A stretch of DNA of 64,000 nt. Origin: Burkholderiales bacterium. GTDB taxonomy: Bacteria; Pseudomonadota; Gammaproteobacteria; Burkholderiales; Eutrophovitaceae. The DNA is taken from positions 1-64,000 of the forward strand of contig DATMAN010000075.1 in NCBI GenBank assembly GCA_035560005.1. Direction: 5' to 3'. The position numbers and the translations under genes were made by a program. The notes beneath the pieces were generated by a model. It worked only from the letters and a program-made list of their open reading frames with translations. It searched no databases and was not told where the DNA came from. Below are positions 1-64,000 of this stretch, piece by piece; the stretch's first letter is position 1; every line of letters starts with the position of its first letter.

Positions 1-823
1 CCGCCACGAGCGCTTCGAGCGCCTCGCTGCGCACGGCGTCGTCGGTGGCGGCCCGGGCGACCTGCGCCTGAGTGGCCAGTGCGGCGAGCGGGGAGCGCAG
101 CTCGTGCGCCGCGTCCGCGGTGAAACGGCGTTCGCGTTGGAGCAGCGTGTCGATCCGGGCGAACAGCGTATTGATCTCTTCCACCAGGGGGCGCACCTCC
201 TCGGGGGCGAGCGCCGGATCGAGCGCAGCCAGACGCAGAGGATCGCGCCGGGAGAGGTCGTGGCGCAGCCGCTCGAGTGGGCGCAGCGCCGCGCCCACGC
301 TCCACCAGATCGCGAACCCGAGCAGCGGCAAGGCGACGGCGAGCGGCAGTGCGAGGCTGGCGCCGAGCGCGGCTGCGATCTCGTCGCGTGCGCGGCTGCG
401 TTCGCCGACCTGAATCAGGAGCTCATGCTCCGCATCCCACGCGCTGAAAACGCGCCAGCCGTCGCCACCGTGCGTCGCATCGCTGAATCCTTCCTCCACC
501 GGCGAGAAGCGCTCATTGGGCGCGTTGCGCGAGTGCAGCCGCAGCTGCCTGCCATCCTCCCAGAGCTGGAAGGCGACCTTGGGCGCGTGCCGATCGAGCG
601 CCGGGGCGTGCTCCAGCTCGATTTCGTCCAGCTCCTCACCGCTCTGTGCGACGAGGAGCGCGGCGGCCTGCGCGAGATGGGCGTCGAGCAGCTCCGCCGC
701 CTCGTGCCGCGCCCTCAGGTAGCCGATCGTGGCCGTGGCGAGCCAGGTCAGTGCGGTAAGCCCGAGCAGCAGCACGAGGAGCCGGCGGCGGAGCGAGCGC
801 GGCCGCGCGCTAGATGTCGGCAT
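1..823 (-). CDS. Two-component sensor histidine kinase, QseC/PmrB type (partial, C-terminus off window)
   Basis: Membrane histidine kinase that would phosphorylate the response regulator encoded just upstream. About 274 residues are visible on the minus strand and the gene continues past base 1. A first membrane segment lies at about residues 14-36, a periplasmic part follows, a second segment lies at about 150-172, then a HAMP-like linker. The H-box FTADAAHELRSPLAAL contains the phospho-acceptor His240. The catalytic ATPase domain is outside the window. The start ATG overlaps the end of the response regulator gene by 14 bp, so the pair is translationally coupled. It is the last visible gene of the SHP-DHC-cytochrome b operon, so a redox, oxygen or NO-related signal is a reasonable inference. 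The signal itself cannot be read from sequence. Confidence 0.9.
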   Translation of the reverse strand, partial: MPTSSARPRSLRRRLLVLLLGLTALTWLATATIGYLRARHEAAELLDAHLAQAAALLVAQSGEELDEIELEHAPALDRHAPKVAFQLWEDGRQLRLHSRNAPNERFSPVEEGFSDATHGGDGWRVFSAWDAEHELLIQVGERSRARDEIAAALGASLALPLAVALPLLGFAIWWSVGAALRPLERLRHDLSRRDPLRLAALDPALAPEEVRPLVEEINTLFARIDTLLQRERRFTADAAHELRSPLAALATQAQVARAATDDAVRSEALEALVA

Positions 824-1478
824 CGCGCTGGACCAGGTAGCCCACACCGCGGATGGTGCGGATGACTTGCGGAGCGAGCTTGCGCCGCAGGTGGTGCACG
901 TGGACCTCGATCGCGTTGCTCTCCACCTCTTCGCCCCAGCGATAGACGCGCTGCATGAGCCGCTCGCGCGAGAGCACGTGGCCGGCGTTGAGCACCAGTT
1001 CGTGCAGCACGTCGAATTCGCGCGCGGCCAGCGCGACCGGCTGCCCGCGATAACTGACCGTGCGCGCGGCCGGGTCGAGTTCGACGCCCGCGGCCCTGAG
1101 CCGCGGTGTTGCCGCCCCGTGGGCGCGGCGCACCAGCGCGCGCAAGCGCGCGGCCAGTTCCTTCAAGTCGAAAGGCTTGACGAGATAATCGTCGGCTCCC
1201 GCGTCGAGCCCGCGAACTCGATCCTCGATCGCGTCGCGCGCCGTGAGGATGAGCACCGGCGTGCGGTCGCCGCGCCGGCGAATGCGCTCCAGCAGTCGCA
1301 ATCCATCGAGTTTCGGCAGACCCAGGTCGAGCACCACGGCGGAATAGCTCTCGCCGGCGAGTGTGCTATCCGCAGCTGCGCCGTCGCGCACCCAGTCGGC
1401 GGCGAACGCCTGCTGTTCCAGCCCGGCCTGGATACCGCGCCCGATCAGCGGGTCGTCTTCCACGACCAGGATGCGCAT
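810..1478 (-). CDS. Response regulator, OmpR family (QseB/PmrA-like)
   Basis: DNA-binding response regulator of 222 aa, the normal size for the OmpR/QseB family. The receiver domain covers about residues 1-115: acidic pocket E7-D8-D9, phospho-acceptor Asp51 in VVLDLGLPKLDG, and the conserved Lys in LVKPFD. The winged-helix effector domain covers about 125-220, with the family pattern EFDVLHELVLNAGHVLSRE and a final RTIRGVGY. It starts 6 bp after the b-type cytochrome gene and overlaps the sensor kinase start. A candidate QseB/PmrA-type direct repeat lies at 3093-3109 ahead of the operon, which suggests autoregulation of the cytochromes by this protein. The family is certain. Calling it QseB itself would be over-reading. 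Confidence 0.95.
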   Translation of the reverse strand: MRILVVEDDPLIGRGIQAGLEQQAFAADWVRDGAAADSTLAGESYSAVVLDLGLPKLDGLRLLERIRRRGDRTPVLILTARDAIEDRVRGLDAGADDYLVKPFDLKELAARLRALVRRAHGAATPRLRAAGVELDPAARTVSYRGQPVALAAREFDVLHELVLNAGHVLSRERLMQRVYRWGEEVESNAIEVHVHHLRRKLAPQVIRTIRGVGYLVQRDADI

Positions 1479-1484
1479 CCGGCC

Positions 1485-2168
1485 TCAGTGCTCGTCGGTG
1501 TCGGAATGGCGTGCATGCGCAGATGTTACCGCGGCGCCGGGCCGTGGCTCTGGCGGCGCGTCCCTCAGTGTCGCAATCCAGAATGCCGCGAGCGCGGCCA
1601 CCAGCGCCGCGCCAACGATCCAGCCCGGGCGGGGAATGCCTTCGTCGGCGCTGCCTTCCTTGTAACCGGTGAGCATCCCGCGCACCAGGTTTTCACGATG
1701 CAGCGCGCTGCTCACGATGACGGCGCAGATGTGCACGACCACCAGCGCGAGCATCGCGCTCGCGGCCACCTCGTGCGCCTCTTCGAGGGCGTGGCCGCCG
1801 ATGTCGCTGAACGTCAGCAAGCCCGTCGCGCTGGTGAGCAACCCCAGCCCGAGCAGAGCGAACACCGCCCATCCGCCCGCCGGATTGTGGCCCACGTGGC
1901 GTTGCGGGGCAGGGCCGAAGAGCGATGCCAGGTAGGCAGCCAGGCGCCGCGGGCCCGCGGCGAACGAGGAGAAGCGGGCGTAGCGGCTGCCGACGAAACC
2001 CCAGACCAGCCGGAACAGGATGAGGCCGGCGCACGTGTAGCCGAGCGCGACGTGGATGTCGCGCCATCTTTCGGACTCCGCGGTGAGCCAAGCGCCGGCA
2101 AACGATGCAGCGAGCAGCCAGTGAAACAGGCGAGTGGGAAGATCCCACACCAGGACGCGTGAGGTCAT
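1485..2168 (-). CDS. Membrane b-type cytochrome (cytochrome b561 / hydrogenase cytochrome b superfamily), SHP-DHC operon
   Basis: 227-aa integral membrane diheme b-type cytochrome that probably passes electrons from the quinone pool to the periplasmic diheme cytochrome encoded next to it. It opens with WDLPTRLFHW, the typical first-helix signature, and has about four membrane helices with candidate heme-ligand histidines in FHWLL, DIHVALGY, HEVAASA and VVHICAV. The start at 2168 has an AGGAG ribosome site 7 bp upstream. An ATG at 2183 overlapping the previous stop would add five residues and is less typical. It lies 11 bp after the diheme cytochrome gene and 6 bp before the response regulator. 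Family knowledge: SHP and DHC genes are commonly linked to such a cytochrome b. Confidence 0.9.
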   Translation of the reverse strand: MTSRVLVWDLPTRLFHWLLAASFAGAWLTAESERWRDIHVALGYTCAGLILFRLVWGFVGSRYARFSSFAAGPRRLAAYLASLFGPAPQRHVGHNPAGGWAVFALLGLGLLTSATGLLTFSDIGGHALEEAHEVAASAMLALVVVHICAVIVSSALHRENLVRGMLTGYKEGSADEGIPRPGWIVGAALVAALAAFWIATLRDAPPEPRPGAAVTSAHARHSDTDEH

Positions 2169-2179
2169 GATCGGGCTCC

Positions 2180-2626
2180 TCATCGGGGCATACGGAGCGT
2201 GCGCTCCGAATAGTCGCCCAGTTCGGCGCGGGTGTGACAGGCGCCGCAATTGGCGGGGCTCTTCACTTGCGGGCGCTTCCACAGCGCGGGCGGCACTGCG
2301 TCGTGCTCCCTGACGAACCAGGCGGCTTCGGTGATGCGTGGCTCGGCGACGCTCGGGCCTCGACCCTGGCCGGCGTTCGCGACGAGAAAGCGCTCGATCT
2401 GCGCCGCCGTCTGCGGATCGACGGAGGCATCGGCTCCGAAATGACGATCGAGCCGGGCCATGATGGTGCGCCAGGACCGGGCGGGCAGAAGCGGCGGCGG
2501 GTAGGCGACGTGGCAGCTGCCGCATTCGGTCTTCCACGCCGGATTGGACGCGGTGAAGCGCGCCTCGTCGGCGAAGGCCGCAGCGGCCAGCCACAGCAGG
2601 CACAGGGCAAGGGGGATTGTTCTCAT
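2180..2626 (-). CDS. Periplasmic diheme cytochrome c (DHC type)
   Basis: 148-aa secreted c-type cytochrome with a cleavable signal peptide ending near AAAAFADE. There are two heme-binding motifs, C35-GS-C38-H39 and C127-GA-C130-H131, about 90 residues apart, as in the DHC family that donates electrons to SHP. The start codon overlaps the SHP stop by 4 bp (ATGA at 2623-2626), indicating translational coupling. Small size, two hemes and its place between SHP and a b-type cytochrome make DHC the best call. The redox partner assignment follows from the characterised purple-bacterial family, not from this sequence. Confidence 0.9.
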   Translation of the reverse strand: MRTIPLALCLLWLAAAAFADEARFTASNPAWKTECGSCHVAYPPPLLPARSWRTIMARLDRHFGADASVDPQTAAQIERFLVANAGQGRGPSVAEPRITEAAWFVREHDAVPPALWKRPQVKSPANCGACHTRAELGDYSERTLRMPR

Positions 2627-3039
2627 GGCTGGCTCCCGGCCCCGGCGCGGAGCACAAAGGCCATCACGTCGCCTTTCTCGAGCGCCGTGCACTCGCGCAA
2701 GAGCACGTCCTTGCAGTTGCGCCTGAACCACTTCTCGACTTTCGCCGCATCCGAGAAGCGCTGCGGATTGGTGGTCGGGGCGAGGGCTGCGATGCTTTTT
2801 CCGGTCCGGGCGTGCTTGCCGGCGCCGGTGGGATCGTTCCCATGACACGTGGCGCAGCTCCATTCGCCACCGTGCCGGGCGGTGAACAGCCGCTGGCCGC
2901 GCTCGGCGGAGAAGCCGGCGAACGCCGGGTCGGCTTTGCGTGCCTGAGCTTCATAGCCGGCGAGAAGTTCGGCAGGCGTGGCAGCCTGCGCACAGTGCAG
3001 CGCGGCGCTGAGCGCGCCGCACAGGATCATCCGTTTCAT
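2623..3039 (-). CDS. shp: Oxygen-binding monoheme cytochrome c SHP (DUF1924 family)
   Basis: 138-aa periplasmic protein and first gene of the operon, with a good AAGGAG site before the ATG at 3039. The signal peptide ends near HCAQA. The heme site is C62-AT-C65-H66. A downstream TTNPQRF segment (Asn91) matches the region that supplies the unusual, displaceable Asn heme ligand in SHP. Two cysteines in the segment NCKDVLLREC fit the disulfide known in the family. SHP binds O2 and other small ligands transiently when reduced, and its physiological role is unsettled. An in-frame ATG at 3087 would place extra residues before the signal peptide and lacks a ribosome site. Confidence 0.88.
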   Translation of the reverse strand: MKRMILCGALSAALHCAQAATPAELLAGYEAQARKADPAFAGFSAERGQRLFTARHGGEWSCATCHGNDPTGAGKHARTGKSIAALAPTTNPQRFSDAAKVEKWFRRNCKDVLLRECTALEKGDVMAFVLRAGAGSQP

Positions 3040-3092
3040 GGTGGCTCCTTTCGTAGCGACGACGGTCGATACGCGGAGACTAACCACGCATT

Positions 3093-3109
3093 CTTAGCGC
3101 TCGCTTAAG
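3093..3109 (-). promoter_or_regulatory. Candidate QseB/PmrA-type response-regulator box upstream of shp
   Basis: The sequence CTTAGC-N5-CTTAAG fits the direct-repeat pattern YTTAAK-N5-YTTAAK bound by PmrA/QseB regulators in 6/6 and 4/6 positions. It is centred about 62 bp upstream of the shp start, and the operon downstream encodes exactly this class of regulator. The pattern is visible in the sequence; binding is inferred. Confidence 0.45.
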
Positions 3110-3113
3110 GAGA

Positions 3114-3626
3114 TTACTTCTCGACCTGGAACAGGTTCTCGATGGAATGCTCGACCAGCGCCTTCACGGCGGGCACCGGATCGAGTTCCATGGCGTTCTG
3201 GATCGTGCCGTTCGGCTGGCCCTTGAATTCGCCATTGCGGGTGACGATCGCCGACCAGATGATGCGGGTTCCCGCGCGTGCCCAGGTGGCCTCGTAGCTG
3301 TAAGTCAGCCCTCCGTTTCGCTGCGTCGTGTATTCGGCCGAGAATTTCTGGTTCGGCCCGACCAGGAAGGGTGCGCCCCTGATGTTTGCCACGGTGATGA
3401 GCCGGTAGAAAAAAAGACGCCCGGGAGCTTGTTCGTGACCGCGTGAACAGTTCCACACGACCTCCCATCTCACGAGACTGCCCGAGCGCACTTTCACTAC
3501 GGCATTCACCGTGCCAAGGGCGCTGTCGAAAGGACGACAATGCGTCGGGTTCGGAAAAGCCTCTGTACAACAAGGAAGTTTCGAGGTGTCAGAGGGTCGG
3601 CAGAAGAAACGTTGGCGGTTCGACAA
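3114..3626 (-). CDS. Hypothetical protein, start uncertain
   Basis: Open frame of up to 170 aa, not recognised as any family. The C-terminal two thirds has good GC bias at third codon positions and a protein-like pattern of alternating hydrophobic and polar stretches ending in HSIENLFQVEK, so it is probably a real coding region. The first ~40 codons are poorer in GC, contain four scattered Cys codons and begin with TTG at 3626 without a clear ribosome site. A GTG at 3509 is an alternative start giving about 131 residues. No signal peptide or membrane segment is evident. It could be a gene that lost its 5' end. It lies alone between the SHP operon promoter and the lipoprotein gene. Confidence 0.5.
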   Translation of the reverse strand: MSNRQRFFCRPSDTSKLPCCTEAFPNPTHCRPFDSALGTVNAVVKVRSGSLVRWEVVWNCSRGHEQAPGRLFFYRLITVANIRGAPFLVGPNQKFSAEYTTQRNGGLTYSYEATWARAGTRIIWSAIVTRNGEFKGQPNGTIQNAMELDPVPAVKALVEHSIENLFQVEK

Positions 3627-3721
3627 TCGGCTTGCCGGCGAGGGGGCAGATCAGCCGCCGCGGAGCGTCAGCGCTTCGACCTCGGTTTCGAAATCTCGAC
3701 AGAACTTCGTTCGGCGCGCGC

Positions 3722-4537
3722 CTAGCGCTTGCGATAGACCCCGTCTGGAAGGCAGCTCTGCACCATGAGGCTGCAACCTTCGTGCGCCACCAGAAGAAGC
3801 TCTCCCAGAAGCGAAAAAGTGGCTGCGCAGCCCGCCGCTTCGTTCCGGTAGATCAGGGTGTTGTCCCGTTCGGCGGTGATGTTCTGCGTCCAGGGACGGC
3901 ACATCGGGTTGTCGTAGCTCGCGTGAAACTGCAGCCTTCCATCGTCCGTGGGCCTGATCAGGAGGTGTTTGCCCTGCGCGCTGTAGAGCGTGAGGCCGGC
4001 GCGCAAGTCGGGCGCGGTGTTCAGGTCCGCGGTGAATGCCCCCACGCGGTAAGCGCCCCGAACGTACCTCGCGGGAACGTCCAGCCCTTCTGCATTCACG
4101 ATCAACTGCTTTTCGTCCTGGCTCCGGTAGACCGTGTAAGTGATCGGCGTGACCAGGTCGTTGCCCTGGAAATGGACTTCGAGCTTCGGGATGGCCGCGG
4201 CTTTGAACGCAGGATGCGCGTGCATGGCGGCGATTTGCGCCGGCAGGCCGACGCGCAGCTGCGCTGAGCAAGTCCATTTGTCGATCGCCTTGTCGTAGGC
4301 CGTGGACAAAGCCGAAGCGACCGCGATGTCGATGCGGGAAAGCACCGGCTCGAGCTTGACTTCGGGATCGACTCGGACGAGCCCTTCCTCGATCGAGGCC
4401 GCGGCCAGCTGCTCGACGCGCGCCACCACCTGCGCGTCGGCGCACTGCGGCGTGCGGGTGCCGCAGGCGGCGGCGATGCAGGCCGCCGAAATCAGCAGGC
4501 AGGCGCGCGTGCCTTGCAGCGGCGCATGAATCGTCAT
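3722..4537 (-). CDS. Putative lipoprotein of unknown function
   Basis: 271-aa protein with a lipoprotein-like N-terminus: a short basic start, a hydrophobic stretch, and IAAAC as a lipobox, placing the lipidated Cys near residue 25. Residues ~30-110 are mainly helical. The C-terminal ~80 residues are Cys-rich and end in DGVYRKR, a style seen in small periplasmic beta domains such as lysozyme-inhibitor-like proteins, but the resemblance is too weak to name a family. The start ATG overlaps the stop of the deacylase gene by 4 bp, so it is the last gene of a tctC / deacylase / lipoprotein unit. An envelope role linked to peptidoglycan or D-amino-acid products is possible but speculative. Confidence 0.7.
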   Translation of the reverse strand: MTIHAPLQGTRACLLISAACIAAACGTRTPQCADAQVVARVEQLAAASIEEGLVRVDPEVKLEPVLSRIDIAVASALSTAYDKAIDKWTCSAQLRVGLPAQIAAMHAHPAFKAAAIPKLEVHFQGNDLVTPITYTVYRSQDEKQLIVNAEGLDVPARYVRGAYRVGAFTADLNTAPDLRAGLTLYSAQGKHLLIRPTDDGRLQFHASYDNPMCRPWTQNITAERDNTLIYRNEAAGCAATFSLLGELLLVAHEGCSLMVQSCLPDGVYRKR

Positions 4538-5982
4538 GTTCGCCGCAGCACCCAGCCGGGTCGGCTGCCTGTCGCTCGCCCCTCGCTCCACACCAGCGCG
4601 CCGTTGACGATGGTGGCGAGGATGCCGCGCGCCGGCTGGGCCGGTTTTTCCCAGGTTGCGGTCTCGTCCACCGTCTCCGGGTCGAACAGCGCAATGTCGG
4701 CGAAAGCGCCTTCCTTCAATACCCCGCGGTCTTTCAGCCCGAAGGTCCTCGCTGGCAGACCGGTCATTTTCCAGACCGCGATCTCCAGGGGAAACAACCC
4801 GAGTTCCCGGCAGTAGTGCCCGAGCACCCGCGGAAACGTTCCCCACAGCCGCGGATGCGGCGCGAGGTCGTGCGGCAATCCGTCCGACCCGACCATCGTG
4901 TGCTCGAACGACAGGATGCGTTGCACGTCGGCTTCGTCCATCGAGAAATAGATGGCCGAAGCCGGTTGCAGCTTCCTGATCGCTTCCTCGTAGGGCAAAC
5001 CCATGTGCCTGACCACTTCGTCGAGGTCCATTCCCGAGAACTGCGGGTAGGGACGCGAAGAACTGACGATGACCCGCGAGCAGATCTTCGCGCGGCTCGC
5101 GCTCAGGATAGTGGACGAGGCGACGTAGGGATAACAGTCGAGGCACACCGGCTGATGGCGCATCGCCTCGGCGATGCGCGGCAGCGTCTGCCTCGAACGT
5201 CCGTGATTCGGCAAGCCCACAACCTTGTGATGCGAGATGACCACCGGCACGTCCAGCGCCCGCCCGATCCGGAAGGCTTCGTCCAGAGCGTCGAGGACCT
5301 GGTCGGCTTCGTTGCGCATGTGGGTGCAGTAGATGCCGTTGTGCTCTTTGAGCGGGCGGCAGACTTCGATCACTTCCTCGGTCGGCGCGGCGTTGGCTGG
5401 CTCGTAGTAAAGCCCGGTGGACACGCCGATCGCGCCGGCGGCCAGGGCTTCGCGCGCGAGCGATCGCATGCGGCCGATTTCCGCGTCGCTGGCCGGCCGA
5501 TCGAAGCGGTTCATCGTCGCTACCCGCAGCGTGGTATGTCCCACCAGGAGGGCGCAGTTCGTGGCTGCCGGCCGCGCGCGCAACTCCTCGACATAGGCGC
5601 CGAACGTCGGAAAGCGGAACCAGGCGCCCGTTTCGTCCAGCAGATCGAGCGGCTGCGGTACCGTGCCTTTCATGCCTTCTGGCAGCGGGCCGAGCGAGAT
5701 CCCGCAATTGCCGGCGATCACCGTGGTCACGCCCTGACTCACTTTGGGCGCCATGTCCGCCCCCGACAGCATCAGGCGGTCGTCGTGCGTGTGCGCATCG
5801 ATAAAGCCCGGTGCGGCCACTTTGCCCGAGGCGTCGATCTCGGTCTCGGCCGTGGCCGCATCGAGCCGGCCGATGCGGGCGATGTGCTCTGCGCGCACGC
5901 CGATATCGGCACGCAGCCGCGGCGCAGCGGTCCCGTCGATGACCGTGGCGTTTCGAATCAGAAGATCGAAGTGTTCTTTCAT
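4534..5982 (-). CDS. N-acyl-D-amino-acid deacylase (D-aminoacylase, amidohydrolase superfamily)
   Basis: 482-aa zinc amidohydrolase that removes acyl groups from N-acyl-D-amino acids. The N-terminal beta domain opens with FDLLIRNATVIDGT. The metal site GFIDAHTHDD gives the HxH pair. NCGISLGP carries the Cys that bridges the metal in D-aminoacylase. The downstream metal and catalytic histidines appear in YCTHMRNEAD and VVISHHKVVG, and the catalytic Asp in VGSDGLPHD. I chose the ATG at 5982 because it sits just before the conserved start; an ATG at 6003 would add seven residues. No signal peptide is seen, so it is cytoplasmic. It lies 32 bp after a Bug-type binding protein, which may deliver its substrate or a related carboxylate. 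Confidence 0.88.
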   Translation of the reverse strand: MKEHFDLLIRNATVIDGTAAPRLRADIGVRAEHIARIGRLDAATAETEIDASGKVAAPGFIDAHTHDDRLMLSGADMAPKVSQGVTTVIAGNCGISLGPLPEGMKGTVPQPLDLLDETGAWFRFPTFGAYVEELRARPAATNCALLVGHTTLRVATMNRFDRPASDAEIGRMRSLAREALAAGAIGVSTGLYYEPANAAPTEEVIEVCRPLKEHNGIYCTHMRNEADQVLDALDEAFRIGRALDVPVVISHHKVVGLPNHGRSRQTLPRIAEAMRHQPVCLDCYPYVASSTILSASRAKICSRVIVSSSRPYPQFSGMDLDEVVRHMGLPYEEAIRKLQPASAIYFSMDEADVQRILSFEHTMVGSDGLPHDLAPHPRLWGTFPRVLGHYCRELGLFPLEIAVWKMTGLPARTFGLKDRGVLKEGAFADIALFDPETVDETATWEKPAQPARGILATIVNGALVWSEGRATGSRPGWVLRRT

Positions 5983-6014
5983 AGTGGGCGCTTGGCTCTT
6001 CATGGTTCTGGCAG

Positions 6015-7034
6015 TCAATCCAGCTTGGCGCCGGCGCGCCTGATCACTTCGGCCCACCGCGACCGTTCCCGCCTGGCCAGCGCGAGAAACTCCTCGGGCG
6101 TGCTGCCATCGGGTACCGTGTCCAGTTGCGCGAAGCGCGTGCGCACCTCGGGCGAGCGCAGCGCGGCCACGATCTCACGATGCAGTCGGGCCGCGATGTC
6201 TTGCGGCAGCCGGGCCGGCCCGATGATGCCGCCCCAAGCCACCGTCTGGTAGCCGGGTACGCCGGCTTGCGCAATGGTCGGGATATCGGGGAACAACGGG
6301 GAGCGCTGCGGTCCCGACACGCCGAGCGGGCGCACGCGTCCGGCCTTTGCGTAAGCGGAGATCGAAGTCAGGTTGTCGAACAGGACGTGGGCCTCGCCGG
6401 CAATCAGGCCGCTGATCGCCTGCGGGCTCCCGCGATAGGGGACATGCAGCATCGGCGCGCCGGTCATCGCCTTGAACAGTTCGCCGCCCAGATGGCCGGT
6501 AGTGCCGTTGCCGGCGGAAGCCATGACCAGCCGGTCCGGGTTGCGCTTGGCGTATTCGATCAGTTCCCGCACCGAGCCGACCGGGAGATCGTTGTTGACG
6601 ACGAGCAGGTTCGACACCCGCACGCAGTTCGAGATCAGCGTCAGGTCCCTCTCCACGTCGTAGGGAACGGAAGGCAGCAGGCTGTAGTTGATCGCGAGCG
6701 AGACGATGTTGCCGTAGCCCAGCGTGTAGCCGTCGGGCGCGGCCTTGACGATCTCCAGGGTGCCGGTGACGTAATTGGCTGCGGGTTTGTTGATGATGAC
6801 GAAGGGCACCGCGAGCCGCCTGGAGAGTTCGGCCGTCAGGATGCGCATCAGCACGTCCGGAGAGCCGCCCGCCGCCGAGGGGATGATGAAGCGGATCGGG
6901 CGTTCCGGATAGGCGGCCTGGGCAATGCCGGATGCCGCCGCGAGCACCGTCAGAGCGGCGGTCAGCCACAGCAGCGCGCGCCGCGACCGAGTGTGTCGGA
7001 CCGCGTCTGCCGGCTGCGAACAATGCTTCGCCAT
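6015..7034 (-). CDS. Bug-family periplasmic solute-binding protein (TctC-like)
   Basis: 339-aa secreted binding protein of the tripartite tricarboxylate transporter family. A long signal peptide ends near IAQA, followed by the typical YPERPIRFIIPSAAGG start and the family motifs GHLGGELFK, HVPYRG and AGVPGY. Such proteins bind organic acids or amino acids and are greatly expanded in Burkholderiales. The membrane parts TctA and TctB are not nearby, which is normal for orphan Bug proteins. It is the first gene of a three-gene minus-strand unit with the D-amino-acid deacylase, suggesting an amino-acid-derived ligand. Confidence 0.93.
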   Translation of the reverse strand: MAKHCSQPADAVRHTRSRRALLWLTAALTVLAAASGIAQAAYPERPIRFIIPSAAGGSPDVLMRILTAELSRRLAVPFVIINKPAANYVTGTLEIVKAAPDGYTLGYGNIVSLAINYSLLPSVPYDVERDLTLISNCVRVSNLLVVNNDLPVGSVRELIEYAKRNPDRLVMASAGNGTTGHLGGELFKAMTGAPMLHVPYRGSPQAISGLIAGEAHVLFDNLTSISAYAKAGRVRPLGVSGPQRSPLFPDIPTIAQAGVPGYQTVAWGGIIGPARLPQDIAARLHREIVAALRSPEVRTRFAQLDTVPDGSTPEEFLALARRERSRWAEVIRRAGAKLD

Positions 7035-7083
7035 GCACCGATGATACCGTGGCCTTGGCGCGGGGGAATGGCGGAGCGCCGTC

Positions 7084-7089
7084 TATAAT
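7084..7089 (+). promoter_or_regulatory. -10 promoter element upstream of mnmC
   Basis: A perfect TATAAT lies 8 bp upstream of the first GTG of the mnmC frame. No convincing -35 is seen at the right distance. If it is used, transcription would start close to 7096, which favours a start codon further inside the frame. Confidence 0.45.
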
Positions 7090-7097
7090 CGCCGTCT

Positions 7098-8984
7098 GTG
7101 CGGCTCGCACGGGCTCGCTCTCGTCCCGGCAAGATTTTTCTGCACCACGGTCTGCGCTTGTCTGCCATCGTTCCCGCTGAAGTCTCGTTTCGCGACGGCG
7201 CGCTCTATTCCGAGCAGTTCGGCGACGTGTACTTTTCCCTCGCGGGAGCCCTCGAGGAGAGCCGTCACGTCTTCTTGCGCGGCAACGGGCTGCCCGCGCG
7301 CTTCGGCGACCAGCCGGTCTTCACCATTGCGGAGCTGGGATTCGGTTGCGGGCTGAATTTCCTCGCCACCTGCCAGGCTTGGGGCGCGCACGCGGGCGCC
7401 GGGGCACGGCTTCACTTCATTTCCGTCGAGAAGCATCCCTTCCGCAAGACCGACCTGGCTCGCGTGCATGAAGCCTGGCCCCAGCTGCGGGACTGGTCGC
7501 AGGCTTTGCTGGTCGACTATCCGCCGCTGCTGCCGGGCTTTCATCGCCTACATCTCCACGGCGGGCGTATCGCGCTGACCTTGTTGTTCGGCGAGGCATC
7601 GCAACTGCTCCCGGAACTCGAAGCACGCGCCGACGCCTTTTTTCTCGACGGCTTTGCGCCGGCCAAGAACCCGCAGATGTGGACGCCGGCGCTGTTCGTG
7701 GAACTGCGGCGGCTTGCCGCCCGCGGTGCCACGGCCGCGAGCTACTCGGTGGCCGGAGCCGTTCGCCGGGCGTTGTCGCAGGCCGGTTTCACGGTGGAAA
7801 AGCGGCCTGGCTTCGGTCGCAAGCGCGAAATGCTGATCGCTCGCATCGATCGCGGCACGGCGGGCGATCGTCCGCGCAGCCGGACAGCGGTCGTCGTGGG
7901 TGCCGGCATCGCGGGCGCCAGTTGCGCGCTGGCGCTTGCACGCTGCGGATTCGACGTGCAAGTACTGGAAGCCGCACGGCAACCGGCGCAAGGCGCCTCC
8001 GCGAACCCCGCTGGGCTGGTGCGTCCCTTCGTGACGCTCGAACGCGGTGCCCGCGACCGCTTTTCATGGGCCGCGTTCGGCTACGCCGTGCGCCACTATG
8101 CGGCCCTGAGCGCGATCGACCCCGCGCTCTGGGCGCGCAGCGGCGTGCTGCAGCTGGCGCGCGATGCGGCGCATCTGCGCAAGCTCGAACGCGCGCTCGC
8201 TGAACTGCGGTTGCCCGCGGAACTCGCCCGGCCGGTCGACTCAAAGGAGGGCGCGCGCTTGTGTGGCGCACCGGTGGCCGGCGCCGGCGTATGGCTCGGT
8301 GAGGCCGGCTGGCTGCGCGCCGCGCGCGCCTGCGCCGCGACGTTTTCCTGCGCCGGGCCGCGCGTGCAGTTGCGCACCGGAGCCACGGTGGCGGTGCTCG
8401 ATCGGCGCGACGGCATGGTCGTGGTACGCGATGCCGCGGGCGGGGTCCTCGCCGAATCTCCCCACGTCGTGCTGGCGAACGGTTATCGAGCGGCGGCGCT
8501 GGACGCCGGCAACCGGCTGGCGCTGCGCGCGGTGCGCGGCCAAGTCAGCCTGCTCCCGGCGTGCCTGCCATCGCTGCGCGCGCCGGTCTGCCGGGAAGGC
8601 TATGTGACGCCGGCGTTCGACGGCGCGCACGTAGTCGGCGCGACCTACCAGGAAGAAGCGAAGCAGACCGCGGCGCGCGCCGAAGACCATGCCGCGAATC
8701 TGGCGCGGGCTCGAAGCATGCTGCCGGGGGCGTTCGTCGACGTCGATGCCGGCTCGCTGCGCAGTTGGGTGGGCTTGCGTTGCGTGAGCCGCGACCGGCG
8801 TCCGGTGCTCGGCGAACTGTCGCCGGGAATCCATGCCTGCCTCGCGCTGGGTTCGCGCGGCTTCACCTGGGCACCCCTCGCAGCCGAGCTCGTCGCCTGC
8901 ATGATCGCTCAAGCCCCGTGGCCGATTGAGCGCCGTGTGGCCACCGCGCTTTCACCGTCGCGCTTTTTTCCGAGCGAGCGATAG
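7098..8984 (+). CDS. mnmC: Bifunctional tRNA 5-methylaminomethyl-2-thiouridine biosynthesis protein MnmC
   Basis: Cytoplasmic enzyme that finishes the mnm5 side chain on the wobble uridine of several tRNAs. The N-terminal methyltransferase domain (about residues 20-250) has the SAM motif ELGFGCGLNFLAT and the DGFAPAKNPQMW signature. The C-terminal FAD-dependent oxidase domain (about 260-620) opens with VVVGAGIAGASCALALARCG and removes the carboxymethyl group of cmnm5U. Length (up to 628 aa) fits the fused enzyme. The frame begins with GTG at 7098, but a TATAAT box sits 8 bp before it. A TTG at 7159, just before the conserved VPAEVSFRDG segment, is a realistic alternative start. It is monocistronic and divergent from the tctC unit. 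Confidence 0.93.
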   Translation: MRLARARSRPGKIFLHHGLRLSAIVPAEVSFRDGALYSEQFGDVYFSLAGALEESRHVFLRGNGLPARFGDQPVFTIAELGFGCGLNFLATCQAWGAHAGAGARLHFISVEKHPFRKTDLARVHEAWPQLRDWSQALLVDYPPLLPGFHRLHLHGGRIALTLLFGEASQLLPELEARADAFFLDGFAPAKNPQMWTPALFVELRRLAARGATAASYSVAGAVRRALSQAGFTVEKRPGFGRKREMLIARIDRGTAGDRPRSRTAVVVGAGIAGASCALALARCGFDVQVLEAARQPAQGASANPAGLVRPFVTLERGARDRFSWAAFGYAVRHYAALSAIDPALWARSGVLQLARDAAHLRKLERALAELRLPAELARPVDSKEGARLCGAPVAGAGVWLGEAGWLRAARACAATFSCAGPRVQLRTGATVAVLDRRDGMVVVRDAAGGVLAESPHVVLANGYRAAALDAGNRLALRAVRGQVSLLPACLPSLRAPVCREGYVTPAFDGAHVVGATYQEEAKQTAARAEDHAANLARARSMLPGAFVDVDAGSLRSWVGLRCVSRDRRPVLGELSPGIHACLALGSRGFTWAPLAAELVACMIAQAPWPIERRVATALSPSRFFPSER

Positions 8985-9076
8985 GCAGGCGCGAACCCAG
9001 GGAGCGTACGGGACCGGGGAGCGCGGGAAGAGAACCTGGCTCGAAAGCGGTCGTGGGAAAGCGAGGATCGTGGAGT

Positions 9077-9643
9077 TCACCGGCAGTAGCCGAGTCCGAC
9101 GATCCACTCGCGGAGCTTCCCGGTCAATTCGGAGGCCAGCTCGGAAAATGCCGCGGCGCCGCCGGCGGCATCCGCCGTGGGCGCGGCGCGCTCCAGACGC
9201 CACGTTGTGGATTCGCTGCGCCGCTGCCCGTGCGCTTCGCGCAAGCTCGCGCGGGCGAAAAGGACCGCGCGGCTCGCATCTGGTGCATCGAAGACCTGGC
9301 TGAATTCTTCCAGCTCAACGCTGAGCACGCAGGGGGTCGCGCGTGGATCGGACTCGCCCAGCGCCTGTCGCAATTTCAATGTGAGCATGGCCGGCGGCGT
9401 GCCTGCCCAGCGCGCGGCCGCGTAAGGCTCCAGCACGCGCGAGTCGCGGTAGGCGAGGCGATAGAGCATGTCTTGGCGGTCGAGCCACTCCGGTGCCTGC
9501 ACCGGCCGCACGTGGACCCCGGCCGGCGCAGAACTCGCGCCGATTGGCAAGCCGAAATCGTAGGTGCGCACCGGGTCCGCGGTGCGCGCGGCGCAGGCCA
9601 CGAGCGCGGCGCCAAGGGCCAGCAGCAACAATCGTCCGATCAT
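9077..9643 (-). CDS. PqiC-like ABC-type transport auxiliary lipoprotein
   Basis: 188-aa protein and last gene of the Mla/Pqi-like operon. The N-terminus MIGRLLLLALGAALVACA is a lipoprotein signal with Cys17 as the probable lipidation site. The remainder matches the outer-membrane lipoprotein family found with MCE proteins (PqiC/YmbA and COG3218 type): the TYDFGLP start, a YRLAYRDSRVLEPYAAARW segment and a VLSVELEEF strand. It probably anchors the MCE protein tunnel to the outer membrane. Its ATG overlaps the MCE stop by 4 bp. Confidence 0.85.
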   Translation of the reverse strand: MIGRLLLLALGAALVACAARTADPVRTYDFGLPIGASSAPAGVHVRPVQAPEWLDRQDMLYRLAYRDSRVLEPYAAARWAGTPPAMLTLKLRQALGESDPRATPCVLSVELEEFSQVFDAPDASRAVLFARASLREAHGQRRSESTTWRLERAAPTADAAGGAAAFSELASELTGKLREWIVGLGYCR

Positions 9644-10584
9644 TTTCGTCCACCGGAAAAGCCGCGCTCCCCCGGACCAGGAGCAGGGGGCGTTCTGCCG
9701 AACAGGAGACTGCGGGGATCGCGCTCGACCTGCTGCAACACGCGCCGCAGGTCCCTCGAGTCCCGCGTCAGCTCTTCCACCAGCAGATTGATCCGCGGGA
9801 GCGTCTCCTCGCCAATTTGCGCCGAAAGTTCGCCGCTGATGCGGTCGAGCCGCTCGGACATTGACTGGATGTTGCCCAGGATTCTGCGGGAGTCTTCGGC
9901 AAAGGGTGTAATCGCGCCGCTCGCCCGCTCGAGATTGGCCAGCGTGCGCTTGATCCGCTCGGCGTTGTCGCGGTCGAGAATGCGGTTCATGCGCTCGGCG
10001 ACCTGCGGGATGGTGCGCAACGCCGGCTCGAGCTGGCGCGAGGCCGCCTCGAAATTCCTCAGCGTGCTGGCCAGCCGCTGCTCGTTTTCCTCGCTCGCCA
10101 TCCGGTTGAGGCGCTCGAGCAGCTGACTGGCCTGCTGCAGCACTACCTGTCCCGCGCTCGCCAGGTCGTCGAATACGTTGGGTCTGACCGGAATGCGGGC
10201 CGGATCGGCGTCGGAAGTGGCCAGCCGCTCGGGATTGCTGCCGTCATCGTCCAGCATGACGTACGCAAGCCCGGTGACCCCCTGATAGCCGAGCTGGGCG
10301 AAGGTTGACCTGGTGACCGGCAGCTTGCGCTCGACCCTGACGAATACCAGGATGTTGCGCGGGTCGGCGGCGTCGAGTTCGAGTCGCTCGACCTTGCCCA
10401 CGTTGATGCCGCGGAACCGTACCTCCGACTGCGGATACAGCCCGTTGACCGAGTAGCGTGAGACCAGGACGTAGCGCTCGAATTGACGCGCGTCTCCGCG
10501 GAACCAGATGATGGCGAACACGAGCGCCGCGCCGAAGATCAGCGTGAACAGTCCGGTGAGAATGGCGTAGGCGCGACTTTCCAT
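9640..10584 (-). CDS. MlaD-family (MCE domain) lipid-binding protein
   Basis: 314-aa inner-membrane-anchored periplasmic protein. One N-terminal membrane helix (about residues 7-28) is followed by a single MCE domain (about 35-120) with VRFRGINVGKVERL and GVTGLAYVML. A long helical C-terminal part (about 145-300) with heptad-like leucines could form the needle seen in hexameric MCE proteins. It would carry lipid between the ABC permease and the outer membrane. The gene follows the ATPase gene after 81 bp and overlaps the lipoprotein gene by 4 bp. The tail is longer than in E. coli MlaD (about 180 aa) and closer to Pqi/Ttg2-like variants. Confidence 0.9.
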   Translation of the reverse strand: MESRAYAILTGLFTLIFGAALVFAIIWFRGDARQFERYVLVSRYSVNGLYPQSEVRFRGINVGKVERLELDAADPRNILVFVRVERKLPVTRSTFAQLGYQGVTGLAYVMLDDDGSNPERLATSDADPARIPVRPNVFDDLASAGQVVLQQASQLLERLNRMASEENEQRLASTLRNFEAASRQLEPALRTIPQVAERMNRILDRDNAERIKRTLANLERASGAITPFAEDSRRILGNIQSMSERLDRISGELSAQIGEETLPRINLLVEELTRDSRDLRRVLQQVERDPRSLLFGRTPPAPGPGERGFSGGRK

Positions 10585-10665
10585 AAGGCTTGCCGGGTCA
10601 GGCTCGCCGAAGGGCGCGCCGCGGGCGGCGCGACCAGAGCCAGGTGGTCGACTTCGGGCCTTGCC

Positions 10666-11433
10666 TCATTGTTGTTGGCCGCGCGAGTGTAGCAAGTCGG
10701 GCCGCTCTCCGAAGAAACCCCTCACGAAAGGATGATCGAGACCGGCGACGTCGGCCAGCGGGACGTGCGCGATGATGCGCTGTTCGGCGAGGACCGCGAC
10801 ATGCGTGGCCAGCTCGCTGAGGGTTTCCACGTCGTGCGTCACCATCAGCACCGTCAGACCGCGCTCGCGCGACAGGCGCCTGACCAGCCGGACGAAGGCG
10901 CGCGAGCGGTCCGGATCGAGCCCTGCGGTGGGCTCGTCGAGAATCAGCAACTCTGGATCGAGCGCCATTGCGCGCGCCAGCGCAACGCGCTTGACCATGC
11001 CGCCCGACAGCTCGGCGGGCAGACGCCCGGCGTGCTCGGGCTCCAGCTCCACGAGGGCCAGCTTGAGCATGACCAGATCGCCGATCAGATCTTCGGGCAG
11101 CATGCGCAGCTCGCGCAGCGGCAGCGCGACGTTGTCGAAGGCGGTCAGCGCGGAGAACAGCGCGCCGTTCTGGAACAACATGCCCAAGCGGCGCAGCAAC
11201 GCCCGCCGTTCGAGACGCCGTGCGCGGGCGAGTTCAACGCCGAACAGTCTTACCGTGCCAGAGGCGGGTCGCGTGAGGCCGACCAGCTGCCGCAGCAGCG
11301 CCGTCTTGCCGCTGCCCGATCCGCCCACCAGCGCCAGCAGCTCGCCGCGCTCCACGACGAGGTCCAGGCCGCGGTGAATTCGCTGGCCGCCCAGCACGGT
11401 GGTGATCCCGCGCGCTTCGATGACGGCGCTCAT
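10666..11433 (-). CDS. ABC transporter ATP-binding protein, MlaF-like
   Basis: 255-aa ATPase of the MCE-type lipid transporter. Walker A is GGSGSGKTA (about residue 37), the signature is LSGGMVKRVALARA, Walker B is LLILDEPTAGLD, and the switch His is in VTHD. The MlaF-specific GMLFQNGALFSALTAFDNV Q-loop region is clear. It overlaps the permease gene by 4 bp (ATGA) and would pair with that permease at the inner membrane. Confidence 0.93.
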   Translation of the reverse strand: MSAVIEARGITTVLGGQRIHRGLDLVVERGELLALVGGSGSGKTALLRQLVGLTRPASGTVRLFGVELARARRLERRALLRRLGMLFQNGALFSALTAFDNVALPLRELRMLPEDLIGDLVMLKLALVELEPEHAGRLPAELSGGMVKRVALARAMALDPELLILDEPTAGLDPDRSRAFVRLVRRLSRERGLTVLMVTHDVETLSELATHVAVLAEQRIIAHVPLADVAGLDHPFVRGFFGERPDLLHSRGQQQ

Positions 11434-12551
11434 TCGGTGAAGTAGCCCACGTCGCGAAACAGGATCGCGTACACCGCGTCGAGCAGGATCATCAGCGTAA
11501 TGGAAGTGACCACCGAACTGGTGATCCCGGCCGAAACGCTCTCGGTGTTAGGCTTGACGCGCAGGCCGAAGTGACAGGCGGCGAGCGCGATCCCGGCGCC
11601 GAAGGTGACGCTCTTGACGATGGCGATCCAGAGGTTGTCCGGATGCACCACCGTGGGCAGTGTCTGGAAGAAGAACGGAAGACCGATGCCCAGCAGCACG
11701 TAGGCCGCAAGCCAGCCGCCGAGCAAGGCAGCGCAGATGGTCCAGAATGCCACCAGCGGCATGGCGACGGCCAGGCCGAGCACCTTGGGCAGCACGAGCC
11801 GCAAGGTGGGCGACAGTCCCATGATCACCATGGCGTCCAGTTCCTCGGTGACCCGCATGACGCCGATCTGGGCCGTCATCGCCGAACCCGAGCGCCCGGC
11901 GAGCAGGATCGCCACGAGCAAGGGCCCGAGTTCGCGGATGATGGAGATTCCGAGGATGTCGATGATGTAGAGGCCGGCTCCGTAGGCGCGCAGGGTAAGC
12001 GCGGACAGATACGACACCACGATCCCGATCAGGAATCCGACGAGCGCGGTTACCGGCAGGGCGCGCGCGCCGGCCTTGAAGATCGAGGCGGACGTCTCCT
12101 TCCATGGCATGGCGGCGGGGTGCATGAGGACGTGGAAGACGTCCTGCACGAGATAGCCGATCAATGCGATGAAGCCGAGCGCATTGTCGAGGAAAGTGGC
12201 TTCCTGGCGGCCGAGAACGGCGAGCGGCTCCAGAAAATTCCGCTGCCGGCCGCGCGGCGGCGCGCGCGGCACTGTCGCAAGTTGCCGGAACGCAGCCTCG
12301 TGCTCGGGCTTGAGTGCGAGCCGCGGCGGTCGCTCCCGACCCCATGCGCGCCAGATCAGCAGCGCGCCGGTGCTGTCCAGTCTCTCGATCGCGGTCAGGT
12401 CCCAGCCGAGGCGGCGGTCCGCGCCGTATTCGGCGAGCGAACGGGACAGCGCCTTCAAGTGCCGCGCGAGCGCTTCCAGAGTCCAGTCGCCCGCCAGACG
12501 CACGCCCGGCCCGGCCGGCGTGGCGAGCACCTGCGCCGAGGGTGCGATCAC
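11430..12551 (-). CDS. MlaE-family ABC permease with N-terminal STAS-like domain
   Basis: 373-aa permease, first gene of the operon. Residues 1 to ~115 form a soluble STAS-like domain (VRLAGDWTLEAL, then IERLDSTGALLIW), replacing the separate MlaB subunit of E. coli. Residues ~120-370 are the MlaE permease with about five membrane helices and the conserved LVAILLAGRSGSAMTAQIG and EELDAMVIMG motifs. It starts 279 bp from the divergent CHASE2 gene. The fused STAS form is common in proteobacterial Mla homologues outside the main mla operon, so this is probably a paralogous system without a MlaC shuttle. Confidence 0.92.
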   Translation of the reverse strand: MIAPSAQVLATPAGPGVRLAGDWTLEALARHLKALSRSLAEYGADRRLGWDLTAIERLDSTGALLIWRAWGRERPPRLALKPEHEAAFRQLATVPRAPPRGRQRNFLEPLAVLGRQEATFLDNALGFIALIGYLVQDVFHVLMHPAAMPWKETSASIFKAGARALPVTALVGFLIGIVVSYLSALTLRAYGAGLYIIDILGISIIRELGPLLVAILLAGRSGSAMTAQIGVMRVTEELDAMVIMGLSPTLRLVLPKVLGLAVAMPLVAFWTICAALLGGWLAAYVLLGIGLPFFFQTLPTVVHPDNLWIAIVKSVTFGAGIALAACHFGLRVKPNTESVSAGITSSVVTSITLMILLDAVYAILFRDVGYFTE

Positions 12552-12712
12552 GGCCGCCTCCGGCAGGCGTTGATCCAGGAGCCAGCCGCGTTCGAGATCA
12601 GGGAGTTCTCACCGGCAATGCCGGCGGCATCTTCGCGTTGTCGGAGCAGCAGCGGCATGGTTCCGGCGCGAGCGGGTTCTTCCGATGCGAAAGTCGCCGC
12701 AGATGCTCGCAT

Positions 12713-12742
12713 GCCCGGCGGGGTGGCGCAACTTCGCCGGGC
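12713..12742. other. Inverted repeat in the divergent intergenic region
   Basis: An 8-bp perfect GCCCGGCG / CGCCGGGC inverted repeat with a 14-bp spacer lies in the 279-bp gap between the mlaE-like gene and the CHASE2 gene. It has no T-tract, so it is not an intrinsic terminator; it could be an operator or a chance GC-rich match. Nothing else gene-like is seen in this gap. Confidence 0.25.
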
Positions 12743-12813
12743 GCGAAGGCCGGGCACGCGCTGCGCCGGCCATCGCATCCGCGACGCGTTCCGGAACGCG
12801 GGGCGGGCGCGGC

Positions 12814-12819
12814 TATAAT
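12814..12819 (+). promoter_or_regulatory. -10 promoter element upstream of the CHASE2 gene
   Basis: A perfect TATAAT ends 11 bp before the ATG at 12831, implying a very short leader. No good -35 hexamer is visible. No Shine-Dalgarno sequence fits between it and the ATG, so the message may be nearly leaderless. Confidence 0.45.
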
Positions 12820-12830
12820 GCGTCGCGAAA

Positions 12831-14549
12831 ATGACGTTCCTCCGCGCCTTCCTGCGCCGTCTGAACGCGCTGCTGCGCCATTCGATCGAAGGGCTGGCGC
12901 GGCGGCTCAAGACCAATTTCTATCTGTACCTCGCGGCGGTGTTCAGCGCGCTGATCGTGGCCGATGCGATGACCCTGCGGGCGGTAGTGGACATGCGCCA
13001 GCAGACCTATGATGCGATGGTGCGACTGCGGCTCATCAAGCCCGAGCCGGATCCGGATATCGTGATCGTGGACATCGATGAGCGCAGCCTCGCCACGATG
13101 GCCGCAGACTACGGCCGCTGGCCATGGCCGCGTCAGGTGCTGGGCGAATTCGTCGAGAAGCTCGAGGAGCAGGCACCGCGCGCGATCGTCTTCGACATCC
13201 TGTTTTCCGATCCCGACGTTTTCAATCCGGACAGCGATGCCTACTTCAACGAGGTGATTGCCCGGACCAACAACACCTTCTTCCCGATGCTGCGCCTGCC
13301 GCCGGAAAACGATCGCTTGTCCGAGATGCGCCCCGACATGATCCCGGGCGCGCAGCGCGTGGAAGAAACGGCCGCCTCGGACGGCACCGTGGCGATCGTC
13401 CTGCCGTTCTTCGAAGCGGTGCAGGCGAGCGCGCGCCTGGGCACCAACAACATCTATCCCGACCGCGACGGCATCGCGCGGCGCTACCGCCTGTGGCACG
13501 ACGTGCATGGCTGGCGCCTGCCTTCGCTTCCCCTGCGTGTAGCCCAGTCGGCCTGGGCGAGCGCCGGTGCGCCGCAGGACATGCTGCTGAACTGGCGCGG
13601 CAAGCCGTTCACCTATCGTTACGTCTCGTTCAGCGACGTGTTTTTCGACTTGCAGAAGAAGAAGCGCGCGCGTCCCGCGCAAGAGTTTCGCAATCGCATC
13701 GTCATCATCGGGTCCACGGCACCCAGCCTGTTCGACATCAAGGCGACCTCGGTGGCGCGCGCCTTTCCGGGGGTCGAGATCCTGGCCACGGCGATCGACA
13801 ACCTGCGGCACCGCGACTGGATCCGCACGCCGGCTTCGCCCTGGCCCAACGTGCTGATCGCGCTGCTCATCGTCTGGGCCACGGGGATGGCGCTGTATCG
13901 CAATCCGGATTCGGACCGTTTCGACCGCGTGTTCGGACTGTCGCAGATCGGTCTGCTCGGATTCTCCTATGCGAGCATCAACTTCACTTCCTACTTTCTC
14001 AACCTGGCGGGACCGGTTTTCATCGGCTTGCTCTACTTCTCGGTGGCGCGCGCGTATGCCGCCGCCACGGCGCGTGCGTTGGAGAAAAGCGCGGTGGCGC
14101 GCACGCTGGCGGGCGAAGGCAGCGGTGCCACCCTGATGCTGATCCAGCTGCAGGCGCCCGACGGCGCGGTGAGCGCAGGCCTGCTCAGGCGGCTGCGCAA
14201 GGCGCTGGGTTCGATCGGTTCGGAACCCAGGGACGTCGAGCTGATCAAGGGGCGCCAGCGCGGCGTGTGGGGGCTGTTCGACGGGACGCTGGTGCTGACC
14301 TGGGCCTATCCCGGCAGCGATGCACACCGGCGCGCGCGGGTCGAGGCGGATGTGGCAGCCTTGCGCGAGCGCCTGCCGGAACTGGTGCAGCGCCTGGCCG
14401 TCAATGATGAAGCGATCGCCGCCGTCGTGGTGCGCAACGGCACGCTGGGTACGGGCGATCGGGAGACGATGCGGACTCGCTGGCGCGCGCTGCTGGGCGA
14501 TGCACTGCGCGATGCCGCTCAGATCGTGGAACCGGGAGCAAACGCATGA
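12831..14549 (+). CDS. CHASE2 sensor protein with degenerate adenylate-cyclase-like C-terminal domain
   Basis: 572-aa membrane protein. One N-terminal helix (about 29-47) precedes a large periplasmic CHASE2 domain (about 50-330; DPDIVIVDIDERSLA, the GRWPWPR segment, FRNRIVIIGSTAP). Three further helices lie at about 340-415. CHASE2 is usually followed by a cyclase, kinase or GGDEF domain. Here residues ~427-560 read like a class III cyclase in outline (a strand TLMLIQLQ, then GLFDGTLVLTWAYP near 480-494, then a strand and GTGD) but lack the normal metal-binding Asp pair. It is probably a catalytically dead sensor or scaffold. The stop overlaps the next gene's ATG. The degenerate-cyclase reading is my inference from motif order. 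Confidence 0.85.
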   Translation: MTFLRAFLRRLNALLRHSIEGLARRLKTNFYLYLAAVFSALIVADAMTLRAVVDMRQQTYDAMVRLRLIKPEPDPDIVIVDIDERSLATMAADYGRWPWPRQVLGEFVEKLEEQAPRAIVFDILFSDPDVFNPDSDAYFNEVIARTNNTFFPMLRLPPENDRLSEMRPDMIPGAQRVEETAASDGTVAIVLPFFEAVQASARLGTNNIYPDRDGIARRYRLWHDVHGWRLPSLPLRVAQSAWASAGAPQDMLLNWRGKPFTYRYVSFSDVFFDLQKKKRARPAQEFRNRIVIIGSTAPSLFDIKATSVARAFPGVEILATAIDNLRHRDWIRTPASPWPNVLIALLIVWATGMALYRNPDSDRFDRVFGLSQIGLLGFSYASINFTSYFLNLAGPVFIGLLYFSVARAYAAATARALEKSAVARTLAGEGSGATLMLIQLQAPDGAVSAGLLRRLRKALGSIGSEPRDVELIKGRQRGVWGLFDGTLVLTWAYPGSDAHRRARVEADVAALRERLPELVQRLAVNDEAIAAVVVRNGTLGTGDRETMRTRWRALLGDALRDAAQIVEPGANA

Positions 14550-15082
14550 AGCGATGGAAATGGCGGCTGGTCGTGGTAGGTCTGCTGGCGGCGTTGCCCG
14601 TTGGCGCGCAGGAGGCAGGAGTGGCGCTAAAAGACGACAGGTTGCGCGCCGAGCCCTACGCAGACGCCAAGGAGATCGGCCATCTCAAGAAAGGGGCGCA
14701 AGTCATCATCGTCAAGCGTTCCGGTGGTTGGTATCAGGTCAAGAGCGGTAGCCAGCAGGGCTGGATCCGAATGCTGTCGGTGCGCCGCGGCAGCGCCGGG
14801 AAGACCGATGTGGCCAAGGAAGTCGGCGGTGTGACCGCACTCGCCTCGGGACGCGCGGGCACCGGACAAGTGGTTTCCACCACCGGCGTGCGTGGCCTTT
14901 CGGAAGAGGAATTGAAGGGCGCCAAGTTCAACGCAGCCCAGCTCGCGAAGGCGCAGTCGTACGCCACGTCGGCCGAGGACGCCCGGCGCTTTGCCGCGCA
15001 GGGCAAGCTGGAATCCCGGTCCGTCGCTTATCTGCCGGATCCAGCCCAGACGGCCACGGCACCGGCGGGAGGCCGGCGATGA
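14546..15082 (+). CDS. Secreted SH3-domain protein
   Basis: 178-aa periplasmic protein. The signal peptide MKRWKWRLVVVGLLAALPVGAQ-like start ends near residue 22. A bacterial SH3 domain (about 25-85) has LRAEPYADAKEIGHLKKG and GGWYQV...GWI, a fold that often binds peptidoglycan peptides. The C-terminal ~90 residues are rich in Ala, Gly and Thr and end with a proline-containing tail, probably flexible. It overlaps both neighbours by 4 bp (ATGA at each end), so CHASE2, SH3 and M48 proteins are made as a set. Confidence 0.88.
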   Translation: MKRWKWRLVVVGLLAALPVGAQEAGVALKDDRLRAEPYADAKEIGHLKKGAQVIIVKRSGGWYQVKSGSQQGWIRMLSVRRGSAGKTDVAKEVGGVTALASGRAGTGQVVSTTGVRGLSEEELKGAKFNAAQLAKAQSYATSAEDARRFAAQGKLESRSVAYLPDPAQTATAPAGGRR

Positions 15083-15963
15083 GAATCCTTGTCATTGCCT
15101 TCGCTGTTCTGTTTGCCGCGTCCCCGGCTCCCGCGCGAGACCTGCGCGACATCCTGAAGGAGCTCAAGACCCAGACGCAACCGAGCGAGCAGGCGCCGCC
15201 CAAAGCCGCGGCCGAAGGGGCGCGGCCCGGGAACGAGGGCAACCTGCCTGCCATTGCGCCTTTCGGGAAGGTGCCGGTAGAGGACGAGATCAAGATCGGG
15301 CAGCAGATCGCCGGCAGCCTGCTCGGGGCCGCGCCGCTGGTGGAGGATGCCGCACTGCAACGCTACGTCAACCGCGTCGGGCGCTGGCTCACGCTGCACG
15401 GCGAGCGTCCCGATCTGCCCTGGACTTTCGGCGTCATCGATTCGACCGATGTCAATGCTTTTGCCGCGCCGGGCGGCTATATCTTTGTGACCAAAGGCCT
15501 TTACGCCCTGCTGCGAGACGAGGCGGAGCTGGCCGGCGTGCTGGCGCACGAGATCGCCCACGTGACCCAGAAGCACCACCTCAAGGTCATGCAGCAGAGT
15601 CAGTTGATCAGCGCTGGCAGCCAATTGCTCGGGAAGAAACTCGCCAAAGACGAAAGGGCGCGGGCGCTGATCGGCAGCGGCGCCGAGATCATGGCGCGCG
15701 GGCTCGACAAATCGGCGGAGTTCGAGGCCGATCGCATGGGGGTGGTGCTGGCCACCCGGGCGGGCTACGACAGTTTCGGGCTGCCCGCCGTGTTACAGGA
15801 GATCGGCCAGGCGGCTCAAAATGCCGGGTCGGTGGCGCTGCTGTTCAAGACCCATCCGCACCCCGATGAGCGCTTGACCAAGTTAAGCGAGGCGATGGGC
15901 AGCCGCTTTGATGCAGTGCCAAACGGAAGAAACCTGGCCGAGCGATTGCATGTTTTGAAATGA
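15079..15963 (+). CDS. M48-family metalloprotease, periplasmic
   Basis: 294-aa zinc protease related to BepA/LoiP. The signal peptide is about residues 1-20. The catalytic motif HEIAH lies near residue 157, with the third zinc ligand Glu in SAEFEADRMG. The protein ends shortly after a THPHPDERL motif, so it lacks the TPR tail of BepA. Family members degrade or help fold outer-membrane proteins. Its ATG overlaps the stop of the SH3 gene by 4 bp. The CHASE2 sensor and SH3 protein may control it, which is inferred from coupling only. Confidence 0.92.
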   Translation: MRILVIAFAVLFAASPAPARDLRDILKELKTQTQPSEQAPPKAAAEGARPGNEGNLPAIAPFGKVPVEDEIKIGQQIAGSLLGAAPLVEDAALQRYVNRVGRWLTLHGERPDLPWTFGVIDSTDVNAFAAPGGYIFVTKGLYALLRDEAELAGVLAHEIAHVTQKHHLKVMQQSQLISAGSQLLGKKLAKDERARALIGSGAEIMARGLDKSAEFEADRMGVVLATRAGYDSFGLPAVLQEIGQAAQNAGSVALLFKTHPHPDERLTKLSEAMGSRFDAVPNGRNLAERLHVLK

Positions 15964-15999
15964 CGCGCCGCCGGTGGCATTGCGGTCGACAAGTTGTGT

Positions 16000-16028
16000 T
16001 TGCGAAGATCAGAACAGCAGCATAGAAT
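16000..16028 (+). promoter_or_regulatory. Sigma70-type promoter for the GGDEF/EAL gene
   Basis: TTGCGA (16000-16005) and TAGAAT (16023-16028) are spaced by exactly 17 bp within an unusually AT-rich 158-bp gap after the M48 gene. The downstream gene starts at 16122, leaving a ~90-base leader. Confidence 0.55.
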
Positions 16029-16121
16029 CCCTGCAAAACAGACAATAACAACGAATTCTTAAGATCAGCCACAAGAAAAGCCGCTGGCGGCGGTCCGGCA
16101 GCGATTTGGGGGAAGGATCTC

Positions 16122-17849
16122 TTGAAGGTCAACCCATTTGAGCGGGTGCTCAAGCGGCCTGCGCCTGCGCAGTCCTTGCAGGGCAGCGACGCGTGGTTCC
16201 GCGCGCTCGTTCAAAATTCTTTCGACATCATCACGATCCACGACGCATCAGGCGTGACGGTGTACGAATCTCCGGCGGCCTCGCGCATTCTGGGTTATCC
16301 GCCCGGTTCGCTGCTCGGAAAAATGCCGTTCGATACCGTGCATCCCAAGGATGCGCAGCGCGCCCGGGAGGCATTCGAATCCCTCGCGCGCGGCGAAATG
16401 CCTCCACCCATCGAGCTGCGCTTCCGCCACGCCGACGGTTCCTGGATCTGGCTCGAAGCGCTGGGCAACAACCTGCTCGAGCATCCCGGCGTGCGCGGAA
16501 TCGTGTTGACCTCGCGCGACATCACCGAGCGCAAGCGCGCGGAGGAGCGCGCGCAGTATCTGGCGAACTACGACGTGCTGACCGGCCTGCCGAACCGTTT
16601 CTTGATGCACGACCGGCTGGCGCAGGCGTGCGCGCAGGTCTCGCGCAACAGCGCGCGGGTGGCTGTCATGCACGTGGACCTGGACCGCTTCAAGGTGGTC
16701 AACGAGACGCTCGGGCATTACGTGGGCGACGCAGTGCTCAAGCAGGCTGCGGAGCGCCTGAAAAAGGCGTGCCGGGAGGGCGACACGGTGGCGCGGGTGG
16801 GCGGAGACGAATTCACCATCGTGCTGCCCAACGTCACCGCCGTGCAGGGGCTCTCGGCGTTCGCCGACAAACTGCTCGCCGCGCTGTCCAGGCCTTTCCC
16901 CGGCGATGGGCAGGAACTGTTCGTGTCCGCCTCGGTGGGAATCAGCCTTTATCCCGACGATGCACGGACCGTGGACGAACTGATCAAGCACGCCGACGCG
17001 GCGATGTACCGGGCCAAGGCTACTGGGCGCAACCACTACCAGTTCTTTACCCGCGAAATCAACGACAAGGTCCAGGAGCGTCTGCTCATGGAGGGCGGGC
17101 TGCGCCAGGCGCTGCAGCGCGAGGAGTTCCGCGTCGTCTACCAACCCAAGATCGACCTCGCCACGCGCGAGGTGATCGGCGCGGAAGCGCTGATCCGCTG
17201 GTTCCATCCCAAGCTCGGCATGGTGGGGCCGTCGCGCTTCGTGCCGGTGGCGGAAGACTCCGGCATGGTCGGGCAGATCGGCGAATGGGTGCTGCGCACG
17301 GTGTGTCGTCAGATCCGCCAATGGCAGGACGGCGGCTGGACAATGCCGGTTGCGGTCAACGTCTCGGCGCGCCAGTTCCAGCAGTCCGACCTGGCCGATC
17401 TGGTAGTCAGCGTCTTGTCGGAGACGCGAGTGCCGGCTTATCTGCTCGAGATCGAGTTGACCGAAAGCGCGGTCATGCACGATGCCGAAGCCTCGGTGGT
17501 CGCGCTCGAACGGCTGAAGCAGTTCGGCGTGCAGATCTCGATCGACGACTTCGGCACCGGCTACTCCAGCCTTTCCTATCTCAAGCGCCTGCCACTAGAC
17601 GTGCTCAAGGTCGATCAGTCCTTCGTGCGCGATATTTCCTCGGACCCCAACGACGCGGCGATCGTGCGCGCCATCATCACGCTGGCGCGCAGCCTCGGAA
17701 TGAAGGTCACTGCCGAGGGCGTGGAGACCGAAGCGCAACTGGCGTTTTTGAACGCCTACGGCTGCCACTATGCGCAGGGCTACATGTTCGGACAGCCGAT
17801 GCCGGCCGAAGACTTCGCGCAGTTCGCCCGCCGCGCAGTCCGGGTCTAG
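16122..17849 (+). CDS. PAS-GGDEF-EAL cyclic-di-GMP protein
   Basis: 575-aa cytoplasmic signalling protein with no membrane segments. A PAS domain (about residues 22-140) ends in the usual TSRDITERKRAEE. The GGDEF domain (about 150-310) has an intact RVGGDEF near 225-231 and an RxxD inhibitory site (REGD) five residues before it. The EAL domain (about 320-570) has AEALIRW near 352, plus downstream DDFGTGYSSL and LKVDQSFV. Both synthase and phosphodiesterase motifs look intact, so the net activity cannot be predicted. The start is TTG at 16122 with a strong GGGGGAAGG site upstream. It has its own promoter at 16000-16028. Confidence 0.93.
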   Translation: MKVNPFERVLKRPAPAQSLQGSDAWFRALVQNSFDIITIHDASGVTVYESPAASRILGYPPGSLLGKMPFDTVHPKDAQRAREAFESLARGEMPPPIELRFRHADGSWIWLEALGNNLLEHPGVRGIVLTSRDITERKRAEERAQYLANYDVLTGLPNRFLMHDRLAQACAQVSRNSARVAVMHVDLDRFKVVNETLGHYVGDAVLKQAAERLKKACREGDTVARVGGDEFTIVLPNVTAVQGLSAFADKLLAALSRPFPGDGQELFVSASVGISLYPDDARTVDELIKHADAAMYRAKATGRNHYQFFTREINDKVQERLLMEGGLRQALQREEFRVVYQPKIDLATREVIGAEALIRWFHPKLGMVGPSRFVPVAEDSGMVGQIGEWVLRTVCRQIRQWQDGGWTMPVAVNVSARQFQQSDLADLVVSVLSETRVPAYLLEIELTESAVMHDAEASVVALERLKQFGVQISIDDFGTGYSSLSYLKRLPLDVLKVDQSFVRDISSDPNDAAIVRAIITLARSLGMKVTAEGVETEAQLAFLNAYGCHYAQGYMFGQPMPAEDFAQFARRAVRV

Positions 17850-17856
17850 AGCTGCG

Positions 17857-18061
17857 CAGGCCGAAGAGCGAAACTGCAAGACACGGAAAGCAACAAAGAC
17901 TTGGCGGCAACTCGAGTCCGACGCACGGTGAAGCCATCGGCGTACTGGTCGTGCTCTTTGCGTCGAAATTTCCGGATTCGACTCTTGTCCGGTGCCTTGT
18001 TCGTGCCTTCGCGTTTCGCTCTTGAGGTTGTCGGGGTCTTGCCGGGCATGAGAGACCCGAA
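17857..18061. repeat. Decayed inverted-repeat intergenic element, copy A
   Basis: This 211-bp gap upstream of the FMN reductase gene contains a 42-bp block (18000-18041) that matches 36 of 42 bases of the block at 48514-48555 ahead of narJ. Short purine-rich remnants such as GCGAAACTGCAAGACACGG near 17868 look like the opposite arm. No gene is seen in it. Confidence 0.55.
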
Positions 18062-18652
18062 GTGACTCCCAGAATCCTCGCGTTTGCCGGCAGCCTGCGC
18101 GCCGGCTCGTTCAACAAGAAGCTGGTGCGCATCGCCGCGGAGGGCGCCCGCGCGGCCGGCGCCGAGGTGACGCTGCTCGATTTGCGCGATCTGCCCATGC
18201 CGATCTACGACGGCGATATCGAGCGCGAGCAGGGGTTGCCGCCGAACGCCAGGACCTTCAAGAGCTTGTTGATCGACCACCACGGCGTGCTGCTCTCGAC
18301 GCCCGAATACAACTCCCAGTACCCGGCGGTACTGAAGAACGCGATCGACTGGGCCTCGCGCCAGGAACCGGGCGATACTCCGTTGATGGCGTTCAAAGGC
18401 AAGATCGCGGCGGTGATGTCGGCCTCTCCCGGCGCGCTGGCCGCGCTGCGCAGTCAGACGCTGGTGCGCTCGCTGCTGCTGTATCTGGGAATGGTCGTCG
18501 TGCCCACGCAGATCGGTGTCGCGCGTGCCGCCGAAGCTTTCGACGAGGCCGGGCGGCTGAAGGACGAGAAACAGCAGGCCGCCATCGAGGCGCTAGGTGC
18601 CGAAGCCGTACGCTACGTCCGTGCCCTTTACCCGACGTCTCGCGCGTCTTGA
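18062..18652 (+). CDS. NADPH-dependent FMN reductase (ChrR/YieF-like quinone reductase family)
   Basis: 196-aa flavodoxin-fold cytoplasmic oxidoreductase. The FMN phosphate loop GSLRAGSFNKKL (about residues 10-21) and the isoalloxazine-side motif TPEYNSQYPAVLKNAIDW (about 81-98) are typical of enzymes that reduce quinones, azo dyes or chromate with NAD(P)H. The frame starts with GTG at 18062 just after a repeat element and has only a weak ribosome site. The substrate is not readable from sequence. Confidence 0.9.
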   Translation: MTPRILAFAGSLRAGSFNKKLVRIAAEGARAAGAEVTLLDLRDLPMPIYDGDIEREQGLPPNARTFKSLLIDHHGVLLSTPEYNSQYPAVLKNAIDWASRQEPGDTPLMAFKGKIAAVMSASPGALAALRSQTLVRSLLLYLGMVVVPTQIGVARAAEAFDEAGRLKDEKQQAAIEALGAEAVRYVRALYPTSRAS

Positions 18653-18695
18653 GTTCCTGCGGTATCGTTGCGCCGGAACAGCCAAGGAGGCACTC

Positions 18696-19097
18696 ATGCG
18701 ATTGCCCACGATGCTCGCCTTGCTGGCATTCGCCGCGCTCGCTCACGCCGAGAACTGGGTGGAGGTAGGTGCGGACACCGAGGCCAGGTTCTATGTCGAC
18801 ATCGATTCGATCGAAGTCGACCGCGAGACGGTGCGTTTCCTCAAGCGCGGCGTCTATACCCATACGCTCACCGAGAATTTCGGCGGTCACAAGACGTCCT
18901 TCAAGGAGACGGTGGGGACGGTGGAGATCGATTGCGGCCGGCGCATCAACCGGGTCGTGCAGATCGACATGATCGGAGACAACGGGGAGGTGGTCTGGTC
19001 GTCCGGGCGCATGAGGCAGCGCACGTGGGAGGAGGTGCGGCCCAACTCGCATGGCGAAGCCACGCTCGACTACGTCTGCCGCAGGACCGGAAGTTGA
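18696..19097 (+). CDS. Small secreted protein, surface-adhesin E-like
   Basis: 133-aa protein with a clear signal peptide ending at AHAE (about residue 18) and an excellent AAGGAGG site. The mature part (WVEVGADTEARFYVDIDSIE, then a long beta-rich stretch with two Cys) resembles the Adhesin_E family (PF16747) of small secreted beta proteins common in Betaproteobacteria. The family name reflects the Haemophilus founder; adhesion is not shown here. It lies 43 bp after the reductase gene and is followed by a strong hairpin. Confidence 0.75.
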   Translation: MRLPTMLALLAFAALAHAENWVEVGADTEARFYVDIDSIEVDRETVRFLKRGVYTHTLTENFGGHKTSFKETVGTVEIDCGRRINRVVQIDMIGDNGEVVWSSGRMRQRTWEEVRPNSHGEATLDYVCRRTGS

Positions 19098-19098
19098 C

Positions 19099-19125
19099 AA
19101 AAAAACGGCCGCCTTTCGGCGGCCG
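19099..19125 (-). terminator. Intrinsic terminator in minus-strand orientation
   Basis: Perfect 8-bp stem CGGCCGCC / GGCGGCCG (19106-19113 and 19118-19125) with a 4-base loop. The A7 tract at 19099-19105 becomes a U-tract only for transcripts running right to left. On the plus strand it is a hairpin without Us just after the stop codon at 19097. Confidence 0.6.
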
Positions 19126-19381
19126 GTGGTCCCGACACAAGGGAGGAGTGCCGGGAGCAGAAATCTGCCGGGGAGGGCGGGACACAGCGCCCCGCAAAGC
19201 GCCGCCCACGAAGGACTGCGCCAGCTCCCGAACGCGGGCGTGTCGTGCAACGACACCGCCCGTCTCGAACGCGCGCAGCATACGCCATTTGCATAGCTGG
19301 CGCACGACCGCGGAGCTTCCCGGGCAGCGCCGGGAAGCCTCCCGCCGCATGGCCGGCCCTGCTTCGATCGGAGGACACAAG

Positions 19382-22300
19382 TTGCGAGGCACCCTCTTCT
19401 GCCTGGTCACCGCGCTGGCTGCGGCCTTGTGGAACGCTGCGGCGTGGGGCGCGAAGGTCGAGTCCTTTGCGCCCCAGGGCGAGGTCAAGGGGGTACGCCA
19501 GGTCACCGCCCGGTTCTCTGCACCGATGGTGGCGCTGGGGGACCCGCGGCTTCCGGCGCCGTTCGAGATCGACTGCCCGGTACCCGGCACGTCGCGCTGG
19601 GCGGATCCGCGCCACTGGGTCTACGACTTCGAGCACGATCTGCCGGGGGGCGTGCGTTGTACGTTCACGCTGCGCCCTGACCTGGCGGCGCTGGACGGCG
19701 AAGCGGTGGAGCGCGCCGAACCTTTTGCATTCTCCAGCGGCGGCCCGGCGATCCTGCAGACGCTGCCCGGGGAAGGCGCGACAGTGGACGAGGAGCAGAT
19801 CTTCATCCTCGGACTGGACGCGTCCGCCCGCAAGGAAACGGTGGCAGCCAATGCCTTTTGCGATGTGCAGGGCGTTACCGAACGCGTGCCGGTCGAATTG
19901 ATCGAGGGCGAGCAGCGCCGGACGCTGCTCGAGGCGCGCAAGGATTTCATCGGACGGTATCTGCAGTCGGTCAGGCGCGGCGCGCGCTCAGCCGGATTGC
20001 CGATCGACGACGAGCGCTCGCCCATCCTGGCGCTGCGCTGCCAGCGCCGGCTGCCCAACGATGCCCAGGTGCGTCTGGTCTGGAGCGCGGGCATCGAATC
20101 GCAGTCGGGGGTTGCGACCTCGCAGGACCAGGTCATCGCCTGGCGCGTGCGGGAAAGCTTCGAGGCGAAGTTCTCCTGCCAGCGCGCAACCAAGGATGCG
20201 CACTGCCTGCCCATCTTGCCGATGCGCCTCTTGTTCACCGCGCCGGTGGCGCGCAGTGCCGCCGAGAGAATCGTGCTCAAGGGCGCCGGCACGGTGATCC
20301 GCCCGAGCCTCCCCGACGCACAGGCCGGCGGCGCCTATGTCGAGGGCGTGACGTTCAACGGTCCGTTTGCGGAGCGCGCCCAGTACACCCTCGAGTTGCC
20401 CTCCGACCTGACCGATGACGCCGGCCGCCGGCTGGCGAACCAGCGGCGCTTCCCGTTGACCGTGCGTACCGACGAGCATCCGCCGCTCGCCAAGTTCGCC
20501 GGCCGCTTCGGGATCGTCGAGCTCAATGGGGACGGCCTGCTGCCGGTCACGCTGCGCAATCTGGAGGCCATGGTCGAAGCGCGCACGGTCAAGATCGGCA
20601 GGCAGGAAGACGCACGGGCGCAGAGCGCCGATCGCGCCGACCAGGCCATCAACTGGTTGCGCAAACAGCTCGAGTCCGCACGAGGCGAAGAAGGCGCAGT
20701 CGTGCCGGGCGCCTATTCGCGCATCGCCGACGGAGACGTGATGGCGATCGTGCGCTGGATGCGCAAGCTGCGCGAGTTCGAGCACGACCGCTGGCGCTGG
20801 GACGACAAGGCCCAGGAGAACATCGCCGAGTATCGGGTGGGCGAGAAGAGCATCTTCGGAGACCAGGACAAGACCCGGCGCATTCATGTGCCCAAGCCGC
20901 AGGGCGCGCGCGCGTTCGAAGTGGTGGGCATCGCGCTCAAGCGCCCCGGTTTCTACGTCGTGGAGCTGGCCAGCCCCCGTCTGGGTGCGGCGCTGCTCGG
21001 GGAGAAAAACAAGCCGTACTACGTGCAGGCTGCCGCGCTGGTCACCAACCTCTCGGTGCACCTGAAATGGGGACGGGAGTCTTCGCTGGTGTGGGTGACC
21101 GCGCTGGACAGCGGCAAGCCGGTGCCCAAGGCGCTGGTGGCGGTACAGGACTGCGCCGGAAAGGTTTACTTCCGCGGCGAGACCGACGCGCTCGGACGCG
21201 CGCGCATCGGCGCGCTGCTGCCCGAACCGGAGCGCCTGCCGGCCTGCCTGGAAAACTGGGACCGGCAGCTCGTGGCCTCCGCGCGCCTGGGCGAGGATCT
21301 CGGGCTGGTGTTCTCCAACTGGAACGAAGGCATCGCCAACTGGCGCTTCAACCTGCGCAGCGGCAGCTGGCAGGGGCCGTTCATCGCCACCACCGTGTTC
21401 GACCGTACGCTGCTGCGCGCCGGCGAAACCGTCGGGATGAAGCACTATTACCGCCGCCATACCCCGAAGGGCTTTGCCTACGCGCCGGTCGACCAGCTGC
21501 CGAAGAAGGCGCTGATCCAGCACGTGGGCAGCGACGAGAAGTACGAACTGGCGCTGAAATGGGATGCGCGCAACATCGCGGAAAGCACCTGGACCATTCC
21601 GGCCGCGGCGAAGAAGGGCGTGTACCACGTGCTCATGACCGACACGCTCGACACGCGCCCGGGCCGCGGGCCGGCCACCCGTCTTTCCGGCACTTTCCGC
21701 GTCGAGGAATTCCGCGTTCCGCTCATGAAGGCGCAGCTCAGCGGGCCGAAGCAGCCGCAAGTGCGGGCTCAAGCGGTCGATCTCGATCTGCATCTGCGCT
21801 ACCTCGCCGGCGGCGCGGCGTCCGGCGCGCCGGTGAAGGTGCGCGGCGTGGTGCGCCCGCGCGCCGTGAGCTTCCCCGCGTTCGAGGGTTTCGTATTCGC
21901 CAACGGGCGCGTAGCGCCCGGCATCGAGCGCACACCGTCCGAGTGGGACGCGATCGACTTCGAGTCGGTCGAGGTCGACGAAGAAGAACCGGTTGCGGCG
22001 CCCCGGGACGGTGCGCGACCGCTCAGGGCACAGTCGCTGCAGCTCGACGCGGCGGGCAGCGCGCGCGTGAGACTGGGCGGGCTGCCCCCGACCGACCAGC
22101 CGCAGGAACTGGCTGCGGAGATGGAGTACACCGATCCCAACGGTGAGATCCTGACCGTGGCGACTCGCGTGCCCTTGTGGCCTGCGCGGCTGGTCGTCGG
22201 CATCAAGCCGGATGCATGGGCGCGATCGAAGGAACAGTTGAAGTTCCAGATGGTCGTGCTCGATCTCAATGGCAGACCGATCAAAGGGCACAAGCTCAGG

Positions 22301-25225
22301 GCCGAGCTGTACCTGCGCCAGCCGTTCGCGCACCGCAAGCGGCTGGTCGGCGGCTTCTACGGTTTCGAGAGCGGTGCGCGGATCGAGAGAATCGCGGGCG
22401 GCTGCGAGGGCGTGTCCGACGCGCGCGGGCGGGTGTTCTGCACCGTTGCGCCGCAGGTGTCGGGCAACGTGATCGTGCTCGCGCAGGCGCGCGACGGCGC
22501 CGGCAATGTCGCGTACGCCAACGCTTCGGCCTGGATCGCGGGAGAAGGGCAGTGGTGGTTCGACGTATCCAGCGACGATCGCATCGACGTCATTGCCGAG
22601 CGCAAGCGCTACGAGCCCGGAGAGTCCGCGCAACTGCAGGTCCGCATGCCGTTCCGCGAGGCGACCGCGCTGATCACCGTGGAGCGCGAAGGCGTGCTCG
22701 ATTCGTACGTGCAGCCACTCTCGGGCACGAGCCCGGTCGTCAGGCTGCCGCTGAAGGCCCATTACGCGCCCAACGTCTTCGTGTCCGTCCTGGTGGTGCG
22801 CGGCCGCCTCGGCGATGTCAAGCCCACGGCGCTGGTGGATCTGGGCAAACCCGCGTTCCGGATGGGCACGACGGAGGTTGAAGTCGGCTGGCGCGCCCAC
22901 GAGCTCAACGTCCAGGTCAAGCCCGAGCGCGACGCCTACAAGGTGCGCGAGAAGGCGAAGGTCGCGCTGCGGGTCACGCAGAAAGCGGGCGGCAAGCCGG
23001 CCGCGGGAGCCGAGGTCGCTGTGGCGGTGGTGGACGAAGGGCTGCTGGAACTGCTGCCGAACGATTCCTGGAAACTGCTGGAAGCCATGATGCGCCCGCG
23101 CGGCACCGAGGTGCAGACTTCCACCGCCTCCATGCAAGTGGTCGGCAAGCGTCACTACGGCCGCAAGGCCCTCGCGCAAGGCGGCGGTGGAGGGCGCGAG
23201 GCGGCGCGCGAACTGTTCGACACGCTGCTGCTGTGGAAGGCGCGGGTGCCGGTGGATGCCAAGGGCAACGCCACCATCGAAGTGCCACTCAACGATTCGC
23301 TGACCGCGTTTCGCGTGGTGGCTGTCGCGGACGCGGGAGCGGGCCAGTTCGGTACCGGGCAGGCGAAGCTGCATACCACCCAGGACTTGCAGATCCTCTC
23401 CGGCCTGCCGCCGGTGGTGCGCGAGGGCGACCGCTTCGAGGCGCGCTTCACCCTGCGCAACGCCGCTGCGCGCGAGATGAACGTCAACCTCGTCGCCAGG
23501 ATGAACAACAGGTTGCTGCCAGCCGCCGATGTGATGCTGAAGGCGGGCGAAGCGCGCGAAGTGCTCTGGGAGGTCGTGGTGCCGGCCGGGCCCAAGTCGC
23601 TGGACTGGGAAGTCAGCGCGACCGAGCGCGACGCGGCCGGTGCGGCGTCCGGCGACCGGCTGCGCGCTTCGCAACGCGTGGCCGAAGCGGTGCCGGTCGC
23701 GACCCTGCACGCTTCGCTCATGCAGCTCGAGGACAGCCTCGCGGTTCTGGTGGTGCCCCCGGCGAACGCGCTGCCCGCGCGCGGGGGTGTGCGTATCGGC
23801 TTGCGGCCCAGGCTGGGCGACGAGCTGGGCGCGGTGCGCGAGTACATGCAGCGCTACGCCTACACCTGCCTCGAGCAGAAGATCTCGCGCGCGGTCGCGC
23901 TGCGCGACGCCGAACTCTGGTCGCGCGCGATGAAGGAGCTGCCCGCTTACCTGGATCGCGACGGGCTGGCGAAGTATTTCGCGCAGGAGCGTCTGGGCAG
24001 CGATACGCTGACCGCCTATGTGCTGGCGATCGCGCACGAGGCCGGCTGGCCGGTTCCGGACACGGCGCGGGAGCGCATGAGCGCCGGGCTGCGCGGCTTC
24101 ATCGAGGGGCGGGTGCTGCGCGACTCGCCCTTGCCCACCGCCGACCTCACGATCCGGAAGCTTGCCGCGCTGGAAGCGCTGTCGCGCAGCCAGCCCGTGG
24201 ATGCCTCGCTGCTCTCGACCATCGCCATCGAGCCCGACCTCTGGCCCACCTCGGCGGTGATCGACTGGTACGGCGCGCTCAGCCGCAACCAGTGGCCGCA
24301 GCGCAGCCAGTGGCTCGCGCAGGCCGAGCAGATCCTGCGCTCGCGGCTGAACTTCCAGGGCACGACGATGGGATTCGCCACCGAGCGCAGCGACTATCTG
24401 TGGTGGCTGATGGTCTCCGGCGATGTCAACGCCAACCGCGTGCTGCTCGCCTTCCTCGATCACGAAGGCTGGCGCGAAGACATTCCGCGGCTGGTGCGCG
24501 GCACTTTGAATCGCCAGCAACAAGGACGCTGGAACACCACCGTGGCCAACGCCTGGGGCGTGCTGGCCATGGAGAAATTCTCCGCCCGGTTCGAGCAGGA
24601 CACGGTGTCGGGCACCACGACTGCCACGCTGGCCGGCGAGACGGGCGTGGTCGACTGGTCGAACAATGCGCAGGGTGGAGCGCTCGATCTCGGCTGGCCG
24701 CGTACCGAAGGCGGGCTGACCATCACGCACGAGGGCGGCGGCAAACCGTGGGTCACGGTCCAGAGCCGGGCCGCGGTGCCGCTCGCCGCCCCGCAGGCCA
24801 GCGGTTTCCAGGTGAAGAGAACCGTCTCGCCCGTGACCACGCGCCAGCCTGGCGCGCTTTCCCGGGGCGACACGGTGCGTGTGCGCCTGGAGATCGAGGC
24901 CCAGTCCGACGTGACCTGGGTGGCGGTGGAGGATCCGCTTCCCGCCGGGGCGACGATCCTGGGCCGGGGCATCGGCGGGGACTCGCAGATCCTGGCTTCC
25001 GAGGACCGGGGCACCGGTTTGGTCTGGCCGGCGTTCGAAGAGCGGACTTTCGAGGCTTTCCGGGCCTACTACCGCTTCGTGCCCAAAGGTGCATGGGCGG
25101 TCGAGTACACGGTGCGGCTGAACAACGCCGGGCGCTACCAGCTGCCGCCTACGCGGGTGGAGGCGATGTATGCGCCGGAGATGTACGCGATGGTGCCAAA
25201 CGCGCCGCTGACCGTGGGCCCGTGA
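19382..25225 (+). CDS. Bacterial alpha-2-macroglobulin (YfhM-like protease trap)
   Basis: About 1,947-aa periplasmic protein that would trap attacking proteases by a bait-and-thioester mechanism. The reactive thioester motif CLEQ is intact at about residues 1496-1499. Macroglobulin beta-sandwich domains precede it and a C-terminal receptor-like beta domain follows. The signal peptide is LRGTLFCLVTALAAALWNA-like with no lipobox Cys, unlike E. coli YfhM, so it is probably soluble. I chose TTG at 19382 because GGAGG lies 7 bp upstream; ATG at 19349 is the alternative. The partner pbpC follows after 89 bp, the classic bacterial pair: A2M defends the envelope and PBP1C repairs peptidoglycan. Confidence 0.93.
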   Translation: MRGTLFCLVTALAAALWNAAAWGAKVESFAPQGEVKGVRQVTARFSAPMVALGDPRLPAPFEIDCPVPGTSRWADPRHWVYDFEHDLPGGVRCTFTLRPDLAALDGEAVERAEPFAFSSGGPAILQTLPGEGATVDEEQIFILGLDASARKETVAANAFCDVQGVTERVPVELIEGEQRRTLLEARKDFIGRYLQSVRRGARSAGLPIDDERSPILALRCQRRLPNDAQVRLVWSAGIESQSGVATSQDQVIAWRVRESFEAKFSCQRATKDAHCLPILPMRLLFTAPVARSAAERIVLKGAGTVIRPSLPDAQAGGAYVEGVTFNGPFAERAQYTLELPSDLTDDAGRRLANQRRFPLTVRTDEHPPLAKFAGRFGIVELNGDGLLPVTLRNLEAMVEARTVKIGRQEDARAQSADRADQAINWLRKQLESARGEEGAVVPGAYSRIADGDVMAIVRWMRKLREFEHDRWRWDDKAQENIAEYRVGEKSIFGDQDKTRRIHVPKPQGARAFEVVGIALKRPGFYVVELASPRLGAALLGEKNKPYYVQAAALVTNLSVHLKWGRESSLVWVTALDSGKPVPKALVAVQDCAGKVYFRGETDALGRARIGALLPEPERLPACLENWDRQLVASARLGEDLGLVFSNWNEGIANWRFNLRSGSWQGPFIATTVFDRTLLRAGETVGMKHYYRRHTPKGFAYAPVDQLPKKALIQHVGSDEKYELALKWDARNIAESTWTIPAAAKKGVYHVLMTDTLDTRPGRGPATRLSGTFRVEEFRVPLMKAQLSGPKQPQVRAQAVDLDLHLRYLAGGAASGAPVKVRGVVRPRAVSFPAFEGFVFANGRVAPGIERTPSEWDAIDFESVEVDEEEPVAAPRDGARPLRAQSLQLDAAGSARVRLGGLPPTDQPQELAAEMEYTDPNGEILTVATRVPLWPARLVVGIKPDAWARSKEQLKFQMVVLDLNGRPIKGHKLRAELYLRQPFAHRKRLVGGFYGFESGARIERIAGGCEGVSDARGRVFCTVAPQVSGNVIVLAQARDGAGNVAYANASAWIAGEGQWWFDVSSDDRIDVIAERKRYEPGESAQLQVRMPFREATALITVEREGVLDSYVQPLSGTSPVVRLPLKAHYAPNVFVSVLVVRGRLGDVKPTALVDLGKPAFRMGTTEVEVGWRAHELNVQVKPERDAYKVREKAKVALRVTQKAGGKPAAGAEVAVAVVDEGLLELLPNDSWKLLEAMMRPRGTEVQTSTASMQVVGKRHYGRKALAQGGGGGREAARELFDTLLLWKARVPVDAKGNATIEVPLNDSLTAFRVVAVADAGAGQFGTGQAKLHTTQDLQILSGLPPVVREGDRFEARFTLRNAAAREMNVNLVARMNNRLLPAADVMLKAGEAREVLWEVVVPAGPKSLDWEVSATERDAAGAASGDRLRASQRVAEAVPVATLHASLMQLEDSLAVLVVPPANALPARGGVRIGLRPRLGDELGAVREYMQRYAYTCLEQKISRAVALRDAELWSRAMKELPAYLDRDGLAKYFAQERLGSDTLTAYVLAIAHEAGWPVPDTARERMSAGLRGFIEGRVLRDSPLPTADLTIRKLAALEALSRSQPVDASLLSTIAIEPDLWPTSAVIDWYGALSRNQWPQRSQWLAQAEQILRSRLNFQGTTMGFATERSDYLWWLMVSGDVNANRVLLAFLDHEGWREDIPRLVRGTLNRQQQGRWNTTVANAWGVLAMEKFSARFEQDTVSGTTTATLAGETGVVDWSNNAQGGALDLGWPRTEGGLTITHEGGGKPWVTVQSRAAVPLAAPQASGFQVKRTVSPVTTRQPGALSRGDTVRVRLEIEAQSDVTWVAVEDPLPAGATILGRGIGGDSQILASEDRGTGLVWPAFEERTFEAFRAYYRFVPKGAWAVEYTVRLNNAGRYQLPPTRVEAMYAPEMYAMVPNAPLTVGP

Positions 25226-25314
25226 GGCGGAAAGCAAGAGGCGTGAGGCGGAGCAGCGGCAGCAAAGCACGACAGGCACGCGCAGCGAATCGGCGCGGGC
25301 GGATTCTCTCGCGC

Positions 25315-27495
25315 ATGACGTGCCTCGTCGCGCACATCGGCTTGCGGCGCCGGTGGTGGCTTCTCATCACGCGTTCGCCCCTGCTTGCGCTGCTGCTCGC
25401 GGCCAGCGACCTGCCCGCGGCTATCCCTTCCTTTGAGCAGGCGAAGGGCGGCTGGAAAAGCACCGAAGGCGTCCTGCTCGACCGTCACGGGGAACCGATC
25501 CATGGGCTGCGCGTGAACGATCGCGGCCGGCGGCTCGACTGGGTCGCGCTGGAGCGCATCTCTCCGGCCGCGATCGAGGCAATCGTGCGAGCGGAAGACA
25601 GGCGTTTTCATCGCCATGCGGGCGTGGACTGGCTGGCGCTGAGCGACGCAGCGCTGGATACGCTGTTCTCCAAAATGCGCGGCGCCTCCACCATCTCCAT
25701 GCAGCTGGCCGCCCAGCTCGATCCGGCGTTGAGACCCAGGGCCGGCCAGCGCTCGCTCGGCCAAAAATGGAACCAGATCAAAGCGGCCCAAGCGCTGGAG
25801 AAAGCCTGGAGCAAGCGGCAGATCCTGGAGGCCTATCTCAATCTGTCCACTTTTCGCGGGGAACTGCAGGGGATCGCCGCCGCCGCCAACGGGCTGTTCG
25901 GAAAGGACCCGTCTGGCATCACGGAGGCCGAGGGATTGTTGCTGGCGGCGCTGCTGCGCGGCCCGAACGCGGCACCCGAGCAGGCGGGCCGGCGCGCCTG
26001 CGCGATCGCCGCCGCAATGCAATCGACGATCCCGTGTGCGCGCCTGACCGCGGCCGCTCATGAAGCCCTCGGCGTGCGCCCGGTGGTGCGCCCGACGGTG
26101 GAGCTGGCGCCCCACGTGGCGCGGGCGCTGCTCTCGAAAGAGCGGCCCCGGGTGCAATCGACGCTCGACGCATCCCTGCAGCGTTTCGCGCTCGAGACCG
26201 TGCAGCGCCAGCTCGCCGACCTGGCGCATCGCTCGGTGGGCGACGCCGCCGTGCTGGTGGCGGACAACCGCAGCGGAGAAGTCCTGGCCTATGTCGGCAA
26301 TGCCGGCAACGGCGCCAGCGCGTTCTATGTCGACGGCGTGCGTGCTCCACGCCAGGCAGGATCCACCCTAAAGCCTTTCCTGTACCAACTGGCGATCGAG
26401 CGGCGGCTGCTCACCGCCGCTTCGCTGATGGAAGATTCGCCGGTCAATTTGGTCACGCCCACCGGCCTGTACGTCCCGCAGAACTACGACCGCGAGTTCA
26501 AGGGGACCGTGAGCGTGCGTACGGCGCTGTCCGCTTCGCTCAACGTGCCCGCGGTGCGCGCGCTGATGCTGGTGGGCACCGATGCTTTTGTCGAGCGCCT
26601 ACGTGCCCTCGGTTTTTCGGACATCACCGAAGAGGGCGACTTCTACGGCTATTCGCTGGCGCTCGGATCGGCAGAGGTCAGCCTCTGGCAGTTGGCCAAC
26701 GCCTATCGTGCGCTCGCCAACGGCGGTCGCTGGTCGCCGCTCATGCTGGAAAAGGGCAAGGCGCGGCCTTTCGCCGTGGCGGATTCGGGTGCGTCCTATG
26801 TGATCGCCGACATCCTGGCCGATCGGCTGGCGCGCAGCCCGACCTTCGGGCTGGACAGCCCGTTGGCCGGCCGGCACTGGGCCGCGGTGAAGACCGGCAC
26901 CAGCAAGGACATGCGCGACAACTGGTGCGTCGGATTCACGGAGCGCTACACGGTGGCGGTGTGGGTGGGCAATTTCGACGGCAGTCCGATGCGCGACGTG
27001 TCGGGCGTGACCGGCGCGGCGCCGATCTGGCTGGAAGTGGTGAACTTTCTCCATCGCCATTCCCCCTCGCTCCAACCGGCCTCCCCGACGACCGTCGCGG
27101 CGCGCCAGGTTCGCTTCGAGCAGGACCTCGAGCCGCCGCGCCGGGAACTGTTCCTCGCGGGCACCGAGCTCACGCGAGTGGCCGCCAAGTCGCCCGAGTC
27201 GATGCGGGTGGCGATCGCTTACCCGGGCAACGGCACCCTGATCGCGCTGGACCCGGATATTCCGGCCGCGGTGCAGCGCGTGCGCTTCGTGATCCGCCCG
27301 GAACGGCCGGGGTACGCCTGGCGTCTGGGTGACGAGGAGATTCGCACCGAGCCCGCGTGGTGGCGTCCGCGTCCCGGCACACACCAGTTGGTGCTGCTCG
27401 ATCCGGCCGGCAACGAGGTCGATCGCGTCCACTTCGAAGTCCGCGGCGACCTCCCCCGGCAGGAAGACACCGCGCGCCGGCGCGCTGAGCCCTGA
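25315..27495 (+). CDS. pbpC: Penicillin-binding protein 1C, peptidoglycan glycosyltransferase/transpeptidase
   Basis: 726-aa bifunctional murein synthase. A short N-terminal hydrophobic anchor (about 16-32) is followed by the GT51 domain with catalytic Glu94 in [10 protein letters not shown] and [10 protein letters not shown]. The transpeptidase has Ser350 in STLKPF, SLN in SASLNVPAV and KTG in [11 protein letters not shown]-terminal PBP_C beta domain (about 635-720) is the hallmark of PBP1C. Start ATG at 25315; a longer in-frame extension overlapping the A2M stop is possible. It is paired with the upstream A2M as in many Gram-negatives. Confidence 0.93.
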
Positions 27496-27539
27496 GCCCT
27501 CGACCGCGCGGGCTGCCGAATAACGTCTCCAAGGAAAGC

Positions 27540-27567
27540 TTGTCTTTTGGAAGCCGGGGGCTATGTT
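27540..27567 (+). promoter_or_regulatory. Weak candidate promoter for glnA
   Basis: TTGTCT (27540-27545) and TATGTT (27562-27567) are spaced by 16 bp, each matching four of six consensus bases, 45 bp before the glnA start. No clear sigma54 element (GG-N10-GC) or NtrC site was found. Confidence 0.3.
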
Positions 27568-27611
27568 TATACGAGAGGGCTCTGCGCCCTGTCCGCAGAC
27601 AAGGAGGAGCC

Positions 27612-29117
27612 ATGCCAAGTCAGACGCTATTACAACGGGATCAATCCCAAGTCGCGGTCCAGCCCGGAAGTTTCCGGGTCGAGCGGCCCGAGACACGGGC
27701 CGATGTCGTGGCGATGATCGAGCGCAACCGCATCCAGATCGTCGATCTCAAATTTACCGATCTGCCGGGGCTCTGGCAGCACTTCTCGATCACCCTGCCG
27801 GAAATCAACGACAGCCTGTTCGAGGACGGCATCGGATTCGACGGCTCCTCGATCCGCGGTTTCCAGGAAATCCACGAATCCGACATGTTGCTCAAGCCCG
27901 ACCCGTCCACCGCCTTTGTCGATCCGGTGTGCGAAGTGCCCACGCTGTCGATGATCTGCGACGTGGTCGACCCGGTGCTCGGGCAGCCCTACTCCCGCGA
28001 TCCGCGCTACGTGGCGAAGAAAGCCGAGACCTATCTGCGGGGCACCGGGATCGCGACCACGTGCTACTTCGGACCGGAGCTCGAATTCTTCATTTTCGAT
28101 TCGATCCGTTTCGGACAGGACCAGCACAGCGGCTACTACTACGTGGAGTCGGCCGAGGGCGAATGGAACTCCGGCCGGGACGAAGGTGCCTTCGGCGGCG
28201 GCAACCTCGGCTACAAGCCGCGCTACAAGGAAGGTTATTTCCCGGTGCCGCCGCACGATACGCTGCAGGACATCCGCTCGGAGATCGTGCTGGCGCTGAT
28301 GCAGGCCGGCATCCAGGTCGAGGTCCATCACCACGAAGTCGCCACCGCGGGACAAAACGAGATCGACATGCGCTTCGCCACGCTCGTGCGCATGGCCGAC
28401 AACGTCATGGTCTACAAGTACGTGTGCAAGAACGTGGCGCGCAAGCACGGCAAGGTGGCGACCTTCATGCCCAAGCCGATCTTCGGCGACAACGCGAGCG
28501 GCATGCACTGTCACCAGAGCCTTTGGAAAGACGAATCGAACCTGTTCTTCGACCCCAAAGGCTGGGCGCTGACGTCCCAGTTGTGCCGCTGGTATATCGG
28601 AGGTCTGCTGCAGCACGCCCCCGCGCTGATGGCGTTCTGCGCGCCGACCACCAACTCCTACAAGCGCCTGGTTCCCGGCTACGAAGCGCCGGTGAATCTG
28701 GCGATGTCCCAGCGCAACCGTTCCGCGGCCGCGCGCATTCCGATGTATTCGGATGCTCCGACCGCCAAGCGCGTGGAATTCCGCTGCCCCGATCCGTCGG
28801 CGAACGCCTATCTCGCGTTTGCCGCGATGCTCATGGCCGGCCTGGACGGGATCCAGAACCGGATCGATCCGGGCGACCCGCTGGACAAGAACATCTACGA
28901 TCTTCCTCCCGAGGAAGCGAGAAAGGTACGCCAGGTTCCGGGCTCGCTGGAGGAGTCGCTGAAGGCGCTGGAGGACGACCACGGCTTCCTGAAGAAGGGC
29001 GATGTATTCACCGACGACGTGATCCAGACCTGGATCGAGTACAAGCGCCGCCGCGAAGTCGACCCCGTGCGCCTGCGTCCGCACCCGTGGGAGTTTTACC
29101 TCTACTTCGACGTATGA
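27612..29117 (+). CDS. glnA: Glutamine synthetase type I
   Basis: 501-aa cytoplasmic enzyme that makes glutamine from glutamate, ammonia and ATP, the main ammonia assimilation step. Class signatures are present: FDGSSIRGF (N-terminal domain), the catalytic metal ligands in FGPELEFF and [10 protein letters not shown], and the ATP-site NRSAAARIP. The adenylylation Tyr is conserved at residue 429 in [10 protein letters not shown], so activity is probably tuned by GlnE. The start ATG at 27612 has a strong AAGGAGGAG site. It is somewhat longer than the 469-aa enteric enzyme because of an insert near residues 175-210 ([11 protein letters not shown]...GGGNLGYK). No ntrBC or glnB is adjacent. Confidence 0.97.
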
Positions 29118-29228
29118 TTGCGCGTTAGCGCCCGCGAGGCGTGCTCCGCGCGCGGACGAAGCCAGGAAAATGAAGCGGGTCACGGCGATCATCCGGCCCG
29201 TTGAAAAATGTCACAGGGGGAGGAAACA

Positions 29229-30164
29229 GTGATCCAGCGTTGCCTGCTTGTCGCGTGCGCGACGGCCATCTTGCTGGCCGTCCCGGTCAATGACGCGGCC
29301 GCTCAGACCGTGCGGCTCAACCGGATGATCGAGTTGTGGGAGAGCGGCAAACCGGCGTTTGGAAGCTTCGCCCGGTTCCGCGACGCCGACGGTGCGCTCT
29401 ACTACGCCGCTTCGGATCTCGACTTCGTGATCTTCGATACCGAGCACGGCCCCGCCGACTTCACGCAGCTGCGCACCTTCCTCCAGTTCATGGTGGACAA
29501 GGCCCAGATCCTGAAAAAGGGAAACCTGCAACCCAACGTCACGCCGCTGGCGCGGATTCCGTCCAACGGCGGGGAGCGCAACCAGTGGGTCATCAAGCAG
29601 GTGCTGGACCTGGGCGCGATGGGACTGATGTCGCCGCACATCCGCAACGTCGAGGAAGCCAGAGCGCTGGTCGCGAATTCACGCTATCCGCAGAAGGCGG
29701 GCGCGGCCGACAACGATCCACCGGGTGAGCGCGGTGTCGCGCCGGCCAACGCCGCGCGCTACTGGGGGATCCCGGTGGCGGAATATTTCGAGCGCGCCGA
29801 TACCTGGCCGCTCGACCCGAAGGGGGAAATCGCCGCCATCGCCATGATCGAGAGCGCGGAGGGCGTCAGGAACGCCCGTGCCATCCTGCGCGAAGTGAAG
29901 GGTATCGGCGCGGTGTTCATCGGCCCGAACGACCTGTCGACTTCGCTCGGCTATCCCGGGCAGATGGACCATCCGGAAACCGAGAAGGCGGTTCAGCAGG
30001 TACTGGCCGCCTGCAAGGAGTTCGACGTGCCCTGCGGGATCCTGGTCAACAGGGGCAATATCGAGAAGCGTGTGAAGGAGGGTTTCCGCTACCTCGTCGT
30101 CTCCGGCACGCCGGGCGAGATCGAAGAAGCGGTGCGCAGCGGCAAGAAAGCCGCCGGACGCTGA
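29229..30164 (+). CDS. HpcH/HpaI aldolase-family protein with signal peptide
   Basis: 311-aa protein of the 2-keto-3-deoxy-glucarate / 4-hydroxy-2-oxo-heptane-dioate aldolase family. Metal and substrate motifs are present: FDTEHGPADF, AMIESAEGVRNARAI and GPNDLSTSLGYPGQ. Unusually it begins with a signal peptide (CLLVACATAILLAVPVNDAA), so it is predicted to be periplasmic although the family is normally cytoplasmic. GTG at 29229 is preferred because GGGGGAGGAAACA lies directly before it; ATG at 29208 is upstream of that site. It has no metabolic neighbours, so the substrate is unknown. Confidence 0.88.
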   Translation: MIQRCLLVACATAILLAVPVNDAAAQTVRLNRMIELWESGKPAFGSFARFRDADGALYYAASDLDFVIFDTEHGPADFTQLRTFLQFMVDKAQILKKGNLQPNVTPLARIPSNGGERNQWVIKQVLDLGAMGLMSPHIRNVEEARALVANSRYPQKAGAADNDPPGERGVAPANAARYWGIPVAEYFERADTWPLDPKGEIAAIAMIESAEGVRNARAILREVKGIGAVFIGPNDLSTSLGYPGQMDHPETEKAVQQVLAACKEFDVPCGILVNRGNIEKRVKEGFRYLVVSGTPGEIEEAVRSGKKAAGR

Positions 30165-30187
30165 CGCGCGATCCGCCGGCCGGCTCG

Positions 30188-30655
30188 TCAGGTCGCCTGC
30201 AGCCGACCGCTGAAGTCGACGGGCGGTTCGTCGCGCACCAGGGTCACCGGCACCGGCGACAGATGCAGCACCTTGCTGGCGACCGATCCGAGCAGCATGC
30301 TCGCCACCCGGCCATGGCCGCGCGTGCCCATCAGGATTTCGTCGGCGCGCAGCTCGCGCGCCTTGGCGACGATCGTCTCGGCCACCGGCCCGGTGGCGCG
30401 GTGGGCCGTGTAGTTGATCCCCGCCTTGCGCAGGCGCTGCTCCGCGGAAGCGAGAGCCTTGCCGCCCTGTTCGTAGTAGTAGGTGTCGATCTTGGCGGCG
30501 TCGAGATACACCATGGCCTCTTCCGGAAAGATCCGGGGCTGCACGTTGAGCAGATGCACGTCGAGCTGCTCCGCCGATTTCGCCCGCTTCACGACTTCTT
30601 CGACCGCGCGGTCGGAACAGGTCGAGCCGTCGACCGGGACAAGTATCGTTCGCAT
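30188..30655 (-). CDS. Universal stress protein UspA family
   Basis: 155-aa cytoplasmic protein. The ATP-binding type Usp motif G-2x-G-9x-G-S is seen in MGTRGHGRVASMLLGSVAS near the C-terminus, after an N-terminal ILVPVDGS strand. It is transcribed away from the MFS gene, from a promoter with a near-perfect FNR/ANR site and a perfect TATAAT (30710-30749). Anr/FNR-controlled Usps support anaerobic energy-stress survival in Pseudomonas, and this gene is probably in the same class. Confidence 0.93.
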   Translation of the reverse strand: MRTILVPVDGSTCSDRAVEEVVKRAKSAEQLDVHLLNVQPRIFPEEAMVYLDAAKIDTYYYEQGGKALASAEQRLRKAGINYTAHRATGPVAETIVAKARELRADEILMGTRGHGRVASMLLGSVASKVLHLSPVPVTLVRDEPPVDFSGRLQAT

Positions 30656-30709
30656 GCCGTTGCCTCCTGAGGGCTGACAGTTTGAGATGGCGTCTTGGCT
30701 GCCCGCGCA

Positions 30710-30749
30710 TTATAGAGGCTCGCCGGCGAGCGGCTCTGATCCGGATCAA
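30710..30749 (-). promoter_or_regulatory. FNR/ANR-dependent class II promoter of the uspA gene
   Basis: CTGAT-CCGG-ATCAA (30736-30749) matches nine of ten bases of the FNR consensus TTGAT-N4-ATCAA. On the minus strand a perfect TATAAT occupies 30715-30710, its centre 30 bp from the box centre, which is the class II FNR spacing (box near -41.5). Transcription would start near 30701. The rest of this 276-bp gap holds only the leader of the MFS gene. Confidence 0.75.
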
Positions 30750-30931
30750 AAGGCGCTCCAGTCAGTGGACGGTCCCCGCGAGCCTGCTCGCGCGCCGGAC
30801 TGCAGGCGCGTGCCGGCGTTGCGAAGCGCGTCTGCTAGAATGCGTCCGCCCATCAGAACCACGACTGGCTCCCCGCCGCACCCGGCCAGGACTGCACAAG
30901 GGGCGATAAAAACTTCAAGGAGGACCACCAA

Positions 30932-32317
30932 TTGGCTGCGAACTATTCGCCTGAGTTCGTCAAGGCGACTTTCGACAAGGTCGCCTGGCGCCTGATCCCG
31001 TTTCTGTTCATCTGCTACATCGTCGCCTTTCTCGACCGCGTCAACGTCGGTTTCGCCAAGCTGCAGATGGCGCCCGACCTGCAGTTCAGCGACGCGGTCT
31101 ACGGCTTCGGGGCCGGCGTCTTTTTCATCGGTTACTTCATCTTCGAGGTGCCGAGCAACGTGATTCTGGAGCGGGTGGGCGCGCGGGTGTGGATCGCTCG
31201 CATCATGATCACCTGGGGAATCATCTCCTCCGCGTTCATGTTCACCCATCATTTTCATTGGGGGCCCGTCGCCGGCTGGTTCAATCTGACGGACGCCGAG
31301 TTCACGTTCTACTTCCTGCGCTTCCTGCTCGGCGTGGCCGAAGCCGGATTCTTCCCGGGCATCATTCTGTATCTCACCTACTGGTTCCCGGGTCCGCGCC
31401 GCGCCAAGATGGTTGCGCTGTTCATGACCGCGATCGCGATCTCCAATGTGATCGGCTCACCGGTTTCCGGCGCGATCATGCAGTACATGGACGGAGCCAA
31501 CGGCTGGCGCGGCTGGCAGTGGCTGTTCCTGCTCGAAGGGATACCCTCGGTCCTCATCGGCGCGCTGGTATTCGTGCTGCTGCCCAACGGCCCCAAGAGC
31601 GCGCGCTGGCTGACCGAGCGGGAGAAGGACATGGTGCTGCATCTGGTGGCGGAGGACGACAACGCCAAGAAGGATCTCGGCCAGCGCCACAGCTTCATCG
31701 ATGCCTTCCGCGATCTGCGGGTCTGGGCGCTGTCGGTCGTGTACTTCTGCGGCGTGGTGGGCTTCTACGCCGTGAACTTCTGGATGCCGACCATCATTTC
31801 GGAACTGGGCATCCAGAAGAACGACTTCCTGAAAGTCGGCCTGCTCAGCATGATTCCCTGGGGTGTAGCGGCGGTGTCGATGGTGCTGTGGGGCGCGCAC
31901 TCCGACCGCACCGCAGAGCGGCGCTGGCACGCGGCCGGTGGCCTGCTGGTGGCGATGGCCGGCCTGCTCGCGCTGACCGCGGTCGGTCATGCTCCGATTC
32001 CATCCATCATCGCGTTGACGCTGGTCACTGCCGGAATCCTGTCGTGGGTGGCGACCTTCTGGTCCTTGCCCACCGCGTTCTTGTCCAGCACCGCCGCCGC
32101 CGCCGGCATCGCCTGGATCAACTCGGTGGGCAACCTGGGTGGCCACTTCGGCCCCGATCTGATCGGCCGCATCCGCACCGCGACGGGCGGCCATACCGAA
32201 GCCGCGTTCTACGCCTTGGCGGGCGTGGCGCTGCTCGGGGCGTTGATCATCATCCTGCTGCCGCGAACGCAGCGTGCGCCGGCGGCTGCAGCAGGGGCGG
32301 GCGTCCCGCAACGGTAG
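30932..32317 (+). CDS. MFS transporter, anion:cation symporter (ACS) family
   Basis: 461-aa inner-membrane transporter with 12 predicted helices. The N-terminal signature LIPFLFICYIVAFLDRVNVGFAK is cut by the usual DRVN motif, and FLRFLLGVAEAGFFPG is the helix-4/5 motif typical of the ACS family (sugar acids, tartrate, phthalate and similar anions). The start is TTG at 30932 with AAGGAGG eight bases upstream. No catabolic genes adjoin it, so the substrate cannot be assigned. Confidence 0.9.
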   Translation: MAANYSPEFVKATFDKVAWRLIPFLFICYIVAFLDRVNVGFAKLQMAPDLQFSDAVYGFGAGVFFIGYFIFEVPSNVILERVGARVWIARIMITWGIISSAFMFTHHFHWGPVAGWFNLTDAEFTFYFLRFLLGVAEAGFFPGIILYLTYWFPGPRRAKMVALFMTAIAISNVIGSPVSGAIMQYMDGANGWRGWQWLFLLEGIPSVLIGALVFVLLPNGPKSARWLTEREKDMVLHLVAEDDNAKKDLGQRHSFIDAFRDLRVWALSVVYFCGVVGFYAVNFWMPTIISELGIQKNDFLKVGLLSMIPWGVAAVSMVLWGAHSDRTAERRWHAAGGLLVAMAGLLALTAVGHAPIPSIIALTLVTAGILSWVATFWSLPTAFLSSTAAAAGIAWINSVGNLGGHFGPDLIGRIRTATGGHTEAAFYALAGVALLGALIIILLPRTQRAPAAAAGAGVPQR

Positions 32318-32364
32318 GGCCCTGCGGGCCGGTCCGCGGGTGCAAGCCCGCGAATCGGCCCGGC

Positions 32365-32378
32365 TTGACGCAAGTCAA
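32365..32378 (+). promoter_or_regulatory. FNR/DNR-like palindrome upstream of the DUF2892-ccoI-ccoS group
   Basis: TTGAC-GCAA-GTCAA is a perfect 5-bp inverted repeat matching eight of ten FNR consensus bases, the form often seen for ANR/DNR-type regulators. It lies 89 bp before the DUF2892 start. A weak -10 (TACCCT near 32401) is at about the right distance. Confidence 0.55.
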
Positions 32379-32466
32379 GCGGCCCGTGTCGGTCCTCGTC
32401 TACCCTTCGCCTGGGTGTGTGCCGGGATTCCGGCCACGATCGTTCTTTCGAGAGGAGGGTTCGGAA

Positions 32467-32670
32467 ATGACCGTTAACGTCGGCAACGCGGATCGCATGA
32501 TCCGGATCATCATCGGCCTGGTCCTGCTCAGCATGATCCTTTGGGTCGAAGGCAACGCGCGCTGGTGGGGCCTCATCGGCATCGTGCCGCTCGCCACCGG
32601 GCTGCTGCGCTGGTGCCCGGCCTACTCGCTCCTGGGAATGAACACCTGCGGCGCGAAGGCTTCGCGCTGA
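32467..32670 (+). CDS. DUF2892 (YgaP-like) small inner-membrane protein
   Basis: 67-aa protein with two membrane helices. The opening NVGNADRMIRIIIGLVLL and the closing CPAYSLLGMNTCGAK match the DUF2892/YgaP transmembrane family, whose members often carry the conserved Cys pair near the end. A strong GAGAGGAGGG site precedes the ATG. An FNR-like palindrome lies upstream and ccoI starts 60 bp downstream, so it may be expressed with the oxidase copper-loading genes. Function is unknown; a sulfur or redox role is suggested by YgaP rhodanese fusions elsewhere. Confidence 0.85.
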   Translation: MTVNVGNADRMIRIIIGLVLLSMILWVEGNARWWGLIGIVPLATGLLRWCPAYSLLGMNTCGAKASR

Positions 32671-32730
32671 CGGGCCGAGCGCTCCCAAGACAGAAAGAAA
32701 GGAAGGAGATCAGGACATAGACTCTTCCTG

Positions 32731-35217
32731 ATGACGACGGATTCGCCAACACTGCAGCGGGTACGGGCGCATGCAGCGAGTTGTTACCACTGCGGCCTGC
32801 CGGTACCGGCCGGGGCGCGCCACCGCGTCGTGATCGGAGGGCGCGCGCGCGACATGTGTTGTGCCGGGTGCGCGGCCGTGGCCGGCGCGATCGTGGGCTC
32901 CGGCCTGGAGAGCTATTATGAGAAGCGCGACCGCTTTCCCGAGTCGCCGCGCGAAGCGCTGCCCGACATCGTCGGCGACCCGCGCGTCTTCGACAATCCG
33001 GAAGTGCAGGCCGGATTCGTCGCCGAACCGGCCGAGCACGAGCGCGAAGCAGCCCTGATTCTCGAGGGCATCACTTGTCCGGCCTGCATCTGGCTCAACG
33101 AATCCCATCTGTGCCGGCAGCCCGGGGTCAAGGCAGTGCACATCAACTACGCCACGCGCCGCGCAACGGTGCGCTGGGATGCGCGCCTGACTTCGCTGTC
33201 GGCCATCCTTGCTTCGATCCGGGCGATCGGCTACCGGGCGCATCCCTACGACGCGTGCGCGCTCGAGGCGGCGCAGAAGAGGGAGTCCAGAGGCCTGCTG
33301 GCGCGGCTGGCGATCGCCGCCCTCGCCATGATGCAGGTGATGATGTACGCGGTGCCGGCCTACATCGCTTCCGCGGGCAGCATGCCGTCGGACGTGTCGT
33401 CGCTGATGCGCTGGGCGAGCCTCGTGCTCACCGTGCCGGTCGTGTTCTATTCCGCGAGCGGCTTTTTCTCCGCGGCGTGGCGGGATCTGCGCGCGCGCCG
33501 GCTCGGCATGGACGTGCCGGTGGCGGCCGCGATCGCGGTCGCCTTCCTGGCGAGCGTTCGATCCACCCTGGCGGGCGCCGGCGAGGTCTACTTCGATTCG
33601 CTGACGATGTTCGTCTTTCTGCTGCTCGGCGCGCGCTATCTGGAACTGCGCGCCCGGCAGAAGGCGGCCGCGTACCTCGAAGCGCTGGCCCGTGCCGCGC
33701 CCGCGGTGGCGAACCGGCTGCTCAATTTTCCTCTTTGCCTGAACTTCGAGACGGTCGGCGCGGGCTCGCTCGTCGCGGGCGATCATGTGCTGGTGCGCCC
33801 CGGCGAGACTTTTCCCGCCGACGGGCGGATCGAGCAGGGCGATACCGAAACCGACGAGTCGCTGCTCACCGGAGAGAGCCGCCCGGTGCGCAAGCACGAA
33901 GGCGACTCGGTCGTGGGCGGCGCGGTCAATCGCGCTCACCCGGTGGTGGTGCGGGTGGAGCGGGTCGGCGAGCAGACGATCCTGTCCGCGATCGTGCGTC
34001 TCACGGAGCGGGCCGCCCACGCGCGGCCACGCCTGCAGGAAATCGCCGATCGCGTGGCCGTGCGTTTCACGGCGGGCGTGCTCGCGACCGCCCTGGCCGC
34101 CGGACTCTGGTGGCTGTTGCACGATGCGCGGCAGGCGGCCCCGGTCGTGATCGCCGTGCTGGTCGTGACCTGTCCCTGCGCCCTGGCGCTTGCCACGCCG
34201 ATGGCACTCGCGGTGGCGACCAGCGAGATGGCGCGGCGCGGGCTGCTCGTCACGCGCGGGCATGCGCTGGAAGTGCTGGCGCGCGCCGACTGCTTCGTTC
34301 TGGACAAGACCGGGACCTTGACCGTCGGGCATCCGGTGTTGCAGAACGTGCGGCTGCTGCGCGGTTCGCGCGAAGAAGCCTTGATGCTCGCAGGCGCCCT
34401 GGAGCGCTCATCGGAACATCCGTTGGCGCGGGCGATCTGCGCCGTGGCGCGCGATGCGCCGGCGGCGACCCAGCTTCGCAGTGCGCCCGGACACGGCGTG
34501 GAAGGCGTGGTGGCCGGCCGCAGGCTGCGCGTGGGCAATGCCCGCTTTGTCGCCGAACTTGCCGGGGATTCGACCGGAGTGCCGGCACCGGAGGCCGGAG
34601 AGCAAAGCGTGTGGCTGGGGGACGAGGAGGGTCCCATCGCGGCGTTCGGCTTTTCGGACGCACTGAGGCCGGATGCGGCCGCTTTCGTGCAGCGCGTCCG
34701 TTCGCTCGGCGCCCGGGTGTTTCTGCTGTCGGGCGATGCGCAGTCTTCGGTGCGCGCAACGGCGCGAACGGTGGGCATCGACGAGTGGAAGGCCGCGCAA
34801 TCACCGCAAGACAAGCAGGCTTTCGTCAAGGCGCTGCAAGCCGAGGGGGCCACCGTGGCGATGGTAGGCGACGGCGTGAACGACGCACCGGTGCTGGCAC
34901 AGGCCCAGGTCTCCATTGCATTGATGAGCGGCGCTGCCTTGGCGCAGGGCGCGGCCGACATGGTGCTGCTTTCCGGCCGCTTGCTGGACCTGGCGCAAGG
35001 CATGCAGTACGCGCGGCGCACGCTTCGCATCGTCCGGCAGAACCTCGGCTGGGCGATGGCGTACAACGTCGTGGCGATCCCGCTGGCGGTCACGGGCTCT
35101 GTCACGCCCTGGATCGCGGGGATCGGCATGGCGGGGAGCTCGATGCTCGTGGTGCTCAACGCGCTGCGTCTGGCGAGGCCGGGCAGGAAGCATCCCTTGC
35201 TCGCGTTTGGCGACTGA
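32731..35217 (+). CDS. ccoI: Copper-translocating P1B-type ATPase for cbb3 oxidase assembly (CcoI/FixI)
   Basis: 828-aa membrane pump needed to supply Cu to the CuB site of CcoN. The N-terminal region has a CcoI-type Cys cluster (CYHCGLPVP, CCAGC) and a metal-binding domain with ITCPACIW. Eight helices include the transport motif TCPCALALATP. The phosphorylation site is DKTGTLT, the TGES loop is LLTGESRPV, the HP motif is SSEHPLARAI and the hinge is GDGVNDAP. The next gene is ccoS, which confirms the assignment. Both lie about 17 kb from ccoNOQP and downstream of an FNR-like box. Confidence 0.93.
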   Translation: MTTDSPTLQRVRAHAASCYHCGLPVPAGARHRVVIGGRARDMCCAGCAAVAGAIVGSGLESYYEKRDRFPESPREALPDIVGDPRVFDNPEVQAGFVAEPAEHEREAALILEGITCPACIWLNESHLCRQPGVKAVHINYATRRATVRWDARLTSLSAILASIRAIGYRAHPYDACALEAAQKRESRGLLARLAIAALAMMQVMMYAVPAYIASAGSMPSDVSSLMRWASLVLTVPVVFYSASGFFSAAWRDLRARRLGMDVPVAAAIAVAFLASVRSTLAGAGEVYFDSLTMFVFLLLGARYLELRARQKAAAYLEALARAAPAVANRLLNFPLCLNFETVGAGSLVAGDHVLVRPGETFPADGRIEQGDTETDESLLTGESRPVRKHEGDSVVGGAVNRAHPVVVRVERVGEQTILSAIVRLTERAAHARPRLQEIADRVAVRFTAGVLATALAAGLWWLLHDARQAAPVVIAVLVVTCPCALALATPMALAVATSEMARRGLLVTRGHALEVLARADCFVLDKTGTLTVGHPVLQNVRLLRGSREEALMLAGALERSSEHPLARAICAVARDAPAATQLRSAPGHGVEGVVAGRRLRVGNARFVAELAGDSTGVPAPEAGEQSVWLGDEEGPIAAFGFSDALRPDAAAFVQRVRSLGARVFLLSGDAQSSVRATARTVGIDEWKAAQSPQDKQAFVKALQAEGATVAMVGDGVNDAPVLAQAQVSIALMSGAALAQGAADMVLLSGRLLDLAQGMQYARRTLRIVRQNLGWAMAYNVVAIPLAVTGSVTPWIAGIGMAGSSMLVVLNALRLARPGRKHPLLAFGD

Positions 35218-35271
35218 AGCCCGGTGCTTGCAGCCACGAGAACGATTTCGGCTCTTCACGTCTCCCGCCTC

Positions 35272-35448
35272 ATGGACATCCTCTATCTGCTGGTTCCGCT
35301 CTCGGTCGCGCTGGCCTTCGCGATCGGCGCGGCGTTCCTCTGGTCGGTGCGAAGCGGCCAGTTCGACGACCTCGAAGGGCCGGCGCACCGGATCCTGGAC
35401 GATGACGACAGGCAACGAGAAACCGCGGACCGAGATCAAGCGCACTGA
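35272..35448 (+). CDS. ccoS: cbb3-type cytochrome oxidase assembly protein CcoS
   Basis: 58-aa single-span membrane protein starting MDILYLLVPLSVALAF with the conserved tail GQFDDLEGPAHRIL(D)DD. CcoS is required for cofactor insertion into cbb3 oxidase. It starts 54 bp after ccoI. A longer in-frame start at 35224 adds 16 non-conserved residues and is rejected. Confidence 0.92.
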   Translation: MDILYLLVPLSVALAFAIGAAFLWSVRSGQFDDLEGPAHRILDDDDRQRETADRDQAH

Positions 35449-35502
35449 GATGCGGCGGACCGGGGTTTCCTCCAGGCCCGCTGCTGCGTCTCCCGCCATG
35501 AC

Positions 35503-38070
35503 GTGGAACCTCGCGGCTTGCAGACACCCATCGGCCTGACCGAGCACGAGGCGCGCAGGCGCCTGGCGCAGCACGGGCCCAACGAACTGCCCGGCCGCAG
35601 CCGGCGCAACGTCGCGCGCATTGCCCTGGAAGTCGTGCGCGAACCGATGTTCCTGTTGCTCGTGGCGGGCGGGGCGCTCTATCTCGCCATCGGAGACGTG
35701 CACGAAGCGCTGATCCTGATGGTCTCGGTGTTCGTGGTCATGGGGATCACCATCTACCAGGAGCGCAAGACCGAGCGCGCGCTGGAGGCTCTGCGCGATC
35801 TGTCCAGCCCGCGCGCGCTGGTGATTCGCGACGGGCGCGAGCGGCGCATCGCGGGCCGCGAAGTCGTGCCCGGCGATCTGCTCATGCTCGCCGAGGGTGA
35901 CCGCGTGCCGGCCGACGCAGTACTGCTGGAGGCCAATGAACTCGCCTGCGACGAGTCGCTGCTCACGGGCGAATCCCTTCCGGTGGACAAGCGCGCGGCG
36001 AGCGCCGAGATTGCGAAGATGGGCGAGCCGGGCGGGGAAGGCCTGCCGTTCGTGTTTTCAGGTTCGCTGGTGGTGCGCGGCCAAGGGCTCGCGCGCGTGC
36101 TGGCGACCGGTGCCCAGACGCGGATCGGCCGGATCGGAAAGTCTCTGCAGTCCCTGGAAGTGCAGGACACGCCGTTGCAGATGCAGACCGAACGCATCGT
36201 GCGGGTGTTCGCCGCGTTCGGTCTGGCGCTGTGCCTGGCCGTGGTGGTGCTCTACGCGCAGTTGCGCGGCGGATGGCTGGACGGCTTGCTCGCCGGCATC
36301 ACGCTGGCAATGGCGGTGTTGCCCGAGGAGTTTCCGGTCGTCCTGACGGTGTTTCTCGCGCTCGGCGCATGGCGCATCTCCCAGAGGCGCGTGCTGACCC
36401 GGCGCATGCCGGCGATCGAGACGCTGGGATCGGCCACCGTGCTGTGCGTCGACAAGACCGGCACGCTGACCGAGAACCGCATGGCGGTCGCCGAGCTGGT
36501 CGACCATGGATATCACTGGGACGCCTCGCGCGGTCCGGTCCATGCCAGGCTGCTGACGCTGGTGCGCGGCGCGGCACTCGCCTGCGAGCTCAAGCCGTTC
36601 GATCCGATGGAGCGCGCGATCGTGCGCTTCGCCGAGGAGCACGATGCGGCCACCGCGGACATCCGCGCGAGCTGGAGACTGGTGCGCGAGTACGATCTGA
36701 CGCGCGAGTTGCTCGCCGTCACCCACTGCTGGCGGCGCGACAGCGACACCGACACGCTGGTGGCGGCGAAGGGGGCCCCGGAAGCCATCGCGAAGCTGTG
36801 CCGCGCCGATCATGAACGGAGCGCGAAGATTCTGCGCCTGACGCAGAAGCTCGCCTCCAAGGGCCGGCGCGTGCTCGCTGTCGCGCAGGCCCGGTTCGAG
36901 GGACAGGACTTCCCGGACAAGCCGACCGGTTTCGATTTCCACTACCTCGGGCTGGTCGCCCTCGCCGATCCGGTCCGCTCCACCGTGCCGGGCGCGTTGC
37001 GCGAATGCCGCGACGCTGGCGTGCGGGTGATCATGATCACCGGCGACTATCCCGGGACCGCGCAGGCGATCGCGGACGAGATCGGACTGCAGTCCCCCGC
37101 CGGTGTGGTGACCGGAGACCGCCTGGCCGCCATGAGCCCGGCCGATCTGCGCGCCACGGTGTCCGAGGCGAACGTCTTCGCGCGCGTGCAGCCGGAGCAG
37201 AAGCTGCTGCTGGTCAACGCGCTCAAGGCGAACGGCGAAATCGTGGCGATGACCGGGGACGGGGTGAACGATGCTCCGGCGCTGAAGGCGGCGCACATCG
37301 GCGTGGCGATGGGCATGCGCGGCACCGACGTGGCGCGCGAATCCGCCTCGCTGGTCCTGCTCGACGACGACTTCAAGTCGATCGTCGAGGCTGTCCGGCT
37401 CGGGCGCCGCATCTTCGACAACATTCGGCATGCGATGGCCTACCTGCTGGCGGTCCACGTTCCCACCGCCGGCATGGCGTTGTTGCCGCTGCTGTTCGGC
37501 TGGCCCCTGGTGTTCGCGCCGGTTCATATCGTCTTTCTCGAATTCGTGATCGACCCGGCATGTTCGATCGCCTTCGAGGCCGAGCCGTCTCACCCCGGCG
37601 CCATGAAGCGCCCGCCACGCGACCCGAAAGAGCCGCTGTTCGGTGCGCCGTTGTTGGCTTCCGCAGTGGCGCAGGGGCTGGCCGTCTTCGCAGGTGTCGC
37701 GCTGCTGTATTTCCTGGTGCTCGACCACGGGTTCAGCGAGCCGCGGGCGCGGGCCATGGCCTTCGCCGGTCTGGTGCTGGGCAACGCCGGGCTGATTCTT
37801 TCCAATCGTTCGCAGACGCGCTCGATACTGGCCACGTTGCGCATGCCGAATCGGGCGCTGTGGTGGGTCGTGGGAGGTGCGCTCGGCGGGCTCGTGGCGG
37901 CCATTTATCTGCCGCCGCTGCAACGGGTATTCCGCTTCGAGCCGCTCGCCGGGCAAGATGTCCTGTTCGCGCTGCTGGCGGCCTCGGCGGGCGTGCTGTG
38001 GTCCGAGCTTGCCAAGCTCGCGGCCAGACCGCCGTTCGCGGCGCGGGCTGCGAAGGGCCGCAAAGGCTGA
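35503..38070 (+). CDS. Cation-translocating P2-like P-type ATPase
   Basis: 855-aa ion pump with the standard order: cation ATPase N-terminal domain (LTEHEARRRLAQHGPNEL), helices 1-2, actuator domain with LLTGESLPV, the helix-4 ion motif AVLPEEFPVV, phosphorylation site DKTGTLT, nucleotide site KGAPEAI and hinge TGDGVNDAP. The PEEFP form differs from the PEGLP of Ca2+ pumps and lacks the CPC of metal pumps, so the ion cannot be fixed; Ca, Mg or Mn are candidates. GTG at 35503 is the only usable start. It follows ccoS in the same direction after 54 bp and may share its transcription. Confidence 0.88.
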   Translation: MEPRGLQTPIGLTEHEARRRLAQHGPNELPGRSRRNVARIALEVVREPMFLLLVAGGALYLAIGDVHEALILMVSVFVVMGITIYQERKTERALEALRDLSSPRALVIRDGRERRIAGREVVPGDLLMLAEGDRVPADAVLLEANELACDESLLTGESLPVDKRAASAEIAKMGEPGGEGLPFVFSGSLVVRGQGLARVLATGAQTRIGRIGKSLQSLEVQDTPLQMQTERIVRVFAAFGLALCLAVVVLYAQLRGGWLDGLLAGITLAMAVLPEEFPVVLTVFLALGAWRISQRRVLTRRMPAIETLGSATVLCVDKTGTLTENRMAVAELVDHGYHWDASRGPVHARLLTLVRGAALACELKPFDPMERAIVRFAEEHDAATADIRASWRLVREYDLTRELLAVTHCWRRDSDTDTLVAAKGAPEAIAKLCRADHERSAKILRLTQKLASKGRRVLAVAQARFEGQDFPDKPTGFDFHYLGLVALADPVRSTVPGALRECRDAGVRVIMITGDYPGTAQAIADEIGLQSPAGVVTGDRLAAMSPADLRATVSEANVFARVQPEQKLLLVNALKANGEIVAMTGDGVNDAPALKAAHIGVAMGMRGTDVARESASLVLLDDDFKSIVEAVRLGRRIFDNIRHAMAYLLAVHVPTAGMALLPLLFGWPLVFAPVHIVFLEFVIDPACSIAFEAEPSHPGAMKRPPRDPKEPLFGAPLLASAVAQGLAVFAGVALLYFLVLDHGFSEPRARAMAFAGLVLGNAGLILSNRSQTRSILATLRMPNRALWWVVGGALGGLVAAIYLPPLQRVFRFEPLAGQDVLFALLAASAGVLWSELAKLAARPPFAARAAKGRKG

Positions 38071-38141
38071 ATGACGCATGGCTGCGGCGCCCAGGCCCCT
38101 CAGCCGTTACGGATCAGCCAGCGCACGACGTCGCGGACGCT

Positions 38142-38393
38142 TCAGAGATAGCGCTCCGCACATTTGATGATCTCGCGGTTGGAGGGCAGATCGAGGCAGT
38201 GCCGCGCATCCGCATTGGCCCGCTCCAGCCTTCTGCGCTTGGAAGCCGGTTTGCCCTTGAGCGGTGCCTCGGCCGCGGGCGGCGCCACGGCGGTGACGGG
38301 AGGCTCCTCTACCGCCGCCTGTGCCCAGCTGCGCGCGGCAGCCAACAGCGCCGCGGTCGACAAAAGCACCGCGAGGGGAATGGTGCGTTTCAT
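38142..38393 (-). CDS. Small secreted protein of unknown function
   Basis: 83-aa protein with a signal peptide (MKRTIPLAVLLSTAALLAAA-like, cleaved near SWAQA). The mature part is a proline- and alanine-rich linker followed by a basic segment and a conserved-looking C-terminus ADARHCLDLPSNREIIKCAE, with two Cys that could form a disulfide. An AAGGAG site lies before the ATG at 38393. It resembles small periplasmic proteins scattered in Betaproteobacteria; no function is known. It is convergent with the P-type ATPase gene. Confidence 0.75.
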   Translation of the reverse strand: MKRTIPLAVLLSTAALLAAARSWAQAAVEEPPVTAVAPPAAEAPLKGKPASKRRRLERANADARHCLDLPSNREIIKCAERYL

Positions 38394-38602
38394 GGCTGAA
38401 ACTCCTTTCAGCGTCGTCAATCGGAGACCAGCTCCTCCCTCGGGATTGCCTGTGTCCCTTGCGGGTCTGTAGCCCACCCTGGCCGGTTCTGAAACTCAAG
38501 CGCTAATTTTGCGCCTGCCCGATCGATCTGGCCACTCCGGGAAGCGCAACCGTTGGCACGGTCGAGGCGCCGTGCGGGGCCGCCAAGCCGTCCCGCGTCA
38601 AG

Positions 38603-39838
38603 TCAGTAGTTGTAGATCAGCGTGAGCCAGATCTTGCGGATGTCGCGCGGCGATCCGGCGGCCACGTCTCCGGCCTGGTAGTCGGCGTATTCGAACTTGC
38701 CGAGGAGCTTCGCCCGCAGCGGATAGGCCACGCTGAAATCGAACTCGCTGCCGAAGTCCAGTCCGCCGACATCGGAGTCGAACCGGTGATACTCGGCGAG
38801 CAACTGCGCCTTCCCCGCCTTTGCGCCGGCGCTGAAGAAGAGATCGTCGATGCCTTGCGGCGGCGTGGTCAGGAACTGGTCCGCCCAACCCTGGAAAAGG
38901 TGGTTGGTTCCCAGCGGCGTCTGGAACGCGTAGCGACCGTCGTCGCTGGCCAGCAGCTCGCGATCGATGCGCGCATAGACCTGGTTCCATTGGGCTCCCG
39001 CCCCGATGCGCAGGTAATGTGCGTCGATGCGCCCGTCGCCGTCGGCGTAGCCGGCCTGGTCGGCGTATTCGAGCGTGTAGAGCAGCTTCCACGGCGCACG
39101 CAGCGGGCGCGCGCCGTCCAGGCGCGCGCCGAGGATACGGTTCGAGGTATCGGTGGGTGCGGCGCCGGAAAATGCGGCGCGCGCGATCGCGTCCGCCTGG
39201 TCCTGGAAGTAGCCGAAACCCGCCACCGATTCGGTCTCCGACAGCGCATAGCGCAGGTTGGCGAGCACGGTGTCGGTCTTGTGCTGCCGCGTGTTCACCG
39301 TCTTGAGCCGGCCGAGATAACCCAGATACACGCGGGTACGGGGCAGGCTCCTGTTCTCGGCGGTGATGCCGTTGAATACCTGCATGACCTGGCGGAACTC
39401 GACGTTGCCGACGAAGCGCACATTGTCCAGCTTGATCGATTGCCTGCCTGCACGCACCACAGTGGCCGGCGCACCCGTGTAATCGACGTAGAGCTGGTTG
39501 ACGTCGGTGTTGTCGGGATCGGCGATGACCGGGTACTGGTTCTTGCCGTTCAGGCCGTCGTTGTAGCTGTCGTTGGCCCGGCCCACGTCGATCGCCTCCA
39601 GGGTGGCACCGAAGCCCCTCCACGGACCGGTGCGCCAACCGGCGAGGGTCCTCAGCGTGAGCGCATGACCGTTCTCCGGACGCCCGTCCTGGTCCACGAT
39701 TTCGAGCCGCGGGCGCAGGTTCAGGATGGGCTTTCCGCCGGTCAGCGCTTCGCTCAGGCTCCCGGCGTCCTGCGCGTTCGCGAGCACGGACAAGGCCAGG
39801 GACAAGATACCGATCGCCACTCTTGATGCTGAACGCAT
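38603..39838 (-). CDS. Outer-membrane porin, alginate-export/OprB-like beta-barrel
   Basis: 411-aa outer-membrane protein. The signal peptide ends at SVLANAQ. The mature protein has regular alternating amphipathic strands and terminates with KIWLTLIYNY, the aromatic ending expected for a beta-barrel. LRPRLEIVDQDGRPENGHALTLRTL and AGRQSIKLDNVRF segments fit the alginate-export porin family used for diverse anions. It is divergent from narK, and the FNR site at 39903-39916 lies between them, so it could serve as a nitrate/nitrite pore; that is inference from position only. Confidence 0.85.
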   Translation of the reverse strand: MRSASRVAIGILSLALSVLANAQDAGSLSEALTGGKPILNLRPRLEIVDQDGRPENGHALTLRTLAGWRTGPWRGFGATLEAIDVGRANDSYNDGLNGKNQYPVIADPDNTDVNQLYVDYTGAPATVVRAGRQSIKLDNVRFVGNVEFRQVMQVFNGITAENRSLPRTRVYLGYLGRLKTVNTRQHKTDTVLANLRYALSETESVAGFGYFQDQADAIARAAFSGAAPTDTSNRILGARLDGARPLRAPWKLLYTLEYADQAGYADGDGRIDAHYLRIGAGAQWNQVYARIDRELLASDDGRYAFQTPLGTNHLFQGWADQFLTTPPQGIDDLFFSAGAKAGKAQLLAEYHRFDSDVGGLDFGSEFDFSVAYPLRAKLLGKFEYADYQAGDVAAGSPRDIRKIWLTLIYNY

Positions 39839-39902
39839 GGCTGGATTCTCCCGCTTCTTCTGGACTCGAACACGATGGTGGCGGCATCGCGCGGACCGGG
39901 AC

Positions 39903-39916
39903 TTGACCTGAATCAA
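39903..39916 (+). promoter_or_regulatory. FNR/ANR box between porin and narK
   Basis: TTGAC-CTGA-ATCAA matches nine of ten bases of the FNR consensus. A weak -10 (TAAGCT at 39938-39943) is centred 31 bp downstream toward narK, close to class II spacing. No comparable -10 is seen toward the porin. The 181-bp gap holds no gene. Confidence 0.7.
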
Positions 39917-40019
39917 GCCGACCGCGATGCGAGCCGGTAAGCTTGCCCGCGCTTCGCGAGATGCCGCCCGGCGAGCCAGGCGATGCATCGCGGCAGCAAC
40001 TCAACACAAAGGGGAAGGA

Positions 40020-41279
40020 ATGCCCAACGAGTCGCGCAAGTCAATTTCGGTGCTGGCGGCGAGCACGCTGGCTTTCACCGTGTGCTTCATGGTCTGGATG
40101 ATGTTCGGGGTGATCGGTGTGCCGATCAGGCAATCCCTGGGTCTGAACGCCACGCAGTTCGGCATCCTGACCGCGACTCCGGTGCTGACCGGATCGCTGG
40201 TGCGCGTGCCGCTCGGGATGTGGACCGACAAGTACGGGGGGCGCATCGTGTTTTTCGCACTGATGCTGGCGACCGTCGTCCCGATCTGGCTGATCAGTTA
40301 CGCGACGCAATACTGGCAACTGCTGGTCCTCGGTTTGTTCGTCGGGCTGGCGGGCGGATCGTTCTCGGTGGGTACGCCTTACGTCGCGCGCTGGTTCAGG
40401 CGCGAGCGCCAGGGCCTGGCGATGGGCGTGTTCGGCGCGGGCAACTCCGGGGCGGCGGTCAACAAGTTCATCGCGCCGGCGCTGCTGGTGGCCTACGGCT
40501 GGACCGTCGTGCCCCAGGTGTATGCGGTGTCGATGCTGGTTACGGCGGCCGTGTTCTGGTTCTTCTCCTACGACGACCCGGCCCACCGGGTCGACAGCAA
40601 GGTCACCTGGCGCGAGCAGCTCGAGGTAATGAAGGACCCGAAGGTCTGGAAATACTGCCAGTACTACTCCATCGTGTTTGGCGGCTATGTCGCGCTTTCG
40701 CTGTGGATGGTCCAGTACTACGTGGGCGAGTATGGACTGGATATCCGCCTCGCCGCCCTGCTGGCCGCCTGCTTCTCGCTGCCCGGCGGCGTGCTGCGGG
40801 CGGTCGGCGGCTGGCTGGCGGACAAGTACGGCGCCCACCAGGTCACGTGGTGGGTCCTGTGGGTGAGCTGGATCTGCCTGTTTCTGCTGTCCTACCCGCA
40901 GACCGACTTCACGATCATGACCGTCGAAGGGCCGAAGAGCTTTCACATCGGACTGAACGTCTACGTGTTCACCGCGCTGATGGCGATCGTCGGCGTGGCA
41001 TGGGCCTTCGGCAAGGCGTCGGTTTTCAAGTACATCTCTGACGATTATTCTCACAACATCGGGGCGATCTCCGGCGTGGTCGGCCTGGCTGGGGGTCTCG
41101 GCGGCTTCCTGCTGCCGATCCTGTTCGGCGCTCTGGTGGACCTGACCGGCATCCGGTCGAGCTGTTTCATGTTGATGTACGGTGTGGTCTGGGTGTCGCT
41201 CATCTGGATGTATTTCACCGAAGTCAGGCGCACCGAGATCATCGGGCCGCGCGCGCATGGGCTTTCTCTGAAAAGCTGA
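40020..41279 (+). CDS. narK1: NarK-type nitrate/nitrite transporter (first copy)
   Basis: 419-aa, 12-helix MFS protein of the nitrate/nitrite porter family. The opening ASTLAFTVCFMVWMMFGVIG and the nitrate-signature region GAGNSGAAVNKFIAP are characteristic, and the size matches the NarK1 type thought to bring in nitrate with protons. The ATG at 40020 has AAGGGGAAGG directly upstream. It is the first gene of narK1K2GHJI, 103 bp after an FNR box. Confidence 0.92.
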   Translation: MPNESRKSISVLAASTLAFTVCFMVWMMFGVIGVPIRQSLGLNATQFGILTATPVLTGSLVRVPLGMWTDKYGGRIVFFALMLATVVPIWLISYATQYWQLLVLGLFVGLAGGSFSVGTPYVARWFRRERQGLAMGVFGAGNSGAAVNKFIAPALLVAYGWTVVPQVYAVSMLVTAAVFWFFSYDDPAHRVDSKVTWREQLEVMKDPKVWKYCQYYSIVFGGYVALSLWMVQYYVGEYGLDIRLAALLAACFSLPGGVLRAVGGWLADKYGAHQVTWWVLWVSWICLFLLSYPQTDFTIMTVEGPKSFHIGLNVYVFTALMAIVGVAWAFGKASVFKYISDDYSHNIGAISGVVGLAGGLGGFLLPILFGALVDLTGIRSSCFMLMYGVVWVSLIWMYFTEVRRTEIIGPRAHGLSLKS

Positions 41280-41306
41280 GACCGTTTCGCGGACAAGGAG
41301 GCACGC

Positions 41307-42734
41307 ATGAGCGCAGATACCGGCAGGGCTGTCGCCGCCAGCGGCAAGAAGGGCAGGCTGCTGACGATCTGGACACCCGAGGACAAGGCGTTCTGGGAGC
41401 GCGAGGGCGAAGCCATCGCACGGATCAACTTGTGGATTTCGGTGCCGGCGTTGTTTCTCGCCTTCGCGGTGTGGCAGCTCTGGAGCGTGGTAGCGGTGAA
41501 TCTGCCCGCGCTGGGATTCCAGTACAGCACCAACCAGTTGTTCTGGCTCGCCGCGGCGCCGGCCCTTTCTGGGGCCACGCTGCGCATCTTCTATTCCTTC
41601 ATGGTGCCGATCTTTGGCGGCCGGCGCTGGACGGCGATCTCCACGGCTTCGCTGCTGATCCCCACGATCGGCATCGGCATCGCGATCCAGGACAACACCA
41701 CGAGCTACGCCACCATGCTGATCCTGGCGCTGCTGTGCGGGCTCGGCGGCGGCAACTTCTCCTCCAGCATGGCCAACATCAGCTTCTTCTTCCCCAAGGA
41801 GCGCAAAGGTTCTGCGCTGGGCGTGAACGCGGGGCTGGGAAACCTCGGCGTGTCCTCGGTCCAGTTCCTCACACCCCTGGTGGTGACGATGCCGATCTGG
41901 CTGTTTTTCCAGGGCTCGCCGCAGACCATCGTCAACAGCGCGGGACAGACCGTGCAGGTGTGGATGCAGAACGCGGCCTTCGTGTGGGTGCCGTTCATCG
42001 CGATCGCCGCGATTCTGGCCTGGGTCGGCATGAACGACATCGCCGATGCCCGGGCTTCCTTCCGCGAGCAGTCAGTGATCTTCCGCCGCAAGCACAACTG
42101 GATCATGTGCTGGCTCTACATCGGGACCTTCGGTTCCTTCATCGGTTACGCCGCGGGATTTCCACTGCTCATCAAGAGCCAGTTTCCTCAGGTCAACGCC
42201 CTGCAATATGCCTGGCTCGGCCCGCTGGTCGGCGCGGTCATCCGCCCGTTCGGCGGGTGGCTGGCGGACAAGTTGGGCGGGGCGCGCGTTACATTCTGGA
42301 ACTTCGTGGTCATGGCCGGGGCGGTGGTCGGCGTCCTATACTTTCTGCCCTCCGGCCCCACGGGCGGCAGCTTCCCGGGCTTTCTGGGTATGTTTCTGCT
42401 CCTTTTCCTCACCACCGGGATCGGCAACGGTTCGACCTTCCGGATGATTCCGGTCATCTTCCTGACCGAGCGCACGCGCGAGGCGGCGGGCAAAGGCAAG
42501 GCGGCCGAGGAGCAGGCGATCAAGGACGGAAACAAGGAGGGCGCGGCCGTGCTCGGCTTCGCCGGCGCCATCGGCGCCTATGGCGGTTTCTTCATCCCGA
42601 AGAGTTACGGGACTTCGATCTCGCTCACCGGCGGGCCGGAAGCGGCGCTGTACGTGTTCATCATCTTCTATCTGACCTGTATCGCGATCACCTGGTGGTT
42701 CTACGCGCGCAAGAACGCGGAGATGCCCTGCTGA
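41307..42734 (+). CDS. narK2: NarK-type nitrate/nitrite antiporter (second copy)
   Basis: 475-aa MFS porter starting 27 bp after narK1 with an AAGGAGG site. It is larger than the first copy, with the N-terminal extension TIWTPEDKAFWEREGEAIAR and the family segment GLGGGNFSSSMANISFF, which identify the NarK2 type that exchanges nitrate for nitrite. Two adjacent NarKs ahead of narG match the arrangement in Pseudomonas and many Betaproteobacteria. Confidence 0.92.
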   Translation: MSADTGRAVAASGKKGRLLTIWTPEDKAFWEREGEAIARINLWISVPALFLAFAVWQLWSVVAVNLPALGFQYSTNQLFWLAAAPALSGATLRIFYSFMVPIFGGRRWTAISTASLLIPTIGIGIAIQDNTTSYATMLILALLCGLGGGNFSSSMANISFFFPKERKGSALGVNAGLGNLGVSSVQFLTPLVVTMPIWLFFQGSPQTIVNSAGQTVQVWMQNAAFVWVPFIAIAAILAWVGMNDIADARASFREQSVIFRRKHNWIMCWLYIGTFGSFIGYAAGFPLLIKSQFPQVNALQYAWLGPLVGAVIRPFGGWLADKLGGARVTFWNFVVMAGAVVGVLYFLPSGPTGGSFPGFLGMFLLLFLTTGIGNGSTFRMIPVIFLTERTREAAGKGKAAEEQAIKDGNKEGAAVLGFAGAIGAYGGFFIPKSYGTSISLTGGPEAALYVFIIFYLTCIAITWWFYARKNAEMPC

Positions 42735-42876
42735 CAGCCGTGATGAGCGAGAAAGCGATGAGCGGCCCCCGGTTCATGCAAGACGCTTTGCACGGCGCGG
42801 TTGCGCCTCGCCCGTCCATCGCCATTCGCCGCGTGCCTCGGCGCTCCTCACCCATTACTGTTCACTGGAGTCTGAT

Positions 42877-45800
42877 ATGAGTCATTTCCTCGACCGGCTG
42901 ACTTTCTTCACCCAGGAACGGCAGGAGTTCGCCGACGGGCACGGGGAGGTGAGACGGGAAGACCGCACCTGGGAGGACGGCTACCGCAGCCGCTGGGCGC
43001 ACGACAAGATCGTGCGCTCGACCCATGGCACCAACTGCACCGGGTCGTGTTCGTGGAAGATCTATGTCAAGGGGGGAATCGTCACCTGGGAGACGCAGCA
43101 GACCGACTATCCGCGCACGCGCGCCGATCTGCCCAACCACGAGCCGCGCGGCTGCTCGCGTGGCGCGTCGTATTCTTGGTATCTGTACAGCGCCAACCGC
43201 ATCAAATACCCGATGATTCGCGGCCGGCTGGTGCGGCTGTGGCGCGAAGCGCGCAAGTCCATGGGCCCCGTGCAGGCCTGGGCTTCGATCGTCGAGAATC
43301 CCGAGCGCGCGAAAAGCTACAAATCGGTGAGGGGTTTGGGCGGTTTCGTACGCTCGACCTGGGAGGAGGCTACCGAGCTCATCGCCGCCGCCAACGTCTA
43401 TACCATCAAGAAGCACGGCCCTGACCGCGTGATCGGCTTTTCGCCGATTCCCGCGATGTCGATGGTTTCGTACGCGGCCGGCAGCCGCTATCTGTCGCTG
43501 ATCGGCGGGGTGTGCATGAGCTTCTACGACTGGTACTGCGACCTGCCGCCGTCCTCTCCGCAGACCTGGGGCGAGCAGACCGACGTGCCCGAATCCGCCG
43601 ACTGGTACAACTCCACGTTCATCGTGGCCTGGGGTTCCAACGTTCCCCAGACTCGCACGCCGGATGCGCACTTTTTCACCGAGGTGCGCTACAAGGGCGC
43701 CAAGATCGTGGCCGTGACGCCGGACTACGCCGAGGTGTCGAAACTCGCCGATCTGTGGCTGCATCCGAAGCAGGGGACCGATGCGGCGCTGGCGATGGCG
43801 ATGGGCCACGTGATTCTCAAGGAGTTCCACCTCGAACGGCCTTCGGCGTATTTCCAGGACTACTGCCGGCGCTATACCGATCTGCCGCTGCTCGTTCGGC
43901 TCGTCAAGCGCGGCGAGCACTACGTGGCCGAGCGCTTCCTGCGCGCCTCGGATTTCGCCGACCGGCTGGGCCAGGCCAACAATCCGGAGTGGAAGACCGT
44001 GGGGTTCGACGAGCACTCGGGTCGCGTGGTGGTCCCGCACGGCTCGGTCGGTTTCCGCTGGAACCAGAAGCCCGGCGAGGACCTGGGCAAGTGGAACCTC
44101 GAAGAGAAGGAAGCCGGCGGCGCGCCGATCCGGCTGCGGTTGTCGTTGATCGATTCGCGCGACGCCGTCGTTCCCGTCGGGTTCCCTTATTTCGGCGGCA
44201 TCACCCACGAGCGGTTCAACCACAACGATCAGGGCACCGACGTGCTGGTGCGCAACGTCCCGGTGAAGAAACTGCAGCTCGCTGACGGCGAGACGCTGGT
44301 GGCGAGCGTCTTCGATCTGCTGGTCGCCAACTACGGCATCGATCGCGGGCTGGGCGGCCGCGCGGCCCGCTCGTACGAGGACAACGTCCCCTATACCCCG
44401 AAGTGGCAGGAAGCGATCACCGGAGTCAAGGCGGCCGACGCGATCACGGTGGCGCGGCAGTTCGCCGACAACGCCGACAAGACGCACGGCAAGTCGATGG
44501 TCATCATCGGCGCGGCCATGAATCACTGGTACCACAGCGATATGAACTACCGCAGCATCATCAACATGCTGATGCTGTGCGGCTGCGTCGGTGTGTCCGG
44601 CGGCGGCTGGGCCCACTACGTCGGCCAGGAGAAACTGCGGCCGCAGACCGGCTGGACCGCCATCGCTTTCGCGCTCGATTGGCATCGCCCGCCGCGCCAG
44701 CAGAACTCGACCTCTTTCTTCTACGCCCACACCGACCAGTGGCGCTACGAGAAGCTCAAGGTCAGCGAAATCCTCTCGCCGCTCGCCGACCCGTCGCAGT
44801 TCGCGGGCAGTTTCATCGACTTCAACGTGCGCGCCGAGCGCATGGGCTGGCTGCCCAGCGCGCCGCAACTGCAGGCGAACCCGCTCCAGGTGTGCCGGGA
44901 CGCGGCGGCGGTCGGCTCGGACCCGAAGGACTACGCGGTCAAGGCGCTGCGCGAGGGCCGGCTCGCGTTGTCCTGCGAGGACCCGGACAACCCGGCGAAC
45001 TTCCCGCGCAATCTGTTCGTCTGGCGCTCCAACCTGCTCGGATCGTCGGGCAAGGGGCACGAGTATTTCTTGAAGCACCTGCTGGGCACCGCGCACGGCG
45101 TGCAGGGCAAGGATCTGGGCGAGATGGGCGGCGAGAAGCCGCTCGAAGTCGAATGGCGCGACCCGGCACCGGAAGGCAAGCTCGATCTGCTGGTGACGCT
45201 GGATTTCCGCATGTCCACCACCTGCCTGTATTCGGACGTGGTGCTGCCCACCGCAACCTGGTACGAGAAGAACGACCTCAACACCTCCGACATGCACCCG
45301 TTCATCCATCCGCTGTCCGCGGCGGTGGACCCGGTGTGGGAGTCGCGCAGCGACTGGGAGATCTACAAGGCGATCGCCAAGAAGTTCTCCGAGGTCTGCA
45401 TCGGGCATCTCGGGGTGGAAAAGGACCTGGTGCTGACCCCTCTGATGCACGACACCCCGGCCGAGCTGGCCCAGGCCGTCGGGGTCAAGGACTGGAAGAA
45501 GGGCGAATGCGACCTGATCCCGGGCCGAACCGCACCGCAGATGACCGTCATCGAGCGCGATTATCCGAACACCTACCGCAAGTTCACCGCACTGGGGCCG
45601 CTGATGAGCAAGATCGGCAACGGCGGCAAAGGCATCGTCTGGAACACCGAACAGGAGGTGAAGAACCTGCTGGAGCTGAACTATCCGGTCACCGAGGAGG
45701 GGGTCACCAAGGGTCTGCCGCGCATCGAGTCCGACATCGACGCGGCGGAAGTCATCCTGATGCTCGCGCCGGAAACCAACGGAGAGGTCGCCGTGAAGGC

Positions 45801-46620
45801 GTGGGAAGCGCTCTCGCGCGTCACCGGGCGCGAGCATGCGCATCTGGCGAAAAGCAAGCAGGACGAGAAGCTGCGCTTCCGCGACCTGCAGGCGCAGCCG
45901 CGCAAGATCATCTCCAGTCCTACCTGGAGCGGCATCGAGTCGGAGCACGTGAGCTACAACTCCGGCTGGACCAACGTCAACGAGCTGATCCCGTGGCGCA
46001 CGCTCACCGGCCGCCAGCAGTTCTACCAGGACCATCCGTGGATGCTGGGTTTCGGCGAGGGATTGTGCGTCTACCGGCCGCCGGTCGACTTGAAGACGGT
46101 CCGACCGATGCTCGGCAAGACACCGAACGGCAACCGGGAGGTGGTGCTGAACTTCATCACGCCGCACCAGAAATGGGGCATCCACAGTACCTATACAGAC
46201 AACCTGCTCATGCTCACGCTCTCGCGCGGCGGCCCCATCGTCTGGATTTCGGAAGTCGATGCAAGAGAAGCCGGCATCGAGGACAACGACTGGATCGAGC
46301 TTTACAACGTCAACGGCGCGATCACCGCGCGCGCGGTCGTGAGCCAGCGCGTGGCGCAGGGGATGTGCCTCATGTACCACGCGCAGGAGAAGATCGTGAA
46401 CGTGCCCGGTTCCGAGATCACCGGGGCACGCGGCGGAATCCACAACTCGGTCACCCGCACCGTAATGAAGCCCACGCACATGATCGGCGGCTACGCGCAG
46501 CTTTCCTACGGCTTCAACTACTACGGGACCATCGGTACCAACCGCGACGAGTTCGTGATCGTGCGCAAGATGAACAAGGTCGAATGGCTCGACTCGCCCG
46601 CGCCGCTGGCGCGGGCCTGA
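42877..46620 (+). CDS. narG: Respiratory nitrate reductase alpha subunit NarG
   Basis: 1,247-aa Mo-bisMGD catalytic subunit on the cytoplasmic face of the membrane; it reduces nitrate to nitrite. The FS0 [4Fe-4S] ligands His50, Cys54, Cys58 and Cys93 fall at the same numbers as in E. coli NarG. The Mo-site region reads YNSTFIVAWGSNVPQTRTPD. The N-terminus lacks a functional twin-arginine signal, as expected for NarG. Length is normal. It starts 142 bp after narK2, with a TGGAG site near the ATG. GCSRGAS replaces the more usual GCPRGAS next to Cys93. Confidence 0.98.
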   Translation: MSHFLDRLTFFTQERQEFADGHGEVRREDRTWEDGYRSRWAHDKIVRSTHGTNCTGSCSWKIYVKGGIVTWETQQTDYPRTRADLPNHEPRGCSRGASYSWYLYSANRIKYPMIRGRLVRLWREARKSMGPVQAWASIVENPERAKSYKSVRGLGGFVRSTWEEATELIAAANVYTIKKHGPDRVIGFSPIPAMSMVSYAAGSRYLSLIGGVCMSFYDWYCDLPPSSPQTWGEQTDVPESADWYNSTFIVAWGSNVPQTRTPDAHFFTEVRYKGAKIVAVTPDYAEVSKLADLWLHPKQGTDAALAMAMGHVILKEFHLERPSAYFQDYCRRYTDLPLLVRLVKRGEHYVAERFLRASDFADRLGQANNPEWKTVGFDEHSGRVVVPHGSVGFRWNQKPGEDLGKWNLEEKEAGGAPIRLRLSLIDSRDAVVPVGFPYFGGITHERFNHNDQGTDVLVRNVPVKKLQLADGETLVASVFDLLVANYGIDRGLGGRAARSYEDNVPYTPKWQEAITGVKAADAITVARQFADNADKTHGKSMVIIGAAMNHWYHSDMNYRSIINMLMLCGCVGVSGGGWAHYVGQEKLRPQTGWTAIAFALDWHRPPRQQNSTSFFYAHTDQWRYEKLKVSEILSPLADPSQFAGSFIDFNVRAERMGWLPSAPQLQANPLQVCRDAAAVGSDPKDYAVKALREGRLALSCEDPDNPANFPRNLFVWRSNLLGSSGKGHEYFLKHLLGTAHGVQGKDLGEMGGEKPLEVEWRDPAPEGKLDLLVTLDFRMSTTCLYSDVVLPTATWYEKNDLNTSDMHPFIHPLSAAVDPVWESRSDWEIYKAIAKKFSEVCIGHLGVEKDLVLTPLMHDTPAELAQAVGVKDWKKGECDLIPGRTAPQMTVIERDYPNTYRKFTALGPLMSKIGNGGKGIVWNTEQEVKNLLELNYPVTEEGVTKGLPRIESDIDAAEVILMLAPETNGEVAVKAWEALSRVTGREHAHLAKSKQDEKLRFRDLQAQPRKIISSPTWSGIESEHVSYNSGWTNVNELIPWRTLTGRQQFYQDHPWMLGFGEGLCVYRPPVDLKTVRPMLGKTPNGNREVVLNFITPHQKWGIHSTYTDNLLMLTLSRGGPIVWISEVDAREAGIEDNDWIELYNVNGAITARAVVSQRVAQGMCLMYHAQEKIVNVPGSEITGARGGIHNSVTRTVMKPTHMIGGYAQLSYGFNYYGTIGTNRDEFVIVRKMNKVEWLDSPAPLARA

Positions 46621-46628
46621 AGACGAAG

Positions 46629-46794
46629 CGCTCACCGCGGAGGACGCCGAGGAAACCATGAATACTGGAATCCTGCAGAAGGAGGGTGCCGCCGGTTTGA
46701 GCCGCCAAGGCTTGATTCGATGCGCTCGCCGAATGTTGCCTGGGGTGGGATGTAGTCTTTCCTCCGCGTCCGCTGCGCCCTCCGCAGCGGGCGC
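46629..46794. repeat. Inverted-repeat intergenic element between narG and narH, copy B
   Basis: The arms GCTCACCGCGGAGGACGCCG (from ~46629) and the region 46758-46794 (TTTCCTCCGCGTCC...) are imperfect inverted repeats flanking ~100 bp. They resemble the accaCgGAGGAcgcaGAGGAAA-type repeats seen between genes in environmental bacterial genomes. No coding potential is seen in the 193-bp gap apart from the narH ribosome site. Confidence 0.5.
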
Positions 46795-46813
46795 TTGAAT
46801 CAGGAGCGAAGCG

Positions 46814-48337
46814 ATGAAAGTACGCGCGCAGATCGCGATGGTGCTGAACCTGGACAAGTGCATCGGCTGCCACACCTGTTCGGTCACCTGCAAGAACGTA
46901 TGGACCAACCGCGCAGGCATGGAATACGCCTGGTTCAACAACGTGGAGACCAAACCCGGAATCGGCTACCCGAAGGAATGGGAGAACCAGGACAGATGGA
47001 ACGGTGGCTGGGTCCGCAAGGGCTCGGGCAGGATCGAGCCGAAACAGGGCGGCAAGTGGACGCTGCTCATGAAGATCTTCGCCAACCCCAGCCTGCCGCA
47101 GATCGACGATTACTACGAGCCGTTCACCTTCGATTACGAGCACCTGCACACCGCGCCCGAGATGCGGGCGGCACCGGTGGCGCGCCCGCGCTCGCTGATC
47201 ACGGGGGAGCGCATGCAGAAGATCGAGTGGGGGCCGAACTGGGAAGAGATCCTCGGAGGCGAGTTCGTCAAGCGCTCGAAGGACGTCAACTTCGAGGACG
47301 TGGAGAAGGAGATCTACGGGCAGTTCGAGAACACCTTCATGATGTATCTGCCGCGCCTGTGCGAGCACTGCCTGAACCCCACCTGCGTGGCGTCCTGTCC
47401 TTCGGGCTCGATCTACAAGCGCGAGGAAGACGGCATCGTCCTCATCGACCAGGACAAGTGTCGCGGCTGGCGCATGTGCGTCTCGGGCTGTCCGTACAAG
47501 AAGATCTATTACAACTGGGCCACCGGCAAGGCGGAGAAGTGCATCTTCTGTTATCCGCGCATCGAGGCCGGACAGCCCACCGTGTGCTCGGAGACCTGCG
47601 TGGGGCGCATCCGCTATCTGGGCGTGCTGCTCTACGACGCCGACCGCATCGCGCACGCGGCCGGCGTGGAAGATCCAAAGTCGCTCTACCAGGCGCAACT
47701 GGACATCTTCCTCGACCCCAACGACGCATCGGTGCTGGAGCAGGCACGGCGCGACGGCGTGCCCGAAGCGTGGCTGGAGGCGGCCAGGCGGTCGCCGACC
47801 TACAAGATGGCGGTGCAATGGCAAGTCGCGCTTCCCCTGCATCCCGAGTACCGCACGCTGCCGATGGTGTGGTATGTGCCGCCGCTGTCTCCCATCCAGG
47901 CGGCGGCGAACGCGGGCCAGGTCGGGACTTTCGGCGAGCTGCCGGATGTACGCAGCCTGCGCATCCCGCTCAGATATCTGGCGAACCTGCTCAGCGCCGG
48001 GGACGAGGCACCGGTCGCCCGGGCGCTGGAGCGGATGCTCGCCATGCGCGCTTACATGCGCGACCGGCACGTCGAGAAGCGCGAAAACCACGCCGTCCTC
48101 GAGCAGGTCGGCCTGACGGTCGGGCAGGTCGAGGAGATGTACCGCTACATGGCCATCGCCAACTACGAGGACCGCTTCGTGATCCCGACCACGCACCGCG
48201 AGTATGCCGAAGACGCTTTCGAGCTGCGCGGCGGCTGCGGGTTCTCCTTCGGCAACGGCTGTTCTCCAGGCGCGAGCGAAACCAGCCTGTTCGGCGGCAA
48301 GCGCCGCAAGACCATACCCATCAAGGCCCAGGCTTGA
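46814..48337 (+). CDS. narH: Respiratory nitrate reductase beta subunit NarH
   Basis: 507-aa Fe-S subunit carrying electrons from NarI to NarG. Four cysteine clusters are present: C16-C19-C22-C26 (CIGCHTCSVTC), CEHCLNPTCVASCP, the Trp-containing CRGWRMCVSGCP that binds the [3Fe-4S] cluster, and CIFCYPRIEAGQPTVCSETC. Length is normal. The ATG at 46814 follows a CAGGAGCG site after a repeat-containing gap. Confidence 0.98.
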   Translation: MKVRAQIAMVLNLDKCIGCHTCSVTCKNVWTNRAGMEYAWFNNVETKPGIGYPKEWENQDRWNGGWVRKGSGRIEPKQGGKWTLLMKIFANPSLPQIDDYYEPFTFDYEHLHTAPEMRAAPVARPRSLITGERMQKIEWGPNWEEILGGEFVKRSKDVNFEDVEKEIYGQFENTFMMYLPRLCEHCLNPTCVASCPSGSIYKREEDGIVLIDQDKCRGWRMCVSGCPYKKIYYNWATGKAEKCIFCYPRIEAGQPTVCSETCVGRIRYLGVLLYDADRIAHAAGVEDPKSLYQAQLDIFLDPNDASVLEQARRDGVPEAWLEAARRSPTYKMAVQWQVALPLHPEYRTLPMVWYVPPLSPIQAAANAGQVGTFGELPDVRSLRIPLRYLANLLSAGDEAPVARALERMLAMRAYMRDRHVEKRENHAVLEQVGLTVGQVEEMYRYMAIANYEDRFVIPTTHREYAEDAFELRGGCGFSFGNGCSPGASETSLFGGKRRKTIPIKAQA

Positions 48338-48376
48338 ACGACGCAGGACCCGGGGAAGGACACAGGGATGATGAGT

Positions 48377-48566
48377 GAAACGAAGACACGAAGACACGAA
48401 GTGAACCGGGTTGGTGGGAAACCTCCGCTTGTTGGAGGTTCCGGCAACACGGTCGTATTCGGGGTTGGCTCGATGCGATGAAGAATCTATCTTCCTGCGC
48501 GTCTCTTCGTGTCTTCGTGCCTACGCGTTTCGCTCTCGAGGTTCTCCGTGTCTCGGTGGCGAAAGG
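48377..48566. repeat. Inverted-repeat intergenic element between narH and narJ, copy C
   Basis: A perfect 15-bp inverted repeat CACGAAGACACGAAG (48387-48401) / CTTCGTGTCTTCGTG (48505-48519) bounds ~100 bp that includes a small hairpin AACCTCC/GGAGGTT (48420-48440). The segment 48514-48555 matches copy A (18000-18041) at 36 of 42 bases, and 48548-48566 matches copy D (53465-53484). The element ends only 9 bp before the narJ start. Confidence 0.65.
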
Positions 48567-48574
48567 ACTGCCGA

Positions 48575-49234
48575 ATGATTAGCCTCAAGGCGCTGGGGGC
48601 GCTGTTGATGTATCCGCAACCCGAGCTGATCGAGGCGTTGCCGGAGATCGGCGCGGTGCTGGAGGCGGAGAAGGCGCTGTCGCGCCAGGACAAGGCGCAG
48701 CTCGCCGGCCTGATCGCCGAATTGCGCGGCGCCGAACTGCTCGATGCGCAGGAGCGCTATGTCGAACTGTTCGACCGCGGACGCGCGACCTCTTTGCATC
48801 TGTTCGAGCATGTGCATGGCGATTCGCGCAGCCGCGGACAGGCGATGGTGGATCTGAGGGCGATGTACGAGCGCGCCGGTCTGCGCCTGTCCGCGAACGA
48901 GCTGCCGGACTACCTGCCGGCGGTGCTCGAGTATCTGTCGCTGCGTCCTCTCGCCGAAGTGCGCGACATGCTGCGGGACTGCGCCCACATCCTGCGCGCG
49001 GTGGGTGATGCCCTGGCCGGCCGTGAGTCGCGCTACAGCGCGGTGTTCGGTGCGCTGCTCTCGGTGGCTGGGGAGGAAGGCTTGAGCCGCGTACCCGAGC
49101 CGTGCCGGAGTCCTGAAGAGGAGCGCCGAGCGCTCGACGAGGAGTGGATCGACAAGCCGGTGCTGTTCGGACTCGGCGCCGGCGATGCACGGCCCGCTGC
49201 GCAGGTGGTGAAGTTCGTCAAGAGAACGCCCTGA
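48575..49234 (+). CDS. narJ: Nitrate reductase molybdenum cofactor assembly chaperone NarJ
   Basis: 219-aa cytoplasmic chaperone of the TorD/NarJ fold that helps insert cofactors into NarG. The conserved YVELFDRGRATSLHLFEHVHGDSRSRGQAM block is split across about residues 56-85, and LSANELPDYLPAVLEYL follows. The ATG at 48575 is chosen at the conserved MISLKALGALL start; an in-frame ATG at 48509 would begin inside the repeat element. A weak GAAAGGA site precedes it. Confidence 0.96.
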   Translation: MISLKALGALLMYPQPELIEALPEIGAVLEAEKALSRQDKAQLAGLIAELRGAELLDAQERYVELFDRGRATSLHLFEHVHGDSRSRGQAMVDLRAMYERAGLRLSANELPDYLPAVLEYLSLRPLAEVRDMLRDCAHILRAVGDALAGRESRYSAVFGALLSVAGEEGLSRVPEPCRSPEEERRALDEEWIDKPVLFGLGAGDARPAAQVVKFVKRTP

Positions 49235-49247
49235 CGGGAGTATCCGC

Positions 49248-49940
49248 ATGCAATACGCCGATTACCTGAACCAGTTTCTGTTCGGCATCTATCCCTACGT
49301 CGCGCTGGTCGTCTTCTTCGTGGGCAGCCTGATCCGTTTCGACCGCGAGCAATACACCTGGAAGAGCGACTCTTCGCAGCTGCTCAGGGCCGGCCAGCTG
49401 CGCTGGGGTTCCAACCTGTTTCACGTCGGCATCCTGGGGATCTTCTTCGGACACCTGGTCGGACTGCTGACGCCGGTCTCGGTCTGGCACGCGATCGGGG
49501 TGTCCGCCACGGCGAAGCAGTGGCTGGCCATCGTCGCCGGCGGGATCTTCGGCGCGCTGTGCCTGGCGGGACTGCTTCTGCTGCTGCATCGCCGGCTGTT
49601 CGATGCGCGCATCCGGTCGACCAGCAAGGCCATGGATATCGTGGTGCTTGCGCTGTTTCTCGCCCAGCTGCTGCTCGGCCTGTTCAGCATCACCATCTCG
49701 CTGCAACACCTGGACGGCTCCGAGATGATCAAGTTCATGGAGTGGGCCCAGCGCATCGTGACGTTCAGGGGCGGTGCGGCCGATCTGGTGGCGGGCGCGT
49801 CCTGGATCTTCAAGGCGCACCTGGTGCTCGGATTGACGATCTTTCTGATCTTCCCGTTCACCCGCCTGGTCCACATCTGGAGCGGTTTCGCCACGGTCTT
49901 CTATTTGTTCCGGCCCTACCAGATCGTGAGGCAGCGGTGA
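49248..49940 (+). CDS. narI: Respiratory nitrate reductase gamma subunit NarI (cytochrome b)
   Basis: 230-aa diheme cytochrome b that oxidises quinol and anchors NarGH to the membrane. Five helices are predicted, with heme-ligand histidines in SNLFHVGI, FFGHLVG, IFKAHLVLG and RLVHIWSG, as in E. coli. It starts 13 bp after narJ. Its last codons overlap the GTG start of the next gene by 4 bp. Confidence 0.97.
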   Translation: MQYADYLNQFLFGIYPYVALVVFFVGSLIRFDREQYTWKSDSSQLLRAGQLRWGSNLFHVGILGIFFGHLVGLLTPVSVWHAIGVSATAKQWLAIVAGGIFGALCLAGLLLLLHRRLFDARIRSTSKAMDIVVLALFLAQLLLGLFSITISLQHLDGSEMIKFMEWAQRIVTFRGGAADLVAGASWIFKAHLVLGLTIFLIFPFTRLVHIWSGFATVFYLFRPYQIVRQR

Positions 49941-50632
49941 TCAGCGTCAACGGCACCGAGGTCGCAGACCGGCTTGGCGCGGTGCGCGAGCTGCTCCGGC
50001 AACGCGCGGTCGCCGTGGGGCTTCTCGCTCTCGATGCACCGGAGGCGGCGGTCGAGGAGGCCATCGAGCGCCTGCTCGATCAGGAGGTGCGAACACCCGA
50101 GCCGACGGAAGAGGAATGCCGCCGCTACTACGAGGCGCACCGCACGGAATTCATCGCGGGCGAACTGGTGTTCGCGCGTCACATCCTGTTCGCGGTCACG
50201 GCCGGGGTGCCGGTGGCTGCGCTGCGCCGGAAAGCGGAGGAAACGCTGCTCGAACTGCGTGCGCACCCGGAACTGTTCGAGACCCGCGCGAAAGAACTTT
50301 CCAACTGCCCCAGCGGGCAACTGGGCGGTGCGCTCGGCCAGATCTCCAGGGGCGAATCGGTGCCGGAATTCGAGCAGGCGGTGTTTGCACAGGCCACCAC
50401 CGGCATTCTTCCGCGCCTCGTGAACACCCGCTACGGCTTTCACATCGTCGCGGTCGACGGGCACGTTCCCGGGCGGCTCGTGCCGTTCGAGGCGGTGTGC
50501 GGGCGGATCGCGCAGCGCCTGCAGCAAAGCGTACGCGCCAAGGCGCTCGAACAGTACGTCGCGGTGCTGGCCGGGCAGGCGGAAGTGGTCGGCGTCGATT
50601 TGCGGGCTGTGGCTACGCCGTTGGTGCAGTGA
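49937..50632 (+). CDS. PpiC/parvulin-type peptidyl-prolyl isomerase coupled to narI
   Basis: 231-aa protein with a parvulin domain at about residues 70-185 (ARHILFAVTAG, then FETRAKELSNCPSGQLGGALGQ, then RYGFHIVAVD). The N-terminal part is helical, as in the NifM/SurA-like group. No signal peptide is present, so it acts in the cytoplasm, where NarG and NarH mature. The GTG start overlaps the narI stop (GTGA at 49937-49940), so it is a genuine sixth gene of the nar operon. Isomerases of this type follow narI in several Betaproteobacteria; a folding role for NarGHI is inferred from context. Confidence 0.9.
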   Translation: MISVNGTEVADRLGAVRELLRQRAVAVGLLALDAPEAAVEEAIERLLDQEVRTPEPTEEECRRYYEAHRTEFIAGELVFARHILFAVTAGVPVAALRRKAEETLLELRAHPELFETRAKELSNCPSGQLGGALGQISRGESVPEFEQAVFAQATTGILPRLVNTRYGFHIVAVDGHVPGRLVPFEAVCGRIAQRLQQSVRAKALEQYVAVLAGQAEVVGVDLRAVATPLVQ

Positions 50633-50731
50633 GGCGGGAGAAACAGCGGACTGCGATGAGGCGGACCGGGGAAGAGCATCCGCAATATCCCGGTCCGCAC
50701 TCTGATGGCCCGCAGTTCACGGCTTGCACCC

Positions 50732-51208
50732 ATGAGTGACTTCCTGCTGGCCCGCGCCCTGCACGTGCTCGGCGTGGTGATGTGGATCGGCGGCGTTGCA
50801 TTCGTGACGCTCGTCCTGCTGCCCGCCTTGCGCGCAAGAGTGGATCCGCAGCAACGCGTCGCCTTCTTCGAGCGCATCGAGTCGGGCTTCGCCCGGCAGG
50901 CGAGGTGGACCACTCTGGTCACCGGTATCTCCGGGTTCTATCTCGTTTACCGGCTGGATGCCTGGGAACGGTTCGCGCAAGTGTCCTTCTGGTGGATGCA
51001 CGCGATGGTCGCCGTGTGGGCGATATTCACAGTCATGCTGTTCGTGATCGAACCGTTGTGGCTGCACGAGTGGTTCCTGACGCGTGCCCGGCGCGACCTG
51101 GAGCCGACGTTCAGAATGGTCGAGCGCCTGCATTGGTTGCTGCTCGTGCTGAGCCTCGTGACCGTGGCCGGCGCGGCAGCGGGCAGCCATGGATGGTTGT
51201 GGATGTGA
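50732..51208 (+). CDS. Conserved membrane protein, CopD-like
   Basis: 158-aa protein with four predicted helices. ALHVLGVVMWIGGVAFVTLVLLP at the N-terminus places a His-Trp motif in the first helix, a pattern shared with CopD-like and DUF2269-type proteins that may bind heme or copper. A second His cluster is in SFWWMHAMV and ERLHWLLL. The ATG at 50732 is preferred to the one at 50705, which would add a hydrophilic stub. Its stop codon touches the MITE-like element at 51208. Confidence 0.75.
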   Translation: MSDFLLARALHVLGVVMWIGGVAFVTLVLLPALRARVDPQQRVAFFERIESGFARQARWTTLVTGISGFYLVYRLDAWERFAQVSFWWMHAMVAVWAIFTVMLFVIEPLWLHEWFLTRARRDLEPTFRMVERLHWLLLVLSLVTVAGAAAGSHGWLWM

Positions 51209-51394
51209 TGAACCTATCTCAAAATCCCCGACGGCCGCTTATCGTCGCAACCCTTCGGGGCGGGATCGCCTGGGGCGCATCGCTTCGTTGCAGCTCGGGT
51301 CCTTGGCTCTGGCCAATGGTCTCGCTGCCCGCGCCTCGCGCTGCATCCCCAGGCAACCCCGCCGCGGCCGCCGGGGATTTTGAGATAGGTTCAT
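51208..51394. mobile_element. 187-bp MITE-like element with 31-bp terminal inverted repeats
   Basis: The ends 51208-51238 and 51364-51394 are inverted repeats of 31 bp with one mismatch; the outer 23 bp are perfect and begin ATGAACCTATCTCAAAATCC. The 125-bp interior also has a shorter inverted pair (CCTGGGG near 51270 / CCCCAGG near 51348). No transposase is encoded. No clear target-site duplication is visible. The left end shares its first A with the upstream stop codon, and the right end supplies the ATG of the next gene. Confidence 0.75.
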
Positions 51395-51776
51395 GACCCT
51401 TTACTGGTCGCTCAAGTATGTGCACGTTGGCGCGGTCGTCGCGAGCGCCAGCCTGTTCCTGCTGCGCGGGGCCTGGATGCTGGCTTCCCCGTCCCTGCTG
51501 CAGCGCCGGTGGGTGCGGGTCGTGCCGCACGTCGTCGACAGCGTGCTGCTCGCCGCAGCGCTCGGGCTGATCTGGCTCACCGGCCAGTATCCGTTCGCAC
51601 AGCCCTGGCTCACCGCGAAGGTCCTGGCGCTCGTCGCCTACATCGTGCTGGGCAGCATCGCGCTCAGGCGCGGGCGCACGCCGTGGGTGCGTGCTGCGGC
51701 CTTTGTCGCGGCCGTCTCGATGTTCGCCTACATCGTCGGGGTGGCACTCACCCGCTCACCCTCGCTCGGTTTCTAG
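51393..51776 (+). CDS. SirB2-family integral membrane protein
   Basis: 127-aa protein with four helices. The opening LYWSLKYVHVGAVVASASLF and the LLRGAWML, VPHVVDSVLL and PWLTAKVLALVAYIVLGSIAL segments are typical of the SirB family, with conserved His residues in helices 1 and 3. The name comes from a Salmonella regulator; the actual role is unknown. Its start codon is contributed by the right terminal repeat of the MITE-like element, and any ribosome site must lie within the repeat (GAGATAGG). It is often found near respiratory genes. Confidence 0.82.
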   Translation: MTLYWSLKYVHVGAVVASASLFLLRGAWMLASPSLLQRRWVRVVPHVVDSVLLAAALGLIWLTGQYPFAQPWLTAKVLALVAYIVLGSIALRRGRTPWVRAAAFVAAVSMFAYIVGVALTRSPSLGF

Positions 51777-51862
51777 CCGCGCGGCCGCGCCGGGGGCCGC
51801 CGCATCCGCCTCACGCCGCGCGCAATCTCCAGCGCTTTCCAGCCTGCGCGCGCATCCGGTTT

Positions 51863-51903
51863 TGATCTAGGTCAACGGCTTTCCGCCCTCGGCCGGTAGC
51901 ATT
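51863..51903 (+). promoter_or_regulatory. FNR/ANR-dependent class II promoter of the cco operon
   Basis: TTGAT-CTAG-GTCAA (51863-51876) matches nine of ten FNR consensus bases. A -10-like TAGCAT (51898-51903) is centred 31 bp downstream, the class II arrangement. Transcription would start near 51910, 57 bp before ccoN. Anaerobic or low-oxygen control of ccoNOQP by an FNR-family regulator is well established in related bacteria. Confidence 0.75.
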
Positions 51904-51966
51904 CCGACCGACTCACCGGCGGGCGCGAGGGCGCCGCGCGGTCGACTTCGGGAATCGGGAGCGCTC

Positions 51967-53391
51967 ATGGCGGAACAGGCCACCTACAACTACAAGGTAG
52001 TCCGGCAATTCGCGATCATGACCGTCGTCTGGGGCGTGGTCGGGATGGCGGTCGGGGTGCTGATCGCCGCCCAGCTCATGTTTCCGGACCTGACCTACGG
52101 GATTCCGTGGCTCTCCTATGGCCGGCTGCGGCCGCTGCACACCAACGCCGTCATCTTCGCCTTTGGCGGCTGCGCCCTTTTCGCCACTTCTTACTATGTG
52201 GTCCAGCGCACCTGTCACGTGCGGCTGTTCTCCGACCAACTGGCGGCCTTCACCTTCTGGGGCTGGCAGGCGGTCATCGTGCTGGCGGCGCTCACCCTGC
52301 CCGCCGGTATCACGACCTCCCACGAGTACGCGGAGCTGGAGTGGCCGATCGACATCCTGATCACGCTCGTGTGGGTAGCCTATGCGGTGGTGTTCTTCGG
52401 CACGCTGGCCCGGCGCAAGGTCGCGCACATTTACGTGGCGAACTGGTTCTTCGGCGCCTTCATCCTGACGGTGGCGCTGCTGCACCTGGTCAACAGCGCC
52501 CAGGTTCCGGTGTCGCTGTGGAAATCCTATTACGTGTACGCCGGTGTCCAGGACGCCATGGTGCAGTGGTGGTACGGGCACAACGCGGTGGGTTTCTTCC
52601 TGACCGCGGGCTTCCTCGGGATGATGTACTACTTCGTCCCCAAGCAGGCGCAGCGCCCGATCTACAGCTACCGCCTGTCGGTGGTGCACTTCTGGGCGCT
52701 GATCTTCACTTACATGTGGGCCGGGCCGCATCACCTGCACTACACCGCGCTGCCCGACTGGACCCAGTCGCTCGGGATGATCTTCTCGCTGATCCTGCTG
52801 GCGCCCTCCTGGGGTGGCATGATCAACGGGATCATGACGCTCTCGGGCGCGTGGCACAAACTGCGCACCGATCCGATCCTGAAGTTCCTGATCGTGTCGC
52901 TGTCCTTCTACGGCATGTCGACCTTCGAGGGACCGATGATGTCGATCAAGACGGTCAACTCGCTGTCGCATTACACGGACTGGACGGTCGGCCACGTGCA
53001 CTCGGGCGCGCTGGGCTGGGTGGCCTTCATTTCGGTCGGCAGCCTCTACTACCTGATCCCGCGGCTGTTCGGGCGCACGCAGATGTACAGCGTGCCGCTG
53101 ATCACCACGCACTTCTGGATCGCCACGATCGGCGTGGTGCTCTACATCGCCGCCATGTGGATCGCGGGCGTGATGCAGGGCCTGATGTGGCGCGCGGTCA
53201 ACCCGGACGGCACCTTGACCTATACCTTCGTGGAGAGCGTCAAGGCCAGCTACCCGTTCTACGCGATCCGCCTGCTCGGAGGACTGCTGTTTCTCTCGGG
53301 AATGCTGATCATGGCCTACAACGTGTGGAAGACGGTGGTGGGCGCGAAGCCGGTCGAGGCGATGATCCCGGCACCCGCCGCGGCGCATTGA
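51967..53391 (+). CDS. ccoN: cbb3-type cytochrome c oxidase subunit I
   Basis: 474-aa catalytic subunit with 12 helices; it reduces O2 to water with high affinity. Heme b ligand His58 is in RLRPLHTN. CuB-site histidines are in [10 protein letters not shown] and AGPHHLHYT. The heme ligand pair is in WTVGHVHSG, and the helix-VII Tyr that replaces the usual cross-linked Tyr is in [12 protein letters not shown]. Length is normal. It is the first gene of ccoNOQP-cyb561-ccoGH. Confidence 0.98.
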
Positions 53392-53494
53392 CAACGCAAG
53401 AAGGAGAATCTCGCCAGCAAGGCCCAAACACACCAGGAGCGCCCAGCGCGCCCGGAACGAAACTGTGTCTTGGTGGTGAACAGGACGAATAGCG
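53392..53494. repeat. Repeat remnant between ccoN and ccoO, copy D
   Basis: This 103-bp gap carries GTGTCTTGGTGGTGAACAGG (53465-53484), which matches 48548-48566 near narJ with two mismatches and one gap. A possible opposite arm lies near 53432 (AACACACCAGG). The ccoO start follows the element directly. ccoN and ccoO are usually nearly contiguous, so the gap is itself unusual. Confidence 0.45.
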
Positions 53495-54112
53495 ATGGCT
53501 GAGCAGACACTTCACTCGAAGATCGAGCAAAGCAACACGCTGCTGATCGTGTTGGTGGTGCTGGTGGTGGCGGTCGGCGGACTGGTCGAGATCGTGCCGC
53601 TGTTCTTTCAGCGCTCGACTACGGAGCCGGTGGCCGGGTTGCAACCCTATAGCGCGCTGCAGCTCGAAGGGCGCGACATCTATATCCGCGAGGGTTGCAA
53701 CAACTGCCACTCGCAGATGATCCGGCCGATGCGTGCCGAGACCGAGCGCTACGGCCACTATTCGGTGGCCGGCGAGTTCGTCTACGACCATCCGTTCCTG
53801 TGGGGCAGCAAGCGCACGGGGCCGGACCTGGCGCGGGTCGGGGGGCGCTACAGCGACGAATGGCATCGCCTGCACATGGTCAACCCGCGCAGCGTGGTGC
53901 CGGAATCGAACATGCCGGGTTATCCCTGGCTGGCTTCCGCCCGGCTCGACGGCGGCCGGACCGCAGCCAAGATGAGAGCGCTGCGCGCGATCGGCGTGCC
54001 CTACACCGACGAGCAGATCGCCGGCGCGGAAGGCCAAACCAAAGGCAAGACCGAGCTCGACGCGCTGGTGGCCTATCTGCAGGTGCTCGGAACGACGATC
54101 AAGACGAGGTAG
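53495..54112 (+). CDS. ccoO: cbb3-type oxidase monoheme cytochrome c subunit CcoO
   Basis: 205-aa membrane-anchored cytochrome c. One helix (about 14-38) precedes the heme motif C68-NN-C71-H72, with the distal Met in ESNMPGYPW. It passes electrons from CcoP to CcoN. Length and motif positions are normal. It ends 2 bp before ccoQ. Confidence 0.97.
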
Positions 54113-54114
54113 TC

Positions 54115-54309
54115 ATGGAACTGTTGACCATCCTGCGCTCCACGGTGACGGTGATCGCCTTCGCCACTTTCGTCGCGATCGTCCTCTGGGCGTACAGCGC
54201 CAGGCGCAGCTCCGCATTCGAGGCCGCGGCGCATGCGCCCTTGCGCGACGAGATCGACGCCGGCAGCCCTTCGCCGGAAACAACGCCGGACCGCGGGAGC
54301 CCGAGATGA
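54115..54309 (+). CDS. ccoQ: cbb3-type oxidase subunit CcoQ
   Basis: 64-aa single-span protein (MELLTILRSTVTVIAFATF, helix at about 8-28, then a charged tail). CcoQ stabilises the oxidase. It overlaps ccoP by 4 bp (ATGA at 54306-54309). Identification rests on size, topology and its fixed place between ccoO and ccoP. Confidence 0.9.
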   Translation: MELLTILRSTVTVIAFATFVAIVLWAYSARRSSAFEAAAHAPLRDEIDAGSPSPETTPDRGSPR

Positions 54310-55211
54310 ACGATTTCACCCACGACTTCTGGGGCTGGTACGTCGCGATCATCACGGTGCTCAGCATCGTGGCGTGCGCGGTGCTGTTGAGGGCGCTGTC
54401 CACGCGCAAGCTCGCGCCCGGAGAAAAGGCCGGCGTCATGGGCCATGTCTGGGACGAAGACCTAGAGGAGTACAACAACCCGCTGCCGAACTGGTGGCGC
54501 TGGCTGTTCTACATCACGCTGTTCTTCGGGATGGCCTACATCGTGTTCTTTCCCGGGCTCGGCGTGTTCAACGGAGTGCTCAAGTGGAGCTCCACCGGAC
54601 AGTACGAGACCGAGATCGCGCGCGCCGAGGAGCGTTTCGGCCCGCTGTACGCCAGGTACGCCGCCATGGATCTGAAGGAAGTCGCCGCCGATGCGCAGGC
54701 CCGCGAGATGGGACAACGGCTGTTCGTCAACTACTGCTCGCAATGCCACGCCTCCGACGGGCGAGGCAGCCGCGGATTCCCCAATCTCGCCGATCGCGAC
54801 TGGCTCTGGGGCGGGGATCCGCAGGCGATCAAGGCCAGCATCACGGCCGGGCGCCAGGGGATCATGCCGCCGTTCGGCGCGGCGCTGGGCGACGAGGGGG
54901 TGAAGGACGTGGCGCACTACGTGCTGTCGTTGTCCGGCAAAACGCATGACGGCTTGCGCGCCGTACGCGGCAAGCCGCTTTTCGAGGCGAACTGCACCGC
55001 CTGCCACGGCCCCGAAGGCAAGGGCAACCCGGCACTGGGTGCACCGGATCTCACCGACGAGGTGTGGCTGCACGGGCGCGGCGAGTCGAGCATCATCGAG
55101 ACCGTGAGCAAGGGGCGGCACAACGTCATGCCGGCATGGGGCGAATTTCTCGGCGAGGCCAGAACCCACATCCTCGCCGCGTACGTCTGGAGCCTTTCCA
55201 ATGTCCGGTAG
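54306..55211 (+). CDS. ccoP: cbb3-type oxidase diheme cytochrome c subunit CcoP
   Basis: 301-aa membrane protein with two N-terminal helices (about 10-32 and 63-82) and two cytochrome c domains, hemes at C144-SQ-C147-H148 and C230-TA-C233-H234. The conserved VWDEDLEEYNNPLPNWW segment confirms CcoP. It receives electrons from periplasmic cytochromes. The last 11 bp overlap the cytochrome b561 gene. Confidence 0.97.
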   Translation: MNDFTHDFWGWYVAIITVLSIVACAVLLRALSTRKLAPGEKAGVMGHVWDEDLEEYNNPLPNWWRWLFYITLFFGMAYIVFFPGLGVFNGVLKWSSTGQYETEIARAEERFGPLYARYAAMDLKEVAADAQAREMGQRLFVNYCSQCHASDGRGSRGFPNLADRDWLWGGDPQAIKASITAGRQGIMPPFGAALGDEGVKDVAHYVLSLSGKTHDGLRAVRGKPLFEANCTACHGPEGKGNPALGAPDLTDEVWLHGRGESSIIETVSKGRHNVMPAWGEFLGEARTHILAAYVWSLSNVR

Positions 55212-55782
55212 CGCAGCGCCGGCGAAGCGACTCGATCCCGGCGGTGCCGGCGGGCAACGCGGCGAGCATTACGGGCGCCTGTCGATCGCCCTGCACTGGC
55301 TGATGCTGCTGTTGATCGTCGCGGTCTACGTCTGCATCGAGCTGCGCGAAGCGTTTCCCAAGGGCAGCGAGCCCCGGGAGGCGCTGAAGACCTGGCATTA
55401 CATGCTCGGGCTTTCGGTATTCGCGCTGGTCTGGGTTCGCCTGGTGCTGCATTTTCTAGGGCCGATTCCAGGAATCGAACCGCCGCCGCCACGCTGGCAG
55501 GTGCTGGCCTCCGCGGTCGTGCATTTTTTGCTCTACGTGTTCATGATCGCCATGCCGCTTCTGGGGTGGCTGGTGCTCAGCGCGGAAGGAAAACCCGTTC
55601 CCCTTTTCGGGTTCGAGTTGCCGCCGCTTGCCGGAGAGAACGAGTCCTTGGCGCATTGGGCGGAGGAAGTCCACGAGGCATTCGGAAAGGTGGGCTACTT
55701 TCTGATCGGCCTGCACGCGGCGGCCGCGCTGTTCCATCATTACGTGCTGCGCGACAACACGCTGCGCCGCATGTTGCCGTAG
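55201..55782 (+). CDS. Cytochrome b561 family protein embedded in the cco operon
   Basis: 193-aa four-helix diheme b-type cytochrome. Heme-ligand candidates are in IALHWLML, KTWHYMLGLS, HFLLYVFMIAMPLLGW and IGLHAAAALFHHYVLRD. Such proteins shuttle electrons between quinol and superoxide or periplasmic acceptors. The start overlaps ccoP by 11 bp, so it is co-translated with the oxidase. It is not a standard cco gene. It is a different protein from the b-type cytochrome at 1485-2168. Confidence 0.9.
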   Translation: MSGSAAPAKRLDPGGAGGQRGEHYGRLSIALHWLMLLLIVAVYVCIELREAFPKGSEPREALKTWHYMLGLSVFALVWVRLVLHFLGPIPGIEPPPPRWQVLASAVVHFLLYVFMIAMPLLGWLVLSAEGKPVPLFGFELPPLAGENESLAHWAEEVHEAFGKVGYFLIGLHAAAALFHHYVLRDNTLRRMLP

Positions 55783-55847
55783 CCGATGGTTCTTTCGAAC
55801 CACCGCGACGGTCGACGGCCCGCTCGCGGCGCTTCGGACGCTTGCTG

Positions 55848-57272
55848 ATGGACGCTTCTCCCAGGCCCCGTCTGGCGTCCGCGACCCAGCCGGTCGAGCA
55901 GGTGCTCTACGAGATCCGCCGCAAGATCTATCCGCGGGCGGTGACCGGCAAGTTCGCGGCCTGGCGCTGGTTCTTCGTGTGGGCCACCCAGCTCGTGTTC
56001 TACGGCCTGCCGTGGCTGGAATGGAACGGCAGGCAGGCGGTGCTGTTCGATCTCGTCAACCGCAAGTTCTACATCTTCGGGCTGGTGTTCTGGCCGCAGG
56101 ACGTGATCTATCTCGCCGTCCTGCTCATCATCTCGGCCTATTCGTTGTTTCTGTTTACCGCGGTGGCGGGGCGGCTATGGTGCGGCTATGCCTGCCCGCA
56201 GACGGTGTATACGGAGATCTTCATGTGGATCGAGCGGGCGATCGAGGGCGATCGCCTGCAGCGCATGAAGCTCGATCGCTCGCCGCTCTCGCCCCGCAAG
56301 ATCGGGCTCAAGGCGGCGAAGCACGGCGCCTGGATCGCGGTTGCCCTGTGGACCGGATTCACCTTCGTGGGCTACTTCACGCCGATCACGACGCTCCGGG
56401 ACGAAGTGCTCGGATTCGCGACCGGGCCGTGGGAAACGTTCTGGATTGCGTTCTACGGATTCGCGACCTACGGCAACGCGGGCTGGATGCGCGAGCAGGT
56501 CTGCAAGTACATGTGCCCGTACGCCCGTTTCCAGAGCGTGATGTTCGACAACGATACGTTGATCATTTCCTACGATCGCAGCCGCGGAGAGCCGCGTGGC
56601 GCGCGCGCCCGCAACGTCGACTACAAGGCCAAGGGCCTTGGCGACTGCGTGGACTGTGGAATCTGCGTGCAGGTCTGTCCCACCGGAATCGACATCCGCG
56701 ACGGCCTGCAGTACGAGTGCATCGGCTGCGCCGCCTGCATCGACGGCTGCGATCAGGTCATGGACAAGATGGGGTATCCGCGCGGACTGATCCGCTATGC
56801 CACGGAGAGCGGGCTCAGGAACCGCTATTCCGTGGCCCAGATGCTGCGGCGCGTCTTTCGCCCCCGCGTGCTGATCTACACCGCGGTGCTGTGGGTCATC
56901 ATCGGTCTGGCCGCCTTCAGTCTCGTTCACCGCACACCGATCAAGGTCGATGTCATCCGCGACCGCGTCACGACGGCGCGGCCGGACGATCCGGTCGTCG
57001 AGAACGTCTACCGCCTGCAGATCATGAATGCGTCGGAAACGCCACGCTCGGTCCGGATCACGGTGTCCGGACTGGAGGGTCTGCGTCTGGAATCGGAGCG
57101 GCAACCGATCGACATCGGCCCGGCCACTCAGCGTCTGGTGGCGGTGCGGCTGTCGGTTGACCGGGCGCATGTAGGTCCAGGCTCGAACACGGTGGTCTTC
57201 ACCGTCGCGACCGAAGCCGATCCCGCGGAGAATATCGTGATCGAAGAGAAAGCGGCGTTCGTGGTGCCCTGA
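55848..57272 (+). CDS. ccoG: cbb3 oxidase maturation protein CcoG (RdxA/FixG), polyferredoxin
   Basis: 474-aa membrane Fe-S protein implicated in copper reduction for cbb3 assembly. About five helices, then two [4Fe-4S] motifs (CVDCGICVQVCPTGID and CIGCAACIDGCDQVM), with extra conserved Cys in LWCGYACPQT and CKYMCPYARF. A C-terminal immunoglobulin-like FixG domain spans about 390-470. The ATG at 55848 is preceded by a 65-bp gap without a strong ribosome site. Confidence 0.96.
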   Translation: MDASPRPRLASATQPVEQVLYEIRRKIYPRAVTGKFAAWRWFFVWATQLVFYGLPWLEWNGRQAVLFDLVNRKFYIFGLVFWPQDVIYLAVLLIISAYSLFLFTAVAGRLWCGYACPQTVYTEIFMWIERAIEGDRLQRMKLDRSPLSPRKIGLKAAKHGAWIAVALWTGFTFVGYFTPITTLRDEVLGFATGPWETFWIAFYGFATYGNAGWMREQVCKYMCPYARFQSVMFDNDTLIISYDRSRGEPRGARARNVDYKAKGLGDCVDCGICVQVCPTGIDIRDGLQYECIGCAACIDGCDQVMDKMGYPRGLIRYATESGLRNRYSVAQMLRRVFRPRVLIYTAVLWVIIGLAAFSLVHRTPIKVDVIRDRVTTARPDDPVVENVYRLQIMNASETPRSVRITVSGLEGLRLESERQPIDIGPATQRLVAVRLSVDRAHVGPGSNTVVFTVATEADPAENIVIEEKAAFVVP

Positions 57273-57274
57273 GG

Positions 57275-57808
57275 ATGCGCGACATGACACTCCCGAGACC
57301 GCAGCCCGGCCGCCCCTGGTATCGAGAGCCCTGGCCATGGGCGCTGCTGGCGGCGCCGGCGACCGCGGTCGTGGCGGGCGTCGCGACCTTGCTGATCGCC
57401 CTCGCGCACCAGGACGGCCTGGTCGCGGAGGACTACTACAGGCAGGGCCTGGCCATCAACCAGAGGCTGGAGCGCGAGCAGCGTGCGGCGGCCCTGCGGC
57501 TGCGCGCGCAGGTGCTGTTCAGCGAGCGCAGGGCGCGGGTGCTCCTCGAAGGCGATGGTTCGCTGCCCGGCCGGCTCAGGCTGCGCTTCGTGCATCCCAC
57601 GCGCTCGGGCAATGACAGGGAGGTCGTGCTGGAGCGCGTGGCGCCGCGCATGTACGAAGCGGCGCTGCCCGCGTTTCGCTCCGGGCGCTGGCTGGTACAG
57701 CTCGAAGACCCGGACCGCACGTGGCGCCTGAGCGGGGTCTGGGCCGGCGACGAGCCGGCGCTGGTCCTGTCCAGCATCGGCGAAAGGGTGCAACAGAGGG
57801 GAAGATGA
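57275..57808 (+). CDS. ccoH: cbb3 oxidase assembly protein CcoH (FixH)
   Basis: 177-aa single-span protein. The membrane helix (about 22-45) is followed by the family motif HQDGLVAEDYYRQGLAINQ and a beta-rich periplasmic domain. CcoH joins the oxidase subunits during assembly. It starts 2 bp after ccoG and overlaps the next gene by 4 bp. Confidence 0.94.
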   Translation: MRDMTLPRPQPGRPWYREPWPWALLAAPATAVVAGVATLLIALAHQDGLVAEDYYRQGLAINQRLEREQRAAALRLRAQVLFSERRARVLLEGDGSLPGRLRLRFVHPTRSGNDREVVLERVAPRMYEAALPAFRSGRWLVQLEDPDRTWRLSGVWAGDEPALVLSSIGERVQQRGR

Positions 57809-58104
57809 AGTCGCGGACGCTGGTGTGGATTCTTTGGCCTTCCTTCGTAGTGGCCGGCGTGGTCGAGGGCGTGTTCTTCACGCTGTTCGATCCCATGGAG
57901 CTGCTGCTGTTCGGCGCGCCGATCGGCTGGAGCCGCACCGCAGTCTATTCGGTGGGCTTCTTCGTCTTCTGGGCGGTGTGCGCGGCCTCCAGCGCCTTCA
58001 CGTGTCTGCTGCAAAGGAGCGCCACGGAGATCAACCGGTGCCCGCTGCAGCCCGGGGAGCGTCCGGCGGGCTGCCCGAAGCGAGAAGACGCGGGCACTTG
58101 CTGA
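57805..58104 (+). CDS. Small membrane protein at the end of the cco operon
   Basis: 99-aa protein with two predicted helices (about 5-30 and 42-66) and a Cys-containing tail ending EDAGTC. Genes of this type follow ccoH in many Betaproteobacteria, but no function is known. The ATG overlaps the ccoH stop (ATGA, 57805-57808), so expression with the oxidase is likely. The last 7 bp overlap the metallo-hydrolase gene. Confidence 0.8.
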   Translation: MKSRTLVWILWPSFVVAGVVEGVFFTLFDPMELLLFGAPIGWSRTAVYSVGFFVFWAVCAASSAFTCLLQRSATEINRCPLQPGERPAGCPKREDAGTC

Positions 58105-59459
58105 AGCTGCAATTCCTCGGTGCTACCGGAACAGTCACTGGGTCGAAGTACCTGCTGACGGCGGGGCGCCGCAGAATCCTGGTGGACTGCGGACTGTTCC
58201 AGGGTCTGAAGCAACTGCGGCTGCGCAACTGGGAGCGCCTGCCCGTGGAGCCGCGCACGGTGGATGCCGTCGTCCTGACCCACGCGCACATCGATCACAG
58301 CGGCTATCTGCCGCTGTTCGCGAAGAACGGATTTCGCGGCAAGGTCTTGTGCAGCAGCGCCACGAGAGACCTGTGCGAAATCCTGCTGCCCGATGCAGGT
58401 TATCTCCAGGAGGAAGAGGCCGAGTACGCCAACCGGCGCGGGTTCTCCAAGCACTCGCCGGCGTTGCCGCTCTACACACAGGAGGATGCGAGACGCTGCC
58501 TCCCGCAACTGGTTTCGATCGGTTTCGACAAGGACGTCGACCTGGGCGGCGGAGTGGCGTTGCGGCTGCATCGCTCGGGCCACATCGTCGGCGCTGCGAT
58601 GGCCGAGCTGCGCTACCGGGATCTGAAGGTGTTGTTCACCGGAGACCTCGGGCGACCGAACGACCCGCTGATGCCCCCGCCGGCGCGCATCGCGAGGACC
58701 GATACCCTGATCGTCGAGTCCACGTACGGTGACCGGCGTCACGACCCCGCCGATCCGCGCGTGCTCCTCGCAGAGATCATCAACCGCACGATCGGTCGAG
58801 GCGGGGTGGTGCTCGTTCCCGTCTATGCGGTCGGGCGCGCGCAGTCGCTGATGTACTACTTGCGCGACCTGAAGACGACCCAGGCGATTCCCGACGTTCC
58901 GGTGTATCTCAACAGCCCGATGGCGGTGGACGCCACACGCATTTTCCGCGAGCATCCGGCGGACCACCGCCTGACGCCGGAACAATGTCAGGCGATGTGC
59001 AGCGTGGCAACGGTCGTGAATACGGTGGAGGAGTCGAAGCGCCTGAACTCGGCCCCCGCGCCGATGATCGTGCTCGCGGCCAGCGGAATGGCCACCGGCG
59101 GGCGCGTGCTGCACCACCTCAAGTCTTTTGCACCTGACCCGAGAAACACGATCCTGTTCGTCGGGTTCCAGGCTGCCGGCACCCGCGGTGCCGCGATGCT
59201 GAACGGTGCGCACAGCGTGAAGATCCACGGCGAATACGTCCCGGTGCGCGCCGAGGTCAGGGCCATCTCCAATCTCTCCGCGCATGCGGATTCTGCGGAG
59301 ATCCTGGACTGGCTCGACGGATTCGAATCGGCGCCCCGGCAGACCTATATCACCCACGGTGAACCCACCGCCGCGGACACCCTGCGGCACCGGATCGAGG
59401 AAGGCAAGCGCTGGGCGTGCCGGGTGCCGGATTACAAGGAGATCGTGGAACTGAATTGA
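58098..59459 (+). CDS. Beta-CASP metallo-beta-lactamase-fold hydrolase (RNA-processing exonuclease-like)
   Basis: 453-aa two-metal hydrolase of the YSH1/CPSF73-like family. The opening LKLQFLGATGTVTGSKYLL is typical. The metal motif HAHIDHSG gives HxHxDH. Further ligands are in HRSGHIVGAA and LFTGDLG, and the beta-CASP region includes the STYGDR and HADSAEI segments. The C-terminal His is in THGEP. Such enzymes cut or trim RNA. There is no ATG; TTG at 58098, overlapping the previous gene by 7 bp, is the best start. Confidence 0.92.
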   Translation: MLKLQFLGATGTVTGSKYLLTAGRRRILVDCGLFQGLKQLRLRNWERLPVEPRTVDAVVLTHAHIDHSGYLPLFAKNGFRGKVLCSSATRDLCEILLPDAGYLQEEEAEYANRRGFSKHSPALPLYTQEDARRCLPQLVSIGFDKDVDLGGGVALRLHRSGHIVGAAMAELRYRDLKVLFTGDLGRPNDPLMPPPARIARTDTLIVESTYGDRRHDPADPRVLLAEIINRTIGRGGVVLVPVYAVGRAQSLMYYLRDLKTTQAIPDVPVYLNSPMAVDATRIFREHPADHRLTPEQCQAMCSVATVVNTVEESKRLNSAPAPMIVLAASGMATGGRVLHHLKSFAPDPRNTILFVGFQAAGTRGAAMLNGAHSVKIHGEYVPVRAEVRAISNLSAHADSAEILDWLDGFESAPRQTYITHGEPTAADTLRHRIEEGKRWACRVPDYKEIVELN

Positions 59460-59504
59460 GCGGCCGCAGCCGCCGTTATGGCCAAATGGGACGGTACCAA
59501 GGCC

Positions 59505-59571
59505 CTCGCTCGTGACCAGAAAAACGAATGCCCCGCGAGAGGGCATTTTGCGCTCGTTCGAGAGAGGGATT
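59505..59571. repeat. Partial duplicate of the tRNA-Ser 3' end and its terminator
   Basis: This block aligns with 59592-59663 (tRNA 3' end plus terminator): the shared parts are CTCGTG-CCAGAAAA, ATGCCCCGC, GGGCATTT and GAGAGAGGGATT. On the minus strand the copy begins with the AATCCCTCTCTC of the T-arm/acceptor and then diverges. It looks like an old tandem duplication or the scar of an integration event at the tRNA 3' end. Confidence 0.55.
59521..59549 (+). terminator. Intrinsic terminator after the beta-CASP hydrolase gene
   Basis: Stem AATGCCC / GGGCATT (59527-59533 and 59541-59547) with a 7-base loop and TTTT at 59546-59549. A4 at 59521-59524 would serve the opposite strand, so it can act in both directions. 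It lies 62 bp after the stop codon at 59459. Confidence 0.6.
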
Positions 59572-59604
59572 GCCAGGGGGTGCGAATGGCTCTCTTGCTC
59601 GTGG

Positions 59605-59647
59605 CCAGAAAACGAAATGCCCCGCAAGGGGGCATTTCGTTTTCTGG
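59605..59647 (-). terminator. Strong terminator of tRNA-Ser, overlapping its CCA end
   Basis: A perfect 19-bp stem (59605-59623 and 59629-59647) with a 5-base loop. On the minus strand the first stem bases are the encoded CCA of the tRNA, so the hairpin and the mature 3' end compete. Confidence 0.7.
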
Positions 59648-59738
59648 CGGAGAGAGAGGGATTCGAACCCTCGATACGGGTTTAAGCCCGTATAACGCCT
59701 TAGCAGGGCGCCCCCTTCGGCCTCTCGGGCATCTCTCC
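59645..59738 (-). tRNA. tRNA-Ser(GCU)
   Basis: 94 nt including an encoded CCA (59645-59647). The acceptor stem pairs GGAGAGA (59738-59732) with TCTCTCC (59655-59649), discriminator G at 59648. The anticodon loop CTGCTAA places GCU at 59704-59702, reading AGC/AGU Ser codons. A long variable arm (TATACGGGC/GCCCGTAT-like pairing) is typical of tRNA-Ser. TTCGAAT marks the T-loop. It lies downstream of lysC on the same strand, an order common in Betaproteobacteria. Confidence 0.95.
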
Positions 59739-59822
59739 GTGTGCTGTGCCACCTCCTGCGCCGCTTCGCTGCGAAAGCGGGCTGTCGTGCTCGTCGTGAC
59801 GGCCTGAACCGATACGGGCTGG

Positions 59823-59828
59823 ATTCTA
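59823..59828 (-). promoter_or_regulatory. Possible -10 element for tRNA-Ser
   Basis: TAGAAT on the minus strand, about 85 bp before the tRNA 5' end. No good -35 is visible. The 214-bp gap between tRNA and lysC otherwise shows no gene. Confidence 0.3.
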
Positions 59829-59952
59829 CCGGTTTTCACCGTGCTTCGGGCGTTTCGTCTCCGCGTGCGCTTCCGCGCATTCCGGGGTCGGCTTCACCGC
59901 GGTCCGCCTCTTGCCCTTCTCGCTCCCAGAAGTCGTCACCGGACTCCTGCGC

Positions 59953-61203
59953 TCAATCGCCCTTGTCCAGTCCGAAGGCCTTGTGCAGCACGCGCACGGC
60001 GAGCTCCATGTACTTCTCGTCGATGACAACGGTGATCTTGATCTCCGAGGTCGAGATCATCTGGATGTTGATGCCCTCGTCGGCCAGTGCCTTGAACATC
60101 TGGCTCGCCACGCCGACGTGGGAGCGCATCCCCACGCCGACCAGCCCGACCTTGCAGATATCGGCGTCGCCGCGCACCTCCTTGGCGCCGATCAGCCTGG
60201 CGACCTGCTTCAGGATCTCCAGCGTGCGGCTGAGGTCATTGCGATGCACGGTAAAGGAGAAGTCGGTCAGATTGTCGGTCGCCACGTTCTGCACGATCAC
60301 GTCCACCTCGATGTTGGCTCTGGCGATCGGGTCGAGGATGGCGAAGGCGATTCCCGGCCGGTCGGGCACCCCGATGACGGTGACCTTGGCTTCGTCGCGG
60401 TTGAAGGCAATTCCGGAAACCAGCGCCTGTTCCATTTCAGTGTCTTCCTCGAAAGTGATCAGCGTCCCCGAGTGCGACTCCTCGTCGATCGGCAAGTCCG
60501 GAGGCGTCAGGCTGGAGAGCACGCGCAGGCGCACTTTGTACTTGCCGGCGAACTCCACCGACCGGATCTGCAGGACCTTGGAGCCGAGGCTTGCCATTTC
60601 CAGCATTTCCTCGAACGTGATCGTCTTCAGCCGGCGCGCCTCCGGGACGATGCGCGGGTCGGTCGTGTACACCCCGTCGACGTCCGTGTAGATCTGGCAC
60701 TCGTCGGCTTTCAGCGCAGCCGCCAGAGCGACTCCCGAGGTATCCGATCCTCCCCGCCCCAGCGTCGTGATATTGCCTTGCGCGTCCTGTCCCTGAAAAC
60801 CGGCTACGACCACCACCACGCCGTCGCGCAGGTCGCGGCGTATGCTTTCCTCGTCGATCCTGATGATGCGCGCCTTGGTGAACGCGCTGTCGGTAAGGAT
60901 GCGGACCTGACCGCCGGTATACGAGCGTGCCTTCAGGCCGAGTTCCTTCAGCGCCATCGCCAGGAGGCCGATCGTCACCTGTTCGCCGGTGGCTGCGACG
61001 ACGTCCAGCTCGCGCGGGTCGGGCTGCGCCTGAATCTCCCTGGCCAGCGCGATCAGCCGGTTGGTTTCGCCGGCCATTGCGGAGACGACTACCACGACGT
61101 CATGGCCGGCGTGTTTCCATTTCGCGACGCGCCGGGCGACGTTCTTGATCCGTTCGGTCGACCCGACCGAAGTGCCGCCGTACTTCTGAACGATCAAAGC
61201 CAT
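59953..61203 (-). CDS. lysC: Aspartate kinase
   Basis: 416-aa cytoplasmic enzyme that phosphorylates aspartate, opening the Lys/Thr/Met/diaminopimelate pathway. The catalytic domain (about 1-245) starts ALIVQKYGGTSVG and contains TTLGRGGSDTSGVALAAALKA. Two C-terminal ACT domains (about 265-340 and 345-410; VTVIGVPDRPGIAFAIL and VGVGMRSHVGVASQMF) provide feedback control by lysine and/or threonine. ATG at 61203. A TACAAT -10-like element lies 48 bp upstream. Confidence 0.97.
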   Translation of the reverse strand: MALIVQKYGGTSVGSTERIKNVARRVAKWKHAGHDVVVVVSAMAGETNRLIALAREIQAQPDPRELDVVAATGEQVTIGLLAMALKELGLKARSYTGGQVRILTDSAFTKARIIRIDEESIRRDLRDGVVVVVAGFQGQDAQGNITTLGRGGSDTSGVALAAALKADECQIYTDVDGVYTTDPRIVPEARRLKTITFEEMLEMASLGSKVLQIRSVEFAGKYKVRLRVLSSLTPPDLPIDEESHSGTLITFEEDTEMEQALVSGIAFNRDEAKVTVIGVPDRPGIAFAILDPIARANIEVDVIVQNVATDNLTDFSFTVHRNDLSRTLEILKQVARLIGAKEVRGDADICKVGLVGVGMRSHVGVASQMFKALADEGINIQMISTSEIKITVVIDEKYMELAVRVLHKAFGLDKGD

Positions 61204-61520
61204 AACAGGCCGTTGCTGAGCGGGTGGGGCAGAGGTCCAAAAAAGGCGCCATTGTAGAAGAATCGCCGAGGGGTGACACGAAGCGAAAACGCATGGCCCA
61301 CAGGGGCGGTCCGGCGGTCTGGAAGGTTCTTTCGATGGCCTCGATGGGGCACAATACGCGCAGTGCGGGCCGCGGCGGCCTCGGTCGGGTGCGCCAGAAA
61401 GAGGGCGCAACGCGCCCTCCGAAGTGCGGCTGCCGCAAGCCGACCGCCTCTTGCCCGCGCAGCGGCCAGAGATAGATCCTCGCACCTGCTCGCTCCATCG
61501 ATTCGCATACGGTTGCCTTG
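61204..61520. other. Divergent intergenic region between lysC and the DUF1631 gene
   Basis: 317 bp without a credible gene. It holds a -10-like TACAAT for lysC on the minus strand (61251-61256, RC of ATTGTA) in a short T-rich leader. GGGCGCAACGCGCCC (from ~61404) is a GC-rich palindrome. tilS or accA, often upstream of lysC in Betaproteobacteria, are absent here. Confidence 0.5.
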
Positions 61521-64000
61521 ATGCCTCAAACCGCGTCGTTCGACACCATCCTGGCGCAATGTCGCGACTTGTTCGTCGAGCGCTTGTCCGCAGCCCTGGC
61601 TGCCATGCTCGACACGGCGGACGAGACGCTCGTCGGGCTTGTCAGCCGGACGCGAGACCAGGAAGCGCAAAGACATTACCTGGCTGCGAGGGACAAAGTG
61701 CTCGCGCGGCGCGCGGTCATAGAAACGCAGTTCCGCACCCGCTGTCTGCGCGAGTTCCAGGAGCGCAGCAACCGCGTGAAGAAGATCGGCGAGAGTTTCT
61801 CCGACATCGACCTGTCTTCGACCGAGCTGGAGCTGGTGGGCGAAGACGACCTGAACGAGACGCTGAAGTTCAACGCGATGGCGGCCAGACTGCGTCAGTA
61901 TTGCGAAGACGAACTCTTCGCGCTCGACCAGCGGGTCGGAGTGTTGCTGGGCGACGCGAGCCTGCAGGCCGAGGACAACCCTTTTACGCCCCAGGCGATC
62001 TGCGATGCCTACAAGCAGACGTGCCGGCAGGTCGATCCGGACGTCAACGTGCGCATGGTTCTGCTCAAGCTGTTCGATGACCACGTGCTCGACGACATCC
62101 GTGCCATTTACAAGGCCGTCAACGCGTTGCTGGTAGAGAACTCGATTCTGCCGAAAATCAGGGCGGTCGCCCCGGGGCGACACGAGAAGGCCGCGCCTTC
62201 GGCGGCCAAAGCCGCGGCGCAGGCGGACAAGGCGGCCGGCGGCGAAGCCGATCTTTTCAGTCTGTTGCAGAACCTGCTCGCCAGCAATCTCAAGGCGGTG
62301 TCTCAGACACCCGCTCCGACGGCGGGCCAGGGGGCGGCTGCAGGGTCCATGGGCATGGGAGGGCAGATCGGGGGCGCGCCCGTTCTTCAGGGTCCGCAGT
62401 TGCTGCACTCGCTCACCCGTGTGCAGCTCGGCGACTTGAGTGCGGTCACCGGAAACGTCCTGCCGCTGGCGCATGCCGCTGCCGAGCCGGGCACGATCAA
62501 CGTCCTGCGCGAGCTGAAAGGAACCAGCCTGGGCAGCGGCATGACCCGGATGGATGCCATGACGCTGGACATCATGGCGATGCTGTTCGACGAGCTGTTC
62601 GACGATCCCAAGATTCCCATCGCCGTCAAGGGGCTCATCGGCCGGCTGCAGATTCCGATGCTCAAGGTCGCGATCGCGGACAAGGCGTTCTTCTCGAAGA
62701 AGACCCACCCCGCCCGGCAACTGCTCGACACTCTGGGCGAAATCTCCGCGCGGCTGCCACCGGATTTCGATGCCTCGAATCCGCTGTACGGGCGCTTGCA
62801 GGCCATTCTTCAGGAGCTCATCGACGGCTTCGAGGACGACATCGAGATCTTCAATGGCGCACGCGAACGGCTTCAGGCGCTCATGATCGAGCAGGACGCG
62901 CGCATCCAGGAGCAGACGCAATCCTCGGCGAAACAGGTCGAGCAGAAGGAAACGCTTGCGCTGGCCAAGACCGTCGCACAGGCGGAGATCAAGATGCGCA
63001 TCCGCGCAGGCGGGATTCCGAGCGCGCTTCAGGAGTTTCTGATGCAGGAGTGGGTGAAGCTCCTGATCGTGGTGCACGTGAAGTACGGCGAGCAGAGCGA
63101 GGAGTGGAAGAGCGCACTCGAGACCATGGACCGGCTCATCTGGAGCGTGGAGCCCAAGAACACGCTCGAAGAGCGCCGTGCGCTTGTGGCCGCGGTGCCC
63201 GAGCTGCTCAAGCGCCTGATGGCCGGTGCACAGCTCGGCGGCACCGAGGAGGCGGTGCGCACGCGTTTTCTCGCCGAGCTGAGAAAGCTGCATACCGAGG
63301 CGGTGGGAAAAGCGGCCCCGGCGAAAGAGCTGCCCGCAGCCGGCAGCGCGCCCGCGGACGACGCAGCGATGAAGCCGCAGCCCGAAGCGGCAGCGACAAC
63401 CTCGGCCGGCGAAGCGGTTACCCCGCTTCTCGCCGTGCCGGACCTGCCGCTGGAAGCCCCTGTGGACGCAACCGTACCGGCCCCGGTGACGGCACCCGCG
63501 CCTGCGGAATCCGCCGAAGCGCCTCAGCCGCTGCCCACTTTGGTCGAGGGCTTGTCGCTCCTGCCCAAGGACACGAGGGAGCCGGGCGCCGCTGCGCAAG
63601 AAACCGCACCGGATCGACCGCCCGCGGGCGTGGACATCCAGCAAAGGGACGCTGCCGGCCCGGTTCGAGCCTCGCCTGCGCTTGCCGCGTCGCCTCAGCC
63701 TCCCGCGACGGGTTCACCCGACTCGACCGCAGCCGTCACCGTGAACAATCCGTTCGGCGACGGCAAAGTCGAGGTGGACGATCTCGACTTCACCATCAAG
63801 CCCGCGGCCGGCACCGATCGCGCCAAACCGGAGGCGAAACCCGCCGAGCTTCCCGCCAACCTCGTGGTCGGAACCTGGGTGGAAATTCGCGAGAAAGACA
63901 CTCGCAGGCTCGGCAAGCTGGCCTTCGTCAGTCCCCTCAAGACCCGTTATCTCTTCGTCGACCGGCAAGGGAAGACCGCCCTCGAGTGCTCGCGGGCGGA
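61521..64000 (+). CDS. DUF1631-family protein (partial, C-terminus off window)
   Basis: At least 826 residues are open to the window edge. It begins MPQTASFDTILAQCRDLFVE and is largely alpha-helical for ~610 residues (family block IQEQTQSSAKQVEQKET, then LQEFLMQEWVKLLIVVH and WSVEPKN). An Ala/Pro-rich linker (about 615-730) leads to a C-terminal beta part (VVGTWVEIREKDTRRLGKLA, about 780 on) resembling the PilZ-like ending of this family. DUF1631 proteins are cytoplasmic, restricted mainly to Beta- and Gammaproteobacteria and linked to cyclic-di-GMP or thymidine/thymine metabolism only by annotation; no function is established. Start ATG at 61521 has no strong ribosome site. Confidence 0.88.
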   Translation, partial: MPQTASFDTILAQCRDLFVERLSAALAAMLDTADETLVGLVSRTRDQEAQRHYLAARDKVLARRAVIETQFRTRCLREFQERSNRVKKIGESFSDIDLSSTELELVGEDDLNETLKFNAMAARLRQYCEDELFALDQRVGVLLGDASLQAEDNPFTPQAICDAYKQTCRQVDPDVNVRMVLLKLFDDHVLDDIRAIYKAVNALLVENSILPKIRAVAPGRHEKAAPSAAKAAAQADKAAGGEADLFSLLQNLLASNLKAVSQTPAPTAGQGAAAGSMGMGGQIGGAPVLQGPQLLHSLTRVQLGDLSAVTGNVLPLAHAAAEPGTINVLRELKGTSLGSGMTRMDAMTLDIMAMLFDELFDDPKIPIAVKGLIGRLQIPMLKVAIADKAFFSKKTHPARQLLDTLGEISARLPPDFDASNPLYGRLQAILQELIDGFEDDIEIFNGARERLQALMIEQDARIQEQTQSSAKQVEQKETLALAKTVAQAEIKMRIRAGGIPSALQEFLMQEWVKLLIVVHVKYGEQSEEWKSALETMDRLIWSVEPKNTLEERRALVAAVPELLKRLMAGAQLGGTEEAVRTRFLAELRKLHTEAVGKAAPAKELPAAGSAPADDAAMKPQPEAAATTSAGEAVTPLLAVPDLPLEAPVDATVPAPVTAPAPAESAEAPQPLPTLVEGLSLLPKDTREPGAAAQETAPDRPPAGVDIQQRDAAGPVRASPALAASPQPPATGSPDSTAAVTVNNPFGDGKVEVDDLDFTIKPAAGTDRAKPEAKPAELPANLVVGTWVEIREKDTRRLGKLAFVSPLKTRYLFVDRQGKTALECSRA

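Follow-up and report, generated by a model that had tools for sequence, protein, structure and literature searches.

A miniature transposable element between a CopD-like and a sirB2-like gene, probably inserted at their stop/start overlap, and the widespread family to which it belongs

One question raised by the locus described here is how a mobile element can come to lie between two genes of one strand, in contact with the stop codon of the first and the start codon of the second, and leave both proteins intact, and what such an element then does to the expression of the second gene. The locus lies in the window, by which we mean the whole stretch of DNA analysed (64,000 nt, positions 1 to 64,000 of contig DATMAN010000075.1, assembly GCA_035560005.1, Burkholderiales bacterium). 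In the list of open reading frames the upstream gene, for a small CopD-like/DUF4149-like membrane protein, occupies 50705-51208 on the + strand (its start possibly at 50732) and ends in a TGA at 51206-51208, while the sirB2-like gene, encoding 127 aa, begins with an ATG at 51393 and extends to 51776 on the same strand, leaving a gap of 51209-51392 between TGA and ATG. Both gene names were given in an earlier note on this DNA. The SirB2 identity of the downstream ORF is solid (PF04247, E 3.6e-42), whereas CopD-like is a weak assignment, the upstream protein matching DUF4149 only, and below its cut-off; homologues of the upstream gene adjoin sirB2 in three relatives (loci L041, L043 and L046). 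Reading the codons, we find an in-frame TGA four codons 5' of the sirB2 ATG, which rules out a longer sirB2 start inside the element. By eye, from translations, narH-, narJ- and narI-like ORFs and an ORF for a PpiC-like peptidyl-prolyl isomerase lie directly 5' of the pair (46814-50632). On the other side, and again by eye, TTGATCTAGGTCAA at 51862-51875 resembles an FNR/ANR box 5' of a ccoN-like gene at 51967, which suggests a separate promoter for the cbb3 oxidase genes, whereby they would escape any polar effect of the element.

The element, its copies and its internal deletion

What occupies the gap is a MITE insertion, ordinary in kind and at an unusual spot. On the evidence of genomic copies and of 70 same-ended elements it spans 51210-51392 (+ strand, 183 bp, without a transposase ORF in the list) and derives by internal deletion from a 271-273-bp element. 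Its left terminal inverted repeat, GAACCTATCTCAAAATCCCCGACGGCCGC, lies at 51210-51238 (+) and its right one at 51364-51392 (-). The boundary GAACC...GGTTC was set by comparison with the other copies, and the outer AT on each side is most likely flanking target; the element thus occupies the gap, as first described, at a size that excludes these outer bases. The inverted arms, 51205-51238 and 51364-51397, are 34 nt long and 94% complementary (the 31-nt arms of the earlier note are 97% identical to each other), and the predicted folding energy as single-stranded DNA, -68.2 kcal/mol, lies well below the -39.0 +/- 3.1 of shuffles (z -9.4). Arms, fold energy and dispersed copies agree in upholding a MITE with 31-bp inverted ends between the two genes.

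A search of the same genome for other copies, as had been proposed, located eight further places with copies or pieces, at 92-98% identity over the shared part, so that nine places carry the element when the window copy is included. In the 3.6-Mb genome there are ten exact occurrences of the end GAACCTATCTCAAAA and one more with a single mismatch; the other intact ends are all flanked by TA, mostly as CTA...TAG. Two copies are complete (contig C29, 62604-62876, 273 bp; contig C38, 9848-10118, 271 bp), and six lie at contig ends, as expected because repeats break an assembly. At the start of contig C94 of this genome (G000; L032:1-235) a copy truncated at its right end is joined to unrelated sequence after CCCCAG. 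The full copies on C29 and C38 read CCCCGACGG-TCGCG...GACGCAGACGG-CCGCTT where the window copy reads CCCCGACGG-CCGCTT, and hence about 86 bp between two GACGG repeats are gone from the latter, with the junction at 51230-51234 (+). The missing stretch includes the 5' half of the first internal hairpin (hairpin I), and the leftover GACGGCCGC happens to extend the pairing of the ends.

The stop/start junction and the duplicated target

When the gene pair is compared in the three relatives in which both genes are adjacent, all three (L041, L043 and L046) have overlapping stop and start codons, no spacer and no element. The junctions read ...TTCTGATGGAC, with a TGATG overlap, ...GCATCATGAGT, with ATGA, and ...CCGTGACC, with GTGA in the context GTGACC. 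This overlap argues that the insertion probably split an overlapped, and probably coupled, pair. In the window the left junction is GATGTGAT followed by GAACC, and the right one GGTTC followed by ATGACC; with the element and one AT removed, the sequence becomes GATGTGATGACC, again a TGATG overlap. The genome collection contained no empty site from the same genus.

Most simply, then, the target AT was duplicated on insertion into GTGATGACC. Its putative left copy (51208-51209) would contribute its A as the last base of the TGA stop, and its putative right copy (51393-51394) the A and T of the sirB2 ATG, completed by the native G. Since both codons would be kept by duplication of the target, the element would supply neither, and the contention that it supplies the next start codon is most likely wrong: the TGA is that of the upstream gene, and duplicated AT plus native G accounts most simply for the ATG. 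Nor does the pair in relatives, overlapped without a spacer, bear out the companion claim that translation of SirB2 depends on the element, whose hairpin more probably impairs it. As a target AT is unusual, the window copy having AT/AT where the other copies have TA.

An alternative, which we consider unlikely, starts from GTGACC as the pre-insertion site, duplicated as TGA, so that the element would have an outer T...A and its last base, A, would turn a GTG start into ATG. The L046 pair does overlap as GTGACC, and TGA stands both at 51206-51208 and at 51394-51396. However, all other ends in the same genome and nearly all same-ended elements have TA immediately beside GAACC/GGTTC, ends of the form TGAACC...GGTTCA with a 3-bp duplication would be unique, and the relative L041 has TGATG. 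We therefore retain duplication of AT as the preferred reading.

Source of the transposase and effect on expression

The window element encodes no transposase, and its parent has to be sought among elements with the same ends. A scan of bacterial genomes for TAGAACCTATCTCAAAA gave at least 119 stretches, those among the matches listed coming from Nitrospirota, Desulfobacterota, Gammaproteobacteria, Bacteroidota, Verrucomicrobiota and others. Pairing of ends among the matches listed, in a search that required one TA, yielded 70 elements, mostly of 42-274 bp, with TA on both sides in 54 and on one side in the other 16; AT/AT flanks were found in none of these 70, a tally biased against them by its demand for one TA end. 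Three Nitrospira elements with the same 15-16-bp ends are larger (808, 833 and 834 bp), and L076, L122 and L124 are flanked TA/TA. In the two of the three that had ORFs listed (L122 and L124) an IS5-family transposase is encoded in two ORFs (NF033580, E 7e-38, over the cut-off; PF13340, DUF4096, and PF01609, DDE_Tnp_1); placement in the IS427 group is based on the two ORFs and the domains rather than on ISfinder. In further taxa, Burkholderiales MAGs among them, transposase remnants at contig edges directly adjoin the same ends. A parent IS with the end GAACCTATCTCAAAA, the search for which the earlier note had recommended, thus exists in other bacteria, while the draft genome that contains the window yielded no transposase with these ends. 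An IS5-like transposase piece in that genome (G000 C85:137-466, L203; 39.9 bits, below the cut-off) is without the GAACCTATCTCAAAA ends and was rejected as the source. The TA and CTAG targets had first suggested an IS630/Tc1 origin, which was dropped once the transposase proved to be of IS5 type. Among viral contigs, 100 stretches contain the 15-mer, every listed one as a single match with no paired ends, and these are probably chance matches; a plasmid search with two elements gave a match for neither.

Known systems resemble the window element in part. The IS427 group of the IS5 family (e.g. ISPsp10; PMC4133298) shares the TA duplication, the two transposase ORFs and the combination of DDE_Tnp_1 and DUF4096 found in the same-ended IS, and it offers a precedent, in that an IS of this group takes its stop codon from the duplicated TA target (PMC4133298); it differs in that the window element has no transposase, preserves the start codon also, and is flanked by AT, not TA. 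The Correia/NEMIS elements of Neisseria and the RUP elements of pneumococcus (PMC2229807) are likewise small, TA-flanked, gene-less and intergenic, with long hairpins, but have other ends, whereas the window family is 271-273 bp at full length and has a three-way junction formed from an inverted dimer. The R0/R2 repeats of Pseudomonas fluorescens (PMC2718517) are similarly MITE-like with IS-like inverted ends, but by their description they are 89-110 bp and form a simple stem with a loop; their authors argue for selection against insertion between co-oriented genes (PMC2718517). The Tn3-derived TIMEs (PMC4133298), of about 262 bp, are non-autonomous, with a conserved predicted fold and mosaic derivatives; unlike the window family, they have 38-bp Tn3-type ends, 5-6-bp duplications and another class of transposase.

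The account that we regard as very probable is based, by sequence, on the element, its copies and ends, the TA habit of the family, the deletion and the overlap in relatives. An IS5-family (IS427-like) transposase, presumably acting in trans, would have recognised the GAACCTATCTCAAAA ends and moved the MITE into the stop/start overlap of the copD-like gene and sirB2, probably TGATG, cutting at AT where TA is usual; the two bases would have been duplicated, with the consequence that TGA and ATG both survive. The internal deletion of the 271-273-bp form could have arisen before or after insertion. In the mRNA the element would form one long hairpin with the region 5' of the sirB2 start in its stem, and would place 184 nt between stop and start, with translational coupling presumably lost, sirB2 expression lowered and the copD-like gene little affected.

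In the predicted mRNA fold a stem of about 30 bp takes in the 20 nt before the ATG, and stop and start face one another at the foot of the stem. A pattern search of 50600-52000, element included, detected neither a promoter nor a terminator, and the locus shows no good Shine-Dalgarno signal. Reviewed data indicate that coupling weakens as stop and start move apart and when structure follows directly on the upstream stop (PMC12548453), and these data together with the hairpin at the start make uncoupling and reduced sirB2 translation the best guess. Lower sirB2 expression is accordingly predicted as the likelier effect of the hairpin, from the modelled fold; in the same model RNase III might cut the hairpin, or ribosomes might re-initiate across its base.

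A different interpretation makes the element a domesticated regulatory hairpin, serving as an RNase III target, as an attenuator or as a coupler joining stop and start. The hairpin is strong, stop and start do face each other at the stem base, and RNase III processing is reported for the TA-flanked MITEs of Neisseria (PMC2229807). We nevertheless think domestication quite improbable, since the hairpin shape is common to all copies and not specific to this site, is absent between these genes in relatives, and comes with none of the promoter, terminator or Shine-Dalgarno signals sought. That the region is instead an ancient and fixed one, never mobile, is almost certainly wrong: it would fit the lack of a transposase with these ends in the same genome, but it is already contradicted by the multiple dispersed copies, as also by the precise ends and by relatives without the spacer, and the earlier note's own ground for doubt, namely that distant genera share the sequence at this position and have no other copies, does not agree with what we found.

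On the preferred reading, insertion with duplication of AT, the locus is a readable example of a transposon that splits an overlapped gene pair without harm to either protein, since duplication of 2 bp restores the stop as well as the start codon.

An inverted-dimer interior and its spread

The full-length form of the window MITE belongs to a widespread family, whose three-arm fold is kept across phyla where sequence and ends differ. The second hairpin of the conserved interior (hairpin II) lies in the window at 51252-51365 (+; R2 model, 80.6 bits), and the model of hairpin I (R1) matches it on the - strand (51252-51367, 38.9 bits, E 6e-8). Since R1 recognises hairpin II on the opposite strand, the full-length interior is, as read from sequence, an inverted dimer of one ~110-nt hairpin, predicted to form a three-way junction. 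An alignment of 19 elements (A1) has one three-stem structure of 98 pairs, in which 93.4% of cells pair and 75 of the 98 pairs show compensatory changes. For covariation the structure scores 0.577; shuffles score 0.180, a comparison inflated by relatedness, and slid versions of the structure <=0.11, a comparison favoured by its derivation from the same sequences. Even so, with so wide a margin and so many compensated pairs, chance is unlikely. Rfam gave no match for the element up to E 1, and only a tRNA in the window.

GT and AC mispairs are nearly equal in A1 (44 and 32). RNA helices tolerate GU far more, and selection at the level of RNA was rejected on this parity. In two elements the core of a hairpin is flipped relative to its stem (hairpin I in L191, hairpin II in L179), as if the arms had been exchanged by recombination or template switching. 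Parity and flipped cores together suggest that it is as DNA that the palindrome is maintained. Template switching, by correcting one arm against the other, could keep it so without selection, but the invariant unpaired positions argue against this as the whole story.

Searched by BLAST against 399 genomes of the order, the 273-bp copy matched 32 genomes of 18 genera, its own included, although some short ones (e.g. L194, L197, L199-L201) lie within genes and look like chance. Many matching interiors carry other ends (GGGCGTGTTAACACTAATTT, GGGCTCGTTAATGAATAA, GGGAACCTCTGATTAAG, GGGCCTGTTCACAC, GGGTCTGTTAACATTTATC, GGGAGCCTCTGAAGGATGC), mostly beside TA, and are 264-300 bp long where complete. 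Across the phylum R1 matches 79 of 398 sampled genomes (about 20%) and 50 of 213 genera, several of these matches sitting in TA-flanked elements with still other ends. The window's own ends occur together with the interior in an Opitutales MAG (Verrucomicrobiota), in a 274-bp element of largely different sequence and the same kind of fold, and in a Chromatiales MAG, where 19 matches were counted; of the ten genomes in the same test, six gave none. Most elements elsewhere with the window's ends are without this interior. Interiors shared under other ends, and ends shared without the interior, mean that the two occur in different combinations (superfamily loci: L174-L191, L193, L196, L198; L304-L333; L073, L096, L100, L141, L154).

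Tentatively, the window element may be a defective member of a superfamily, so far undescribed, that crosses phyla and in which a fold is selected at the DNA level and combined with several IS5-type ends. The unit would be the inverted dimer of the ~110-nt hairpin, with its invariant unpaired positions, closed by a third stem, and the fold could, for example, be recognised as single-stranded DNA in replication or transposition. A limited open-access text search found no description of the element family, and queries with the end sequences led only to unrelated papers. The family, with its conserved three-arm interior, is a more interesting result than the insertion itself: it covaries as structural RNAs do, yet its mismatches and flipped cores point to DNA. 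If selection acts on the folded DNA, and the palindrome is not kept only by arm-to-arm correction, then gene-less elements, of a kind for which we found no description, would carry a functional structure.
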